Assembly: GCF_029962835.1 (NCBI RefSeq)
Contig: NC_080582.1
Coordinates: 71,978,177-72,042,176, forward strand
Source: Magnolia sinica
Taxonomy: Eukaryota > Streptophyta > Magnoliopsida > Magnoliales > Magnoliaceae
Length of the DNA: 64,000 nucleotides
Reading direction: 5' to 3'
A program made the translations under genes and the position numbers. Within the stretch, counting starts at the first letter, position 1, and the number at the start of each line of letters is the position of its first letter. Under the pieces are notes generated by a model, which worked only from the letters and a program-made list of their open reading frames with translations, was not told where the DNA came from and searched no databases. Of this stretch, positions 1 through 64,000 are shown piece after piece.

Positions 1-807
1 TCAAAGGAGAGGCAGCTTGTTATAAATCAGATGCCACAAATCTTGGCATTACAACGCTGCTTGACCAATCGAGGCTTGCTCGACTCAAAGTCAAGCAAGC
101 TGTATTTTTTGGTCTCGACCAGTCGAGGGTCGACTTGACCGGTCAAGGCTCGCTCGACTCAAAGTCAAGGAAGCTGTATTTTTTGGTCTCGACCAGTCGA
201 GGGTCGGCTCGACCGGTCGAACGGGTCCTTCGACCAGTCGAGGACCTGGCTCAACTAGTCGGGGGTTACATAGATTCTGCGCAGATTTTGTGCGAATTGC
301 GTAAATTTGAGGCGATTTCGCAGAGGTACGGAAGGGGAGTTTCCTAAACTATAAATATGGGTCCCTATGGCTATTGTAGGGTATGCTAAGGCATTTTCAT
401 GACCAAGGTGAGAAAGAAAAGAGAGAGAGAGAGAGTGCTTGTGAAAGGGAGGATTCTGCTCATAGAGGTGATCTACTGCGTAGTTGACGTCTCAATACTT
501 CTACATCTTCGTGATCGGTGAGATCTCTTCGTTTTCATTATTCTCTTATTGTTCATCCACTCTTACGTAAGTAAAGAAGGTTTGATCTAAGCGGTATGTG
601 CTTATAATCAGTTGTAACGTTTTACTTCATAGTGAATTGTTGCTTTGGACTAGGTCCCATGGTTTTTACCTCTTTGAGGGTTTTTCACGTAAAATCTCTT
701 GTGTCGTATGGTTTGTGCTTTGATTTATTTCATTGCTTTATTATATCCTATAATTCTAGTATTTTTGGAAGGCGAGATCCTAAGGTTTTTGTGCAATACT
801 CCCAACA
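1..807 (+). mobile_element. Copia-type LTR, right part (solo or truncated)
   Basis: The stretch has the layout of a copia LTR read on the plus strand: a TATA box (ctataaatatggg near 350), a GA-rich leader, and a typical U5 end finishing in CTCCCAACA at 807. No initiator-Met primer site follows, so it is a 3' LTR or a solo LTR. Its start and left target duplication lie outside the window or are not identifiable. The family is inferred from the U5 wording only. Confidence 0.6.
61..232. repeat. 74-bp tandem repeat in LTR U3
   Basis: Two near-identical 74-bp units begin at 61 and 135, and a partial third begins at 209. Each contains TCGACCAGTCGAGG-type words and a TGTATTTTTTGG block. Expanded U3 repeats like this can carry promoter elements; that role is inference. 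Confidence 0.75.
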
Positions 808-1556
808 ATATGGTGGACAACTCACTACTGAGCAAATCTCTGAAGGGGTGTGCTGGCCACGTGATTTCGAGATAAGAGAACATTTAGTAAAGAGCGAACA
901 TGATCAAAAGGAGGTAAATAATATTAAATATTGCCACATAGGCAACAGTTATTCCCACGACTACACTAAGAGTTTTGTAAATAATAGAAGAAGACACGGA
1001 GAGAAGGATCCATCCAATAACACAACAACAATGAAAACTCAATCAATCAACCAACATCAAGTATTTATCCTTAGTCTCTAGAAGCATTTTAGCTATAATT
1101 TCCTTTCATCTAATGCTTGCATACTGGACCTAAAGGAAGACTTTAGTTTTAGGAATCGTCCACATATGCTTGTACGTTGTGTCGATAGTAACTTGTAATC
1201 TTCGGTATTAATCGATCATCTCTCATTAATGTACTGCTCTACGAAGCACTCTGTTGCTCTCAAACAGGTCGGTGATTCCAACTTTAGTGGTAAATTCTCA
1301 TCTTTTCACATCCATTTTCGACTTTCACATTTATTTCTGGATTTCACATTCATTTTTGACCCATTTCCGCTTGACTATATAGTTGTTGCACCTTTAAAAG
1401 TCGTTAGTTTTTCAAGACAAAAAGAACTCAATGGAGGAATATCCACAACCTCCACAAATCGCCTGATATCACATTCAACGGTTGGCTTAATAAATGACAG
1501 GTTGTGTTTGAGACCAAGTACCACTTTATCTCAACGTCAGGGATAAGTTGGTTTTT
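808..1556. other. Anonymous sequence
   Basis: No gene, RNA or repeat is recognised here. Short open frames (for example 632-1081 and 1229-1546) have no familiar motifs, and the first runs across the LTR border. The flank at 808 is AT-rich and looks like ordinary intergenic DNA. Confidence 0.4.
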
Positions 1557-1890
1557 CTTTCTTTCCTCCTCTTTTAACATTCTACATTGGCCATACTTGT
1601 TAGATCCATTTAAGGAAGGCTAAGATCCCACGTGTCCTGCTATGTGCATTGTGCTCTTAAATGTCTACTCGCACGAATATCCATAGCAATTCTCAAATAG
1701 AACCAAACTATGACGGATAAAGCATCGGCCCCACCTAACAAAGATCATATCTACTCGGTTGAGTTATTTCATACTCTAATCGAATTTGATTCTTTCTAAG
1801 CACGCACAGAGAAATCATACACGTGTCATTCAAATATGTCAAATAAAACCATCCAAATCATAGAATCCACTACAGATAGTTCATAATTAC
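1557..1890 (+). repeat. Copy 1 of a direct duplication (mate at 24868)
   Basis: This block aligns in the same orientation with 24868-25235 at roughly 80% by eye, from a pyrimidine-rich start through CACGTGTCCTGC, CATATCTACTCGG, ACACGTGTCA and GAATCCACT.CAGATAGT. Both copies keep two ACGTG cores (G-box or ABRE type). The sequence has no coding frame. It may be a duplicated promoter segment or an unrecognised non-coding transposon. Confidence 0.7.
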
Positions 1891-2214
1891 ATAACAATTA
1901 ATACCATAATTTTTAGGTCTTTTCCTTGTCCTTTTGAAGCCTTCGATTTGAACTCACTAACTCTTTTAACTTGAACAGTTACTATTCTTCGTTGCACTTA
2001 TCCCATGATCCGCCTCACCAGATTAGCTAATAGGCCAGGCCGGCCCACTCATTAGGTGGGCCGAACCTAAAATGGATCTATGGTATCGATCTAATTTGCG
2101 TGAATGTGTCATATGCCTGATTGTGGAACATTTCTAATATGGGAAAACAAATAAGATTCTTAGCAAGATTTTTTTTACTGACACATGACTTCAAATCAAG
2201 TCCAGACTCACCTC

Positions 2215-2493
2215 CAGGGGAGTGGATTGCCTGTGACCCTTATCTCTGTGCTCGGAGATGTGTGGGGCCTATAAAGATGTTTGTGACAAATCCACTTCGT
2301 CCATCTGTTTTGAAAGACCACAGTAAGACACGATTTTAAAAATCAGGCTAATCCAGAACTCATGTGGGCCATACCACACGAAACAGTGGGGATTGAAGGC
2401 CTGGTGGTGATAAAAGTTTAGTATTAGGATGATATTTGTTCCTACAGTTTATTTGAGTAGTAATAATTTTATTAACGGTTTGGATGGTAGATT
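2215..2493. mobile_element. Left arm of a palindromic MITE, split by Copia-A
   Basis: The arm starts with a terminus reading AGTGGATTGCCTGTGACCC. It contains MITE words (gtccatctgttttgaaagacca, ctcatgtgggccataccac) that reappear inverted at about 22770-22980. It stops exactly where the Copia-A LTR starts (2494). The other arm resumes 20.3 kb to the right. Confidence 0.65.
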
Positions 2494-2907
2494 TGTTGGG
2501 GAACTGTGGAAGCACAAATAGACAAATCAAACAAAGTACATACAATTGTACAACCAAGCTCAAACAAGAACAATCTGAATTTTACATGGAAAAACTCTTG
2601 CGGGAAAAAACCAGGGCATAAAACGACGAGTGATGTACTATGAAAGCAGAAATTAGACAGTGTCTTACCGATTCAAATAAGCCTCGAATCTCATTCCTTA
2701 GACTTTAGCTATGCCCTTGAACCCTTAATAACAAATTAGAAAGCCCTAATACACCATTACTCCTCTCAAATCCCGATTGCACTTGTTATATATAGTGTTA
2801 TAACTGGAATAAGAAACAACTTACGCACTTACACAATTCTACGCACATCTTCGATGACATTAACACCTCATCGAGGATCTGTTGATGGCATTGAACTCAT
2901 TCGATGC

Positions 2908-5900
2908 TGTAACACCCCAGGTTTTCAGGGGCCGTGTAGGAACTCGGCCTCCAAATTCCCGGGTGTCGCTTATATCTTAATTATGGCGATTTGTACATAA
3001 ATTAGTTTAAATGAGCAATAAAGGAATTGGCTGGAACATAAACCATGACCACAACTAATCTACTGAAATAAATGCGACTAAGAACTACAAGTCTATAAGA
3101 ATATCAAACGGGTCACACAAGGCGTCGCCCAAAAATTTATAAAATAAATGTCCAAAAGAAATGGTGTGATAGATCCACAACTCAACAACCCATAATCAAC
3201 CCGCACAGTCTACGGTGATCTGCCCATAAGCTGGAAGTAAGAAGCTCTTCTTCCTCATCCATGCTCACCTTGCTCGGCTCGTCGAGCTCCGCCTTACCTG
3301 CTTCTAGTAAATGTTCTGGTTGGTATTTTAAAACACTGTCCTAGAGTGGGAGTAAGTAGCTAACTCAGTGGTTACTATTAGCCTTAAGTTATAACAAACA
3401 TCAATTATATGATGAATTTAATGAAAGACATACATTCATAGATCTCTAAATAGTCTTGTTAATACATATACATGTATTATGATATGTGCATGACCTCACA
3501 ACAACACTCCCTCGAGCGACTTCGTCTAACAATCGTGCATGACCAATACTTCCTCATTGCGACCTCAACTGCCAAGTCGCCAACCTAACTAGTGCAATGC
3601 GATCGTGATCGTGTTAGCCGAGTTTTTAATTAATTTCGTTTATCTAACAGATTGAGAAAACCGGTACACCCCACGTATCATTGCCCTCAACTAGTTACGA
3701 GGCCAAGGCCCCTCAAAGTGCGAGGCCAGGACCCCGCAATCCTTGATCCCATCGGGTTCCCCATTCTCGATTTCAAGCACATGGGGAGTGCTGAGAAAAG
3801 GGATAGCTCGCGGTCACTATGGGGAGGCTCGTCACCCCAGCGTAGGCCGACAGCTCAGACATAGTGTCCCAGTCCACCATGCCAGGCTCTCGAGTCAGTG
3901 GATCAGTTTCAAATGGTTATCAATAGGCTTCAGTGGTTGAAGGGTGTTTTAGGTTCCATACAAGCGTGAGCAGACATAGCTAACAAACATGGTTGGTCAG
4001 TAAGTGAACTAGACCGTGAGAGTTCAGGCGAGTACATGATGGACGACATTGAGTACAAGCGACCCATGTAGTCCAACTACTATCGCCCGTTCGCATCCTT
4101 CCAAACCCGCTGGGAGTACAAACATACAACAAGGATTAATGCTAGCACAAACATACAACAAGGATTTTATGCAATCATACATACTACAAGGAAGGTTACA
4201 CTAAAATCACATATGAGACGAACATGCCACTCCAAATCAAGCCCAATCATGTTGAAGAACAAATAACCAACACTTAACCATTTCATGGGATTTAGGAAGA
4301 CCTATTATGTAGGGTCATACATGCCACAAGGAAGGTTACACTAGAATCACATATGAGACGAACATGCCACTCCAAATCAAGCATAATCATGTTGAGGAAC
4401 AAATAACCAACACTTAACCATTTCATGGGACTTAAGGAGACTTATTATGTAGGGTCTTGGTTAGGTTCTCTTTAGATTACTCAAACACATCATCCTAACA
4501 TTCATAATCATTAAACTCATAGTAAAATTGGTGCTAGGCCACCTAAGGATAATAGTCCGCACCTTGTGACGAAGCGCTCAATCCAAGGCGCCCGTAGGGT
4601 TATGGTGTTAGAAAATCATTATTGAAATGCCTAAATAAGCATACAAGCTTGTAAGAATTAGAATGAATTTAACCCAAGACCTAAACCTACAAACATAACT
4701 CCATACTTACCTTCAATCGTCGCCGAATCGACACCAATGAAGGACGATGTTGCTATAGAGGAGATGAGAGGGTGAAGGTGCACAAACCCTCATGCTTCCA
4801 AGCTCTCCCTTTCTCTTTCTCCTCTTTCTCTTCTCCCTTTCTCCCTTTCTTTCTTCTAGGGTAAATTCATATAGGGAGAGGGCTGCCTAAATGAAACCCT
4901 TATATAATGTCAAATTTGGTGTAAATGGCCCCAAGGACTAGGTTTTTACTATACTAACCCTATGGGAGGGTCTTTCTAACCTCTAGGGCCCACTATGGGG
5001 GCGTACATATTAATATACACCATAGGATAGTTAGCCCTAACGATGATCTACGTATGGACATGATCGGCCTGCCATTTGGATGCGCCAATCGACAGATATG
5101 ATTAGAAGTCTGTTTAACGGTCACCGATGGTCGATCGGGGCCATGGCTATACGGATATGAGAAAGGAAATATCCTTACTCTATGTGTGAAGTTTGGTCGT
5201 AAACCGACAGTCCGAAATCCTCAACTTTGCATAAGAGTGGACGACCAATTCACTTAAGTTTCAGCTTCTTCCTTTAGGGTATTTGCACTTCTCATGCACT
5301 CATGCTTTAGCTCAAGTTGAGCAGTTCTGGACAGTACCCAGGTTCGACTCCAGCGATGGACGTCAAGCCCAGTAAGATAGAGATTATTATATAGTTTTGG
5401 AACTAGTGGCCCACTAACGAGCAGTCTAGAGCTTGTTCGAAAAATCGGGGCATTTCTGGAATAAATTAGGTATTGAAATTTCTCATGAGCAATGATTAGG
5501 ATTTAGATTAACTATGGTCATAGCGTGGCCTAGTTATAAGTAGTGAAAGTGAAGATTTGGTCATGTTTACTCTAAACTATCGGTTTTAGGCTAAAAGAGT
5601 AACGGGGTTGATTTGGTCTATTAGTTAAGATCCGGGCCTTATTAACTCAGCTTCGGTCAGATCTTTAATTTAGTTATGATTGTCATGATTAGTTAGCGAT
5701 GAGTCGGTTAGATTTTGGGCACTACGTGAGTAAATTATGGGGCTAAACTTGATGTTCAAGTCATCGAGCGGATTCGTTAGCTTCCTACAGTTGATTAATC
5801 GGACTTGTGCGGTTCTTTACTGGTATCACTCGTGTATAAACTAACATTGAGTGCTAATGGTCAGTAAGTGATAATATAAGTTAATTACAAAAAAATTAAG

Positions 5901-5921
5901 GATTTTTAGAAATCCAACACA
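2908..5921 (-). mobile_element. Solo LTR of a gypsy-type element, nested in the Copia-A 3' LTR
   Basis: The left edge TGTAACACCCCAGG is, read on the minus strand, the common chromovirus LTR end GGGGTGTTACA. A minus-strand TATA box with GA-rich leader is visible (plus cccttatata near 4898, preceded by a CTTT-rich tract at about 4797-4857). No polyprotein is present. The right border is my best guess (ending aacaca at 5921). The 5 bases left of the start (GATGC) are not found at that border, so the boundary is uncertain. Confidence 0.5.
4176..4456. repeat. 140-bp tandem duplication
   Basis: Two units start at 4176 and 4316, each running from catacat..acaaggaagg to tattatgtagggtc. They differ at only about ten positions. 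The duplication lies inside the solo LTR and appears recent relative to it. Confidence 0.85.
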
Positions 5922-6109
5922 GTAAAAATCCAGGAATTACAGATATCATCTAGTAGAAACCCTAAAATGTTCCAGCAACTAACATGAATTTTTCAGATTT
6001 TCTCGATGGGATTAAGCATCTATGATGACACCAAGTGGTTTGTCGATCGCATCGACAGACCCCCGTTATTAACAGATTTAAGACATCAACGACAATCTCC
6101 ACCATGTCT

Positions 6110-9100
6110 TCAATTTTCATTCTCCATAGCTTTTTATCAATTCTTGTCTTTAATTCTGCCTTCCATAATAACTCCATCATTATTTCTCGTGCACACTCCG
6201 TTTTCCATTTACGCCCTCGCCAAGCCTAGAAAAATTGTATAGAATTTGAACTTCTCTATGTGAACCACATTCGTAAGCATGTCAGCCGAATTCATGGTTA
6301 CGTGAATCTTTTTAGAGTCATGCCTCATTTCTTAAGCAACTGTCGGATAAAATGATGAGACACATCAATATGTTCAGTATATGAGTAATAAACATAATTC
6401 TTAGCCAAATTAGCGTGCTTCCGCTGTCACAATTGACTAGCATGACCTCCAACTGAAGCTCCAACTGATTTATTTTTCCTCTTAACCAAACATCTTCCTT
6501 GAATGCTTCAGTCACTGCCATATACTCAAATTCGGTCGTGGAAAGAGCTACCACAGACTGAAGCTTCGACATCTAACTAATCGCTCCACCCACTAGCATG
6601 AACGAGTAACTGAAATTCGACCTTCTATTATCTACACTACCCATGTAATTTGAATCCACATAGCCTACTAACTTATTCCCTGATTTTTCAAACGATAAGA
6701 TGTAGTCCTACATACCTCGAATATATCGAAGTAGCCATCTCGCTAGCTCCCAGTGTTGCTTGACGGGGTTAGATGTGTAACTGCCAATAACACCCACCGC
6801 ATGTGAAATATTTGGTTCTATACAGACCATGACATATATCAAGCTGTTAACTGTGCTCGAATAAGATACACAAGACATAACCTACTTTTCTTCATCTATT
6901 TCATAATATTGTTCAGAAGAAAGCTTAAAATGAGCTGTGTGGGGAACGTTGACTTTCTTTGCCTTATCCATCCTATACTTCATTAATATCTTCTCAAGGT
7001 ATTCTACTTGAGATAACCATATTCTGCTCCTCTTCCTGTCTCTGTGTATGTCAATACTAATAACCCTCCTCAAATCTTTTATAGTGAATGTCCCTAATAC
7101 CTGAGCCTTCAGTATATCGATCTCAGTTATGCTATGACTGACAATAAGCATGTCATTAACATACAATACCAAGCTTTTTGTAAAAAAATTCTCATCACCC
7201 AATGTCTTGTAATAGACATAATTATCATATTACTCCTGGTAAACTTCTGACTCACCATGAAATAATCAATTTTTTTACACTAATGCCTAGGAGACTTTTT
7301 GAGGCTGTACAACGACTTCTTCAACATGCGAACCTTGTTCTCTTCCCCTTGTATTTCAAAATCTTTTGGTTGCTACATGTAAATATGCTCTTCCAATTTT
7401 TCATGGATGGTAATTTTCACATCTATTTGTTCTAGCTTGAGATTGTATTGGGCAAACAACACTAATACGAATCTGATAGATATTTGCTTCACCACAGACG
7501 CAAATATCTCAATGAAGTTAATACATTCTCTCTGATTATATCTCTTCGCTACTAACCTTTCTTTGTACCTATCATGTTTCTTCTCAAAGATCCACTTGCA
7601 CCTGATTATTTTTGGTCGACGGGAAGCTCCACCAGCTCCCATGTCTCATTCTTACACAGGGAGTCCATTTCATTACGCATTGTTGCTTTCCACTTTTCGA
7701 TATCTAAATCGTCAAGAGCCTCCTAAAAAGTTGATGGTACCACTCATCCATAATAAGGGCAAATGCAACATTCGAGCCATCCCTGTATCTCATTGATAAC
7801 CTACGATCCCTTGGGGATTCTTTCTCACAAGTGGCTGCTCCACTTGCTCCTATACCTCTATCTGCGTTTCTATATCAGCCCGTGTTTTATCTCTGTATAT
7901 CTAAATGTCCATAATTGACTTTTCCACTTCCTTATGCTCATCATTACGAAACAAGGATCCCTCGTCAAATTTGACGTCATAACTAAGGATGATTTTCCGT
8001 ATGACCTGGTCATATAGCATATACGTCTTCACACCATTATCATAGCTGATAAAGATGTACTTTTTAATCATTTAGTCTAGTTTATCTCTTTCAACTGATG
8101 GTACATGAGAGTAAACATCGTAACTAAATTCTCGCAGCCTGAGTAGTCTATCTGCTGATTACTCCACACTTCTTTTGAAATTTTACAATCAATAGTCGTA
8201 AAAATGGACTGATTCACTAAGTAACAAGCCGTGTTAACGACCTTAGTTCACATTTCCTTGCCCAACCCAACATTATTAATCATGCATCGAGCCTTTTCTA
8301 AGAGAGTCTAATTCATCCGCTCAGTCACACCGTTCTACTTTAGTGTATGGCGCATTGTGTTGTACCTCATGATCTCTTCATCCTTACAATACCGATTGAA
8401 TTCTCCAAAAGTGAACTCCCCACCATTATCTATCATTAACACTTTCACTTTTTGTCATGACTATTTTTCACCATTGCCTTCAACTGTTTTAAGTTGGTAA
8501 AACTTCAAATTTATTTTTCATAAAACAAACCCACGCTTTTCTGGAATAGTCGTCAATGAACATGACAAAGCATGACGACCCTGCATAAGAAACCATGGGT
8601 GATGGCTCCCATACATCATAATGCACATAATCTAGACCCCCATTATAAACATGTTTTACATTTTTAAAAGACAACCTCGACCGTTTACCATATATACAGT
8701 GCTTGCATATACTAAAATCAATACTTTTAAAATCTAGAATCAAATGACGATCAGAAAGTACCTTCATGCCTCACTCGCTCATGTGGCTCAGGTGTGCATG
8801 CCACATATATGTAGACGTGAAATTCGCTATAGACGTTGCAACTCCATAAGATGAAGTACTCCTAATCAACCTGTAAAGATTTTCATTTTCCACGCCTTTA
8901 TGAATATAAGTGCCCCCTTTAAAACTTTAAGGACACGATCAAACTTGGTGAATTTGCACTATAATGTCTCGAGTGTACCCAGAGATATCAAGCTCTTCCT
9001 CAACCCAGGAACGTGTCTTATTTTGGTCAAGACATGCTCCATGCCATCAAACATCTTAATGCGCATCGATCCAACACCAACCATGTTATAGGCAATGTCA

Positions 9101-9582
9101 TTACCCATAGATACTTGACCACCATTGCACTCATTGTAACTAGTGAACTAACTCTTATAATGGGTCATGTAGTACGAAGCCCCCATATCTAAAATTCATG
9201 TGGTACGAAGCCCCCATATCCAAAATCCATTCTCCGTCAAAGTACCCAGCCTTTGATGGAATCATCACGTCACTATCATTCGTCTCCTTAATGGATTCTG
9301 CAATCTTGGCCCTCCTTAAAAAAACTCTCTGAATTTTCCTTACTCGACTTAGGATTCTTACAATCCTTCTTTATGCTCCCGATCATGTCATAATTCCAGC
9401 ACTTCAACTTTCCTTTGCCCTTGCTCTTAGATTTGGACCTTGATCATGAAGATCTACTATCTCACTCAGAATTTCTCCCCCTCGTAACCAGTGTATCTAT
9501 GAAAGTACTCATATCACCATTTTTCTTTCTCATCGCCTTCGACTGAAAGGTTGAGATAACAGTCTCAACACTAATGGTCGTG
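6110..9582 (-). pseudogene. Copia-A pol region (zinc knuckle, protease, integrase, RT, RNase H), decayed
   Basis: Reading leftwards on the minus strand, the order is the copia order. A gag C-terminus has a damaged zinc knuckle (CWNYDMIGSIKKDC, second Cys and His lost) near 9400. The protease has WILDMGASYYMTH near 9220. Integrase remnants (YVHYDVWEP, MFIDDYSRKAWV) lie at 8489-8767. RT pieces (CKWIFEKK..RYKERLVAK) lie at 7373-7642. A degenerate active site YVNDML, in place of YVDDML, lies in 6882-7202. RNase H ([20 protein letters not shown]) lies at 6318-6572. Stops and frameshifts separate the blocks, so no functional polyprotein is possible. Gag upstream is continuous across the 12-kb solo-LTR insertion at 9583. 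Confidence 0.85.
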
Positions 9583-10870
9583 TTATCTGTAAGGCCCGCA
9601 TCTTAGGCCGTACCGTTCCGTAGACTCCCAAGGTCCTCCCGGTTGAATTTCGGCAACCCGCGATCTATAACAGGTATTTGCGCATGATCCTAAGCCGAGT
9701 CCTATATATTTGAGTCGACTCGACTCGAGACTTGTACCAGTGCGATCGCGCCATCGTCGCGGTTCCAACGCCGCGTCGCATGCGCCGATGCGATACCTAG
9801 GCTAGGAGTCATGGGCCCACTCATATTTCAAAAAAATATCGTGCGTTGTGAATCCCGAGAGAAACTCTGCCCTAAACATCGCATCAATCCACCAATCAAA
9901 GTCAAGTACAACCCATCACTTTATTCCATCTCCAAGTGCAAGCAACCATCCCTCTCTGATTCCCAAAGTCAACCAAACCCATACTCTCCTTACAAACCCA
10001 TCACTCACCCATCAGACCCATCCCTCTCCCTACATCACATCTCTCTCTCTCTCATTCTCTAACTATTCCCAAGCAAGAGAGCCAATGTCCAAGCAATCCC
10101 TAAAGGAGAGAGAACCCCAAGTGTGGCCCACTTCCTACCACCCAATCTCCCATCTTAGCCATCCAACTTTCATAATCTTCCATTAAAGAATGAGCTTAGG
10201 AGCCAAGGAGTCCAAGGAGCTAAAGAATGAGGCCATTGGGGGGGGGTGATCCACCATTAATTTTCATTTTTGGGACCACATGTGGTGGGACCCGTTTGAA
10301 GCATGCAATGTAAGAAATGGAGGGCCATAGTAGCAGGGTCCCTCCTCTCCATCGCGATCTCTCTCTCTCTCTCTCTTTCATTTTTGAGATGATATGGCCA
10401 TGTGGCCCACCCGAATGGACCCCACTTGAAGTATGCATTTTATCCATGCCGTCCATCGAATGGGCCTACCCGGCATCCGATCTGAATAGGCCTAGATGTA
10501 GGGAAAACACAAATATCAGAGTGATCCAAATCAGGTGGGCCATGTCCGTGTGGGACCCACCAAGATGTTGTGTTATATCCATACCGTCTGGCGTCCCTGG
10601 ACACTGGACGTGGTAACCGTGCAGTGTGAATTAACAGTGTGGTGTAAACTGACAGTGAGGTGTGCTGACAAAAAATAATAAAAAAATATAAATTAAATAC
10701 TATTATATAATATATATAGTGAGAGAGAGGAAAGTGGGGTGGCCCGCCTACGTGGGACCCACCATATGATGTTTATGCAGCCGTCCATTTCTGGACGGGT
10801 GGAGCCCACCGTGATGTATGTTTATATTTCATGCCGTCCATGCATCTGGCGAGCTCGTCTTGAGGCTCTG

Positions 10871-10873
<3 letters not shown>

Positions 10874-10931
<58 letters not shown>
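10874..10931. repeat. (TA)n microsatellite in LTR copy A
   Basis: About 28 TA units interrupt the LTR. The matching position in copy B (57277-57370) also carries a TA run, so the microsatellite is an old LTR feature. Confidence 0.95.
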
Positions 10932-10936
<5 letters not shown>

Positions 10937-11280
10937 ACAATAATAAAAATGAAGCAGATTTAAATCGCTGGTGGGCCACGTTCGTGGACCCACCCATGAT
11001 GTATCCGTTATATCCAAACCGTCCATTCACTTAGTGAGCTCAATCTAAGGCTTGAGGCAAAGAGGCAGATCCATATATCAGGTGGACCACACTGCAGAAA
11101 TAGTGGGGAATGAACGCCTACCATTGAAACCCCTTTTGGGAGTACAGGAGTTTTGGATAATCATGAAATTTGTTTTCCTCTTTGTCCAGGTCTTTGTGAC
11201 CTTGTGAACAGATTGGATGGAAAATAAACGTTATGGTGGGGTCCACCTTGATGTATGTGTTGTACATCCATGTTGTTCAT

Positions 11281-11830
11281 CTAGTGGGCCCATTTGGGAG
11301 GAGTAGGCCCACCTGCTGGTTGTGCTAGCCCACCTGCTATGTGGCTCAGCGTGACGTATGTGAGGCCCAGATGGAGAGGCCCATTGTGATGAATATTGGG
11401 CCCATGAATGAGGCCCGATGTGATATATACAAGGCCCATATGACAGGGCCCACCTGCTTGAATCTGAGGCCCATGGGCAAGGCCCATTGTGATGTATTCA
11501 TGGCCTATGGGCAAGGCCCATTAGTGCGGCCCATTGATGCAACCCAATTGATGTATATGAAGCCCATTGGTGCGGCCCGTGGATGCGGTCCACTTGATGT
11601 ATATGAGGCCCACTGGTGCGGGCCATGTGTTATGGCTGACTCAATATATATGAGGCCCATTGGTGCGACTCATGGATGTGATCCACTTGATGTATTTGAT
11701 GGCCCATGGGTTGAGGCCCAATGTGATGGATATAAGGGCCACGAGTGAGGCCCAATGAGACGTCTGTGGGGCCTTTGTATGGGGTCGAATGTGATGTATA
11801 TGAGGTCCATTGCGATGTGTGATTACTCCA
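11281..11830. repeat. GGCCCA-type minisatellite in LTR copy A
   Basis: An irregular array of about 30-40-bp units, each with a GGCCCAT/C core followed by GTGATGTATATGAGG-like sequence. It corresponds to the inverted array at 55630-56045 in copy B. The open frames seen across it are repeat artefacts. Confidence 0.85.
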
Positions 11831-11940
11831 TGATGTATGTAATGATGATCATAATGGGCCATACCTTGGGAGCAATGATGGTTTAATATCCACATTGATG
11901 GGTAATGATGGTTAAATGTCCACATTCTAACCTTCCCTTT

Positions 11941-11975
11941 GGGCCTGTTTGGTTTTCTCGAATAACAGTATTCGG
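11941..11975 (+). repeat. Left terminal inverted repeat of the Harbinger element
   Basis: Begins GGGCCTGTTTGGTTTTC and continues to AACAGTATTCGG. It differs from the right end at 4 of 35 positions. Confidence 0.9.
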
Positions 11976-12179
11976 CCTGCAATGGGCAATTATGACTTTT
12001 CACATGTGTTTGATTTTTAATGGTATTCAAAAGTAAATTAAAGAACGCTGTAGTTGGTGGGAAACGACAGTAGATCAGATGCCATATCCTGCTAAAATGC
12101 AGGTGCTTGAATGTAATCGTCTGACGACCGTCTGTCAGACTGAAATGGGTATGGTGGTCCGCGGGACACCGTACCATTT

Positions 12180-12299
12180 AAACCGTTCATAATACAAAAC
12201 ACACATATGCACTTCGGTATTTCATTTCCGCACAGAAAACATCTCTCTTCCCTCCATTTGCAGCAAGAGCGGATTGATAGATGGCGACCCACATGCAAG
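12180..12299 (+). promoter_or_regulatory. Putative leader exon of the Harbinger element
   Basis: A pyrimidine-rich stretch (ctctcttccctcc) is followed by ATGGCGACCCACATGCAAG and then a consensus 5' splice site (gtaaga, from 12300). This looks like the first transcribed exon of the element, placed about 240 bp inside the left end. Which downstream gene it feeds cannot be told from sequence. Confidence 0.35.
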
Positions 12300-12300
12300 G

Positions 12301-14950
12301 TAAGATCGGGGCCTTCCGAGTTCCCTTTGCATGGATCTTTCCTGGATGTCGTCCATACTAACTATTCTTCTCTCTCTCGTTTTCAGTCTGGGGAGATTAG
12401 ATCTTACTGGAACCCTATCAACTGTCTTCATGACTGCGTTGGGTGACTGAAACAGAGTGCAGAGGTAATGCTCTGATTGCTGTTATCTTCTGCGGATTTC
12501 CAGTGGTTTTTTCCTTTTTTAGTTTTTTTAGACAAACCTTCTGTTTACTGACAACTGTGTTGTCACTGTTGAGGGGTTTACTTTGAGTATGTTGGAATTT
12601 GCTAGCGTGGAGCTGCAAATGAGGGTTCAGCAACATGTGCATGGAAGAGGATAGCAGTGCGGGCCCCTGGAAAGAAGTTTCTATAAAGAAAAATACCTTT
12701 TTACAACTGTTTGGATATCCCGCATTTGGTGGATGTGACAGAATGGGGTGGTCCGATCTGCTGTCTTCATCCCGTCCGGTTTTGCAGTGCATGGACTATT
12801 TTTTTTGGATTTGAAAATGAACGGGTCCCACTCCATAACATGTTTCCCACTGTTTTGTTGAATTTTTGGGATATCCCACATGTGTACTCTCTGTCTACCT
12901 TCTTTCTTACATTATCTTCTTCACAGTAATCTAAATTCTCACTTTACCTTCTGCATAATCGAGGTTGAATGGCTTTTTGGGCAGACGCATCTAAACAGCG
13001 GAGCATGTTCTGAAGAACGGCTTGCCTCTCATACATCTGGGCTGCATTGCCACATGGGTTGGCCTCTAGATGGGCTGGCATACATGCATGTGTTAATTAT
13101 TCTAATAAATTGAAAGAGTTAGGCTGTATATGGGTTGGCCTGAAGGTAGTTGTTTGACAGAGTTCATTTGAAAAATATATAATAGGAAAATCAGTTCCTT
13201 CTGGCTGTGTTTCAGTTGTTACTGAGGCTTGCTGATGGTTGGTGTATAAACTTTTACACTACTTTCAGCTTGCAAAGCAGAGCCAGGTTGGAGATCTATA
13301 TATTGTGTGGATGGTTGACACTTGACATTGATGATGGGAGATATATCCAGGGGTTGAAGGTGTGTGACATTCTACCATTGACATGAAATCCCAAAACTTT
13401 TCAATCGCCTGGATAGCAGTTTGGTCATTGCTTATACAATGGAATGTTGGAAATACGTGAGAGATTTCCAATCGTTCCTTCATTTGTTATGATGAGCTGG
13501 CATAAAAATCAGGCTACCTAACTCACTGGGAGTTTATTGATTTATGTGTAGGTAATGAAAAATTCCAAATAGGCACATTCATTGCACTTCTGTGCAACCA
13601 CATCATCTGATCGGTCTGATTTTTTAACCAGGTCATTTATACAGTGGGGCCCAGCAAATGAAAACTCTAAAACATAAGTTGGACATCTCACTTTTTATTT
13701 TTCTATTTTGGTATCCATCTTCTTTTTCAACTGTTCAATCTGGGAGGATCTTCAGCTTTAAACTGGCATGCATGCACACTATTAGTCTTCAGCTCATCTG
13801 ATTAGTTTGCCTTTCATTGCATATTTATGAGAATCAGTCGTCTATGGCTCATGCCTTTTGGAGCTTGTATACAGTTTTCTGGCTACTTCTTTTCTTATAG
13901 GCTTGGTGGTGCTATCAAAAGGTAGCATGATCTGTTATTATAGAGATAGTTTTGTTCCCAGCTTCCATTTTAAAAATTCTTTGGTCATTGTATATAGGCA
14001 GGGACTCTCTTCCAAATAATCTTGGCATACACGTCCGTGATTGAGGTATGTGTGATTTTATTGTTTATTAAAGACTATTTATCTTTTATATCAACTTATT
14101 CATTTCTGATAACTGCTTTCTATCAGTGGAATTGAAAATCTAATCATCACAAGGGCTGAAATGTTATTCCACTTGTAATATTATATACATGCATTAGGTC
14201 TTGTGAATGTTGGTGGTGATTTCTCTACCAAAGTGGTTTGAAGAATAGCACAATGTTTTTGTACTCTAACAGCTTTAAAAATTAATAATTCGATAGTTAA
14301 AGAGACTCATGTTGATTTCAATAATGTGGGAATCTACTTGCTCAATATATGTTATATCCACATCGTCTCATATGAATTTTTAGTATCATATTCATATTAC
14401 TTTACAGATAATGAATAGAATATTTTTTCTTCGGAAGTATTTATGTTTATCTATTGTGATTGTATGATCAGAAAAAAGGTTCACCATTGGCCAGTCCCGT
14501 TGTACGAGTGGTGATAATGCAGTAACTGCAGGCCAAGATGAGCGGTACACATGACTAAAATGGTGCATGTGTAATGCTCGTATGTAAATTTCAATTTCTG
14601 GTTTGAGTATCCCAATCATGTTAAAAGTGAATTGTGAACTGACAGTGCGGTATTACATGATGATGTTGTCGCAGTTCATAGACGATATTTTAATCTTTAT
14701 TTTTTTGTGTAGTGTGTTCATGTTTGTCTATTGTGAATTATCATCAGTAATGACCAGGGCATACTCCATATTGTCTTGTTTTAATAATTTGAGTTTGTTG
14801 GCACAACTGCTAGTATGAGAGAGATTTTGACTAAATGCTCTGTAGGTTGCGTTGTCCTTTTATGAACGTTATGGGACATGTTTTTTTAATACCAATGCGT
14901 TGTTATATCTGAACAAACAGAGTTACAAATGGAACCAGTGCGGTATTACA
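12301..14950. other. Left non-coding part of the Harbinger element
   Basis: No coding exon with recognisable motifs was found in these 2.6 kb. The composition (T-rich, with many possible splice sites) is consistent with a long 5' intron and promoter for the transposase. Confidence 0.4.
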
Positions 14951-15008
14951 CCTACTAGTGGATGCTGACTCAATTTTATACATTTGTTGTACAAGTGCAT
15001 GTAATAAT

Positions 15009-16405
15009 ATGGAAGGACATGGATGGATGGAAGAGGAGTTGGTTGCCTTTGCAGCTTCAGTTGCAGTGGCAACTACAGTGATTGTGATTGGAGAATTTTA
15101 CAATAGTCTCTTTCTTAAGATACCCTGGAGAGTTGGTGACTATGAAAGAAGCAAGATAATTAATGGGATAATTAGAGCCGGAGATAATGAGTGCATGGCA
15201 CAACTTCGAATGAAAAAGGATATTTTCTTTCATCTATGCTCGTTCTCAAGGATAGGAATCTGCTACCGGATGGAAAACATGTAACTATGGAGGAACAACT
15301 TGTCATGTTCCTCCATACAGTAGGACATAATGTGCGAAATCGTGTCATTGGGCATCGCTTTATATGGTCTGGACAAACCGTACGCTAATATTTTTCTAAA
15401 GCATTGGATGCAATTGTGGGACTATATCCTAAGTTTGTAAAACTCCCCAGTGCAGAAATACCCATGAAGATTTCATCCAATCCCAATTGGAGGACGTATT
15501 TTCAGGTATGGATCATGCTAATCACTGCTATTCAAGAACATTATTGTTATAAGATTATGTCACCTACTATTTTTTTCCTGATAAACCACTTTTAAATTAG
15601 GATTGTATTGGTACAATTGATGGAACTCATGCACCCGCTTATGTTCCTACGATGGACAGTATCACCTATCGTAACCGAAAAGGGTTTCTCTCGCAGAACG
15701 TAATGGCCGCTTGTACGTTTGATATGAAGTTCGTATATGTGCTGGCCAGATGGGAAGGTTCGGCCTCCGACGCATGCGTGTTACAGAGTGCATTGACACA
15801 TTCACATGATTATTTTACAATCCCAGAGGGTATTTAACCATGGAATAGAAGTTATTTTTTAAATGAATGAATGTTAAGTTACATATTGATAATTACTCGT
15901 AATTAATTGTAAGTAAGTACTACGTAGTTGATGCTGGTTATGCACATTCTCTAGGATTCATGGCCCCGTACCGAGGCGTACGGTACCACCTCAATGAATA
16001 CCACGCGGGTCGCAAGCCTTGCAACAAAAAAAAATTATTCAACTACAGATATGCTCAACTATGAAATGTTGTAGAGCGGATTTTAGAGTACTGAAAGCTC
16101 AGTTTCCAATCCTCAAGTCAGCTCCATCATATAACCTTTTAACACAACTGAAGATAGTTATCGCATGTTGTGTTTTACACAACTTTATCCGAGGATTTGG
16201 GAGAGATGGTATTGATGCGAATGAAGACTCCTCAACGGTTGTAGCGGATGGTATAAACCCATCTCCAGTTGAAATAGGTTCTCAAGAAGATGGCCAGATG
16301 GTTACAAATGCCACTCAACGTGAGAGAGATGAACGGAACAAGTTTCGAGACAATATTGCAACTAGGATGTGGAATGATTACCATCCTGTACGTCGGAGTT
16401 TATGA
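15009..16405 (+). pseudogene. PIF/Harbinger DDE transposase, inactivated
   Basis: Three exons are inferred: 15009-15505, 15601-15829 and 15914-16405, with GT-AG borders and conserved phase. The first begins MEGHGWMEEELVAF; an upstream in-frame ATG is at 14958. DDE motifs are visible: first D in DCIGTIDGTHAPAYVP (from 15601), second D in WEGSASDACVL, third E in NVVER just after NYRYAQL. The tail has VLHNFIR and NATQRERDERNKFRD. Damage: a frameshift near 15235, a TAA near 15386 where the family has an Arg-Arg-Tyr-Phe stretch, a TGA near 16059 (looks like CGA to TGA), and a one-base loss near 16080 just past the catalytic Glu. This is the nuclease of the transposon; here it cannot be made intact. 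Confidence 0.85.
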
Positions 16406-16661
16406 AAATGTCTCCTTTTTTTTATATAAGGGATATATGTCCTCGTTTTCCGTCACTCAATTATCTATAGTATACATTTCCCTGTTGTTTTAACAAAACA
16501 CCATTTTTCTACTCCATGTCAACTAATATTAAGAAATATGAATGTGTTAGCCTGTATGTTGCAAAATATTATTCAATTGTGCATGACAATCTGAGATTTT
16601 TCTGCTTATTTTAAAATTCTCATTTCAATCTATGTAAATATCCGAAGATTCGGACGGAGAT

Positions 16662-17816
16662 ATGTCACCTAACAAGAGTAGCCAACAATCAACGCCTATA
16701 AAACCATCCAGTCAGGAGCCACGTGTTACACCAAGGAGGACCCCGAGGAAAATTAAACAGAAATCAATTGTTGAAAATGTGTCTTCTAATGGTGTAATGC
16801 GATGGACTGATGAGATAGACGACTGTCTTATTGACACTCTTATGGAAGTTGTCGCAAATGGTCGTAAGAGTGCCAACAGGTTTAAGAAGGAGACATATAA
16901 GACGGTTGTCGATACTGTGAAGGGTGCCGTAGGGATATCGCTATAGGAGAAACATGTTGGGAATCGCCTTTGTACGCTGAAGAGGTTGTATTTTCAAGTG
17001 CACGAGACTTTAAGTGCTTCTGGTTTTGGATGGGATGAAGATTTGAAGGTAGTCACTGCTCCAGATGACGTATGGAAAGATTACATACGGGTGAGAATGG
17101 CAAAATATCCAAGTCTTAATATATTTAGTGTTGTTGTTTTTATTTATATTATCTAACATTGTATTGACACATTATATTGTCAATAGTCCCATCCATATGC
17201 ACAACATGTACAGGGCAAAGCAGTGCGGAGGTATGACGACTTGACCGTCCTGTTTGGGAATGATCGTGCTAGTGGACGTCGTTCAAGTACAGGCAACATT
17301 CCAGATTCTATGGCTTCTAAACGGTCTATGGATACTGATATTTCTCCGAGAACGTCTGTTGATTTGAATGACGATACGCTTGTGCTATCGAGTGACGATG
17401 TAGGAGACACTACGGGTGACATCCATTGGTCATATCATAGTCGTGACGGCGGCCACAGGGCCCACCGAAGTTCGGATGGAAACGAGAACAGTTCTGTGAA
17501 CACCGGCAGCACTTTGACGTTAAGGAAGAGAGCAAAACCAAGTCGTCCTTATGTAATTGGGCAAGGAATGAGTGAGGTTGCCGAAGCAGTGAAGTCACTG
17601 GCTATAACCATTTACCAAGGAAAGGACATGGTACGCATGTCGCAGATTCTTCTCGCCTTGGAGCAGATTGAAGGGCTGACAGAACATGAGATCCTTCGTG
17701 CTACAATGATTCTATCGAAAGATGAGCAACAGTCTGCCTCATTCCTTTCACTCCCCGAACACAGGAGGTTGGACTTTGTATTGATGCTACTTGCACCGGA
17801 CCAGTCCTTCGACTGA
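16662..17816 (+). pseudogene. Harbinger ORF1: Myb/SANT-like DNA-binding protein, one premature stop
   Basis: Exon 1 is 16662-17090 and exon 2 is 17187-17816 (ATACGG/gtgaga donor, caatag acceptor, phase 0). The N-terminus is basic and Ser/Pro-rich. The Myb_DNA-bind_3-type domain follows, with MRWTDEIDDCLIDTL, then EKHVGNRL, FGWDEDLKVVTA, VWKDYI, SHPYA and YDDLTVLFGND, as in plant proteins annotated L10-interacting MYB domain proteins. A Ser/Asp-rich linker and a helical C-terminus (LALEQIEGLTEHEIL, HRRLDFVLML) complete it. The frame is open except for one TAG at 16944-16946, which may be a CAG to TAG change. ORF1 proteins of this superfamily bind the element ends and help transposition. Confidence 0.8.
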
Positions 17817-18336
17817 GCACAGTCGGACGTATATAGACTTTGATATTTTGGATGGATGTTTTTTTTAGACATTTTCTGTTAGGACAAATTATTATTTTTT
17901 TGTAATTGTTGGTGACAATATGTGGATGAATGTGCTTGTTTAGAACAGGCAGTGGATATGGATATGCCTATATAGAACAGTATCTGTTGGTTGTGCTTGC
18001 TACTACATGATTGGCAGTGTTGGACAACCTGTCAACTGTATGATATTTTCACGACTGTTTACATTTTTTGAACTTGCAGACTATAGTTTGTTTGGACGTT
18101 TTTCTTATACACTGCATCACATGTTTTTATTTTTGGTTTACTCTGTCAGTGATCTTCATAAGGCCGGTTCAGGTGTGTGAGATGAAATACTTCAATACCT
18201 TGTAATATAATGATTGTTACAATAATATTTTACGTTATTTCTTCCGGTTTCTGAACAAGTAATGATATTAGAAATTGATCAACTATTTTTTGGTATATTC
18301 CACTCAGATATTGTTATATTATTTGACAATGTGCAG

Positions 18337-18762
18337 ATGGCAAAAAAGGCTTATGTTGTCTTCAACGGCCGACGCCCTGGAATATATTATGACTGGGAGG
18401 AGTGTCGGGTGCAAGTGGAGGGATTTTCACAGGCACGTTTCTGTGGATACAACTCTGCAATAAAGGTATTTCTTGAATGGTTTGAATGGTCTGAGAAAAT
18501 GGGGCTTCCAGCTGTCCCATGGGATGAGATTGTCAATGACCATGAGAGTGTTAGGTCGCAGCTTAGAGAGAACCGCAGTGCCATCTGCCTGAGTCGTACG
18601 TATGGACGGACCTCGGCAATGACCTCTTGTGCCCCATATGAATTTGGCACAAACAGACAAGGAGGTGCCCCAGACGTTGGAGACTGTGGGGCACTGCTAA
18701 GATTCATCTTTGGAATCTTGGTAATGGTTACTGTCATTCAGCTTATATCAAAGCTGAAGTAG
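18337..18762 (+). CDS. RNase H1-type hybrid-binding (viroplasmin-like) domain protein with C-terminal membrane helix
   Basis: The 141-residue frame is intact. The ATG at 18337 directly follows a possible 3' splice site (tgtgcag), and the frame is also open upstream to 18262. Residues 1-50 match the small RNase H1 N-terminal / caulimovirus viroplasmin fold: AYVVFNGRRPGIYYDWEE then CRVQVEGF, followed by a short WFEW helix. This fold binds RNA:DNA hybrids or dsRNA in RNase H1; no RNase H catalytic domain follows. A polar Ser/Arg linker leads to a C-terminal hydrophobic helix (LLRFIFGILVMVTVIQLI) with a basic end, suggesting a tail anchor. It lies about 0.5 kb downstream of ORF1, in the same orientation and inside the inverted repeats, so it is cargo or a third gene of the transposon. 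A captured host gene is the main alternative. Its function is unknown. Confidence 0.7.
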   Translation: MAKKAYVVFNGRRPGIYYDWEECRVQVEGFSQARFCGYNSAIKVFLEWFEWSEKMGLPAVPWDEIVNDHESVRSQLRENRSAICLSRTYGRTSAMTSCAPYEFGTNRQGGAPDVGDCGALLRFIFGILVMVTVIQLISKLK

Positions 18763-19552
18763 TGATATATAGTTTTGTTTGTATGGACATTAGTGGGGAT
18801 GTTTTGGACAACTTTCTGTTTACCTTTTTTGATGGACAGTATTATGGATGTTGATAATCGTTGTTTGGGTTGGAATTTTTTGTTCATATAGTTTTGGATT
18901 TCAGTATATGTTTACAACCCATCTGTTTGTTTTGTTCCAATAGATAATATTGCAGAGTAATCAGGTACCCCTATGCTATTTTCAAAGCAGCAGTGATATT
19001 TTTGGCCAGTGGAGCCCACAGTTGAACGGGGTGGATAAAACAACTATAGGAAGTGGGGACCACAAATGAACTGCTTGAATACGACAACTTCAAATAGTTG
19101 TGCCTTATAACACCGTCAGAAACTGGGGCCCGAAGATGAACGGCGTGGATGAATGAAAACGCTGTGCTATAGACGCACTGACGCACAACGTTATAGAAAC
19201 ATGTGCAAAAAGTGGAGCTCATATACTAAGACAGGGAGGAACATGTACCAAAGGTGGGGCCCACAACAAATTAACCAGAGACCGTCAGTCCACTCTTCTG
19301 TATCAGACATGCAATGGAAACAAACAAAATCAAACAGCCAATGCAGTGAAATCCGAAAATGAGGTGATGGACACCATAACACTGCAGTCGGTGTGATGCA
19401 CGTAATACACTTATAAACCAAACACGAGATTGCTGATTTGGTATAAGGTCCACCTAGAAGATTGTAGAAAACAAACATGTGACTGTAGTCAACTGTAATA
19501 TCAGCAATCATTAGAAATACAAATAAAATACCAATCATTACTTACTTTACTT
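18763..19552. other. Right subterminal region of the Harbinger element
   Basis: From about 19005 the sequence carries several spaced copies of a GTGGGGCCCACAA..GAACGG-like word (near 19010, 19050, 19120, 19255). These could be subterminal binding sites for ORF1 or transposase; this is inference. No gene is seen. Confidence 0.45.
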
Positions 19553-19587
19553 CCAAATACTGTTATTCAGGAAAACCAAATAGGCCC
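19553..19587 (-). repeat. Right terminal inverted repeat of the Harbinger element
   Basis: Read on the minus strand it starts GGGCCTATTTGGTTTTCC and continues to AACAGTATTTGG. TTA follows at 19588-19590 as the target duplication. Confidence 0.9.
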
Positions 19588-19601
19588 TTAAGTCCTTTGT
19601 T

Positions 19602-20130
19602 AGGCCGATTCCAATTATCGAGGCCGATTGTCAAGGACGATTCCGATTGTCAAGGCCGATTTCGATTGTCGAGGCCGATTCCAATTATCAAGGCCGATTC
19701 TGATTGTCGAGGTCGATTCGATTGTTGAGGCTGAGATTGATTATCGAGGTCGATTCTGATTGTCGAGGCCGAGTCCGATTGTCGAGGATGATTCCGATTA
19801 TCGAGGCCGATTGTCGAGGCCGATTCCGATTGTCGTAGCCAGTTGTTGAGGCCAATTTCGATTTTGATTGTCGAGGCCGATTTTGATTCCGATTGTCAAG
19901 GCCGATTCCGATTGTCGAGGCCGATTCCGATTCCGATTCCGATTGCTAAGGCCGATTTTGATTGTCGAGGTCGATTCCTATTCCGATTGTTGAGGCCAAT
20001 TATCGAGGCCGATTCTGATTGTTAAGGCCAATTGTCAAGGTTGATTCCGATTTCGATTGAGGCCGATTCCGATTGTCAAGGCTGATTATTAGTGCCGATT
20101 ATCAATACCGATTATGAGTATGTGACAGCA
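19602..20130. repeat. GCCGATTCCGATTGTCGAG minisatellite in LTR copy A
   Basis: Roughly 20-bp units built from GGCCGATT, CCGATT and GTCGAG words repeat irregularly for about 0.5 kb. The inverted counterpart in copy B is 52960-53345. Confidence 0.9.
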
Positions 20131-21770
20131 TAGTATCATCATACATGCCCATAAGCATCATTTGCATGTTTATTATGAGATGTGCTTGACCATTGCATAT
20201 GTCATTGAACAGGTTGTTATGAGACTCTGATAGGTGGAGGTTATCTCACATGAGCGCATGGTATGCGCAGGATTGATGAATGTCTGGATTGTATGACTCA
20301 TGCATCTTGCATTGTGTGTTATGATTACTATATGCCTTAGCGACATCGGAGTCATAGCCTCCATAGGCATATCGTAGATGGTCAGATGGGACACCAAAAA
20401 TATGTTATTAGCATTGGGCTGCCATATATGGCCCTAGGTGAAAATTCCTAAACCCTCTTGGTACTAGAGGATGCCCCAACGTCGAGACCGAGTGGATATA
20501 TATGAGCGCATGAGGGCCATATACCAGTAGGTCGCTTCTCCCACTGTGTCGTGGTTGGTTGCGAGGGAGTGTGGCCTTACCCGCCTGAGGAAGTAAGCAA
20601 TGCTAGGCTGAGTTTAACCAGCTTGAGGAATGGGTCCGCTATTGACAAGTCAGGCCCGATATTGGCAGCGGATAGTAAGGTCTCTTCCACTTACCCAGTT
20701 GTGCGCTTGATGGGGCGGCAGTTGGCGTAGAGTATATTAAACCCCGATGATGATCCTAGAGATGTACAGTACTGATTTGTGGAGCAGAAGTTGCATACTC
20801 AGCATTATATTCATTCATTCATCATTCACTCGGGCTAGTGGTGCGCAACTAATTGTTATGTGTACCTTCGCAATGGCCAGGATTTCGGTTGGACCGCGTG
20901 ACTAACCTGAGATCAGGAGTCTACCACATTGAGTCTGACTATCCAAGTTTAGGTATGGGACTGGTTTGGATAGAAGTCCCTTGTGATGGACCCCATAGCT
21001 TGCGATACTACGTACTATCATCCCGACTTCACGCTCTAACTTAATCATTTCATTCGTACCATATATTCCATTCCATCCGCGACATATGGCATTTTGGGTT
21101 GGTATGTTTCTCCATCTATATGACCCAGATGAGGCTGATGGTATTCGTAGCTCTTCCGAATTGTATATTGTATTGCATCCTCGGTATTTGATATTTGGCT
21201 CATTATGTCTCCGCATTGCATAACCGACCTACATTGCTCTCTCAGTTTATGACATTGTCTTGTTATGTCTTTTCATCGCATATCCTGGATGAGGTTGATG
21301 ATATTTTATAGACTTACTAGTATTTCTATTTACTCTGATATTACATTCTGAGCACGCATATACTGCTCACACACTGACACCACCCCCTAAGCTTTTTATA
21401 AAGCTCATGCACGATAAATGCATGCAGGTGACGTTAAGATGCAGTCGTAGCTGAGCAGGAGTAGGAGCGTGCAGCCGAGCTTTATGAAGATTTTATTATA
21501 TGCATGTATTTCCCTTTTAACATTGTACTCAAATATTTATATTAGTGAATATCCAGTGATGATTTTGTTCTTGTGATTTGGGTACACTTGTGGTTATGCT
21601 TCATATGAAACATATTCATGTTGAAAATCCTCCTTATAGGATCCTAGGATCAAAATCTGGTGTATAGGTGCTGGGAGCTGAGAACGGGGTACTACGGAGG
21701 CTGTCGGCACTGGATTCGGTAATCGAGAATGTTGTGAGCCCGATTTCCGAGTTTGGAGCGTGACATTATC

Positions 21771-22256
21771 AGTGCACAAAGAGTCTTTAAACAACTCATA
21801 CGATACTAGAAGAGAGTTCAACAATATACATGACTGATCTTCATATTTCATCGTTTCCTCCATATTCAATAGCTTGTAAACAAGCCTATTGAAGTTACTG
21901 ATGTATGCCTCAACGTCAGCCTCCTTCTTCATCTTCGGATTGAACAACTGTAGCTTCAGATACAAATGATTTTCAAGAGACTTCTTTGCATAAATGCTCT
22001 CTAACTTTGCCCATGTATCTGTTGCAGTCTTCTCTCTCATAACATTATAGAGGATTCTTTTGTTTAGAGGATTCTTTTGTTAGACACAACTAGATAGATA
22101 TAGTAGCTTTATTCGTTGACTTGTTCCATTCTCCTTCTAACATAGTTTTTAATCGCTTTCCAAGGAAAGTTTCGTATCGTTCATCTTAACGTTCTATAGT
22201 TCAATTTTATTTTTATTAGAATATTTTTCTACATTGAACTTCATATTAGATGTCAT
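21771..22256 (-). pseudogene. Copia-A gag, N-terminal half
   Basis: The likely start is the minus-strand ATG at 22256 (MTSNMKFNVEKY). After in-frame stops comes a clear copia gag core: NVMREKTATDTWAKLE, YLKLQLFNPKMKKEADVEAY and LLVSYELFKDSLCTDN. The frame resumes at 9582 (TTISVETVIS), directly proving that the solo LTR was inserted into this gene with a TTATC duplication. Confidence 0.85.
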
Positions 22257-22296
22257 TGATACCTTGCTTTCAGATTTGATATGCTTTCTAACGTTA

Positions 22297-22308
22297 GCTC
22301 TAATACCA
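22297..22308 (-). other. Primer-binding site of Copia-A
   Basis: On the minus strand it reads TGGTATTAGAGC, two bases after the LTR end ..CCCCAACA. It matches the initiator tRNA-Met 3' end except for one change. Confidence 0.8.
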
Positions 22309-22310
22309 CT

Positions 22311-22492
22311 TGTTGGGGAACTGTGTAAGCACATAGAGACAAATCAAGTAAAGTACATGCAATCGCATAATCAAGCTCAAACAAGAACAATCCAAATTTT
22401 ACATGAAAAAATCCTTGCGGAAAAAAACCACGGCACAAAGCAACGAGTAATGCACTATGAAAACAAAATTTACAAGAGATAGTAGCTTACAA
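22311..22492 (-). repeat. 5' LTR of Copia-A, truncated
   Basis: About 180 bp match the edge of the 3' LTR at 2494-2680 (from TGTTGGGGAACTGTG onward). The rest of the LTR is missing and is replaced by inverted pol sequence. Confidence 0.8.
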
Positions 22493-22770
22493 GCGAGGTA
22501 CAGGGATGATTAGAATGTTGCGTATGCCCTATTATGGATGAGGGAGTTTGTCTACTTTTCAAAAGGCCCTTGATGATGTCGATGTCGAAAAGTGAAAAGT
22601 AGCAATGTATAAGGAGATAAACTCTATGTACAAAAATGAGACGTGGGAGCTGGTAAAGCTTCTCATCGACTGAAAAGTGATGGAGTGCAAGTGAATTTTT
22701 AAAAAGAAATAAAATAGATACAAGACAAGGTTGGTAGCGAAATAATAAACTAATTAAGATGAAGCAAGTA
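22493..22770 (+). pseudogene. Inverted RT fragment of the Copia-A family
   Basis: Plus-strand reading gives blocks of the copia RT N-terminus (NETWELVKL, RYKTRLVA). The DNA matches the minus-strand RT region at about 7600-7800, including the stretch before RT (ctattatggatgag). It is therefore the same family in the opposite orientation, joined to the LTR stub. Confidence 0.75.
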
Positions 22771-22980
22771 TCATCAATATAAACATAATAGTCAGCTCCA
22801 CGAAGATTTCAATGATAGACATGGAAATTGTTATTCCCACTGTTTTGTTGGTGTGGCCCACCTGAGTTTTGTATCTAATTAGAATCATGTCCTAGTGTGG
22901 TCTTTCAAAATAGATGGACTGAGTGAATTTGTCATGAACATCTCTCTGGACCCTAGGGTCATAGGCAATTGCTCCCACCT
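22770..22980. mobile_element. Right arm of the palindromic MITE split by Copia-A
   Basis: It resumes with MITE centre wording (aaacataatag..gctccacgaag) and runs through ggtgtggcccacctgag to a terminus (ATAGGCAATTGCTCCCACC) that is the inverted form of 2215-2240. Confidence 0.6.
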
Positions 22981-22987
22981 CAATGAA

Positions 22988-23481
22988 GCGGATTAGGTGT
23001 TAACCAGATAACACCTTGGTGGGTGTTACACCCTTACCATGGGGCCCACCTTGATGATGTGTTGTATATCCATGTCGTCCATCCGTTTCTTCATCCCATT
23101 TTAGGATGCGGTTCAGAAAATCAAGCAGATCCAAATCTCACATGGACCACAATAGGAAATAATGGTGATTCAATGCTTTACCATTAAAATTTTCAAAGGG
23201 CCCATCGTAAGGTTTTAATAATGTTTATTTGCCATCCAACCTATTGATAATGTCAATAAGACATGGATTAAATGAAAATACAAAGATCACCTTAATTCAA
23301 AACTTTTTTGGCCCATAATAATGGTCATTCATCACTATTTCTAGCAGTGTTTGGACCACTTAAGATATGTATCTTTTTAAGTTCTGGGATCTCATTCTAA
23401 ACTGAGATGAAAAAACAAATGAACCTTATGGATATATAAAAACTAGGTCAAGGTGAATCCCACATGGTTAGGGTAATCCGC
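22988..23481. mobile_element. Palindromic GGGGCCCACC-type MITE
   Basis: Short terminal inverted repeats (GCGGATTA / TAATCCGC) enclose two arms that mirror each other: catggggcccaccttgatg near 23038 against tcaaggtgaatcccacatgg at the other end. The centre has the usual words for this family, with atgtttatttgccatccaacc near 23220. Confidence 0.7.
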
Positions 23482-23577
23482 TCTCATAACAGATAAGGTT
23501 GTCAATGGGTTTGGCTCGGACCAAAATAGTTCAAAATCTAGGCCCAGACATACCTAAGCCTAGCCCGTTGATAGCCC

Positions 23578-24171
23578 TTAGGGGTGTACATCAAGCCGAA
23601 CCGAGTCGAGCTGGCCTCAGCTCAACTCGGCTCGGCCACTAGCTAACCTCAGCTCGAACTCGGCTCGGCTCGGTCCTCGAGCCTGATTGGCCAGTTTAGG
23701 CCGAGTTTGAGCTAAGATCGAGCCGAGTTTTTCTGTGCAGCATTTCCACAAACACTTGAACTACACCTTCAAAATCCCATTGTCTATAAAACAACAATAA
23801 GGTTGTTCAAGTACTTTATCAAATACCTTCCAAGCAACATAAAAATCCAAAAAAAGAGTATTTGTTTCATATACATATCTTCTTTGCCACCAGCCATACT
23901 TCATTGAGTCATTTCATCAAACACTTTGTAATCAACATTAATATCAAAGTAAATGAGTCACCGAACTAGTTCGATCTGAGTTCGATTCAAGCTGGGCTCG
24001 ATCCGAGTCAAGTCGAGATGGGGCTAGCTCGAACTCGGCTCGAACTCATTTTCAAGCTTAAAAAATCAGCTCGACTGAGCTCAAACTCAACTTCGAACCG
24101 AGTCGAATCAAGCTTTTTCGAGTGGAGTCGAGCAGGTTAACTGAGCTAGCTCGGTTCGTGTACACCCCTAA
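23578..24171. mobile_element. 594-bp non-autonomous TIR element (hAT-like)
   Basis: The ends are TTAGGGGTGTACA and TGTACACCCCTAA, perfect over 13 bp. Subterminal regions are dense in GAGCTCGG/CTCGGCTCG words on both sides, and the AT-rich core is non-coding. Flanks show an imperfect duplication (tagccc/tagacc). The assignment to hAT is a guess. Confidence 0.75.
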
Positions 24172-24189
24172 TAGACCTCAGGTGTATTA

Positions 24190-24717
24190 GGATGCGACAT
24201 AGCTGTGACCCCGGATCCGGCCATGCAGGTGGGGCCATGGTCATGGGGCCCACCTCAATATATGCGTTATATATCTGCACCTTCTATCCATTTTTCCACG
24301 TCATTTTATAGGATGGGCTAATAAAACTAAGCAGATCCAAATCTCAGGTGGACCACACCACAAGAAACAGTGGTGACCACAAAAGTTTTGGATCAAGCTG
24401 ATGTTTGTGTTTTTTCCTCCATCCATGTCGGTGTGACCTTGTTGATCAACAGGTTAGACGACAGAAAAAAATAATAACAATAATAATAATAATAACGATG
24501 GAACCTAAGAGGTTTTTAACGGTGGGCATTCAATGACCACTGTTTCCTGCGGTGTGGTACACCTGACATATGTATCTTCTTATTTTTTGGGCTCATACAC
24601 TAAAATGAGTTGGCAAAACGGATGGACGGCGTAGATAAACAACGCATGCATCAAGGTGGCCCATGGTCAGGGTCCCACCCACATCACTGGATCCATTGTC
24701 GCAGCTAAGTCGCGTCC
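24190..24717. mobile_element. 528-bp palindromic MITE
   Basis: The ends form imperfect 29-bp inverted repeats (GGATGCGACATAGCTG and, inverted, GGACGCGACTTAGCTG). Inside are the usual mirror-image arms with ggggcccacc, a (taa)n run near 24475 and accactgtttcctg. Confidence 0.75.
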
Positions 24718-24867
24718 AGTGCAACGGGGATCCGAAGAGAAAAATGCTGAGGTGATTGGTAACGAGGAAAGGCACTGGTAGCACTTATATCAACTTATCA
24801 CACGTGTGACAGACTCAGGACGTTCATCAGGTGACCATGCCAAAAATCTACGTCGAATCCAACCATT

Positions 24868-25235
24868 GGTCTTCCTTTTTTTTTCCTTCTTTAACCGTTC
24901 ACTTTGGTCGTACTTGTGTGGCCCATCTGATTTTTGAGCCAATATGAAAGCGGCCCCACGTTACATCCTCCCACGGAAGCTCTAAGATCGCACGTGTCCT
25001 GCGAATGGCTCTTAAATCTCCACTCGCGCGAATAACTATATCATTTCTCGAATAGAACCTAACCGCGACGGCTAAAGCGTCAACCTCGCCGAACAAACAT
25101 CATATCTACTCGGTCGAGTTGTTTGATACTCTGGCCGAAGTTGATTTTCCGTAAGCGTGCTTCGAGAAACTATACACGTGTCAGTCAAATAAGTCAGAGA
25201 AAATCACCCAAATCTTGGAATCCACTTCAGATAGT
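24868..25235 (+). repeat. Copy 2 of the direct duplication (mate at 1557)
   Basis: It is the right-hand member of the pair described at 1557-1890, with a small extra segment near 24910-24960. It keeps CGCACGTGTCC and ACACGTGTCAG. It lies about 1.3 kb upstream of the putative leader exon at 26.6 kb, so it may be part of that promoter. Confidence 0.7.
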
Positions 25236-26539
25236 CTAGGAAGATAATAACGTTTACTTAATGGACATGCGTTCATTAATCAAAGACCGTTGAATACTTA
25301 GATTTGAACTGTCCATACAATGCCTAATAACAGTCTATAGAGTATAAAGAATCTCTCTCATGAATCAGATGGATTGATTTGATTGGATTCATGGTAAAAA
25401 CTCAAGTGAATGAGTATGAATTTTTATAGTCTCGCAGAGTACAGAATTTTCTTCTTTATCTTCTCACTCATTCCTTAGGACAGAATCTTGTTTGTCCCAA
25501 AAAAATCCTTTTCTGGCAAACGACTCATGGAATTTCTATTTGATACACTGGCAGCGTATCATGCTTGATACACAGGCATAATAAATTACACAGAAATAGT
25601 GTATTAATACAAAATAAAAACCGTCTAAATTTTTTTATAACTTCAAGTAGTAATAACCACAAGATCAGATTCGTTGAACGATTCTAACATGTAATTTTAT
25701 GGTCACCTTTTTGTTAAATCATGACCGTAGGATATTTTTCACTACAACAATACAAAAAATCTTCACCAATCCGATATATTTATATAATAAAATTTGGTGT
25801 ATGAAACATCTAAACTGGGGCACATATTTTTGCCAATTGAGTTTTAATCAATTCCATGCCACGTGTACAACTTCTCACTGCATGCGTATCATCAATCACA
25901 CTCTGACAGAGTATAAAAGCTTTCCTCTGGTATAAAAATAAAAAGCTAAAATCATTTAAGAAAACGGACAGAATCCTCAACAGTACCTGTTGTAGGTAGC
26001 GGCTCACAAACAACAGAGCTCTGTGGCCCAAAGGTTCATTTACTTAAAATCCAACCGTCCATTAGGTTCCAACCTGGAATGTATACTACATGGACAAAAA
26101 TCAGCCCGATCTACGGTTAAGATGAACGACACCACAAAAAAAAAAGTGAAGATAGGGACACACACCATTAAAAGTTTCTAGATGCTCTGTGGCGTCAAAA
26201 GTCCATGTCAGGTCACATCCAAACCATGTAAATCAGTACGAAAGGACACTAAAAAAAACAACATTATCTAAAATACTGTGGCAAAGACCACATGAATTTA
26301 AAACATCTATCCTTCATTTTACACTTTTTGGCCCACATGAGATATTTATCCGGATTAATTTTCTGTATGTGCAGTGGAAATAATATTTCTCACTTGATGA
26401 ACGGACTAGATTTAACATGAAAAAACAAGATGGGCCTCATAGAGCTGGGCGTTGTGGAGGGTTCTGGTTGGAAGAAAACGGAAAAGAAAGGAAAAAATCC
26501 CGCGAGAAAAATACCATCACAGGCCAATCAAGTCTCAGC
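25236..26539. other. Intergenic sequence
   Basis: No gene is seen. The stretch at about 26000-26450 has MITE-like words (tctgtggcccaaagg, ttggcccacatgag), but I could not delimit an element. Confidence 0.4.
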
Positions 26540-26740
26540 CTTTGATCTCCGCTGACGTCACCGACACGTGTCATTCACTTAACTGGCTTCTGTGTTAGGG
26601 CAAAAACCTCTCTCACCATTCCATCCTCTTAAAATAAAAAAATGAAAAATCCAAAAAATACAAAAATCTCATCTCTCTCCAAAATATCAAAAAAAAAGCT
26701 ACCGTACGGACGATTGCAGATCGGATCTGGTTTTCTTGGG
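26540..26740 (+). promoter_or_regulatory. Putative promoter and untranslated leader exon
   Basis: TGACGTCA and CACGTGTCA (bZIP-type sites) lie at about 26553-26573, followed by pyrimidine-rich sequence (acctctctcacc, ctcatctctctcc) and a possible donor near 26738 (ggatctg/gttttc). A long T-rich region with CTCTCTCT follows, as in plant 5' intron beginnings. Assignment to the gene starting at 37.6 kb is inference; nothing else on the plus strand is a candidate. Confidence 0.35.
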
Positions 26741-27931
26741 TACGCCTTGCTTGCGATTTTGTATTCTCTTTTCTCTGTATTTCTTGTATTATCAATCAGA
26801 TTTTCTGAATTTCTTGTGTTTGTTATGTGATTCTCTCTCTCTCTATATATTTATATATGTATATATATTGTAGGTTTGAGAATTTGATGGTGTTTGGGTG
26901 ATGTTCGTGTTAGCAGAAATTTGAGGTTTTCGGTGTTTTTTCTTTTATAGTTTGATTGAATATGTTTTGATTTTGGTACATTTTAAATGTCTATATAACA
27001 CATTGTTGTTATATTTGGAGATTTCTCCTTTGATCTGAAATCGTATATGCGGCATGTACCGATCGATCCAGGATGTTCATTATGTGGGCCTTGCCGTGCA
27101 GGGTCTATGATGTCGGATAATCCTAACGGTTGGATTGAGTGTGTAGATTGACGTTAAAGAAACGGAGAAGTGCTAAGATTGGACGGGTACAATTTATTTG
27201 ATTGGTGTGAATTTTGAGCGAGGATCGCTCATGGCAGGGCCCAATTAATGAGAAGTTGGTACTGCCGATAGTCTTATAAGTATGAGATTGTGGGGTTGTG
27301 CATTCTTTTTAGTTATCATTTGTGGGACTGATTTTCGTGTATTTAGAATTTCGTGGCATGTTGATGCAACTAAATGGCCACACATGCTGATTGATCAAGA
27401 TTTGAAGAAAAGGCCCGCATCTCACGCGAGCATGCTCCGCACGTGTGCACAAGAAAATGCCCACATTTCTTTTTCTTTTTTTTTTATAGCTCATCTCTAG
27501 TTTCCTTTTCTTTCAAATCTCTAGATCAGGAAATTTACTCTTTCTTTCATATCTTTATTTTAGGCAGGGAATAATTTTAAATATTTTCTTATTAATCTCT
27601 AGTTCAAGACTAGTTCTAGACTAGAGGACTGTTGAGCTTGCTCACAGTCTTGCATTCGTGATCTCTAGCATTTGGCTAGAGGATTGTTGGGTCTTTTCCC
27701 GCAATCTCTTTCTTTTCTTATTGATTTATTTGCTTTCCCTTCAGGTTTGCATCACAGGTGGATGTTTTCAGACGGTAGGGTTGATTGGGGGATTTACGTT
27801 GTATTGATGATAGATTTATATTGTTTCCATCTTCGTGGAAAAGGGGCTTTTGGTTTGTTGCCGATTGATAAAAAAGACGGATTTTTCAATCTGCTTTGCC
27901 AGCCATTTATCTATTCTCTGTTTCACAGAGA
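26741..27931 (+). other. Probable intron with a possible small exon
   Basis: The sequence is T-rich. A good 3' splice site (tttcccttcag) occurs near 27744, followed by an open frame that begins MFSDGRVDWG and is cut by the Copia-B insertion at 27936. I do not recognise this frame. It may be an untranslated or alternative exon. Confidence 0.3.
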
Positions 27932-27936
27932 GGAAT

Positions 27937-28157
27937 TTTAACTCATGAGAGATGAAAGTTGCTTTCTCATTGACATGAAGCATATAAATACACAGTGTAC
28001 TATAGGTATTGTATATGGATATAGGTACAGTATACACAGTGATAGAGATGCATGGATACACAGTTACACTTACTACAGGGTTGTTACACTGGTTGCAATT
28101 GGATTTACAACTGGTAGGATGGATGCCGGTGCTTGTAACTCATGCACTTTTGTCACA
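27937..28157 (-). repeat. 3' LTR of Copia-B
   Basis: It matches the right LTR over most of its length, with atgagagatg.aagttgct near the left edge and tgtcaca at the right edge. The first bases are altered (TTTAACTCATGAG against TGACTTATGAG). Confidence 0.85.
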
Positions 28158-28169
28158 CTCCCCTCAAAC

Positions 28170-31100
28170 TGATGTGGAGTATCAAGCAGCATCAATTTGT
28201 TCTGTTCCTGCATCATTTCATTGGTAAAGGTATCTGCTATCTAAAGTTGAGAATTGATATGAGGTAGAGTGATGATTCGCTGTCCAACTATTCACGAATG
28301 GAGTGGCAATCAACCTTAATGTGTTTGGTATGTTAATGGAAGACAAGATTAGAAGCATTTTGAATAGAACTTGTGTTATTTGCATGAAGTGGCGTAGATT
28401 CGTTAAGGGCGATGCCTAACTCAAGAAACATACCACGAATCCAAGTAATTTCAGAACATGCTGAAGACCTTGACCTGTACTCTGCTTCAGAGGAGGATTT
28501 CGAGATGCGATCCTGCTTTTTACATTTCCATGGCAGGAGACAATTTCCCAAAAACATACACCATCCAGTAGTTGACCGTCGAATGTCTGGACAGCCTGCC
28601 CAATTAGCACCACCACAAGCAGACAGTGGCAATAATGATTTAGAGGGAAAGAAGATGCCTCGTCCAATAGTACCTCGAAGGTACCAAATGCTTCATAGAA
28701 CTGCTACCATGTGAAGGTGTCCAGGGTCTTTTAGAAATTGACAACCAATGTGTACTGCACGAGAGATGTCAGGTCTAGCCATAGTCAAATATATGAGGTA
28801 TCCTACCAAACGATGATAAAGAGTAGGATCGTCTACAGGATCACCATCATAACAACGATATTTACATTCAACTCCATTGGAGTATCCATTGTTCTAGCAT
28901 CCATCAGATGGACAAGTATGATGAGACTTCATGTATACTTTCGATGACGAAGAAAGAATCCCCACGGAGAAGTTTCTACTTTGAGCTGTGAGATTTCTCA
29001 AGTCCTTCATATGAAAGAAGATTTAGGAAATGCCAGTAACTGTCGAATACCTTCATTAGTCACTTCCTGAGATCAAAATATCATTAGCATAGACCAGAAG
29101 TAAAGTGACCCCTTTAAAATGGATTGGAATGATCAAATTGGCTTTGGATAAAGCCTGTTGTAAGAATCGTAGATGTAAAATTTTCAAACCAAGAAAAAAG
29201 GGCACGTTCTAGTCCATAAAGGGATTTTCATAACTAATAGACATGAGTGGAAGCTACTTTGAGTCCCGGTGGGGGTACAATGTATACTGTCTCCTTCAAG
29301 TCTCCGAGTAGGAATGCATTTCTTGACGTCCATCTGCAAAATGGGCCACAATTTTGAACCTGCCATTGCTAGAAGAGTTTGTAGTGTAGTCATTTTCACA
29401 ATGGGCACAAATGTCTCATCATAGTCAATCCCATGCTCTTGCCCATATCCCAATGCATATGAGCCGTGTATTAGTCTAGTGTACCATCTGATTTTAATTT
29501 GACTGAATAGGGCCACTTGCAGCCAATAGGAGTGATATTGGCTCTCTGCTAATACCTTTAGCTATTCTACCATAGCAGTATGCCAACATTCAGGTGCTAC
29601 AACCTGTTTATAAGATGTGGAGACGGAGACCGAATCTAAAAAGTAAAAAGGGACAATTGATCAGGGGCTCAAACAATTCAAGAAGAACGACGAACAGGAA
29701 TTGTTGCAAGTGTAGAGTAAAAGTTAAATCGGAATACTGACAGGAAAATTAGTCGAAGAGTTGTTAGGAAAAGCTTTTTCGAGAGGGGCATAGAGGCATA
29801 TGCATCATGTCCATCTCTTTTCTTTGGTCACTGATAGACAAGACCCTATTGAAAAATGGTTAGTTGAAACTGGAGGAGATGTTTTCATGCAACCACCATT
29901 AATTTTGTTGGGCCCACCTTCATTATGCTTGTCATAAATTTGAACCATTCATCATTTTAGCCTCTTGTTTTAGGGCATGTGCCAAAACCCAGGCAGATTC
30001 AATGCAAAGGTGGGTCCGACAACAAGAAAATGATGGTTTGAAAGGCCCTGGTTCAATATACACTGTTACCTGCCGTGTAACCCAGTTGAGCTTCAGATAG
30101 GGATCATTTTTTGGCCCAAATCATAAATGCATATGAAGAAAATGATGGACAACTTGGATTTTTTGAAAAGAATACGAGGGGCCCCACGATCACAGTCTGC
30201 CCCCATTGAATTGATAGACGTCTTGTCGTCACTTGTTAAGTGGACAAATTTGTCATTTTCCACTTAACAAAACCTTTCTGTTAGTTAAAAGTTGTCCAGG
30301 CTGTAGAGAGTCTGTGTACAGAAACAGTAGGCCGTTCTGGAAAAATAGTTTAAAAGTAATAGCTTTTCGGTCCATAGACCAAAACATAGAGAGCTTACAG
30401 GAAAAATCCCCAAAAAAACCCATCTATATCTAGTAAAGTCGACAAATTTCACAATATATTTATAACCAAAATGTGATACAATAGGAGAAGGTCCCCACAC
30501 ATCAATATGTACCAAATCAAAGCATGCATGTGAATTATAAGTACTCACAAGAAAGGGAAGAACTTTACCCATGCAACAGCTAAAACAAGAAAAAGAATCA
30601 TTGAATGAAAAATGAGATGATTTTTATTCAAAATTAAGCCAGAGTTCAACATGGAACTTAATTTATTTGAATGAGGATGTCTTGAACAATGATGTCACAT
30701 GGTCCATACTTTAGTTCCATCTGTGGTTAATGAGGAAAACAAGAGTGAGGGAAAGACAGATCCAATGTAAAGAGTAGCCCACACCTACGCACCTTCACGA
30801 TCAGCTTCCCAGTTGCTTGGTCCTGAATCACACAACTGTCATGAGGGAAGGAAACCAAACAATTATTATCCAGTTGTCCCACATAAAGAAGATTTGTTGT
30901 CAACTTAGCAACAACCAACAAAATTTTTCAGGTGAAGGGTAGAAGGAGGTGAAGAAATACAGATGATTCCAGCACTAGATATGGGTAGTTGTTCACCATT
31001 AGCATAAGAACATGATTTGGTCCAGTGTATGGGTGAATATCATGAGGCAATCCAGTCATATGATTGGATGCTCTCGAGTCTAAATAGTTAATCCTATCTG

Positions 31101-31323
31101 ACGAGGAGGTCAAGGGAGTACCTGAGAACCCATAGCCGAGAAGGCAGAAGCCATGAAAGTTTGAATCATGTGTCGGATAGCTTCAGGAGTGAGCGCAACA
31201 GAAGTGAAGGCAGTAGAAGTATTTGTAGTTGAAGCATTGGGCTGGGCTGAGTTTTGGCATGCTCCAGAGTTTTGAGGTCGCATCATTGAGGTTGGTGAAG
31301 TATCCTCAGCATACTGTGATAAA
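28170..31323 (-). pseudogene. Copia-B pol (protease, integrase, RT, RNase H), decayed
   Basis: On the minus strand, right to left: a gag C-terminal part and protease with DSRASNHMTG (31000-31090, a damaged DSGAS..M); the pre-integrase region (LLYVGQLDNNCLVSFPHD, 30727-30921); integrase (FDLVHIDVWGPSPIVSHFGY, 30285-30572); RT N-terminus (GIDYDETFVPIVKM and LLAMAG, 29184-29516); and RNase H (DIRRSTTGWCMFLG and SKSSSEAEYRS, 28333-28632). Frameshifts and stops divide them. This is standard copia order. Confidence 0.85.
29885..30210. mobile_element. MITE inserted in Copia-B
   Basis: Between RT and integrase the copia reading is lost for about 330 bp. The segment has MITE words (gttgggcccaccttc, gaaccattcatc, ggtgggtccgac) and a mirrored right arm (ggggccccacgatc). 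Borders are approximate. Confidence 0.5.
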
Positions 31324-31328
31324 CCTGT

Positions 31329-32549
31329 TGATTCAGGACATGAATTTAAATATGATATGCAAGATTTCAAGCTTAGATCATACCAATTCAGAAACAATCA
31401 CACAAATTCCTCATCCCGCATGAAAATCCAAACATTCAAGTAAAGGGGAATCTATGCGGGTCCAGGCCTACACACGTTAGGCTGGATCAATGAAAATTAT
31501 GAACCAAATAATACTCAAAGGGAAATTGAAATCAACCACACATGCATAAGAATCAGTCCTTAATCCAAGGGATTCCCCAATCTCAATTCAAGGAACCCTA
31601 GGGTGAGAAAATTGGCAAATAACTTAGGGAAAACGTAATCTAGGGCTAAGATTCATGAAAAAATAGCGATGAGAGGATAAAAGAGGATAAAAACCTGAGC
31701 CAAAAGACGATCCCGCGTATGGACAGCGGGCTTAGGGCACTCGCATGTGCGCAGGTACCTGGTCGCACGTGCGAGGGGGCGTCGACTGCGGAAAAGCCCT
31801 CCTTGGCCCTGGTCGGCCAGGGGTATGCTCGAAAATCCCGAAGTTTCGGGTCGATCCGAGCTACGGCTTGTGCGTGGTGCTCCGCCGAAGTTTCAGCCCT
31901 CCTGCGAGCCGAAATCTGGAAACATGCTGTAATGAAGAAAACTGATGCAACAAAGGACGAATTCGAAGTACGGATGGTGGTGGAAGATGAAAAAAAAAGA
32001 GATGATGGAGGATGAGGGTGAATCGGGATTGATGTGGCTTCGCACCAGGGTAGTTAGCCCTTTGAAAAGGGAGGGTTTTGCACCCGCTTTTGAATTCTTC
32101 CACAACTCACGAAGAGAGCAGAAAAATAAAGAAGGAATTTTTTTTATTAAACTTGAATGAATGAAAAGAACTACAAGGGGTGCCTATTTATAGGGAAAAT
32201 CCTATACCTCAAAACTTGCACCATGTGAAAACCTATTACTTGGAGGTGAAGTAAACTAAAATAAAAACCAAACAAAGAAATCCAAAGCGCTCACGATGTT
32301 CTAAATAATAACAATAAGCAAAACCTAAAATATGACATCAATCCAACGAGTGGGTCATGATCATGAGATCCCATGATGGGCTTTTCTTGACTATCGGGCC
32401 CACCCTTTTGAACCAAAACTTCGTCTTCTAGCTAGAAGGCCCTCCTTGGACGTTGTCGTCGAGCCAGATCGATGGTGGGGCCCTCCTTCTGCGTACGTAC
32501 GTGCGTAGGGGGTGGTGTACGTGCGCGTGTGCACATGATGTCCCCATCA
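31329..32549 (-). repeat. 3' LTR of the chromovirus
   Basis: Runs from TGATTCAGGACATG to GATGTCCCCATCA on the plus strand. Confidence 0.9.
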
Positions 32550-32560
32550 ATTCTTCCCGG

Positions 32561-33981
32561 CTACGAAGATTTTCCCACTGGCGAAATAAAACTCCTGAAC
32601 CGATCCAGGATGTCAGGATCAAGTCTCTTAAGCTCTTCCTCAGTGAGCCATGTGCTATTTGAAGCTGGGCGTGACTTCCATTTAACCAGGTACTTATGAA
32701 ACCCGCCTTCCGACGTGGATATTATCTGATGGTCCAAAATATCCTCTATTTCCTCTCTAGGTGTGGGAAGGGTAGGTATATGAGGTAAAGACTGAGAAAA
32801 TGGGCCGGGAAGGGTAGGCATGGAACGTAGTAGCTGGGAAGATGGGTCAGGATAAGTAGGTATGAGAGGTAGAGACTGGGAAAATGGATCGGGACAGGTA
32901 GGTATGGGAGGTAGAGGTTGGAAAAATGGGTCCGGAGGGTAGGTATGGGACGTAGTAGCTGGAAAGATGGGTCAGGACGGATAGGTATGGGAGGTAGAGG
33001 CTGGGAAAATGAGTCGGGAGGGGCCATGGATCAAATGAAAGGTCTGATGAATCAGGATGGTTAGGCGAAAAGCTAGACAATGCATCAATGGCCCCTTGAA
33101 ATGCAACTAGATCCTCCACATTGAATGTAGAACTAATTCCCATGGAGGGTGAAAGATTTGCCACATATACATTGAGACCGTTTCGTTTTATAATTTTGAC
33201 GGGTCCAGCGTTACGCGCGTGTAACTTACGAACGGCCCCCGGAGGATACCGCTCGAGCCTGGTGTGGACCATCATAGAGTCCCTTTCATTGAATTCTTTC
33301 AAACATTTATGCTTGTCTGCAGAAAATTTGTAATGTTCATTACTAGTAGTGGTCTTCTGCTTGATTTCTTGATGCCATGAATGAATGTGATGCACAAAAA
33401 ACTCTGCAAGCTCTGACGGCCTATGGGGGCAGTGACATAGGGATAAGATCAATAGGTTTCTCAGGTTTATAACCAGTAATGACTTCATAAGGACTGAGAC
33501 CTGTGGACCTATCGATAGAACTATTAAACGCAAACTCGACTATAGGTATTACGGTGTCCCATGTTCTGGTGTGTTCTATATCCTTCCTAAGGGGAGACTC
33601 ATCCGGTAGATCATCAAGAAAGACATCATGAAACTCATCCACTACCGGAATAGCCTCAGTAAGTAACTCTACACTAGCCTCTGGTGCACTCTCTCTAGCC
33701 ACGAGGCCGCACATGTTGTACCCCTCAAAATAATGGTCTTGATGTCCCTCATGGGGTGGGGGTACGGGTGCACGCCCATGACTGATTCCTTGGCCACCTC
33801 CATTCATTGGTCTATCCTCCTGGCCACCTGCCTGAGATTGGTCATCTTCTCTAATGGTAGGGTTTGTCCTGAGGGAGGCCTCTATTTGGTCAAGGCGTTG
33901 ATCTATGTCTTGTTCTAAGCGCTTACCCCAAGACTCGATCTGCTGGGACAGCTTGTTTAGTGACTCTAGCAGTTGTTCCAT
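32561..33981 (-). pseudogene. Chromovirus polyprotein remnant: gag start, RT edge, integrase end, chromodomain
   Basis: The minus-strand frame starts at 33981 (MEQLLESLNKLSQQIES, a coiled gag start). It passes into VVDEFHDVFLDDLPDESP, the N-terminal edge of gypsy RT, and within a few codons into PIVEFAFNSSIDRSTGLSPYE, the end of the integrase core. Most of gag, protease, RT, RNase H and integrase is therefore missing. After a frameshift the integrase C-terminus continues (FSADKHKCLKEF, GDSMMVH-like wording, YPPGAVRKLHARNAGPVKII). A proline-rich repeat follows, then a chromodomain (EIEDILDHQ, FHKYLVKWKSRP, STWLTEEEL, 32561-32760). Chromodomains of such elements guide integration to particular chromatin. 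Confidence 0.85.
32760..33020 (-). repeat. About 42-bp coding minisatellite before the chromodomain
   Basis: About six units of roughly 42 bp (14 codons) encode alternating PIPT.PDPFSQPLPP- and SFQLLRPIPT-like segments. The unit is visible on the plus strand as repeated taggtatgggaggtagag / taggtatgggacgtagtagc. Confidence 0.8.
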
Positions 33982-34345
33982 GTTTAGTGTAGGGTGTTAG
34001 CCAAAACCATGACCCGTACATGTGGGCGTACAACTTGCAACTCCACCTAAGGACTTTATACAACGACTATATGGGACTAAATAATCCTATGAGACTCTAT
34101 ATGAGGGAAACTACGCAGTGCTACTAAAATCCAGCAATATAGTTGTCAAAATAAAGGAATAACAGAAAGTTACGACAATGTAAATTGCTAACTTCCTGCT
34201 AACAGAAATTTCAGCAACTAATATCAGGGACTATGGACTCCTAAAAGCTACATATGATGGACTGAATGCATGATGGACTCAAACAAACTAACCCTAAACA
34301 TGTAATGTATTCCCTTATAAGAACCCTAAGCTTTGATACCAAATT

Positions 34346-35560
34346 TGACGCAGGACATGAAATTTAAGTATGAGATGCAATAATTTAGGCTTAGATCATA
34401 CCACTTCAGAAATAGTTACACAAATTTCACATCCCACATGACAATCTAAATCATTCAATTAAAAAGGGGAATCTATGCGGATCCAGACCGACACAGGCTA
34501 TAGGACTGGACCAATAAAAAGTATAAACCAAACGATGTTAAAAGGAAATAGAAATCAACCACATATGCATAAAAATCAGTCCTTAATCCAAGGAATTCCC
34601 CAATTTCAATTCAAGGAACCCTAGGGTAAAAAAAAAAGGGCAAATAAATTAGGGCTAATGCAAACTAAGGCTAGGGTTTAGGAAATATGAATGAAAAGAG
34701 GAAAACCTGACTCGGAGAAAGCTCCCGCGTGCAGATGGTGACCCGGGGCTAACGCATGTGCGCGGGTGGGCTAGCCGCACGTGTGATGGAAGCCCGCCTC
34801 CCCAAAGTGACACCTAGGCCTTGGTTGGCCACGGGAGACCTTAAATCCCTCTAAGTTTGACGACGATCCAACGTAAGGTAGAGGCATAGTGTTCCACCAA
34901 AGTTTCAACCCTCCTACAGGTCCACATTTTGGAAACTGGCTGTAGGGGGGATGAATAGCTGCAAAAGCTGGGAAATTCAAAGCAATAATGATGATAGAAG
35001 ATGAGAGATATGGATGGAAGAGGGTAGGGGCGAATGGGGATAAATGTGGCTTCGTACCACGGTAGTTAGCCCTTCGAAAAGAGAAGGCTTCGCACCCACT
35101 TTTAAATTCTTCTACAACTCACGAAGAGAGCAGAAAAATAAAGCAGGAATTTTTTTATTAAACTTGAATGAATGAAAAGAACTACAAGGGGTGCCTATTT
35201 ATAGGGAAAATCCTATACCCCAAAACTCGCACCATGTGAAAACCTATTACTTGGCAGTGAAGTAAATTAAAATAAAAACCAAACAAGGAAATCCAAAGCG
35301 TTTATGATGTTCTAAATAATAACAATAAGCAAAACCTAAAATATGACATCAATCCGACGAGTGGGTCATGATCATGAGATCCCATGATGGGTTTTTCTTG
35401 ACTATCGGGCCCACCCTTTTGAACCAAAACTTCATCTTCTAGCTAGAAGGCCCTCCCTGGACGTCGTCGTCTAGCCAGATCAATGGTGGGGCCCTCCTTC
35501 TGCGTACGTAAGTGTGTAGGGGGTGGTGTGCGTGCGCATGTGCGCATGATGTCCCCATCA
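34346..35560 (-). repeat. 5' LTR of the chromovirus
   Basis: Runs from TGACGCAGGACATG to GATGTCCCCATCA on the plus strand. Just inside (plus gctttgatacc, 34330-34340) is a primer site one base off the initiator-Met sequence (TTGGTATCAAAGC). Confidence 0.9.
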
Positions 35561-36826
35561 CCTGTGGACCACGAATTGGTCGTCTTCTGCATTTAGTAAT
35601 CACATGCCTAATTTTATTGCAGTAGGTGCAGACTTAGGCTTTCTTACATTGAGTAGCCACCGTGGTTGTTGTTTTGGACCTTTTTTTGAAGCATAGAGAG
35701 CACCTTCAATTTGCAAAGATGGCCATCGTGTGAATAGGGATTGATTCTCCTCAAAAGTAGCAGCTAGAAAACCGCATTGTTGTTCCTCTTGTAAAAGTCC
35801 GTGCAGGCACGTAATCTAGATCAGGAGCAGTAGTTTGATTCATAAGGCTCGCTCGAACTGCTTCAAATTCTTTCTGAAGCTTCATTAGCATCAGCCGCAG
35901 AAGCATATACCCTAGGCCCATACTCCAGTCAAAGTGCCATGAACTCGGAGTATTAGTCTTGAATGGATTTATCTCCCTGATTGTACACCGCAATATCATA
36001 CTCCAGTTGAAAACGTCTATTCCCACATATCATGCAAGGTTTTATATGGTCGATGGATCAGGGCAACATGTCAATCAACTGAACTCAACATCCAACTAAT
36101 AACATGAGCATTATTAGTGTTCCATGATTCAACGGCTTTAACATGTTTGGAATCTGGTTCATTTTCAGATCCATAAACTATTTTCACACAGTTTTGCCTT
36201 GGACAAAGACTAGTAGGTGAAATTCCCAATGGTAATAATTTTTCCCATAAAATTTGACAGGAAAAATGTGAGCATGATGCAATGAGGCCATGAGGGCGAT
36301 GCAGGTGACGAAATCAGGGACTTGGCGATGGGAATTCCAATAATAGTGTGGCTACCTTTGATAGTCGCAGCACAAGAAAGTAGATCACACACATAAAAGA
36401 AGCAGACAGCAAGAGATCTGAAGATGGGAATCAAAATCTGGTCACCTTTTCTCTTCAGAAGAATAAGAGACGTCAGCAACAGGTGTGACGACAGGGGCTT
36501 CTGGCAACAATTAGTGTTTCGGATTTGGGGAAAAACATGCCTGAATCCAGCAACTGTCTAGCTGGGACCAGATGGTGGTGATGGCCTTGCCGGAGACGGA
36601 GACTGGAAAAAAAGCAGGTGTCAGCAACGGGTTTGCTCAAGAAGATGCAACAGGTCTGACCGTCAAGGAAAATGGATTTGTAGTTTAAACAAGATGGATA
36701 TCTGCTGCTAGAACAGAGGCAGAGTGCGTGTGTGCTGCAGTCGTTGGAAACAATGGCGAGATCGACAGGGGTGTGCAGGCGGGCTGAGATCAGTTTGGGG
36801 TGGCTGTTTCCCAGTCGTTTGAATAT
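35561..36826 (-). pseudogene. Copia-B gag, decayed
   Basis: A CCHC zinc knuckle is readable on the minus strand near 35590-35640 (CTYCNKIRHVITKC). Further upstream is gag wording (KEFEAVRASLMNQ, 35751-36026). Between there and the primer site (36827) the frame is broken by stops. The gag and pol parts are separated by the 4.2-kb chromovirus. Confidence 0.7.
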
Positions 36827-36841
36827 GGCTCTGATACCATA

Positions 36842-37030
36842 TGACTTATGAGAGATGAGAGTTGCTCTTTCATTGACATGAAGCATGTAAATACACAATG
36901 CACTATGCTACTGTATGTGGATACAGGTACAGCTATACATGGGGATAGAGATACACAGTTACATGGTTACAACTGTATTTACAACTGGTAGGATGGATGC
37001 CGATGCACATAATCATGTTCTTCTGTCACA
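36842..37030 (-). repeat. 5' LTR of Copia-B
   Basis: 189 bp, from TGACTTATGAGAG to TTCTGTCACA on the plus strand, flanked by the primer site on the left and GGAAT on the right. Confidence 0.85.
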
Positions 37031-37251
37031 GGAATGACGTGGCATTTTTTATTTTTTATTTGGTGAACTTTGGTCTGCTTCCTGAGATGCTTTATTTAAG
37101 AAAATAATCACCTAGCATGACAATCAAGCAATCTAGTGCAAATTTGGAATGACTGAATTAGAATAAGATGAAAATGTCAGGGTAGTGAAAATGGGGGACT
37201 GACACAATTCTCTTCTAGGAAGGATCACTTTGAAGTAAATCTTTCACTTAC

Positions 37252-37412
37252 GTTGTGTTTGGGTGTGCCGAAATCTCATACATGAAACAAGACAAATGGC
37301 TATTTTGAGTTGGTTTGTGGAAAAAATGGGTGGTCCACTCCACCCGTGAATGCTGAGTTGCCTCAAAAGGTTTCTTCTGGAACATGGTTTGATCATACAC
37401 CCAAATGCAACC
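37252..37412. mobile_element. 161-bp Tourist-like MITE
   Basis: Inverted ends CGTTGTGTTTGGGTGT and (inverted) GGTTGCATTTGGGTGT are flanked by TTA on both sides (37249-37251 and 37413-37415). This fits a non-autonomous Harbinger-type element. Confidence 0.75.
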
Positions 37413-37610
37413 TTAGCTATCAACTTGAATGGCAGTAGATCTGTTGGAAGTTCCAGCATTTATACTGAAACTTTCCCTTTTGTTTCACATCTTAGTCTTT
37501 GGAATTTGTCCTAGAAATCTTCTTATATATATTTGCATTATTTTAACCCTTAAAATTCACGTATACAGGTTCCAAAACCTACCTATGATGTGTCACTTTT
37601 ATATAGATCA

Positions 37611-40600
37611 ATGAAAGATATGACAGCTGTGAGTTTGCCAGCCATCAGCTCAGCTAACTTGGACGCCAACATGAAAATCAACGGCAACAGCATGTGCATG
37701 TCCAGTTCTGAAGATCAGTTGCAAAGTCTTTCCAGGGAAAGTATGGATCAGATTAGAAGTACAATGCTGCAGCACGAAGAACTATTCAAGGAACAGGTTT
37801 GCATTCCTCCCCCTGTACTGTGAGTGGTTTCATGGGAGAAATGCTAAATAACCCATCCTTTTTCCTTCTTTTTTTTTTTTTTCTTTTTAATTGTTTTTTC
37901 TGTTCCATTTCTCAAAATAAGCCCAGCCCAAATTGCTGGAGAAGGCTAAGATGGTTATGATGATGATGATTCCCCAAAGGACATGAAATTGATTCTCACC
38001 CATCACCAATGTGATGGCGAGCAATATAAGGTGCTGATGCTTCAGGGTATGAGTAAATCCTGATGTGCGAATCTACTACAAGTGAAGCCCATATTTCAGA
38101 GAAAGCTCATTATGATTGGGGAATTCCTCAAAGATCTCCTAGTTCAGAACACTCTAGCCATCTAATCTTTGATCTTCAACTGAGAGATTTATAATCCACT
38201 AATCAAGCGGTTAGGATAATCTGGTCTGTATGACTTTTGGAATCTACTGTGGATCCCATCAAATCAACAGTCTGGATCATAGAGCCATGACCCCATTTGT
38301 ACAATCCGATGCATTTGGGCACCATTCATGTCATGTTGCAAGGGTCCAAGATACTTTCCAAAAGTTTCTACAGAACAAAGTATATTTTTGACTCACCTGT
38401 CAAGGCATTTTGCTACCATTTCTTGGCACTCATTCAGCTAAGAAGCAACCACTTGGCTTCGATATCTTCTGGCCCAAGTAGAATTCAGTGGATTTAACCT
38501 TAAAGTTTGATTGTGTTGTAAACTCAATATATATTTTTGTTAACTGAGCGCGACTAAATAGCTTGGTATTGTGATGTGTATCTTTTCAATTCGTATGGCT
38601 GACAAAATCAAGTTTAGAATAAAAATTGAAGTAATGCCTGCATCCATTAAGGGGGCAATTTAATGTACTTTTAAGAGCTTTACTAGCATTACGTGATCAT
38701 TTACCAAATAACTAATATATGAGCAATTTAAGGAAATATCTCTCATTCTTCAAACCCAACCCCCTCCCCAAAGTAATTCTCTCATTCACATAGCCTTCAA
38801 ACATCTTGATCTCTTCATGGTAGCGATGTGCCAGCCATTCACAAGCCTGGTTGAAGGCAGTTTGATGTCGAGGAGGCATAGTCGTTGAACTTCCGCCAAG
38901 CAATCATGAGAAGGTTACACTAAATAGCTGGGACAAGGCTATGATGATGTTTCTTCAAATTGGCAAATTAAATACTGGTTGATTGTAAATATGTTAAGAT
39001 TCTTCCTTGACTGTCCAAATTTATATTCAAAGATGGTGCTCTTAAGTGCTTCTATATAAATTTGGGAATTGTTGGAGAGAATAAACAATCCCATCTGTTG
39101 GGGGCCATCGCATGGACTGTTCTTACACCAGCAGACGATGATGTTGGGGCCAATACATGGGCCTTCTTGCTGTCCTATTGCCCAAGCTTGAGGCAAATGA
39201 CATATGTGAAACATATTTTGCTTTATACACTAGTTGCCTTTGCCCCATATCTGTTTGGTTGAAATTCTTTGACAACCACTCATCCATACGTTCACATGAG
39301 CTACTGTGTGCTTGTACTGACACGTGACTGTGTGATCATCATTTTCTAAGCTATACAGCCTTGGCTGCCTCTCCTGAATTTATAGCTGTTTGCTCTATTA
39401 TTTCTGCAAGGAGTTGATAGACTAGAGTGGCTAATGTATTATTAAGATCATTTTAAGATTCATAGGTGCATACATTCAGTTCAACGTGTTTCAATATAAG
39501 AAGATACAGCTCTGGCCTTAAATAAATACAAAGAAGATACAGCTCTAGCCTTAAACAAATACAAAGAAGATACAGCTCTAGCCTTAAATGGTCATGGCTG
39601 ATGTATTACTACAGTCATGTAAGAAGCATAGGTTTATAAATTGAGTTTGATGCATTTCTATATGGAAGATCATTAGGCGCTATTTCAAATAAAACAAAGA
39701 AGATGAAGTTCTAGCCTTAAACAGTCACGGTATTTTCACCATCTTTTACCTCTGAAATACTAGCCCTGGTGTGGATTTTGCACAGCTACCAAGAGAAATG
39801 AGCCTTTTGATTCTCGGCCATCTCATGGGTTTTCTCCACAACAGGAAGTTTCTTGAACATTTCTGTAAAGCATTCAAAGCTATGATTTTTGTCAAGATAA
39901 CTGTGATTTGAATAATTTAGAATTTCAATAGTTTTATTTCTGTAACTATTTTATCATTTTTGTGCATTGATTTTATGTTCATGTTATATTATATAGATGA
40001 CTATCTGGTGCTGATATTTCACGTTCAATTTTTTGCATTTCCTTAATTCATATTGCTCAACTATTAAGTTACCGCTGTCCCATTGTCTGCGGAGCTAGGT
40101 TTTTTTTTTTTGTCAGTTTCTACTCAAAACTAGGTGGTGACTACGCCTTCCACATTAGCATGATCAACAATCTTTCCCTAATTCTATGATGAATACCAAT
40201 TTTAGCCTCTAAGACATGGGGAGTGACTGTATTTGCAGTTATTCTCTGCTTGTTTTCGGGTGGTGAAAATTGTACCTCTGACTCATGTACACACACAACA
40301 AGCTTGCACTCACACACGCCCCCACACCCACCCACACGGCCTCACCCACCCATCCTCATGCACTCGTGCAAACAGAGAGATTACCTTAGGCTCCATTTGG
40401 ATGCACAGCTGAATTCAATTGCAAACATTCAGTTAAATCAAGAGGAGATAATGTATATTTAGCAATGTTTTATGGTATCATAATGAGGAAGCAGCTTCAA
40501 ATTGAATTTACTTTTTTTTTTCAAGTCCAACCTGAAAGTAATATAGTTGCCATTTGGAGTCCATTCCCTCAATATGAGTAATAAGGTAGTAGCAATTTAA

Positions 40601-43600
40601 TCATATTGAGTACATTGACCTATTTATTGCAATTCAATTTGATGATGCATACAAACACAGCATTAGGAAATTTTATATCCAAGTTATTCTCTCATCTTCC
40701 AGAAGATTTCAATATTATGTAACACTTCCATTACAGATCTTGTCAAATCCTTTGTCTCTGCCCGACAATTACTTACTAGCTAGATACCTCTTTCAATGTC
40801 AGGTTCGGACTCTGCACAAGCTCTACAATGTCCAAAAAGCCGCAATGCAAGAAATAAGGAAATTGATTTGTAGTCCTGCTCAACTGTCAGCATCCAATTC
40901 CAACACCAATGAAGCCTGTGATGATCAGATTCATAGTTCTGTGGTGGAAGGGAAACCTTTAGGGGCAGCTTATGTTTGCAGTCAAGATTACATGGAAGAA
41001 TCAAATGTTCCTTCCACGTATCCTATTCATGCGGCTGTGGAGTCTTCAGGTAGCAATCCCCAAAAACAATTCTCAATCGATAACATGGAAGCGAAGCTTC
41101 CACCAAATGTTTGCAATACAATGAAGAGAGGTATTGATCTGGAAAGGCCACCGGAAGAATATATGGATGAATCTGATTACCAGACAGAGTCAAACAACTT
41201 TGACATACAAGGTGCTAATGCCAGTTCATATTCATTCATGGGATGCAATCGATCGGTTCTCCAAACGGGTTCCTATGGAGCACCTTCAAAATCAAGCCAG
41301 GAGACTTGTCGAGATTTGGGAAGTAAGATTTGTACAGATTATACGAAGTGCATCATAGGCATTCAGAGTCTGCAAGATGCTTTCCGGCGCAACATATTGC
41401 AGGACTTCTCATGGAATCATCTACCTGCTGTAGGAAACTGCTCCATCAGTGGGGAATCAAACTTTTCACTCAACCAGCATGAAAGAAAGCCATTGTGGTT
41501 GCTTCAGGTTTTATCTTCTTCATAAACATTTCAACATGCAAGCATGTTAGTTAGGACATTGTGGGGACAACATATTATATTTTGTTCATTTATCTATTTG
41601 GCGAATGAATTGAATACAGCCAGTGTTCAAAGCATCAGTATCCTTGCACATGTCAATGATGATTGGGGATATGGAAACTTGTTCCAATATCACCGGTACT
41701 TGGAAAATATCGCTAGTTGAGAGAAACATTGGGAAAATGGTGGAATTTTTCAGTAGAACTTCAGGAGATGTTAAGGGAGCGTTTGGACCGTAAGTTACTT
41801 TAGATAAGCTACTTATGCCATAAGTAGTTGATCTTGGTTTTTACTTGATCAATACATAAGTATGTTTGGTAAACAACGTACTTATCATCCAAAAAGTAGA
41901 AAAGCATATTTTGTTTCCAACATCATAAATGATTATCCCCAAAGTCTGTTTGGTCCCCCTCACACCCACCGTCCATCTTGTGGGGCCAACCTTTTATGTG
42001 GATTGTTCATTGTGTGGGCCCCAACTTTGATGTGGGCCGTCCATCTTGTAGGGACCACCTTGGTTGTGGGCCATTCGTCATTAGGGGCTGACCTTTAATG
42101 TGCACGGGTCATTAAATAGGGCCCATCTTTGATGGTAGTCATCCATCAAGTGAGGCCGATCTTCAATATACACTGCCCATCATGTGGAGCCCACCTTTGA
42201 TGCGGACCGTCCATCATGTGGGCCCACCTCTGATGTGGGTCATCCATCGTGCGGGACCCACTTGGGATATGTGCTACTCATCATTAGGCCAACCTTTGAT
42301 ATGAATTGTCCATCATGTGGGGTCCACCTTGATGTGGATCATCCATCATGTGGGGCCCACCATTTTAATTGCCTATCATGTGGAGCCCACCTTGTGGGTT
42401 GCCGTTCATGTGGGCCCTGCCCTCAATGTGGGTTACCCATCATGCGGAGCTCACCTTGGATGTGAGATTTTCATCATTAGGGGTAGACCTTTGATCTGGA
42501 TCATCCATCATGTTGGACCACCTCGATATGGGCCATCATCATGTGGGGCCCACTAGATCATCTACCCATTCATTGGATGACTTTCCAATCTCATGAACTT
42601 AGAAAGGGTTCATGGTCACAAAGAGCATATTCCCTTAAATAATTTCCCATGTTACTGTGTCACCAATGAAAATGAAGGAAATAAGTTACTTTTGGAAGTT
42701 GAGAAGCAATTTAAAATTAATAATAATAACTTATAAAAATAAGTTACTTTTTGTAAAAAGTTATTTAAGTTTAATAACCAAACTAACTTATTTAAGAAAA
42801 GTAACTTATTAACTTGCGTAAGTTAAAAAACCTACTTATTTGGTAGTATCCAAATGGGCTCTAAGAGACATGTTTACACATTTAGGAATCAAAATATTGC
42901 CAAAAATAACTATTACATAATAATTTTCTATTTATAGGGGCCTAAATTATGTACTGTCAGAAAAAGCAGTGCAATTATATCCAAGATGAATTTATATCAT
43001 TCAAATACCCTACAATGACATGATAAAACATCCATTCTCAATTTGAGGGATAAAAATGGAGGAAATTAAGATTTCCCCACATTTTCCTTGTTTACCCACT
43101 CAAATGTTGATTTATTCACCACAAATCAATGTCAATGCATGAGAATCATGCATAAACATTGCTATATATGCTAACATTTGAAATAAAAAAATAGTTTCTA
43201 TGGACTAGGCCCATCTCCACTTGAGTCGAGATTTCTATCAGCAAATATAGTCACTAATATCAAAATTTTCAATGATATTTGGAATTTTCTATATAACTTG
43301 GGGTTTTCGTATCAATGACCTGCCAATTCTGATAATATCGGTAATATTATTGACAATATCACCGATGTTTGGAATATTGAATACAACAATTTTTAAGTGA
43401 TACTCTTTTCACTCTCGATAGTTAGATTGGATAGGGAGAAAGATTCCACTTTTGATCCTGTTGCTGACCCCAATGACCCGGATCGACTAGTAGCAGTGGA
43501 AAAACCTATTGATTCAGTTGAATTGGGTGCAGAGGCATAAGCAAAGCTATCTAGGGTAGAGCCCTAGCTTGGATCCATATATAGAGGCCTGAGTCACCCA

Positions 43601-46378
43601 GCATTTTAGCCAGCGAATCTGCAACTTACTAATTAAAAGATTGTTATATTAATATTTTTAAAAGTAAATATCCATTTGATTCCCATCAATTTATTTTTTT
43701 AAAAAAAGAAATTAATGAAAATGTTGATACATAAGATAAACACAGAGAAAGAAGAGAATCGGTTGTCCCCTTGTATATGATACCTCTACTGCAAAGAAAC
43801 CTGCTTTACCAACACCACTTGTAGTTCCACAATTACTCTTTAAGAAAAATTATACAGGTCCCCTTGTTAAGAATGTTGCATAACAAACATCTATGTGATT
43901 AAGATTGTATAGATGATTGTAACCTTCGTTATGACGCTAATGACCCTTAAGTCTTAAATTGATGTCATGAATCTTAGGTAGGATTCATTTGTGACCTTTG
44001 CTAAGGACGTTACATAACAAACATCTACGTGAAACCTTCATTATGACTCTAATGACCCTTAAATCTTAAATTTAGGTCGTTTGTCTTAGGTAGGATTCAT
44101 CTGTTACCAGTCCATTGCTTGTGGGTGTTTGATTGGACTGCTACTCTATATTATCATGATTCATCCTCATTTTGAGGGAAAGAAATTATGCTTACCTTTC
44201 AACTTGCTAATGAAATACTTTTGAGAAAGACGAAGGCTACATTTGCCGGTAGGTTTGAATCATACTGGGGGGCACACATGCCAGCATAGCACACGTGTGG
44301 GTGATCGGGCCATTCATCAGGCAGCAACACTGTTTATATGACCTGGCCCAAAACTCGTGCCTGTTGATTCATCAGTTGCACAATTGTACTAGTACAGTGG
44401 ATGTAGTCCATTGGTCAATTCTCTTCCTATCTGGGGCCCACCTGATGGGTGGACTGGCTTTATCTTTCGGCTAGGGCATGTACATGAATGGCCTGTCTGA
44501 TGAATGGTTTGGTTCTCTCACACGTATGCTACAATTGACATGTGCCCATGAGTGGCATTCAAATCCTAATATGAGTAAGCGTTAGTAGTCCTGTTTCAAT
44601 CAGAAGTCAAAGTTCTACGGAAGCAATTAAATTTGTCTTCTGGGTATGTTTATTGTGTTCTGCAACCATTTCCCTTTTCAATGAAAATCTTTTATCGTGG
44701 AATCAGAAAGAGGAGCTCTGAGATGTGCCTGTAACACATCTGGTGAACATGGCTGCAAAATCAACATGATGATGCATAAATAGAGACCATCAGGCTACAT
44801 TTTTTTATTTGTGGTTTCTGATCGGAACATGAATTAGCATTGACATGGGAAAAATCACATGGAAGGTTTATCAACTACTTATCAGTGAAGATTCCTTTTA
44901 TAAACCATGTATTCTGTATGACATGATTTTGTCATTCGTTGAAAATCCACATGGTATTGTACTTAGCATAAGTCAATTTTATCATGCATTAATATGAATT
45001 GTTACTTTGATTATCCCTTATCATCTTCTCCCAGTTATTTAGACTATATGAAGTCGAAACTGATATCAGTTGTTAGGAAACCGGCCCCAATTAATTGGGG
45101 TAAAGGTTTAGATGATGATGATATCAGTTGTTAGGAGGAATGCTAATCGCTTGTCTTTGATTGGTTCAGATAGGTGGTGGAACCCATGCATCCGATTAGG
45201 TGTCACTTCTTTTACTCGGTTGCATGTGCGGGCATTTTTTTCCAAGCATGGATGTGGGATTAGCATTTTTCCACTTGATAAAATCATCAAATTGTCTGTT
45301 TCCATCATTCAATGAGCTTTCTGTGCTTTCAATTATTGATGTGAGATTTGCGTCTGTGTTGTTCTTCTCGCAGCAATCAACGCCTATCACTGCCGAAAGG
45401 CTGAGCTCTGGCTGCAAATCAGATTCACCTGAATCTGAAGAACTGCATCCCGAGAGAAAAACTCATGAGCAAGTCAAAGCCAGCAATCTGTCCCCGAAGA
45501 ATGCCTACATTCCAGGTTCAATCGATCTACGTCAGCCTCTCGAAAGTATTAGCAATGGCAAGGTACCTCATTCGGTATTGGACGAACAACTGCAACGAGA
45601 TTCTGCCGCATGCCTTCCATGTAGTGAACCCTTGCTTCCTTCAAATCCTGTCATGTATCCTCAAGTGGGGTCCACCCATACATCCATGCTGTCTCATTTA
45701 AAAGGTCCCAATGTTACCTGTATCCAAGGGTCAGGAGATCGTAACTCATTGTCATGTGTTTTAAGCTGTCAAACAGGCGAAAACGACGGGACTGAAATCC
45801 CGAATTGCTCCGGTCATGGAAACAACAGTCCTGCATCCCAAGGCAGAAAGGCTTGCAGGGACAGAGATCTCAGCATTGTTGCTGTCAAAAGTGATCAATG
45901 TGGTTCGGATAGCGGGCCAGTCAAGGTGGACCATGTCGAAGCAGGAGTACAATCAGAGCCTAAAGAAGCACCCCAATTTACTAACGATGACTTCAAACCA
46001 TCTCTTTCGCCTTCTGTTCAAGTTGGAACTTTAACAGACTGCCAAAGAGAGGGCGAAGAACCTGCCATGACTAAAGAAAGTGAGGAGGAACTTGAAAATG
46101 GTTCTACTGTCGAAGAAGCATGTGAGAGCATTGCAGCAAAGATACTGCTAAGTTTTGCACCGTGCAGATCGCAGTGCGATGCAAAGTGGCAGTGCTTTGA
46201 GACTCAGATAGAGATGGAGTCAAGCCAATCTAGTAGAGAGTGCACAGGCCGCAGCAACAAACAGAACCGACGTGTGAGAAGGGGCCTGAATTACAGCAAT
46301 GGGGTTGGTGTGGATGCTGTAAAATGGATGAAATCTGTACGTGGAAGGAGGCGGAGGACATCGAGAAGGCAACGGTAA
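37611..46378 (+). CDS. Uncharacterised plant protein with DUF863-like N-terminal motif, three coding exons
   Basis: Exons 37611-37796, 40803-41507 and 45374-46378 join in phase 0 with GT-AG borders and give 631 residues. The chosen start is the first ATG (MKDMTAVSLPA); the frame stays open back to an acceptor at 37568, so an upstream coding exon is possible. Residues about 45-80 read STMLQHEELFKEQVRTLHKL then YNVQKAAMQEI, a helix of the kind that opens DUF863-type plant proteins. The middle is Ser/Asn-rich and low complexity. The C-terminal part has a conserved-looking helix (EACESIAAKILLSFAP) and a strongly basic tail (KWMKSVRGRRRRTSRRQR), a possible nuclear signal. No enzyme motif is seen and the function is unknown. 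Frame intactness and clean splice sites indicate a functional gene. Confidence 0.8.
39499..39590. repeat. 33-bp tandem repeat, nearly three units
   Basis: Units starting at 39499, 39532 and 39565 read agaagatacagctct.gcctta followed by aataaatacaa. A diverged further copy occurs near 39700. Confidence 0.9.
40389..40662. mobile_element. 274-bp Tourist-like MITE
   Basis: Ends GGCTCCATTTGGATGC and (inverted) TGCTGTGTTTGTATGC, with TTGCAATTCAA-type subterminal mirror sequence, are flanked by TTA at 40386-40388 and 40663-40665. It sits 140 bp from coding exon 2. Confidence 0.7.
41775..42861. mobile_element. 1.09-kb Harbinger-type non-autonomous element carrying a minisatellite
   Basis: Ends GGGAGCGTTTGGA and (inverted) GAGCCCATTTGGA are flanked by TAA (41772-41774 and 42862-42864). 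Subterminal arms mirror each other around AAGTTACTT / AAGTAACTT words. The related repeat at 47.9 kb has the uninterrupted site (gattgttaaaaaagacat). The centre is an array of GGGCCCACC units. Confidence 0.75.
41955..42565. repeat. About 40-bp CATCATGTGGGGCCCACCTTTGA-type minisatellite
   Basis: Around 15 degenerate units combine CCATCATGTGG, GGCCCACC and TTGATGTGG. The unit resembles the terminal wording of the palindromic MITEs elsewhere in the window, suggesting it grew from a captured MITE end. Confidence 0.85.
43868..44125. repeat. About 130-bp tandem duplication
   Basis: Two units share gttgcataacaaacatcta.gtg, then cattatgac.ctaatgaccctta and cttaggtaggattcat. The flanking DNA, 43386-45373, is otherwise an intron without recognised genes. 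Confidence 0.8.
44271..44546. mobile_element. 276-bp inverted-repeat MITE
   Basis: Ends GGCACACATGCC..AGCATAGCACACGTGTG and (inverted) GGCACATGTC..TAGCATACGTGTG mirror each other, with gccattcatcaggc / gcctgtctgatgaatgg as a second inner mirror. Confidence 0.6.
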
Positions 46379-46600
46379 TATACTGCATGGTTAGATACAG
46401 TGTGTGTATAGTTCTGTTGTTAATCTTTGATTTTCGCCGTTGGGAAGATACACATGGAAATATGGTGTATCGGAGCCTAGCATGGCTTTGATGAGGACCT
46501 AAATGCTGTCTTGCTTATATATATACATCTCTACTTCAACAGAAGGAATGGTGTAAATTAACAAGGACATTGCTGTTATAGTGTTATACTGTAAATGTGT
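46379..46600 (+). other. Probable 3' untranslated region
   Basis: It follows the stop of the host gene without a repeat signature. AT-rich candidate end signals (gtaaattaac, tgtaaatgtg) occur near 46550-46600. The exact end is unknown. Confidence 0.4.
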
Positions 46601-47039
46601 GTTTTTAAAGTTTGCTTCCGTTTTGGGTTTTGTTCTTCTTCACCCAAACAGGTTGGGAAATCTGAAGATTTTGTTGAATTTTTCATTTCAGAACCTGTTA
46701 TGAGCTGGAGGAGAAATGAGCGAGTGGATCATCATCTCTTTATGCATGGTGATGGGGCTTGGAGTAGGATTGTCAATTGGTACCTGGCCCCTCAGGAATC
46801 AGATGAACTTGGAGCCATAAATCGAGTCCAGGTCCAATTTTTTTAGACCCATCAAGAAATTGGGTTGGGTTTGAGTCTTGCCTTTAGGGACCTGGTTATA
46901 TTTGGGTCTAGCTGGATTTGGGTAGGGTCCATAAATTTGGACCTGGTTAAAAATTGATTCAGGTCCACATGGGTTTAAAAAGTAATGGTGCAGTAATCCC
47001 TCCAAAAAGAATGATTATTGTCTATTTTGATATCATTTT
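46601..47039. other. Intergenic sequence with a GGTCC-rich patch
   Basis: At 46800-46975 there are repeated gggtccagg / ggacctggtt words in both orientations, like a small degenerate repeat. No gene is seen. Confidence 0.4.
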
Positions 47040-47117
47040 GGCAGCATGCCCGACAGACCCAGTAGTAAGGCGGGGAACTGCAAATCCCTTTCTCCTCAGT
47101 TCAAATTCGGGATTCAC
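47040..47117 (+). pseudogene. Plastid-type tRNA-Cys(GCA) relic
   Basis: The stretch follows plastid tRNA-Cys: a start GGCAGCATG, GTAGTAAGGCGGGGAACTGCAAATCC with GCA anticodon, then CTCAGTTCAAATTCGGG as T arm. About nine extra bases in the D-arm region and mispaired acceptor ends (GGCAGCA against ATTCACC) mean it cannot fold as a working tRNA. It is best read as a plastid-derived relic, or a tRNA-Cys-like element head. The recognition is from memory of the plastid gene. Confidence 0.55.
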
Positions 47118-47714
47118 CTTTACTCCAAATCCCTTGTACTGTAGAGAGAGATGGGGACACACACACACATGCACGCGCGCACACACTCTAAATGACACAC
47201 TGGGTGACTTATATTGATTGGAACCGTTCATTAGGAACAGGCCATGGTGCAAATATCATGCCAATCGAGTGATCATAAACTTATGATCTATTATAGCATG
47301 AAAATGGACAGTCAAACAAACAAGATAGATTGGAGAAACAAAATAGGCACAATCACCATCTTGAAACATCTACTAGATAAGATTCTACATGTATTTCTAA
47401 TGATTCTAAATTAACAGTTTGATTTAATGATCCTAACCATGTGATTTATGGCTTCCAGTCATAAAAAATTTGGCCCAGTCCGTTTAAAAGGGCTTGGATC
47501 ATCGCATTAATATGATTCTTGCACCATGGCTTGCTCCTAGTTGTATCAATGGAATACTTCAAATCGACAATAGGTCACCCTATGTGTCCTTTAAAAGGTT
47601 TGGGGAGGTTGCTCACGTCATCGTGTGCCATTTAAAAGGTCTGATGAGGTTGCTTACGGGCCTATGGAACAAAACCCATATATCATGAAGCATGCTCACA
47701 TAGCTAGGCACATG

Positions 47715-48425
47715 TTGAACCAATGTTCGAAATAACGGTATCATATTACGTATCGCACCATATAGATGCATCATATTGGTTATCGCATGAGATATATTGG
47801 TTGTATCATGTAATGTATGATTGTTGTTGGAAAACATGAAGAAACAAGGGGAAACATTGGGAAATTAGTCAAAATTTTCAATGAAATTTTAGTGATTGTT
47901 AAAAAAGACATTAATACATATAAATCAAAACATTACACAAAAAAACGCACATAATAAGTTTTCTTTATATGAGATCCTAATTTATGTGTTGTCTAATTAA
48001 ATTGATGCCAGTATATTCAAAGTTTATTCATATAATTTATAAATATAAGAAGACACGTGAAAACACAAGTAATACATTCAAAAGCAAAAGAGGAACCACT
48101 AGATGAGGTTAAATACATGTTTAATTTTATGTTTGGACACAAATTGCAACTGATTTGTGAGAAATTGAGAAATTTTGATATTTTTCAAAATTTCACAACT
48201 CAGCTAATCTCGTCTAAATCTCGAAATTGAAGCTCTCAATCTATAATATGAAAATCATGAATTTGTAACAATTTGACGTTGATTTAACATGATTTATAGG
48301 AAAAATAATAATCAAAAATAAAAAATGCTCACATAATCGAACACGTATGATATATTTCACTACTTGTGTGTTTCGTATAGCACAAGTGGGGTACAAGATA
48401 TATCGGCCCAGATTTTGAACTGTTT
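47715..48425. repeat. Second copy of the Mutator-like repeat, without the nested element
   Basis: From ggaaacattgggaaat through gattgttaaaaaagacat to cctaatttatgtgttgtc it aligns with the two halves of the element at 41619-43376, and it shows the empty TAA site. Borders are approximate. Confidence 0.65.
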
Positions 48426-48827
48426 CAGGCCAATTGTCTAGCCGGCCCTATTCAAAATTCTGATTTTTTGGCCCGCCCGACGCATTGACACCCCTACCTA
48501 TCGGGGTTATAATATAGGTACCTTAAGTGATTTTGATCATGGTATTAATAGTTTCATGAGATGAAATCTTTTTCTTAGTTTACTCTATACCTTCAGTCAA
48601 CTGATTTGAAGTGATGCAATTTTGGGGTTATATTTTCTCAACCGTGGGAATGTAATTTTTAAAAAATAAGAAATTTTAATCTGAAAATTCATCTTAATAT
48701 GCCACAGAGGAGAAAATGCTTTGAGGTTGGATACTTACCAAAACATTCTTGCAATTACGTAATACGGATGGGAAGGGAAAAGCCTGATATACTCTCATGA
48801 GAGAATGAGTGAGACCCAAAACCAGCT

Positions 48828-50915
48828 ATATTGGTGAAACCAAGATTGTAGGGGCCACCACAATATAGGCACTGTATATCCATGCCGTTCATACGTTTTT
48901 ACAGCTTATTACAGGTCACGGTTCCAAAAATAAAGCAGATATAAAGTTCAGGTGGTCCACACCATAGGAAATAGTGGTTAATGATCAATGAAAATCTTTT
49001 GTGGGCCAAAAAATTTTAGATCAAGTTGGCATTTGTTTTTCCTTTCATCCAAATCTGTATGAACTTATCAATAGATTGGATGGTCAATAAACATCATGGT
49101 GGATGCTAGGAAGCTTTTAATGGTTGAAATTCAATGACTAGTGTTTCCTATAGTGTGGTGTGGTCTACCTAAAACGAAAGCTTTTAATGGTTGAAGTTCA
49201 ATGACTACTGTTTCCTGCAGTGTGGTCTACCTGAAACTTGCATCAGCTTCATTTTTGAAACTATATCATAAAATAAGCTGGAAAAACAGATGGACGGTGT
49301 GTATATATAATGCATCTATTGAGGTGGGCCCTATAGTCAGGGTCTCACCCACATCGCTGGTTATAGGGTTTCACCCAAGCTGACGCCCGTCTGTGTTTAT
49401 GTCGTGGCTTCCCATTGGTCCACGTAGACATTCGTTCATAAAACAGGTCCATTTTCTCTCTCGGGATTTGGTTGCCTATTGCACAACACTACTTTTTAGG
49501 CGCGGAATGGGTGCACCATGACTTATGTGTTAGATCCATGCCGTCCATCATTTTTTCATATCATTTTAGAGCATGAATCCAAAAATTGGATACATCCAAA
49601 GCTCAAGTGGACCACACTATAGAAAACAGTTGGGATTGAACAAACTACAATTGAAACCTTTCTAGGGTCAACCATAGGGTTTATTTGCCATCTAACCCGT
49701 TCATAAGGTAACGTGACCCTAGATGAAGGGAAAACAAAGATATCAATTTGATCAGAGCATTCTGTGGCCCGTGAAGTTTTCAGTCAGTAGGTGCCAAATT
49801 CTACTGTTTATGTGGTGTGGTCTACTTGGGCTTTGAATCTGCCTTCTTTTTGGGCTCATATTTTAGAATGATAGAAAAAAAACAGACCAACAATGTGAAT
49901 ATAACAAATGCATCATTAAGGGGTCCATATAAGTTTCACAACTCCGGAAATTTGGTTGCTTGTTGCGTGGTGCAGCACATTCTGGGAGAAGAAAAATGGA
50001 AGTGTTGCCATGCGGAACTTCCAAGGACCTGTTATGATTAATGTGTCATATCTATACAGTCTGTCGATTTTTTCCCTATCATTTTAGGGCATAAGACAAA
50101 AATTTTAAAAAAGACAAAAAAAAGAGAGGAGGATCAAGTAGCCCACACTATGAGAAATAGTGGGAATTTGGAGGTGTGATATTGAAAACTCTTTGGGGTC
50201 ACAGAAAGCTATCAAGATGATATTTGTGTTTTCCCTTCCATCCCCCCAATTGCTTTCCGTGGTGTGATCTACTTGAGCTTTGGATGTGCCTCATTTTTGG
50301 GTTCATGCTCTATACTAGTATGTAAATATTAATGGACGGTGTAGATCCAACATATAAATCATAGCGGGGCCAAGGAAGTTCTAAATCTCATTGTATGAGA
50401 TCATTTAATGGCATGAGTGGGAAATCAAATTGCCTACTGAATTACTCAATGCGCTCTTATCATAGATTAAACTCAGTTGGGCCCACCATGAATGTATATG
50501 GTTTATCCATGCTGTCCATCTGTTTTTCCATATAATTTAAGGGGCTGGGCCCAAAATTGAAGCATATCCAAAGATCAAGCGGATCATACCACAAAAAAAA
50601 GTGGGAATAATGATTTCCGCCGTTGAGACCCTGCTATGCCCCACAGTGATGTTCATAAGATCATACAGACATGGATGAAGGGAAAAAATTTTAATAAGTT
50701 TGATCCAAAACTTCTATGGCCCCAAGAATTTTTCAACAGTAGATGTTAAATTCACACTTTTTCCTATGATGTGGTTCATTTGAGGGTTGGATATGCTTCA
50801 TTTTTGGGCTCAAGCCCAAAATTTATCTGATGAAATAGATGGACGGAGTGGATAAAATACATAAATCATGGTGAAGCTCACAGAGTTTACTTGGTATGCA
50901 ATCCGCTTCCCACGA
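48828..50915. mobile_element. Row of four palindromic GGGCCCACC-type MITEs
   Basis: Approximate units are 48828-49384, 49490-49965, 49985-50440 and 50455-50915. Each begins with wording like catgccgtccatc..tttttc and ends with its mirror (gatggacggtgtagat), with acagtgg / cactgttt and cagacctggatgaaggg-like centres. They lie head to tail with little DNA between. The first has an internal repeat of the block agcttttaatggttgaa.ttcaatgac (near 49110 and 49180). None has a coding frame of note. Confidence 0.65.
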
Positions 50916-52739
50916 GCGAGGAAGATCCAAATGTCACGCCCCAAACCCGAAAATCGAATTCACAAGAATCCTGATCGCCGAATATGGTGCCGACAGCCTC
51001 CATAGTACCCCATTCTTGGCAACTAACGTTCATACGCCAGATTCCGATCCTGGGATCCTACAAAGAGAATTTTTTTGTACATTTAACTCGTAATAAGCAT
51101 AACCACGAGTTTACCCAAATCACAAGGCAACATCATCATCACATATCCACTAATATAATCATTTGAGTACAATGCTGAAAGGGAAATACATAAATCGAAA
51201 ATCAAGCTCCAGAAGACCGCTGCACGCTCCAAGCTCAACACTGCTGCAACCTAACATCACCTGCACGCATCTATCGTGCATAAGCTTATAGAAAGCTTAG
51301 AGGGTGGTGTAAGTGTGTGTACAAGATAACTGCCAAGTATTCAACATAATGACATCATCATATAATACCGAAAATACCGGTAATCCATAAATCATACAAT
51401 ATCGGAATAAGCAGAAATATTGATAAGATCATGAATTATCAGAGTAAACAGAAATACTAACAAGATCATAGATCATACGATAACAGAGTAAGCGGAAATA
51501 CGGACAAGTCCATGAGCCAATCAATATCAGAATACGCAATATATATAACAGCTATGCAAACGAGGAGTCATAAAGAGCCAAATATCAAATGTCGAGAATG
51601 CAATGTAATGTATAATTCCTTATGTGATCACAAATACATCAGCCGTATCTAAACCATATAAATGCAGAAACACAGTAACCCAAAATGTCGTATGCCGCGG
51701 ATGTAATGCAATATGCGGTGCGAATGGAATGACCATGCTGGAGTGTGAAGTCGGGATGGTAGTACGTAATATCGCGGGCTATGGGGTCCATCACAAGGGA
51801 CTTCTATCCAAACCAGTCTCATACCTAAATTTGGATAATCAGACTCAATGTGGTAAACTCCTGATCTCAGGTTAGTCGCGCGCCCCAACCGAAATCCTGG
51901 CCATTGCGAAGGCACACGTAACAACTAGTTGCGCACCACCAACCCGAGTGGATAGTGAATGAATGAATGCATGAATGAGTATGCAACTCCTGCTCACTAA
52001 ATCCACATATCAGTACAGTTCATCTCTGGGATCATCACCGGGGTTTAGTACACTCCAAATGGCACTGCCGCTCTCCCAGCCGCACAGTCCAAGTGAGCAT
52101 AAGAAACCACACTATCCACCTAGCCAATAGTCTGCCAATACCTATCTGGCATGTCGATAGCGGACCCATTCACGAGCTAGTCAAACTCAACCTAGTATTG
52201 TCCCCTACCCTCAGGCGAGTAAGGCCACACCCCCTCCCAACCGACCACGACACAGTGGGAGACGCGGTCTCCTGGTATTCGGCACTCGGGCGCTCATGTA
52301 TCCACTCGGTCTCGACGTTGGGGAGTCTCCTGGCCCGGAGGTTTAGGAATTTTCACCCAAGGACATCTATGGCGCCCGTATGCTAGAACAAATTTCTGGT
52401 GTCCCGTTTGGCCATCCACGATATGCCTGTGGAGGCTACGGCCCTGATGTCGCTAGGGCGTACAGTAATCATAATGCAAGATGCATGAGTCATACAATCC
52501 ACTCATGCATCAATCATGCGCATATCGTACGCTCATGTGAGATAACTTTCGCCTATCGGGGAGTCTCATAACAACATGCTCAATGATATATGCAATGATC
52601 AACCACATCTCATAACAAACATGCAGATGATGCGTATGACCATGTATCATGATGCTATGCTGTCACATACTCATAATCAGTATCAATAACCGGCATCGAC
52701 AATCGATCTCGACAATGTGGACATTTAACCAACATTGCA

Positions 52740-52935
52740 CCTCGAGGAATGACCCCATAGATCCTAACATATAGTGGACCCATGACCTCACACAAGGGCC
52801 CAAATATACAATAACATGGGTCTCACTCAAGAGCTTAATACACATCATGATGGGCCTTTCACATGGGCCTAAGATACATCACAATGGGCTCCAACGCCTA
52901 GCCCTTAAATGTATCACACTAGGCCTCAACTACAA
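52740..52935. repeat. Short GGGCCT..ATACATCA array in copy B
   Basis: Five or so units with TGGGCCT and ATACATCACAATGGGC wording. They are related to the larger array at 55630 but lie on the other side of the GCCGATT array; copy A lacks a clear match. Confidence 0.7.
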
Positions 52936-52959
52936 GTCGCATATACACCATATAGGTTT

Positions 52960-53345
52960 CGACAATTGGCCTCGACAATTAAAATCGGCCTCGACAATTG
53001 AGATCGATCGATAATCAGAATCAGCAAATCGGTCACGATAATCGGATCGATTGATATCAAAATCGGCCAATCGGTCATGACAAATGGTATTGATCGATAA
53101 TCAGAGTCGGCAAATCGATCACGTCAATCGGAATCGACAATCAGCCACGACAATCGAGATCGATCGATAATCAGAATCGACAAATCGGTCACGTCAATCG
53201 GAATCGGCAATCGGCCAGGACAATCGGGATCGATCGATAATCAAAATCGGCAAATCGGTCACGACAATTGGATCAATCGATAATCAAAATCGACAAATAG
53301 GTCACGATAATTGGAATCAATAATCGGCCACGACAATCGAGATCA
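52960..53345. repeat. CGACAATCGG minisatellite in copy B
   Basis: Units of CGGTCACGACAATCGG and GATCGATCGATAATCAGAATCG alternate. This is the inverted counterpart of 19602-20130, but with a longer, more regular unit of about 55-60 bp. Confidence 0.9.
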
Positions 53346-53449
53346 GTCTAATAAATGGCCTAAGGGAAGGTCACAATAAGGACCTTCAACCATCATTGCC
53401 CATCAATGTGGACATTTAACCGAGATTGCTTCCAAGGAGTGGCCCACAT

Positions 53450-55603
53450 TGTTGAGGGTCAAATATTGCATATCAGACCCAATTATTACCTGGATTTATA
53501 AGCATGATACTGTTCAATGGCCCGATTTAATCGTGTTTTTATTACAAGATGTAATCAGGAGCGTGGACTGAAAAATAGCACTAAAAGCATGGATTTGACA
53601 CTCCGAAGTCACCAGAGCAAGGGACACACTCCAGAGAACCAAGACAGAAGAATTTACATGCCAGGGATCCGAGGAAATCAAGCCATTCATGTTAAAGAGG
53701 CCCGAAATTGGTGAAGAATGCAAGATCACATAGTTCCCGCCATCTGATTGGCTCAAAACTTCATACATGGCCTGAGGGCCATAAATTAACCGTACATATC
53801 AAATTTCAGCCCTCGGATCACTATAAAAGTGCCCCAACTGACAGATCAGCCCATAAACCGTTGATTTTGGGCCCACCTGATATCTGGAACTGTCTCAACT
53901 TTGGTCTTGATGGTTTAAATAAGATGAGAAAATGAATGGATGGATCAGATTTTTGAAACACATCACAGTGGGGCCCGTATGTGAGGTGTGTACATTGCAT
54001 GGGTACATGTACGCGAGCCGCACTGGACCAGCGCCGGCCCGTGCCAGCGGCAACCTTCACAGAAACGGAAGACTCCGTTTTCAACTACGTAACGAACTGC
54101 CGCTGGCCCTTTTTGCGGACGACTGTGGGACCCACACATCACCTGTACAACAGATCCGAGCCGTTCATCGTGTAGACGGCCTCGAATACTACAAAACCTT
54201 ACTGAAATTTTACACCCATGCGTGCATATGTGCGCGATACAGAGGCCACAAACAAGCGGTCCTGTGACATTCAAAATGATTTTTGGCGTGATTTCTTCTC
54301 TGGGCTGCGTCAATGGACGTTCAAAACCATCCATTCTTAACTGAAATTTCGTCCTGAATTTAATGGACGGTGTGGATTTCCCAGAAAATACCTCTGTGGG
54401 GCCCACCGATCACGACAGCGAAGAGGTGCGAAAGCTTTCGCACATCCGCAAAAATCCAGATTTTCAGGCGGTTGTGGCCCACCATCTTTCATCATATGGT
54501 AAATTTGAACCATCCATCATCTAGAGCACTCAAAAATGTCCTAAGGGACGGTGTTTCTTTGAAAATTGAGCGAGAAAAGTGGTAAGTTTTGAGACACTGA
54601 AACTTAGCTGCGAAAAGTTACACTCCGTTTCCTACTGCGACTTTGCCACCGACTCCAGCCCTCCAGCGGCTATAAAAGGAGGTTGTAAACATGAGAAAGG
54701 GGAGGAAATAATCTAGGGCAACCGTGGAGGCACCTTGGGAGCTTGGACGTGGGAAGAAAGAGAGAGAGAGAGGGTGGACGGCCATCAGCGTGGAGTTTCC
54801 CTTTTCCTTTTCCTCTTTAATTTCTTTACTTCTTTTGATGTTTTAAGAGACTTTAGTTGATCATGTCTATGGTTGGCTGATCCTCTTAGCTAGGGCTAAG
54901 AGGTGAAGCTTGTAGCGTGATTAGGATGGTTGTTTTGCTTTAATTCATGTTTTATGGATTCTCTTGGATTTTAGTTTGATTATGAAGGTATACTTTTAGT
55001 TTTTAATGGTTTGTTGTGACTTAAATTACAATGAATCTGCGATAGCTTTAAGTATGTTTTCCATTTTTGAGATTGTGAAATTAGTAAGACCCGTTGTTCA
55101 CCATCGTCCCATGGGCATGGTAGGGTGACGGAACCCTTCCTAACTTTCACAAGTCTCTTCTGATTGGCCATGACATTAGTAAATCGTTGTTGTTTGCTAT
55201 CGTCTCCTGGGCATGGTTAGGTGACGGGATCACTTCCAAATCTTCACCAATCTTATCTGTTGATGATTAGATCCATAAGAAGTTTAGAGATCTGACAAAT
55301 CTCTTCTTACCAGCTGGATAAGATAGGACTCTAATTCCAGCTGTGTCCTTGAATTATGCAAGGTAGCTTCCCAATTGCTACAAGTGGATCCTTGGCACTC
55401 TAGCTCTCACCTTTATTTTTATTAATTTTTAATTAATTTATTTCACAATTATTCATTAAATTACACTCGATTTAGATTTCATCTCATTCTAGTTCTAGCT
55501 CTAGTTAGTTTCAAATTACGTATAGGTATCAGTCCCTTGGGATTCGACCTCGGTCTCACCGAGTTTATTACTACATCACAACCCTATACTTGGGGAGTGA
55601 ACA
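53450..55603 (+). mobile_element. Solo LTR of another gypsy-type element, nested in copy B
   Basis: It begins TGTTGAGGGTCAAATATTG and ends CTTGGGGAGTGAACA, flanked by a perfect CACAT duplication (53445-53449 and 55604-55608). A TATA box (ggctataaaagg) at about 54668 and a GA-rich leader (gaaagagagagagag, about 54757) show plus orientation. The end wording (cgagtttattactacatcac) recalls Tat or Athila LTRs. No coding sequence is present. At 2154 bp it is intact as an LTR. Confidence 0.9.
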
Positions 55604-55629
55604 CACATAAACATCATTACATACATTAT

Positions 55630-56045
55630 GGCAAAAATCACATATCTCAACGGGCCTTGAATATACAGCAGGTGGGCCCTGCACCTAGACCTCAAATATA
55701 TCACATTGGCACCTCATCACATGGGCCTCAAATACACAACAGGTGGGCCCTACACCTGGTCCTATATTCATCACAGTTGGGCCTTGCACATGGGCCTCAT
55801 ATGCATCGAATGGGCCACACGACATGGGCCTAATACACACCATAATGGGCCACATCCATGGGCCGAAAATGCATCACATGGGCCTCATTACAAGGGGCGG
55901 AAATACATCCCATTGGGCCATGTCAGTGGGCCTCATATATACCAAATGAGTGGTATCAACGGGTCACACCAAAGGGCTCGAAAACTGATGGATGACAGGG
56001 ATAAAAGATAGATATCATGGTGGGCCTCATGGAGAGCCCAAGGCC
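55630..56045. repeat. GGGCCT/GGGCCA minisatellite in copy B
   Basis: About 30-bp units, such as CATGGGCCTCAAATACA and CATCACAATGGGCC, repeat some 13 times. This is the inverted counterpart of 11281-11830. Confidence 0.85.
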
Positions 56046-57276
56046 CTAAACGGATGAACAATATGTATATAACCCATACTTCATGGTTGGTGTTGATCTG
56101 CACCGTTGTAGTGACATGGCTGGAAGAACACACATCATGGCCACACGTGTTAGATGTAGCACACATGCAAGGCGGGCGAGGTAGATACAACACATACATC
56201 GTGGTGGGGCCACAAAACGTGCTAACATCGAAAAACAACGGGCCCCACCGTCTTCATACGGACAGACGGTTTGGATATAACAATACATCTAGGTGGGTCC
56301 CACATGGGGCCCACCTCTCACGTGCATACACATATCTTATACAATATCATGTTATATTTATATATTTATTTTTATGTATTTATTTATTTTTTTGAAAACG
56401 TCCAGCCCCTGTCCTTGGACAGGGTATACATGCATACAAGGTGGGTTACCACCGTCCAACAGCTAGACGGTGGAGATGAGACCCATGCAATCATGGTAGG
56501 CCCACACATATGGTTCCACACACGTGGATGCATGGTACGGATGGTAAGGATATAACTCATGCATCATGGTGGGGCCACACCTGGCACGCCAAACAGATGG
56601 ATGGCCTGGATGGAATACGGCACATGCATCATGGTGAGGTCGGTCACCAAATGAATGGATGGTGAGGATGGAGGCACATGCTTCATGATGGGCCGAGCAC
56701 CAAATGAATGGGCGGTAGGATATCACGCCTGCTGCACCGTCCAGCAACTGGACGGTGCAGATGTAACCATTAAGCATGGTGTGCCCCACGTAATGGCCCG
56801 CCAATATAATGTTATTAATATATTATATAGTATATAATATAATATTATATATTTAATAAATATCTTCACTGTGTGGCAGCAGACTGCCCAGACTCACCGT
56901 CCAGATGGATCTGGACGGTGAATTCATCATGATGAAGGTGGGTCCCATGTGGGGCCCATCATAACGTTATTTTCCATCCCATCATTTGATAAGGTCACAC
57001 ACTGACCCAAATAAATAAATTAATTAATTAGTTAATTAATTTCATATTAATCCAAAACTTCTAAAAATCCACAAAAGTTTCAATGGTAGACATTCAACAC
57101 CACTGTTCCTTGTAGTGTGGGCCACTTGAGTTACTTGGACGGCTGATTTTTGAGGTGGCCCTACAAATAGAAGGGGCCCACAAAATGCACGGTGGTGATG
57201 TTCAACTCACATCATGGTGGGGCCTGAGGTGGGGCCCACTCTCTTACTTTATCTTTTCTTTCCTTGCTCACATGAG

Positions 57277-57284
57277 CAACAAAC

Positions 57285-57348
<64 letters not shown>

Positions 57349-57370
57349 GTAGATATATATATATATATAT
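57277..57370. repeat. (TA)n microsatellite in LTR copy B
   Basis: About 45 TA units with one short interruption (tctgtag). It is at the same relative place as 10874-10931 in copy A. Confidence 0.95.
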
Positions 57371-57815
57371 TTGTTTAATTATTTTTTTGAAGATTTTTAG
57401 AGGTGGGGCCCACATCAAGGGAATCCAGTCCGTTGGCTGGGTTCCTTAGCTCAAGACGGGTCTAACAAGTCCGAAGTTGGTAGGTTTGACACATTAAAAG
57501 TGATGTTTAGATGGTGTGGCCTACCAGAGTTTCAGATTGGCTCCATTCTTCAGCTCAACGCCTAAAACGGGTGGAGAAATAGGATAGACGGCGTGGATTA
57601 TATACATACATCAAGGTGGGGCCCACAGGAGTGGCCCACCCAAAAGTTTGGAATCAAGCTAATGTTTTTGTTTCCAGTTCACGTCCAGCGTCTCTGGACG
57701 CTGGACGGACGAGTGATGGTGGCCTCACATGCATGGACGGTTTGGTGCAACACATGCATCATGTCGTGGGGTCCACATTCACCAGCTTGGTGACGTCAGT
57801 ACACACTCCATATTA

Positions 57816-57898
57816 GCCACCCCACTAGAGATCGATGCCAAGAGCTCAGGTGTTGAAACGAGATATCTCTACTCAGTTTGCCAGTTGAGCTATGGACC
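57816..57898 (-). mobile_element. tRNA-derived SINE head
   Basis: On the minus strand it reads GGTCCATAGCTCAACTGG, with a perfect polymerase III A-box (TAGCTCAACTGG). About 35 bases later comes TTGGCATCGATCTCTAGTG, a damaged B-box (usual form GGTTCGATCCC). The two boxes have tRNA spacing. No clear tail or duplication was found, and copy A lacks it at the matching place. A decayed tRNA gene is the alternative. Confidence 0.45.
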
Positions 57899-58796
57899 TG
57901 TGTGTGCACTGCACGGTGGATTCCCACCGTCTATGATGGACGGTGCTGATAAAATACAAATTAGTGGGGCCCACTACATTAGAACAGATAGAGAGAGAAA
58001 GAGAGAGAGAGACGGTGATAGAGGGACCCCACCATTAAGGGCCCCTCATGGATACAACACATACATCGAATGGGTCCCAAAACAAGTGGGCCCTTGAAAA
58101 TTGAAATTAACGGACGATCACCCACCTATGGCCTCCTTCTTTAGCTCCTTAGACTCCTTGGCTCCTAAGCTCCTTCTTTAAGGGAGTGAGATGAATTTCG
58201 AAGGGTTAGATGGTTGGATGAGGGGTTAAGAAAATGGGCCCTTTCTTGCATTCTTCTCTCCTTAGAGATTTCCTCTCATGGAAGCTTGGAATGGAATGAG
58301 ATGGAGAGAGAAAGTGATGGGATGAAAATGGGTGGGTGGAATGGGTGTTGTAAGAAAAGGATATGGATGATATGGGCTTGTTTGAATTTTAGTAAAAGAG
58401 TGATGGGTAGGGAGAGAGAGACTTATGGGAAAAGAGGGAGTGGTCATTTGTACTTAGGATAGGGTGAGGTGGCATGAGGTATGGGTAATGTACTTGACTT
58501 GATGGATGTGACATGTTGTAGAGATTCCCTCGAAATTTGCAACGCGCGACGTTTATCTCGAAATGAACGTGGGCCCACATCTTCTAGCTTGGGTATCGGT
58601 TCAGCGTTAGAATCGCGGCGACGGCGCGGTCGTTAAGGTACAAATTTCGGGTCGAGCCGACTTCAGTATATAGGACTCGGCTTAGGTACACGCACAAACG
58701 TCGAATATGGGTCGAGAGTTGCCGGATCCAACCGGGAGGACCGCGGAAGCCTATGGAATGGTACGGAATAGGATACGGGTCTTACACTAAATCTAA

Positions 58797-59432
58797 TGGG
58801 CTATTTGGCGCGTGGGAATAGATTGGAGTAGGTGGGAGTGGCTTTGTGAAACCCATGGATTTTAGCTTGGGTCTGTTTGGGACTGACGTTGGAAGTGAGT
58901 TTGCAGGGTCTTCTCGGAAGCAACGCCAGCTTACTTTGGGTTTCGTGTGGCTAGTGGTCGGTGCTGGGTGGACCCCAACATAATATATGTGTTTTATCTA
59001 TGCAGTCCATCCATTTTGAAATATAATTTTAGGGTTTGATCCCAAAAATGAGGTAGATACAAATCTCAGGTGAACCACACCATGGGAAAACATTAGTGAT
59101 TGAATTACACCATTAAAAACCTCCTAAGGCTAATTGTGCGGTCCACTTGAGATTTGGATGAAACTCATTTTTCGGCTCATAACATAAAATGACATGGAAA
59201 AATGGGTGGACGGCATGGATGAAACACATACATCATGGTGGGGCCCACAGTGCACCAACTTGGAATTGTTGAAACCCTTCCATCCCATGCCATCCAAACA
59301 CTATGACACAGGATCCCATGGAATTACAAAACCCATGGCATTGTAAGACAATTCTCTGACAAAGTCCATCATTACATTTTTTAAAACCCATCCCACCCAT
59401 TGTCATCTATTCCCACCGTCCAAACACCCGCC
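58797..59432. mobile_element. TIR element with an inner palindromic MITE
   Basis: Ends GGGCTATTTGGCGCGTGGGAATAG and, inverted, GGCGGGTGTTTGGACGGTGGGAATAG are Harbinger-like in wording. Inner mirror words (cccatggattt / atgggttttgt) continue the arms. A GGCCCAC-type palindromic MITE occupies about 58960-59275. Target duplication is not clear. Confidence 0.6.
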
Positions 59433-59745
59433 AAGGTATCGCGATAATGTGGTGATTGAAAGCTTACCATTCATCCAACCTGTTGATTAGGTCACACAGA
59501 CCTTGATGAAAGGAAAACACAAATATCCGCTTGATCAAAAACTTCCATAGCCCCTGATAAAATTTTAATGGTGAGTGTGTAATAACCACGATTTTTCCTA
59601 TGGTGTAGTCCACCTGAGATTTGGACCACTACATTTTTGGGTTCATGCCCTAAAATGATCTGAAAAATTGGATGAACACTGTCGATAAAACATATACATC
59701 ATGATGGGCCACGGAGGTTTTATAGCACCACGCGGTATAATTGCT
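59433..59745. mobile_element. Right part of a palindromic MITE
   Basis: It carries the family centre (catccaacctgttgattaggtcacacagacc) and right arm (tacatcatgatgggcc). The left arm is missing, so it is a truncated copy. Confidence 0.6.
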
Positions 59746-60272
59746 GTGGCACTACTTCCAGCGTATGGCTCTCCACCCGTTTGAAAAGAGATTTTGATTT
59801 CCATATTAAATAATAATAATAATAATAATAAAATAATAATAATAATTTATGAGACGCTCGCTTCAGCGTACCATAATGTGAGTGAAATCCACTCTCACCA
59901 TTAGATGTGCAATCTTATGCTAGATTTAAGCCTGGAAAATTAGGCTAACCTATGATTCAGATGGACGACGTCAAAGTAAATTAGACTTTTCAAGATAATA
60001 TTTGGTAAATATGCAATCTAAAAGTACTTTCAAGTAATATCAGCTATTAGGTGGCATTTTTGAATAAAAATCCCTTAAAAAATCAAAGTGTGATTGGATT
60101 AAACGGTCACCAACCTCAAATTAAAGTTAATTAGGTTGGCAAGGCCACGTCTCTTTGATCCAGACCGTTGATGTGATGGCTGCCTCTGGATTTTCAAGGT
60201 GGGGCTTAACAAGTGGTCACCTGCCAAACCATTTGGATCTCACATTGACTCTCCAAGTTGGCTTGTGGTTCT
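59746..60272. other. Non-coding sequence with a (TAA)n run
   Basis: A (taa)n microsatellite lies at about 59806-59846. The remainder is non-coding, with no recognised element. Confidence 0.5.
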
Positions 60273-60887
60273 TGTTGATGCAGAAATCTTGCTCACCCTC
60301 ATCGAGCTCCAGGCACTCACACCGAACCGTGTAAGCTTGCACAAGAGGAAAACAAAGGAGACCCTGGCTAGAGCAGGGGACCCTTCGATGTCAAAGTTAG
60401 GTCAGGAATCTGGGTCTAAGCAGTGTGGGTGCGTTTCAGGTGAGAGAATTTGCATACCTGATTCCCTGGAGTGGTCTTGTATTTATAGTGTTTGCTAGGA
60501 CGTGGGTGTCCGTTAATCTCAGCACGATCTCAACCATTAGGCAAGAACCGTGCACATGATGATATTGTCAGTTATCCCATGATCGTGGTAGGGCCACACT
60601 ATCTCGACTGATCGTCTGGATTCAAACGGAACAGATGAGCCAAGCAAAATTATCCCTAACTGGACTCGAATCGTGCTAGATCAATTATAGACAGATATGT
60701 CTGATCACTTACAATCGGTTCGGTCTAAATCATCCGAGCCCATATCTCGTCACGGCTCAGACCTACCTAGATATCTGATCTCTGGTGATGAAGTGCCTAA
60801 CATGGTCGCTTGTCCGGTCGATCCGACCTCGAACGAAGCTCGGTAGAACCATCTGAGGATGTGGCCGAGCCGAGATCTTCCATAACA
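60273..60887 (-). repeat. 3' LTR of the Tat element
   Basis: On the minus strand it runs from TGTTATGGAAGATCTCGG (60887) to ATTTCTGCATCAACA (60273), 615 bp. A TATA box, CACTATAAATACAAG, is at about 60475-60492 on the minus strand. The left flank pentamer is gttct. Confidence 0.75.
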
Positions 60888-61301
60888 AAAGCCCCCTACT
60901 CTTTGAGTCCGAGCTCGGACTCAGGGATTAAATGCTTGGGGAAGGTGGTCCGTCGTGCCCTTCATGATGGTGAATCGGCAGAATCAGAGCGAATCTTCGC
61001 AATCATGACTCCCTGTCATTGAGGTGTTGTACCGCGGTGGCAGCTTTTCGACTGCAAACCCGTGGGAGGTGAACGTGGCAACAGTTTGAGGATGTTCAAA
61101 TCCTTGGCAGAGAGAGTGGCTGAGGCACAGAACGCTTACCATTACTGCTATGACGCCTATCTTGGAGACATCAGGAATCTTTACCCTAACCTCAACCTTG
61201 ATGCCCTCGCCGCAGAGGAAGCTGGAGAGGCACCACCCGAGCAGGCTCCTTCCTCCGACCAGCCCCCTACTGCTGACTTACCTCCTCCTCGAGCTAATTG
61301 A
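60810..61301 (+). pseudogene. Antisense extra ORF of the Tat element
   Basis: The plus-strand frame is antisense to pol and starts in the LTR (MSGRSDLERSSVEPSED). It crosses the polypurine tract (ITKAPYSLSPSSDSGIK), has a TGA at 61020-61022, then continues in the same frame through ERVAEAQNAYHYCYDAYLGD and IRNLYPNLNLDALAAEE to a Pro-rich end at 61301. Tat-lineage elements are known to carry extra antisense ORFs between pol and the 3' LTR; the function of these proteins is not established. The coiled RVAEA..AY region looks conserved, the stop indicates decay. Confidence 0.6.
60888..60902 (-). other. Polypurine tract of the Tat element
   Basis: The minus strand reads AGTAGGGGGCTTT directly before the LTR start, as expected for the plus-strand DNA primer of an LTR retrotransposon. 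Confidence 0.75.
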
Positions 61302-61894
61302 TCCGCCCTTCATTATATTTTATACACATTTTTTAAAGGATATTATGGCATTTTAATGCCACATTTTTTATGAATGCTCTTACTCATTGTGGCGTTTTGA
61401 CTCTATGGTCATGCTTTATTTCATATTTGATTGTAGTCATAACTTTGTTGCTTGGACTATTTTTTGTCGATCTGTGGAGTAGGCTTGTGATGCTCGTCGA
61501 TTGACGAGCTGACCTCTTCTTTAAGGGTCAGCTCGTCGAAGGGTTCCTTCTCTGCACTTGAGAGATGGTCCTTTGTAGCGTGCTTGGATGGCGAGTCGAC
61601 CACTCCTTTAAGTGGTTGGCTCATTTGTGGGACCATCCTTTTTTCTTCTTTTTTTTTTGCATTGGAGGTCCTATGTAGAATGAGTTAGAATGCGTAGAAT
61701 AAAATAGGGCGATTCCGTGTGGAAAAATACATTTTTTTATTTAAAGAGTAAATTCACCACAAGCAATGCCGACATTGGCTTCAACCTTTCCGGGAGTAAT
61801 AGATCTTTAGGTGATCAACATTCCATGAGTGTAGTAGGGGACGCCCTTCCAGATCCTCGAGTCGGTATAAGCCGGGCTTAGCCGAGCTAACTAT

Positions 61895-63121
61895 TCAATA
61901 GGGTCTCTCCCAATTTGGTCCGAGGGACCCTACTCCTGGCTCTGCGGTGTTTTGGAACATGTGGCGAAGAACGGGGTCTCCCTGTTGGAACCGCCTCGTC
62001 TTGACCATTGAATTGTAGAAGCGGGCCACCTGTTGTTGCCGAGTCACGATCTGCAGCTCAGCCGTGTTCCTTGGTTCTTCGAGTAAGTTAAGGCTCACAG
62101 TCATCTGCTCAGCGCCCTCGTTGTCCCGATAGGATCGCACTCTTGCGGTGAGGAGTCCTATCTCGACGGGGACAATGGCTTTGACGCCATAAGAGAGGGA
62201 AAACAAGGTTTCTCCTATTGCGGACCGAGCTGTCATCCTATACGTCCACAGCATGAACAGAAGCTCCTCGGCCTAGGCGCCCTTCACCTTCTCCAACTTG
62301 GTTTTGAGGTGGTCTTTTATTATTTCGTTCACTGCTTCTACTTGGTCATTGGACTGAGGATGTTGAGGTGATGAGTAGGCATTCCTAATGCCGAACCTCT
62401 GACACATACCCCTGAATCTTTCGTTGTCGAATTGCTTCCCATTGTCCGACACAATGGTATGTGGAATGCCAAACCAGCAAACAATATTCTTCCAGACGAA
62501 ATTTGTTACCTTCTGCTTAATGATTCTAGCGACAGGCTCAGTTTCAGCCCATTTGGTGTAGTCAATTGCCACGATCGTGTACTTAGTCTGCCCCCTACCC
62601 TGGGGCAGGGGTCCGATGATATTGATCCCCCACTAAGTGAATGGATATGGCCTGCTCATGGGGGTCAACTCCTCTGCTGGTTGCCTAGGGATGACCGCAA
62701 ACCTTTGGCATTTATTGCATTTCTGAGCGAAACTTCTGGAGTCTTCCTGAAACCTCGGCCAAAAGTATCTTTAGCGGACAATCTTCTTAGCCAGATCTCG
62801 GCCGTTAGAGTGATTTCTGTAGATTCCTTCACGAGTTTCTCAGATCACGTACTCTGCCTCATCTAGTCGTGGACACCTTAGGTACGGTAGGGAGAAGCTC
62901 TTCTTATAAAGAGTATCCCCAATAATTGTATATCGTGCCGCCCCGAGCCTCAGACGCCGAGCTTCTAGTTTATCCTCGGGCACTTTACCATCTCTGAGGT
63001 ATTCAAGTATCGGGTCCATCCAACTCGTGTTCACCTGCACTGGGTGAACGATTCGATGGTTAAGATGATTAATGCTCGGCTCGTTAAGGAATCTTCTGCA
63101 GAGTGACCTCCCCTCGCCCAT
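61895..63121 (-). pseudogene. Tat integrase, decayed
   Basis: On the minus strand the integrase zinc region starts near 63121 (SWMDPILEYLRDGKVPED, LGAARYTIIGDTLYKKSF). The catalytic core follows (MAIDYTKWAETEPVARI, FGIPHTIVSDNGKQFDN, FGIRNAYSSPQHPQSNDQVE; 62273-62572), then the end of the core (MLWTYRMTARSAIGETLFSL) and the C-terminal part (61895-62254). Frameshifts divide the pieces near 62265 and 62600-62840. The catalytic Asp and Glu (VSDNG, DQVE) are still readable. Confidence 0.85.
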
Positions 63122-63199
63122 CCAGGGCCTGCTGGTCCTAGATAGAGTGAGGCTAGGCTTTATTCGAGATATCTAACTCCCTTTTTTACTTTTATTTCC

Positions 63200-63530
63200 C
63201 TTTATGATAGGGTTTCTGAGCCTCAAATAATGAAGTAGAGTACGAGGCTCTACTGGTAGGACTCAGGTTGGCGATCGCCTTGGGGGTCCAAGTTCTTGAC
63301 ATTCGGTGCGACTCTCAGCTCGTCGTTAATCAAATATCAGCAGAATATAAGGCTAAAGAGACCAAGATGATAGCCTATCTAGGTGAAGCTCGAAAAAGTC
63401 ATGAGTAAGTTCTAGAAGTGTGATATCAATCAGATATCGAGGGTTGAAAATTCATGGGCCAATGCTCTAGCGAAGTTGGCCTCAGCAACTAAAGGGAATA
63501 TTCCAAGGATTGTACTTACAAGAACAATTC
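63200..63530 (+). pseudogene. Inverted RNase H segment of the Tat element
   Basis: The plus strand gives the middle and end of a Tat RNase H domain: [40 protein letters not shown] and SRVENSWANALAKLAS. The neighbouring start of the same domain (EWTLFMDGSSNSKRGAGIVL) is on the minus strand immediately to the right, and integrase on the left is also minus. The segment is therefore inverted in place. Confidence 0.75.
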
Positions 63531-63539
63531 CTGCTCCGC

Positions 63540-64000
63540 GCTTTGAGTTGGATGACCCGTCCATGAACAAGGTCCACTCATCTACAATCATCGTCTCAGC
63601 TTTAGCATTCTCAGTAGGTAGACTGGCCTAGAGGACCATAAGGTTCTCTACCAAATCGGCAGGCGCATCCAGGTTAGATGTTCCAGCTTCGCTGCTCTGA
63701 GCCGTGAACTCCCGCGATGAAATCAGCCACAGTCTGACCCTTGATGGAGATTCTTGGCTTATACTCGATGTCAAACTCGCTGAGCTCAACAGCCCACTTG
63801 GTCAGACACCCAGACACTTCAGGCTTCTGGAGCACCTAGCGAAGAGGTTGGTCAGTGAGAACGACTATAGTGTGTGCTTGGAAGTATGAGCGGAGTCGCC
63901 GGGCAGACACAATCAATGTCAGGGCAAGTTTATCTAGGGTCGGATATCATGTCTTTGCTGGGACTATTACCTTGCTAACGTAGTACACAGAATGCCGCTT
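63540..64000 (-). pseudogene. Tat RT end and RNase H start, decayed
   Basis: On the minus strand from the window edge: YYVSKVIVPAKT, LDKLALTLIVSARRLRSYFQ, AHTIVVLTDQPLR, KWAVELSEFDIEYKPR, then after stops EWTLFMDGSSNSKRG. This is the RT connection region and RNase H start of a gypsy polyprotein, with several stops. Confidence 0.75.

Follow-up and report, generated by a model that had tools for sequence, protein, structure and literature searches.

Results

A PIF/Harbinger element with three genes in one direction

The window analyzed here, a stretch of 64,000 nucleotides from the 1.84-Gb Magnolia sinica assembly (C10:71978177-72042176), contains a PIF/Harbinger element of 7647 nt (window positions 11941-19587) that is bounded by a 35-nt inverted repeat. 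Its left terminal inverted repeat (TIR; 11941-11975, + strand, flanked by TTT) and its right counterpart (19553-19587, - strand, flanked by TTA) are identical at 31 of 35 nt. Three genes lie between them, all on the + strand: a transposase gene (15021-16405), ORF1, which encodes a Myb/SANT-like DNA-binding protein (16662-17816), and a third gene, ORF3 (18337-18762). In the transposase gene, two candidate introns read from the sequence (15506-15600 and about 15830-15917) separate three exon blocks; the gene shows two in-frame stops (15386 and 16062) and two frameshifts (at about 15249 and about 16080-16092) when read against the frame of a related copy, L031, described below. DDE-type blocks (IDGTH, ASDAC and VVER) are readable in its translations, one piece of the broken gene gives a weak match to Pfam DDE_Tnp_4 (E 0.0037, below the cut-off), and in the L031 transposase we recognized what we take to be the D, D and E blocks. 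The two exons of ORF1 (16662-17090 and 17187-17816) flank a candidate intron (17091-17186), whose boundaries were likewise read from the sequence and for which a matching donor and acceptor occur in L029-L031. Its product matches Pfam Myb_DNA-bind_3 (PF12776; E 5.4e-05, 24.5 bits against a cut-off of 23.6), and the gene is broken in the window by an in-frame TAG at 16944-16946. At the C-terminus of ORF1 (17673-17795), Pfam MLLE_2 was matched below threshold (E 0.00018, 21.8 bits, cut-off 27).

A DDE transposase, a Myb/SANT ORF1 and TIRs with a 3-bp TTA/TAA duplication are thus all present, placing these elements in the PIF/Harbinger superfamily. The usual account of two genes only, which is a description of the superfamily and no requirement for membership, does not extend to this clade, where a third gene is found. 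That gene reads without a single stop through 141 codons. Residues 4-40 of its product match Pfam PF01693 (Cauli_VI, the RNase H1 N-terminal domain) at E 3.5e-13 and 50 bits, against a curated cut-off of 21, and all three PDB entries matched by sequence at E <= 10 (3bsu, 1qhk and 6vrd) are RNase H1. A variable linker follows this hybrid-binding domain and leads to a C-terminal hydrophobic helix (residues 119-137, Kyte-Doolittle value 2.42), after which four residues remain. The original prediction had pictured an intact 141-residue frame with an RNase H1 N-terminal/viroplasmin fold and a terminal hydrophobic helix, lying inside the inverted repeats in the orientation of ORF1 and a dead transposase, and all of these particulars held, including the profile match to Cauli_VI that was to be looked for.

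With transposase and ORF1 both broken, ORF3 is the sole open gene of the window element. However, transposase and ORF1 carry five lesions in some 2.3 kb, a rate that would predict about 0.9 in the 423 nt of ORF3, so that its openness in this copy is not significant and tells little about selection on the copy; the argument that ORF3 was kept intact here by selection while the remainder died was dropped for this reason. What lifts ORF3 above chance is its recurrence, position and conservation.

Elsewhere in the window, a tandem array of GATTCCGATTGTCGAGGCC-like units occupies 19602-20087, starting 15 nt past the right TIR, and a tandem array whose unit looks similar to GATTCCGATTGTCGAGGCC lies on the opposite strand at about 53 kb (52983-53344). 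Open frames of 392 and 261 codons (45200-46378 and 40740-41525) have no Pfam match at E <= 0.01, and a frame on the - strand (32850-33533) with a Tf2-1-like SH3 domain (E 1.8e-09) is probably a retrotransposon remnant.

Recurrence and gene order in the Magnolia genome

The M. sinica genome was searched with ORF3, scoring 150 of 1005 candidate places (34-100% identity among the matches listed), and with ORF1 exon 2, scoring 150 of 1219. The best 150 of the 1005 ORF3 candidates merge into at least 144 loci, of which 107 have an ORF1 match within 12 kb among the matches listed. In every one of these listed pairs ORF1 lies upstream of ORF3 on the same strand, and the gap between them is 334-752 nt in 102 of the 107 and 1.0-6.5 kb in the remaining five. 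Again among the matches listed, ORF3 was found downstream of 28 of 29 ORF1 matches with an identity of at least 70%, of 69 of 84 in the range 55-69% and of 10 of 37 under 55%, while ORF1 accompanied 29 of 33 ORF3 loci at 60% identity or more and 78 of 111 below that level, leaving without a listed partner 37 of the 144 ORF3 loci and 43 of the 150 ORF1 matches. This fall in pairing with divergence fits the use of best-150 lists, though lineage-specific loss of ORF3 would produce the same picture. Recurrence of ORF3 at the same place and in the same orientation beside ORF1, as anticipated for a regular component of the element, rules out a one-off capture.

A set of loci was fetched for closer comparison (L009-L031), all picked by an ORF3 match and hence unable to reveal elements that lack this gene. 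Twenty of them (L009-L028), with ORF3 64-87% identical to that of the window, make up group A together with the window as its 21st locus. Among the twenty, transposase was matched in 17 and ORF1 in 17 (counted on its exon 1), and the 16 loci containing both always show the order transposase, ORF1, ORF3. The incomplete loci comprise L010, with ORF3 alone, L011, without ORF1, L019, where transposase was not found, and L016, where neither transposase nor ORF1 exon 1 was found. L010 contains a 2134-nt derivative (7249-9382 of that locus) with TIRs, TTA/TTA flanks and ORF3, in which transposase and ORF1 were not matched. The other three loci, L029-L031, represent a distant young lineage, with a mutual identity of 97.4-97.7% over their longest shared blocks. 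Their identity to the window amounts to 45-91% in transposase exons, 43-47% in ORF1 and about 37% in ORF3, and all three have the same order of transposase, ORF1 and ORF3.

Mobility of elements with ORF3 inside is indicated by target-site flanks. TIRs with identical 3-bp flanks surround ORF3 at 10 of the 21 group A loci, the flank being TTA at L010, L015, L017, L024, L026 and L028 and TAA at L011, L014, L016 and L020, with several left-end candidates present at L014, L015, L016, L024 and L026, which agree at L014 and L016 and from which a matching one was taken at L015, L024 and L026. Both ends are present with unlike flanks at four of the 21 (the window, with TTT/TTA, and L018, L022 and L023), and a recognized end is lacking at seven. 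The left end of the window element also aligns in L010, L011, L014, L017, L020 and L028, among others. In the young lineage, L031 has TTA/TTA flanks over 7161 nt, those of L030 are mismatched, and in L029 no left end was identified. Matching TWA flanks at 10 of 21 group A loci and one of three young ones speak for movement with ORF3 inside. A second TIR-like sequence (TAA followed by a sequence like GGGCCTGTTTGGTTTTACCAGATAA) occurs inside L012, L014, L015, L016, L018, L022, L023 and L024. In L016 it lies at 6.87 kb, and in the other seven at about 3.46-3.65 kb; it may mark an old internal insertion common to a subclade.

Co-inheritance of ORF3 with transposase and ORF1

Genetic distances of the three genes are strongly correlated across the 17 complete loci (Mantel r 0.82 for transposase and ORF3, 0.87 for ORF1 and ORF3, and 0.77 for transposase and ORF1; permutation p 2e-4 for each pair). 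Trees built from ORF3 and from transposase plus ORF1 have 10 of 14 splits in common, against a mean of 0.2 and a maximum of 4 when labels are shuffled. The transposase plus ORF1 topology was not rejected on the ORF3 data by the SH test (p 0.072), and fell just outside the set by the AU test (p 0.029, with a replicate warning). Among the matches listed, identities of ORF1 and ORF3 to the window are also correlated in 87 linked pairs of near-full length (Spearman 0.64). ORF3 has thus been inherited along with transposase and ORF1 as lineages diverged to about 37% protein identity. The original prediction had left a choice between an unusual third transposon component and capture of a host gene by the element; for ORF3 in its present state, the first is favored by this co-inheritance, by the recurrence in place beside ORF1 and by the gene order common to group A and the young lineage.

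A few loci depart from this pattern. At C7:79670109, C8:32195753 and C17:58244366, ORF1 is 71% identical to that of the window and ORF3 39-43%, in contrast to C14:24771809, where the corresponding values are 73% and 70%. The discordance suggests exchange of ORF3, or a sudden fast change, at these three loci.

A conserved domain and terminal helix

Conservation of the protein was assessed in an alignment of 22 ORF3 sequences (the window, five others of group A, 13 from other lineages that were chosen for having no listed stop, and the three young copies), namely those of 37 copies examined that run for 120 codons or more before a stop, a set biased to intact copies. They have a common pattern, subject to changes, of MxKKxYVVFNGRRPGxYYxWEEC followed by ARFxGY; the middle, about 60 residues long, is variable and the C-terminal helix is kept. 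All 22 match Cauli_VI at E <= 0.01, with no match to any other Pfam family and none to the RNase H catalytic domain (PF00075). The residues W20 and F35 are invariant in all 22, and align with the Trp of TWNEC and the Phe of ARF in human RNase H1. A C-terminal hydrophobic segment (19-residue value above 1.6) is also present in every sequence, ending 2-7 residues from the terminus, and no second segment was detected in these proteins, the highest value elsewhere being 0.57. A single hydrophobic segment near the C-terminus is a feature of tail-anchored proteins, and all 22 display it. The domain and the C-terminal helix are therefore conserved across the family and the linker is not.

An AlphaFold2 model of ORF3 has low overall confidence (mean pLDDT 58, pTM 0.29). 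Its secondary structure follows the order of the hybrid-binding domain, pLDDT is below 50 at residues 61-113, and a helix at 117-140 reaches about 90. A Foldseek search of the PDB with this model gave no match at E <= 0.001; the best matches were 1qhk and 3bsu (TM score by target up to 0.72). Taken with the sequence matches, the model leads us to predict that the protein binds double-stranded RNA or RNA:DNA hybrids. From the position of its hydrophobic segment we infer a tail-anchored protein, whose domain would lie outside the membrane lumen.

Selection on ORF3

The proposed comparison of dN/dS among copies was carried out as pN/pS, using 21 ORF3 copies of group A and 17-18 of the transposase and ORF1 parts. 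The ratio for ORF3 (0.58, interval 0.45-0.74) is set beside 0.48-0.61 for the transposase parts and 0.39-0.54 for those of ORF1; the neutral baseline described below applies to the ORF3 ratios. Group B clades gave 0.52-0.61, and single pairs 0.44-0.95, the lowest-divergence pair having the value of 0.95. Within ORF3 the ratio is 0.40 for the domain, 0.84 for the linker and 0.48 for the helix. The other five frames of the same DNA gave 0.75, 0.86, 0.86, 0.64 and 0.83, two of them with intervals below 1 (+1, 0.59-0.98; reverse 1, 0.50-0.80, which shares its third positions with ORF3); both intervals overlap that of ORF3 itself.

A baseline was provided by 200 neutral simulations on the ORF3 tree, with a substitution spectrum taken from the differences between the window and L009 in non-coding element DNA (78 transitions against 21 transversions, and a CpG bias). 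Simulated neutral ratios average 0.69 for the whole gene and 0.70 for the domain, so that the baseline for ORF3 is not 1. Ratios as low as those observed arose in none of the 200 runs for the domain, in eight for the whole gene and in nine for the helix, and 186 of 200 runs lay at or below the value for the linker. Simulations with weaker bias gave 0 or 9 such runs of 200 for the whole gene, 0 or 1 for the domain, 0 or 7 for the helix and 123 or 179 for the linker. Constraint on the hybrid-binding domain is clear, then; the helix is probably constrained, both it and the whole gene being marginal against neutral simulation, and in the linker no constraint is visible. We read the ORF3 signal as selection seen through the neutral decay of dead copies.

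Expression clues and public records

Immediately upstream of ORF3 is a candidate 5'-UTR intron (18173-18336, + strand), with donor GGTTCAG/GTGTGT and an acceptor, TGTGCAG, that abuts the ATG. Among 37 copies examined, eight are without the ATG, and NAG abuts it in 24 of the 29 that keep it; donor-like GGTTCAG/GTATGT and close variants occur 127-174 nt upstream of ORF3 at 14 of the 21 group A loci, including the window. Because both the donor pattern and the NAG before the ATG recur, they suggest a short 5'-UTR intron and a separate ORF3 mRNA.

Of 616 candidates in a protein-database search with a profile (A1) of the family, 11 reached E <= 0.001, three of these from M. sinica; a search of the same database with the single ORF3 sequence gave no match. 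In the public records ORF3 frames stand alone (P0001 and P0003) and are once fused to ORF1, in an M. sinica model (P0004) whose join would be a GT inside ORF1. This donor GT is not conserved: none of the three young copies has it at the aligned position, and it is changed in some loci of group A. A conserved ORF1-ORF3 fusion was therefore dropped, and P0004 is treated as a model artefact or local variant. Another record, P0006, comes from a 716-bp ENA contig; this 124-residue protein also has the domain, together with a hydrophobic segment that stops 13 residues short of its C-terminus, and is possibly a relative in another organism. ORF1 has five matches in the protein database (three M. sinica, one Lactuca and one Senna), with PF01693 listed for none of them. 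Searches of viral-contig and genome-contig collections with ORF3, and of viral contigs with a transposase exon, gave no match, and profile A1 found one short domain match in viral contigs and three in genome contigs.

Discussion

The window element is a decayed copy of a large Magnolia PIF/Harbinger family with three genes in one direction. We regard it as a three-gene element that keeps, by selection, a hybrid-binding, membrane-anchored protein, and assign this reading, leaving aside any step in silencing, a probability of about 0.82. In the usual account PIF/Harbinger elements need two proteins, and a conserved third suggests that more than these is involved in their spread in some plants; moreover, the domain of this third protein points to RNA rather than DNA. 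As to the ultimate origin of ORF3, an ancient capture before the family spread is possible.

A scheme for its action can be outlined. ORF3 would be translated from an mRNA with a splice junction immediately ahead of the ATG, and its product would be anchored by the C-terminus in an intracellular membrane, either the endoplasmic reticulum or the nuclear envelope, with the nucleic-acid-binding domain facing the cytosol or nucleoplasm. Some membranes are sites at which plant small RNAs are made. Holding the element's double-stranded RNA or RNA:DNA hybrids there could blunt small-RNA silencing and so allow the element to spread. We offer this last step tentatively, as the likeliest mechanism, by analogy with the element-encoded anti-silencing VANC proteins (PMC5735166 and PMC10398659, as far as their available text goes). 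That a PIF/Harbinger clade should encode its own membrane-anchored suppressor of RNA silencing, binding double-stranded RNA or RNA:DNA hybrids, is conjectural and would be an accessory of a kind undescribed in the literature searched. It nonetheless makes ORF3 a concrete candidate for the means by which a DNA transposon could withstand silencing in plants.

The main alternative to a role in silencing is that ORF3 serves transposition itself, as a tether at the nuclear envelope or endoplasmic reticulum that places transposase or ORF1, or by handling a nucleic-acid intermediate. Its strict position and its co-inheritance with the other two genes would suit such a cofactor, although to our knowledge no RNA:DNA hybrid step occurs in cut-and-paste transposition. 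According to the accessible part of one report, the transposase of the zebrafish element Harbinger3_DR already depends on ORF1 to be placed in the nucleus, a precedent for this kind of assistance, yet Ping/Pong and Harbinger3_DR were mobilized with transposase and ORF1 (PMC2836001); on balance we consider a cofactor role rather doubtful. Less likely is a function like that of caulimovirus P6/viroplasmin in the re-translation of a polycistronic element mRNA. The Pfam domain in common and three closely spaced genes on one strand would accord with it, but the candidate splice site abutting the start codon of ORF3 speaks for a separate, spliced transcript, and a comparison by Pfam profile matched no family beyond PF01693; we judge this role improbable.

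A further alternative is that ORF3 is a host gene fragment, caught before the family spread and hitchhiking without function. In its favor, whole-gene pN/pS is no more than marginally below simulated neutrality and the linker looks neutral; ORF3-like frames are listed as genes in public annotation, and a fungal Helitron is reported, in the text available, with a captured PF01693 gene (PMC4289320). Such a passenger is hard to reconcile with the constraint on the domain, the ratio of which was reached by no neutral simulation, or with full-length open frames retaining both domain and helix in lineages about 37% identical, and we consider it very improbable. A single open 141-codon frame in a decayed element would be unremarkable alone; a chance frame or annotation artefact is nevertheless excluded for practical purposes by the strength of the Pfam match, the recurrence of domain and helix in all 22 aligned relatives, and the conserved position. 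It also emerges that public annotation lists such transposon genes as if they were ordinary proteins.

Relation to known systems

ORF3 resembles RNase H1 (human 3bsu and yeast 1qhk) over residues 5-45 or so, in sequence and predicted fold. It differs in having no match to the catalytic domain, in place of which there is a low-confidence linker and the C-terminal helix, and in the KK that follows ARF in the human enzyme, which has become RG or CG in 15 of the 22 ORF3 proteins. Caulimovirus P6/viroplasmin likewise contains PF01693 (Cauli_VI), a likeness drawn by Pfam family; ORF3, in contrast, is small, ends in a helix, has no other Pfam match and resides in a DNA transposon. A parallel in setting is capE of helpo1.3, also a PF01693 gene within a DNA transposon, though this is a captured gene in a fungal Helitron, for which the available part of the source mentions no membrane helix. 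VANC proteins, encoded by VANDAL elements, are another instance of an element-encoded protein beyond transposase and may be functional analogues of ORF3; the comparison is one of description, and they belong to another superfamily and are described, in the text at hand, as sequence-specific.

Ping, Pong, PIF and Harbinger3_DR are PIF/Harbinger elements with two genes. No third gene is described for the PIF/Harbinger superfamily in the literature searched, which covered few subscription journals, and the phrase "third open reading frame" in PMC3212995 concerns class I elements, judging from the part of that source available. The Magnolia element has in common with all four the DDE transposase, the Myb/SANT ORF1, the TIRs and the 3-bp TTA/TAA duplication, and is set apart from them by a conserved third gene downstream of ORF1.
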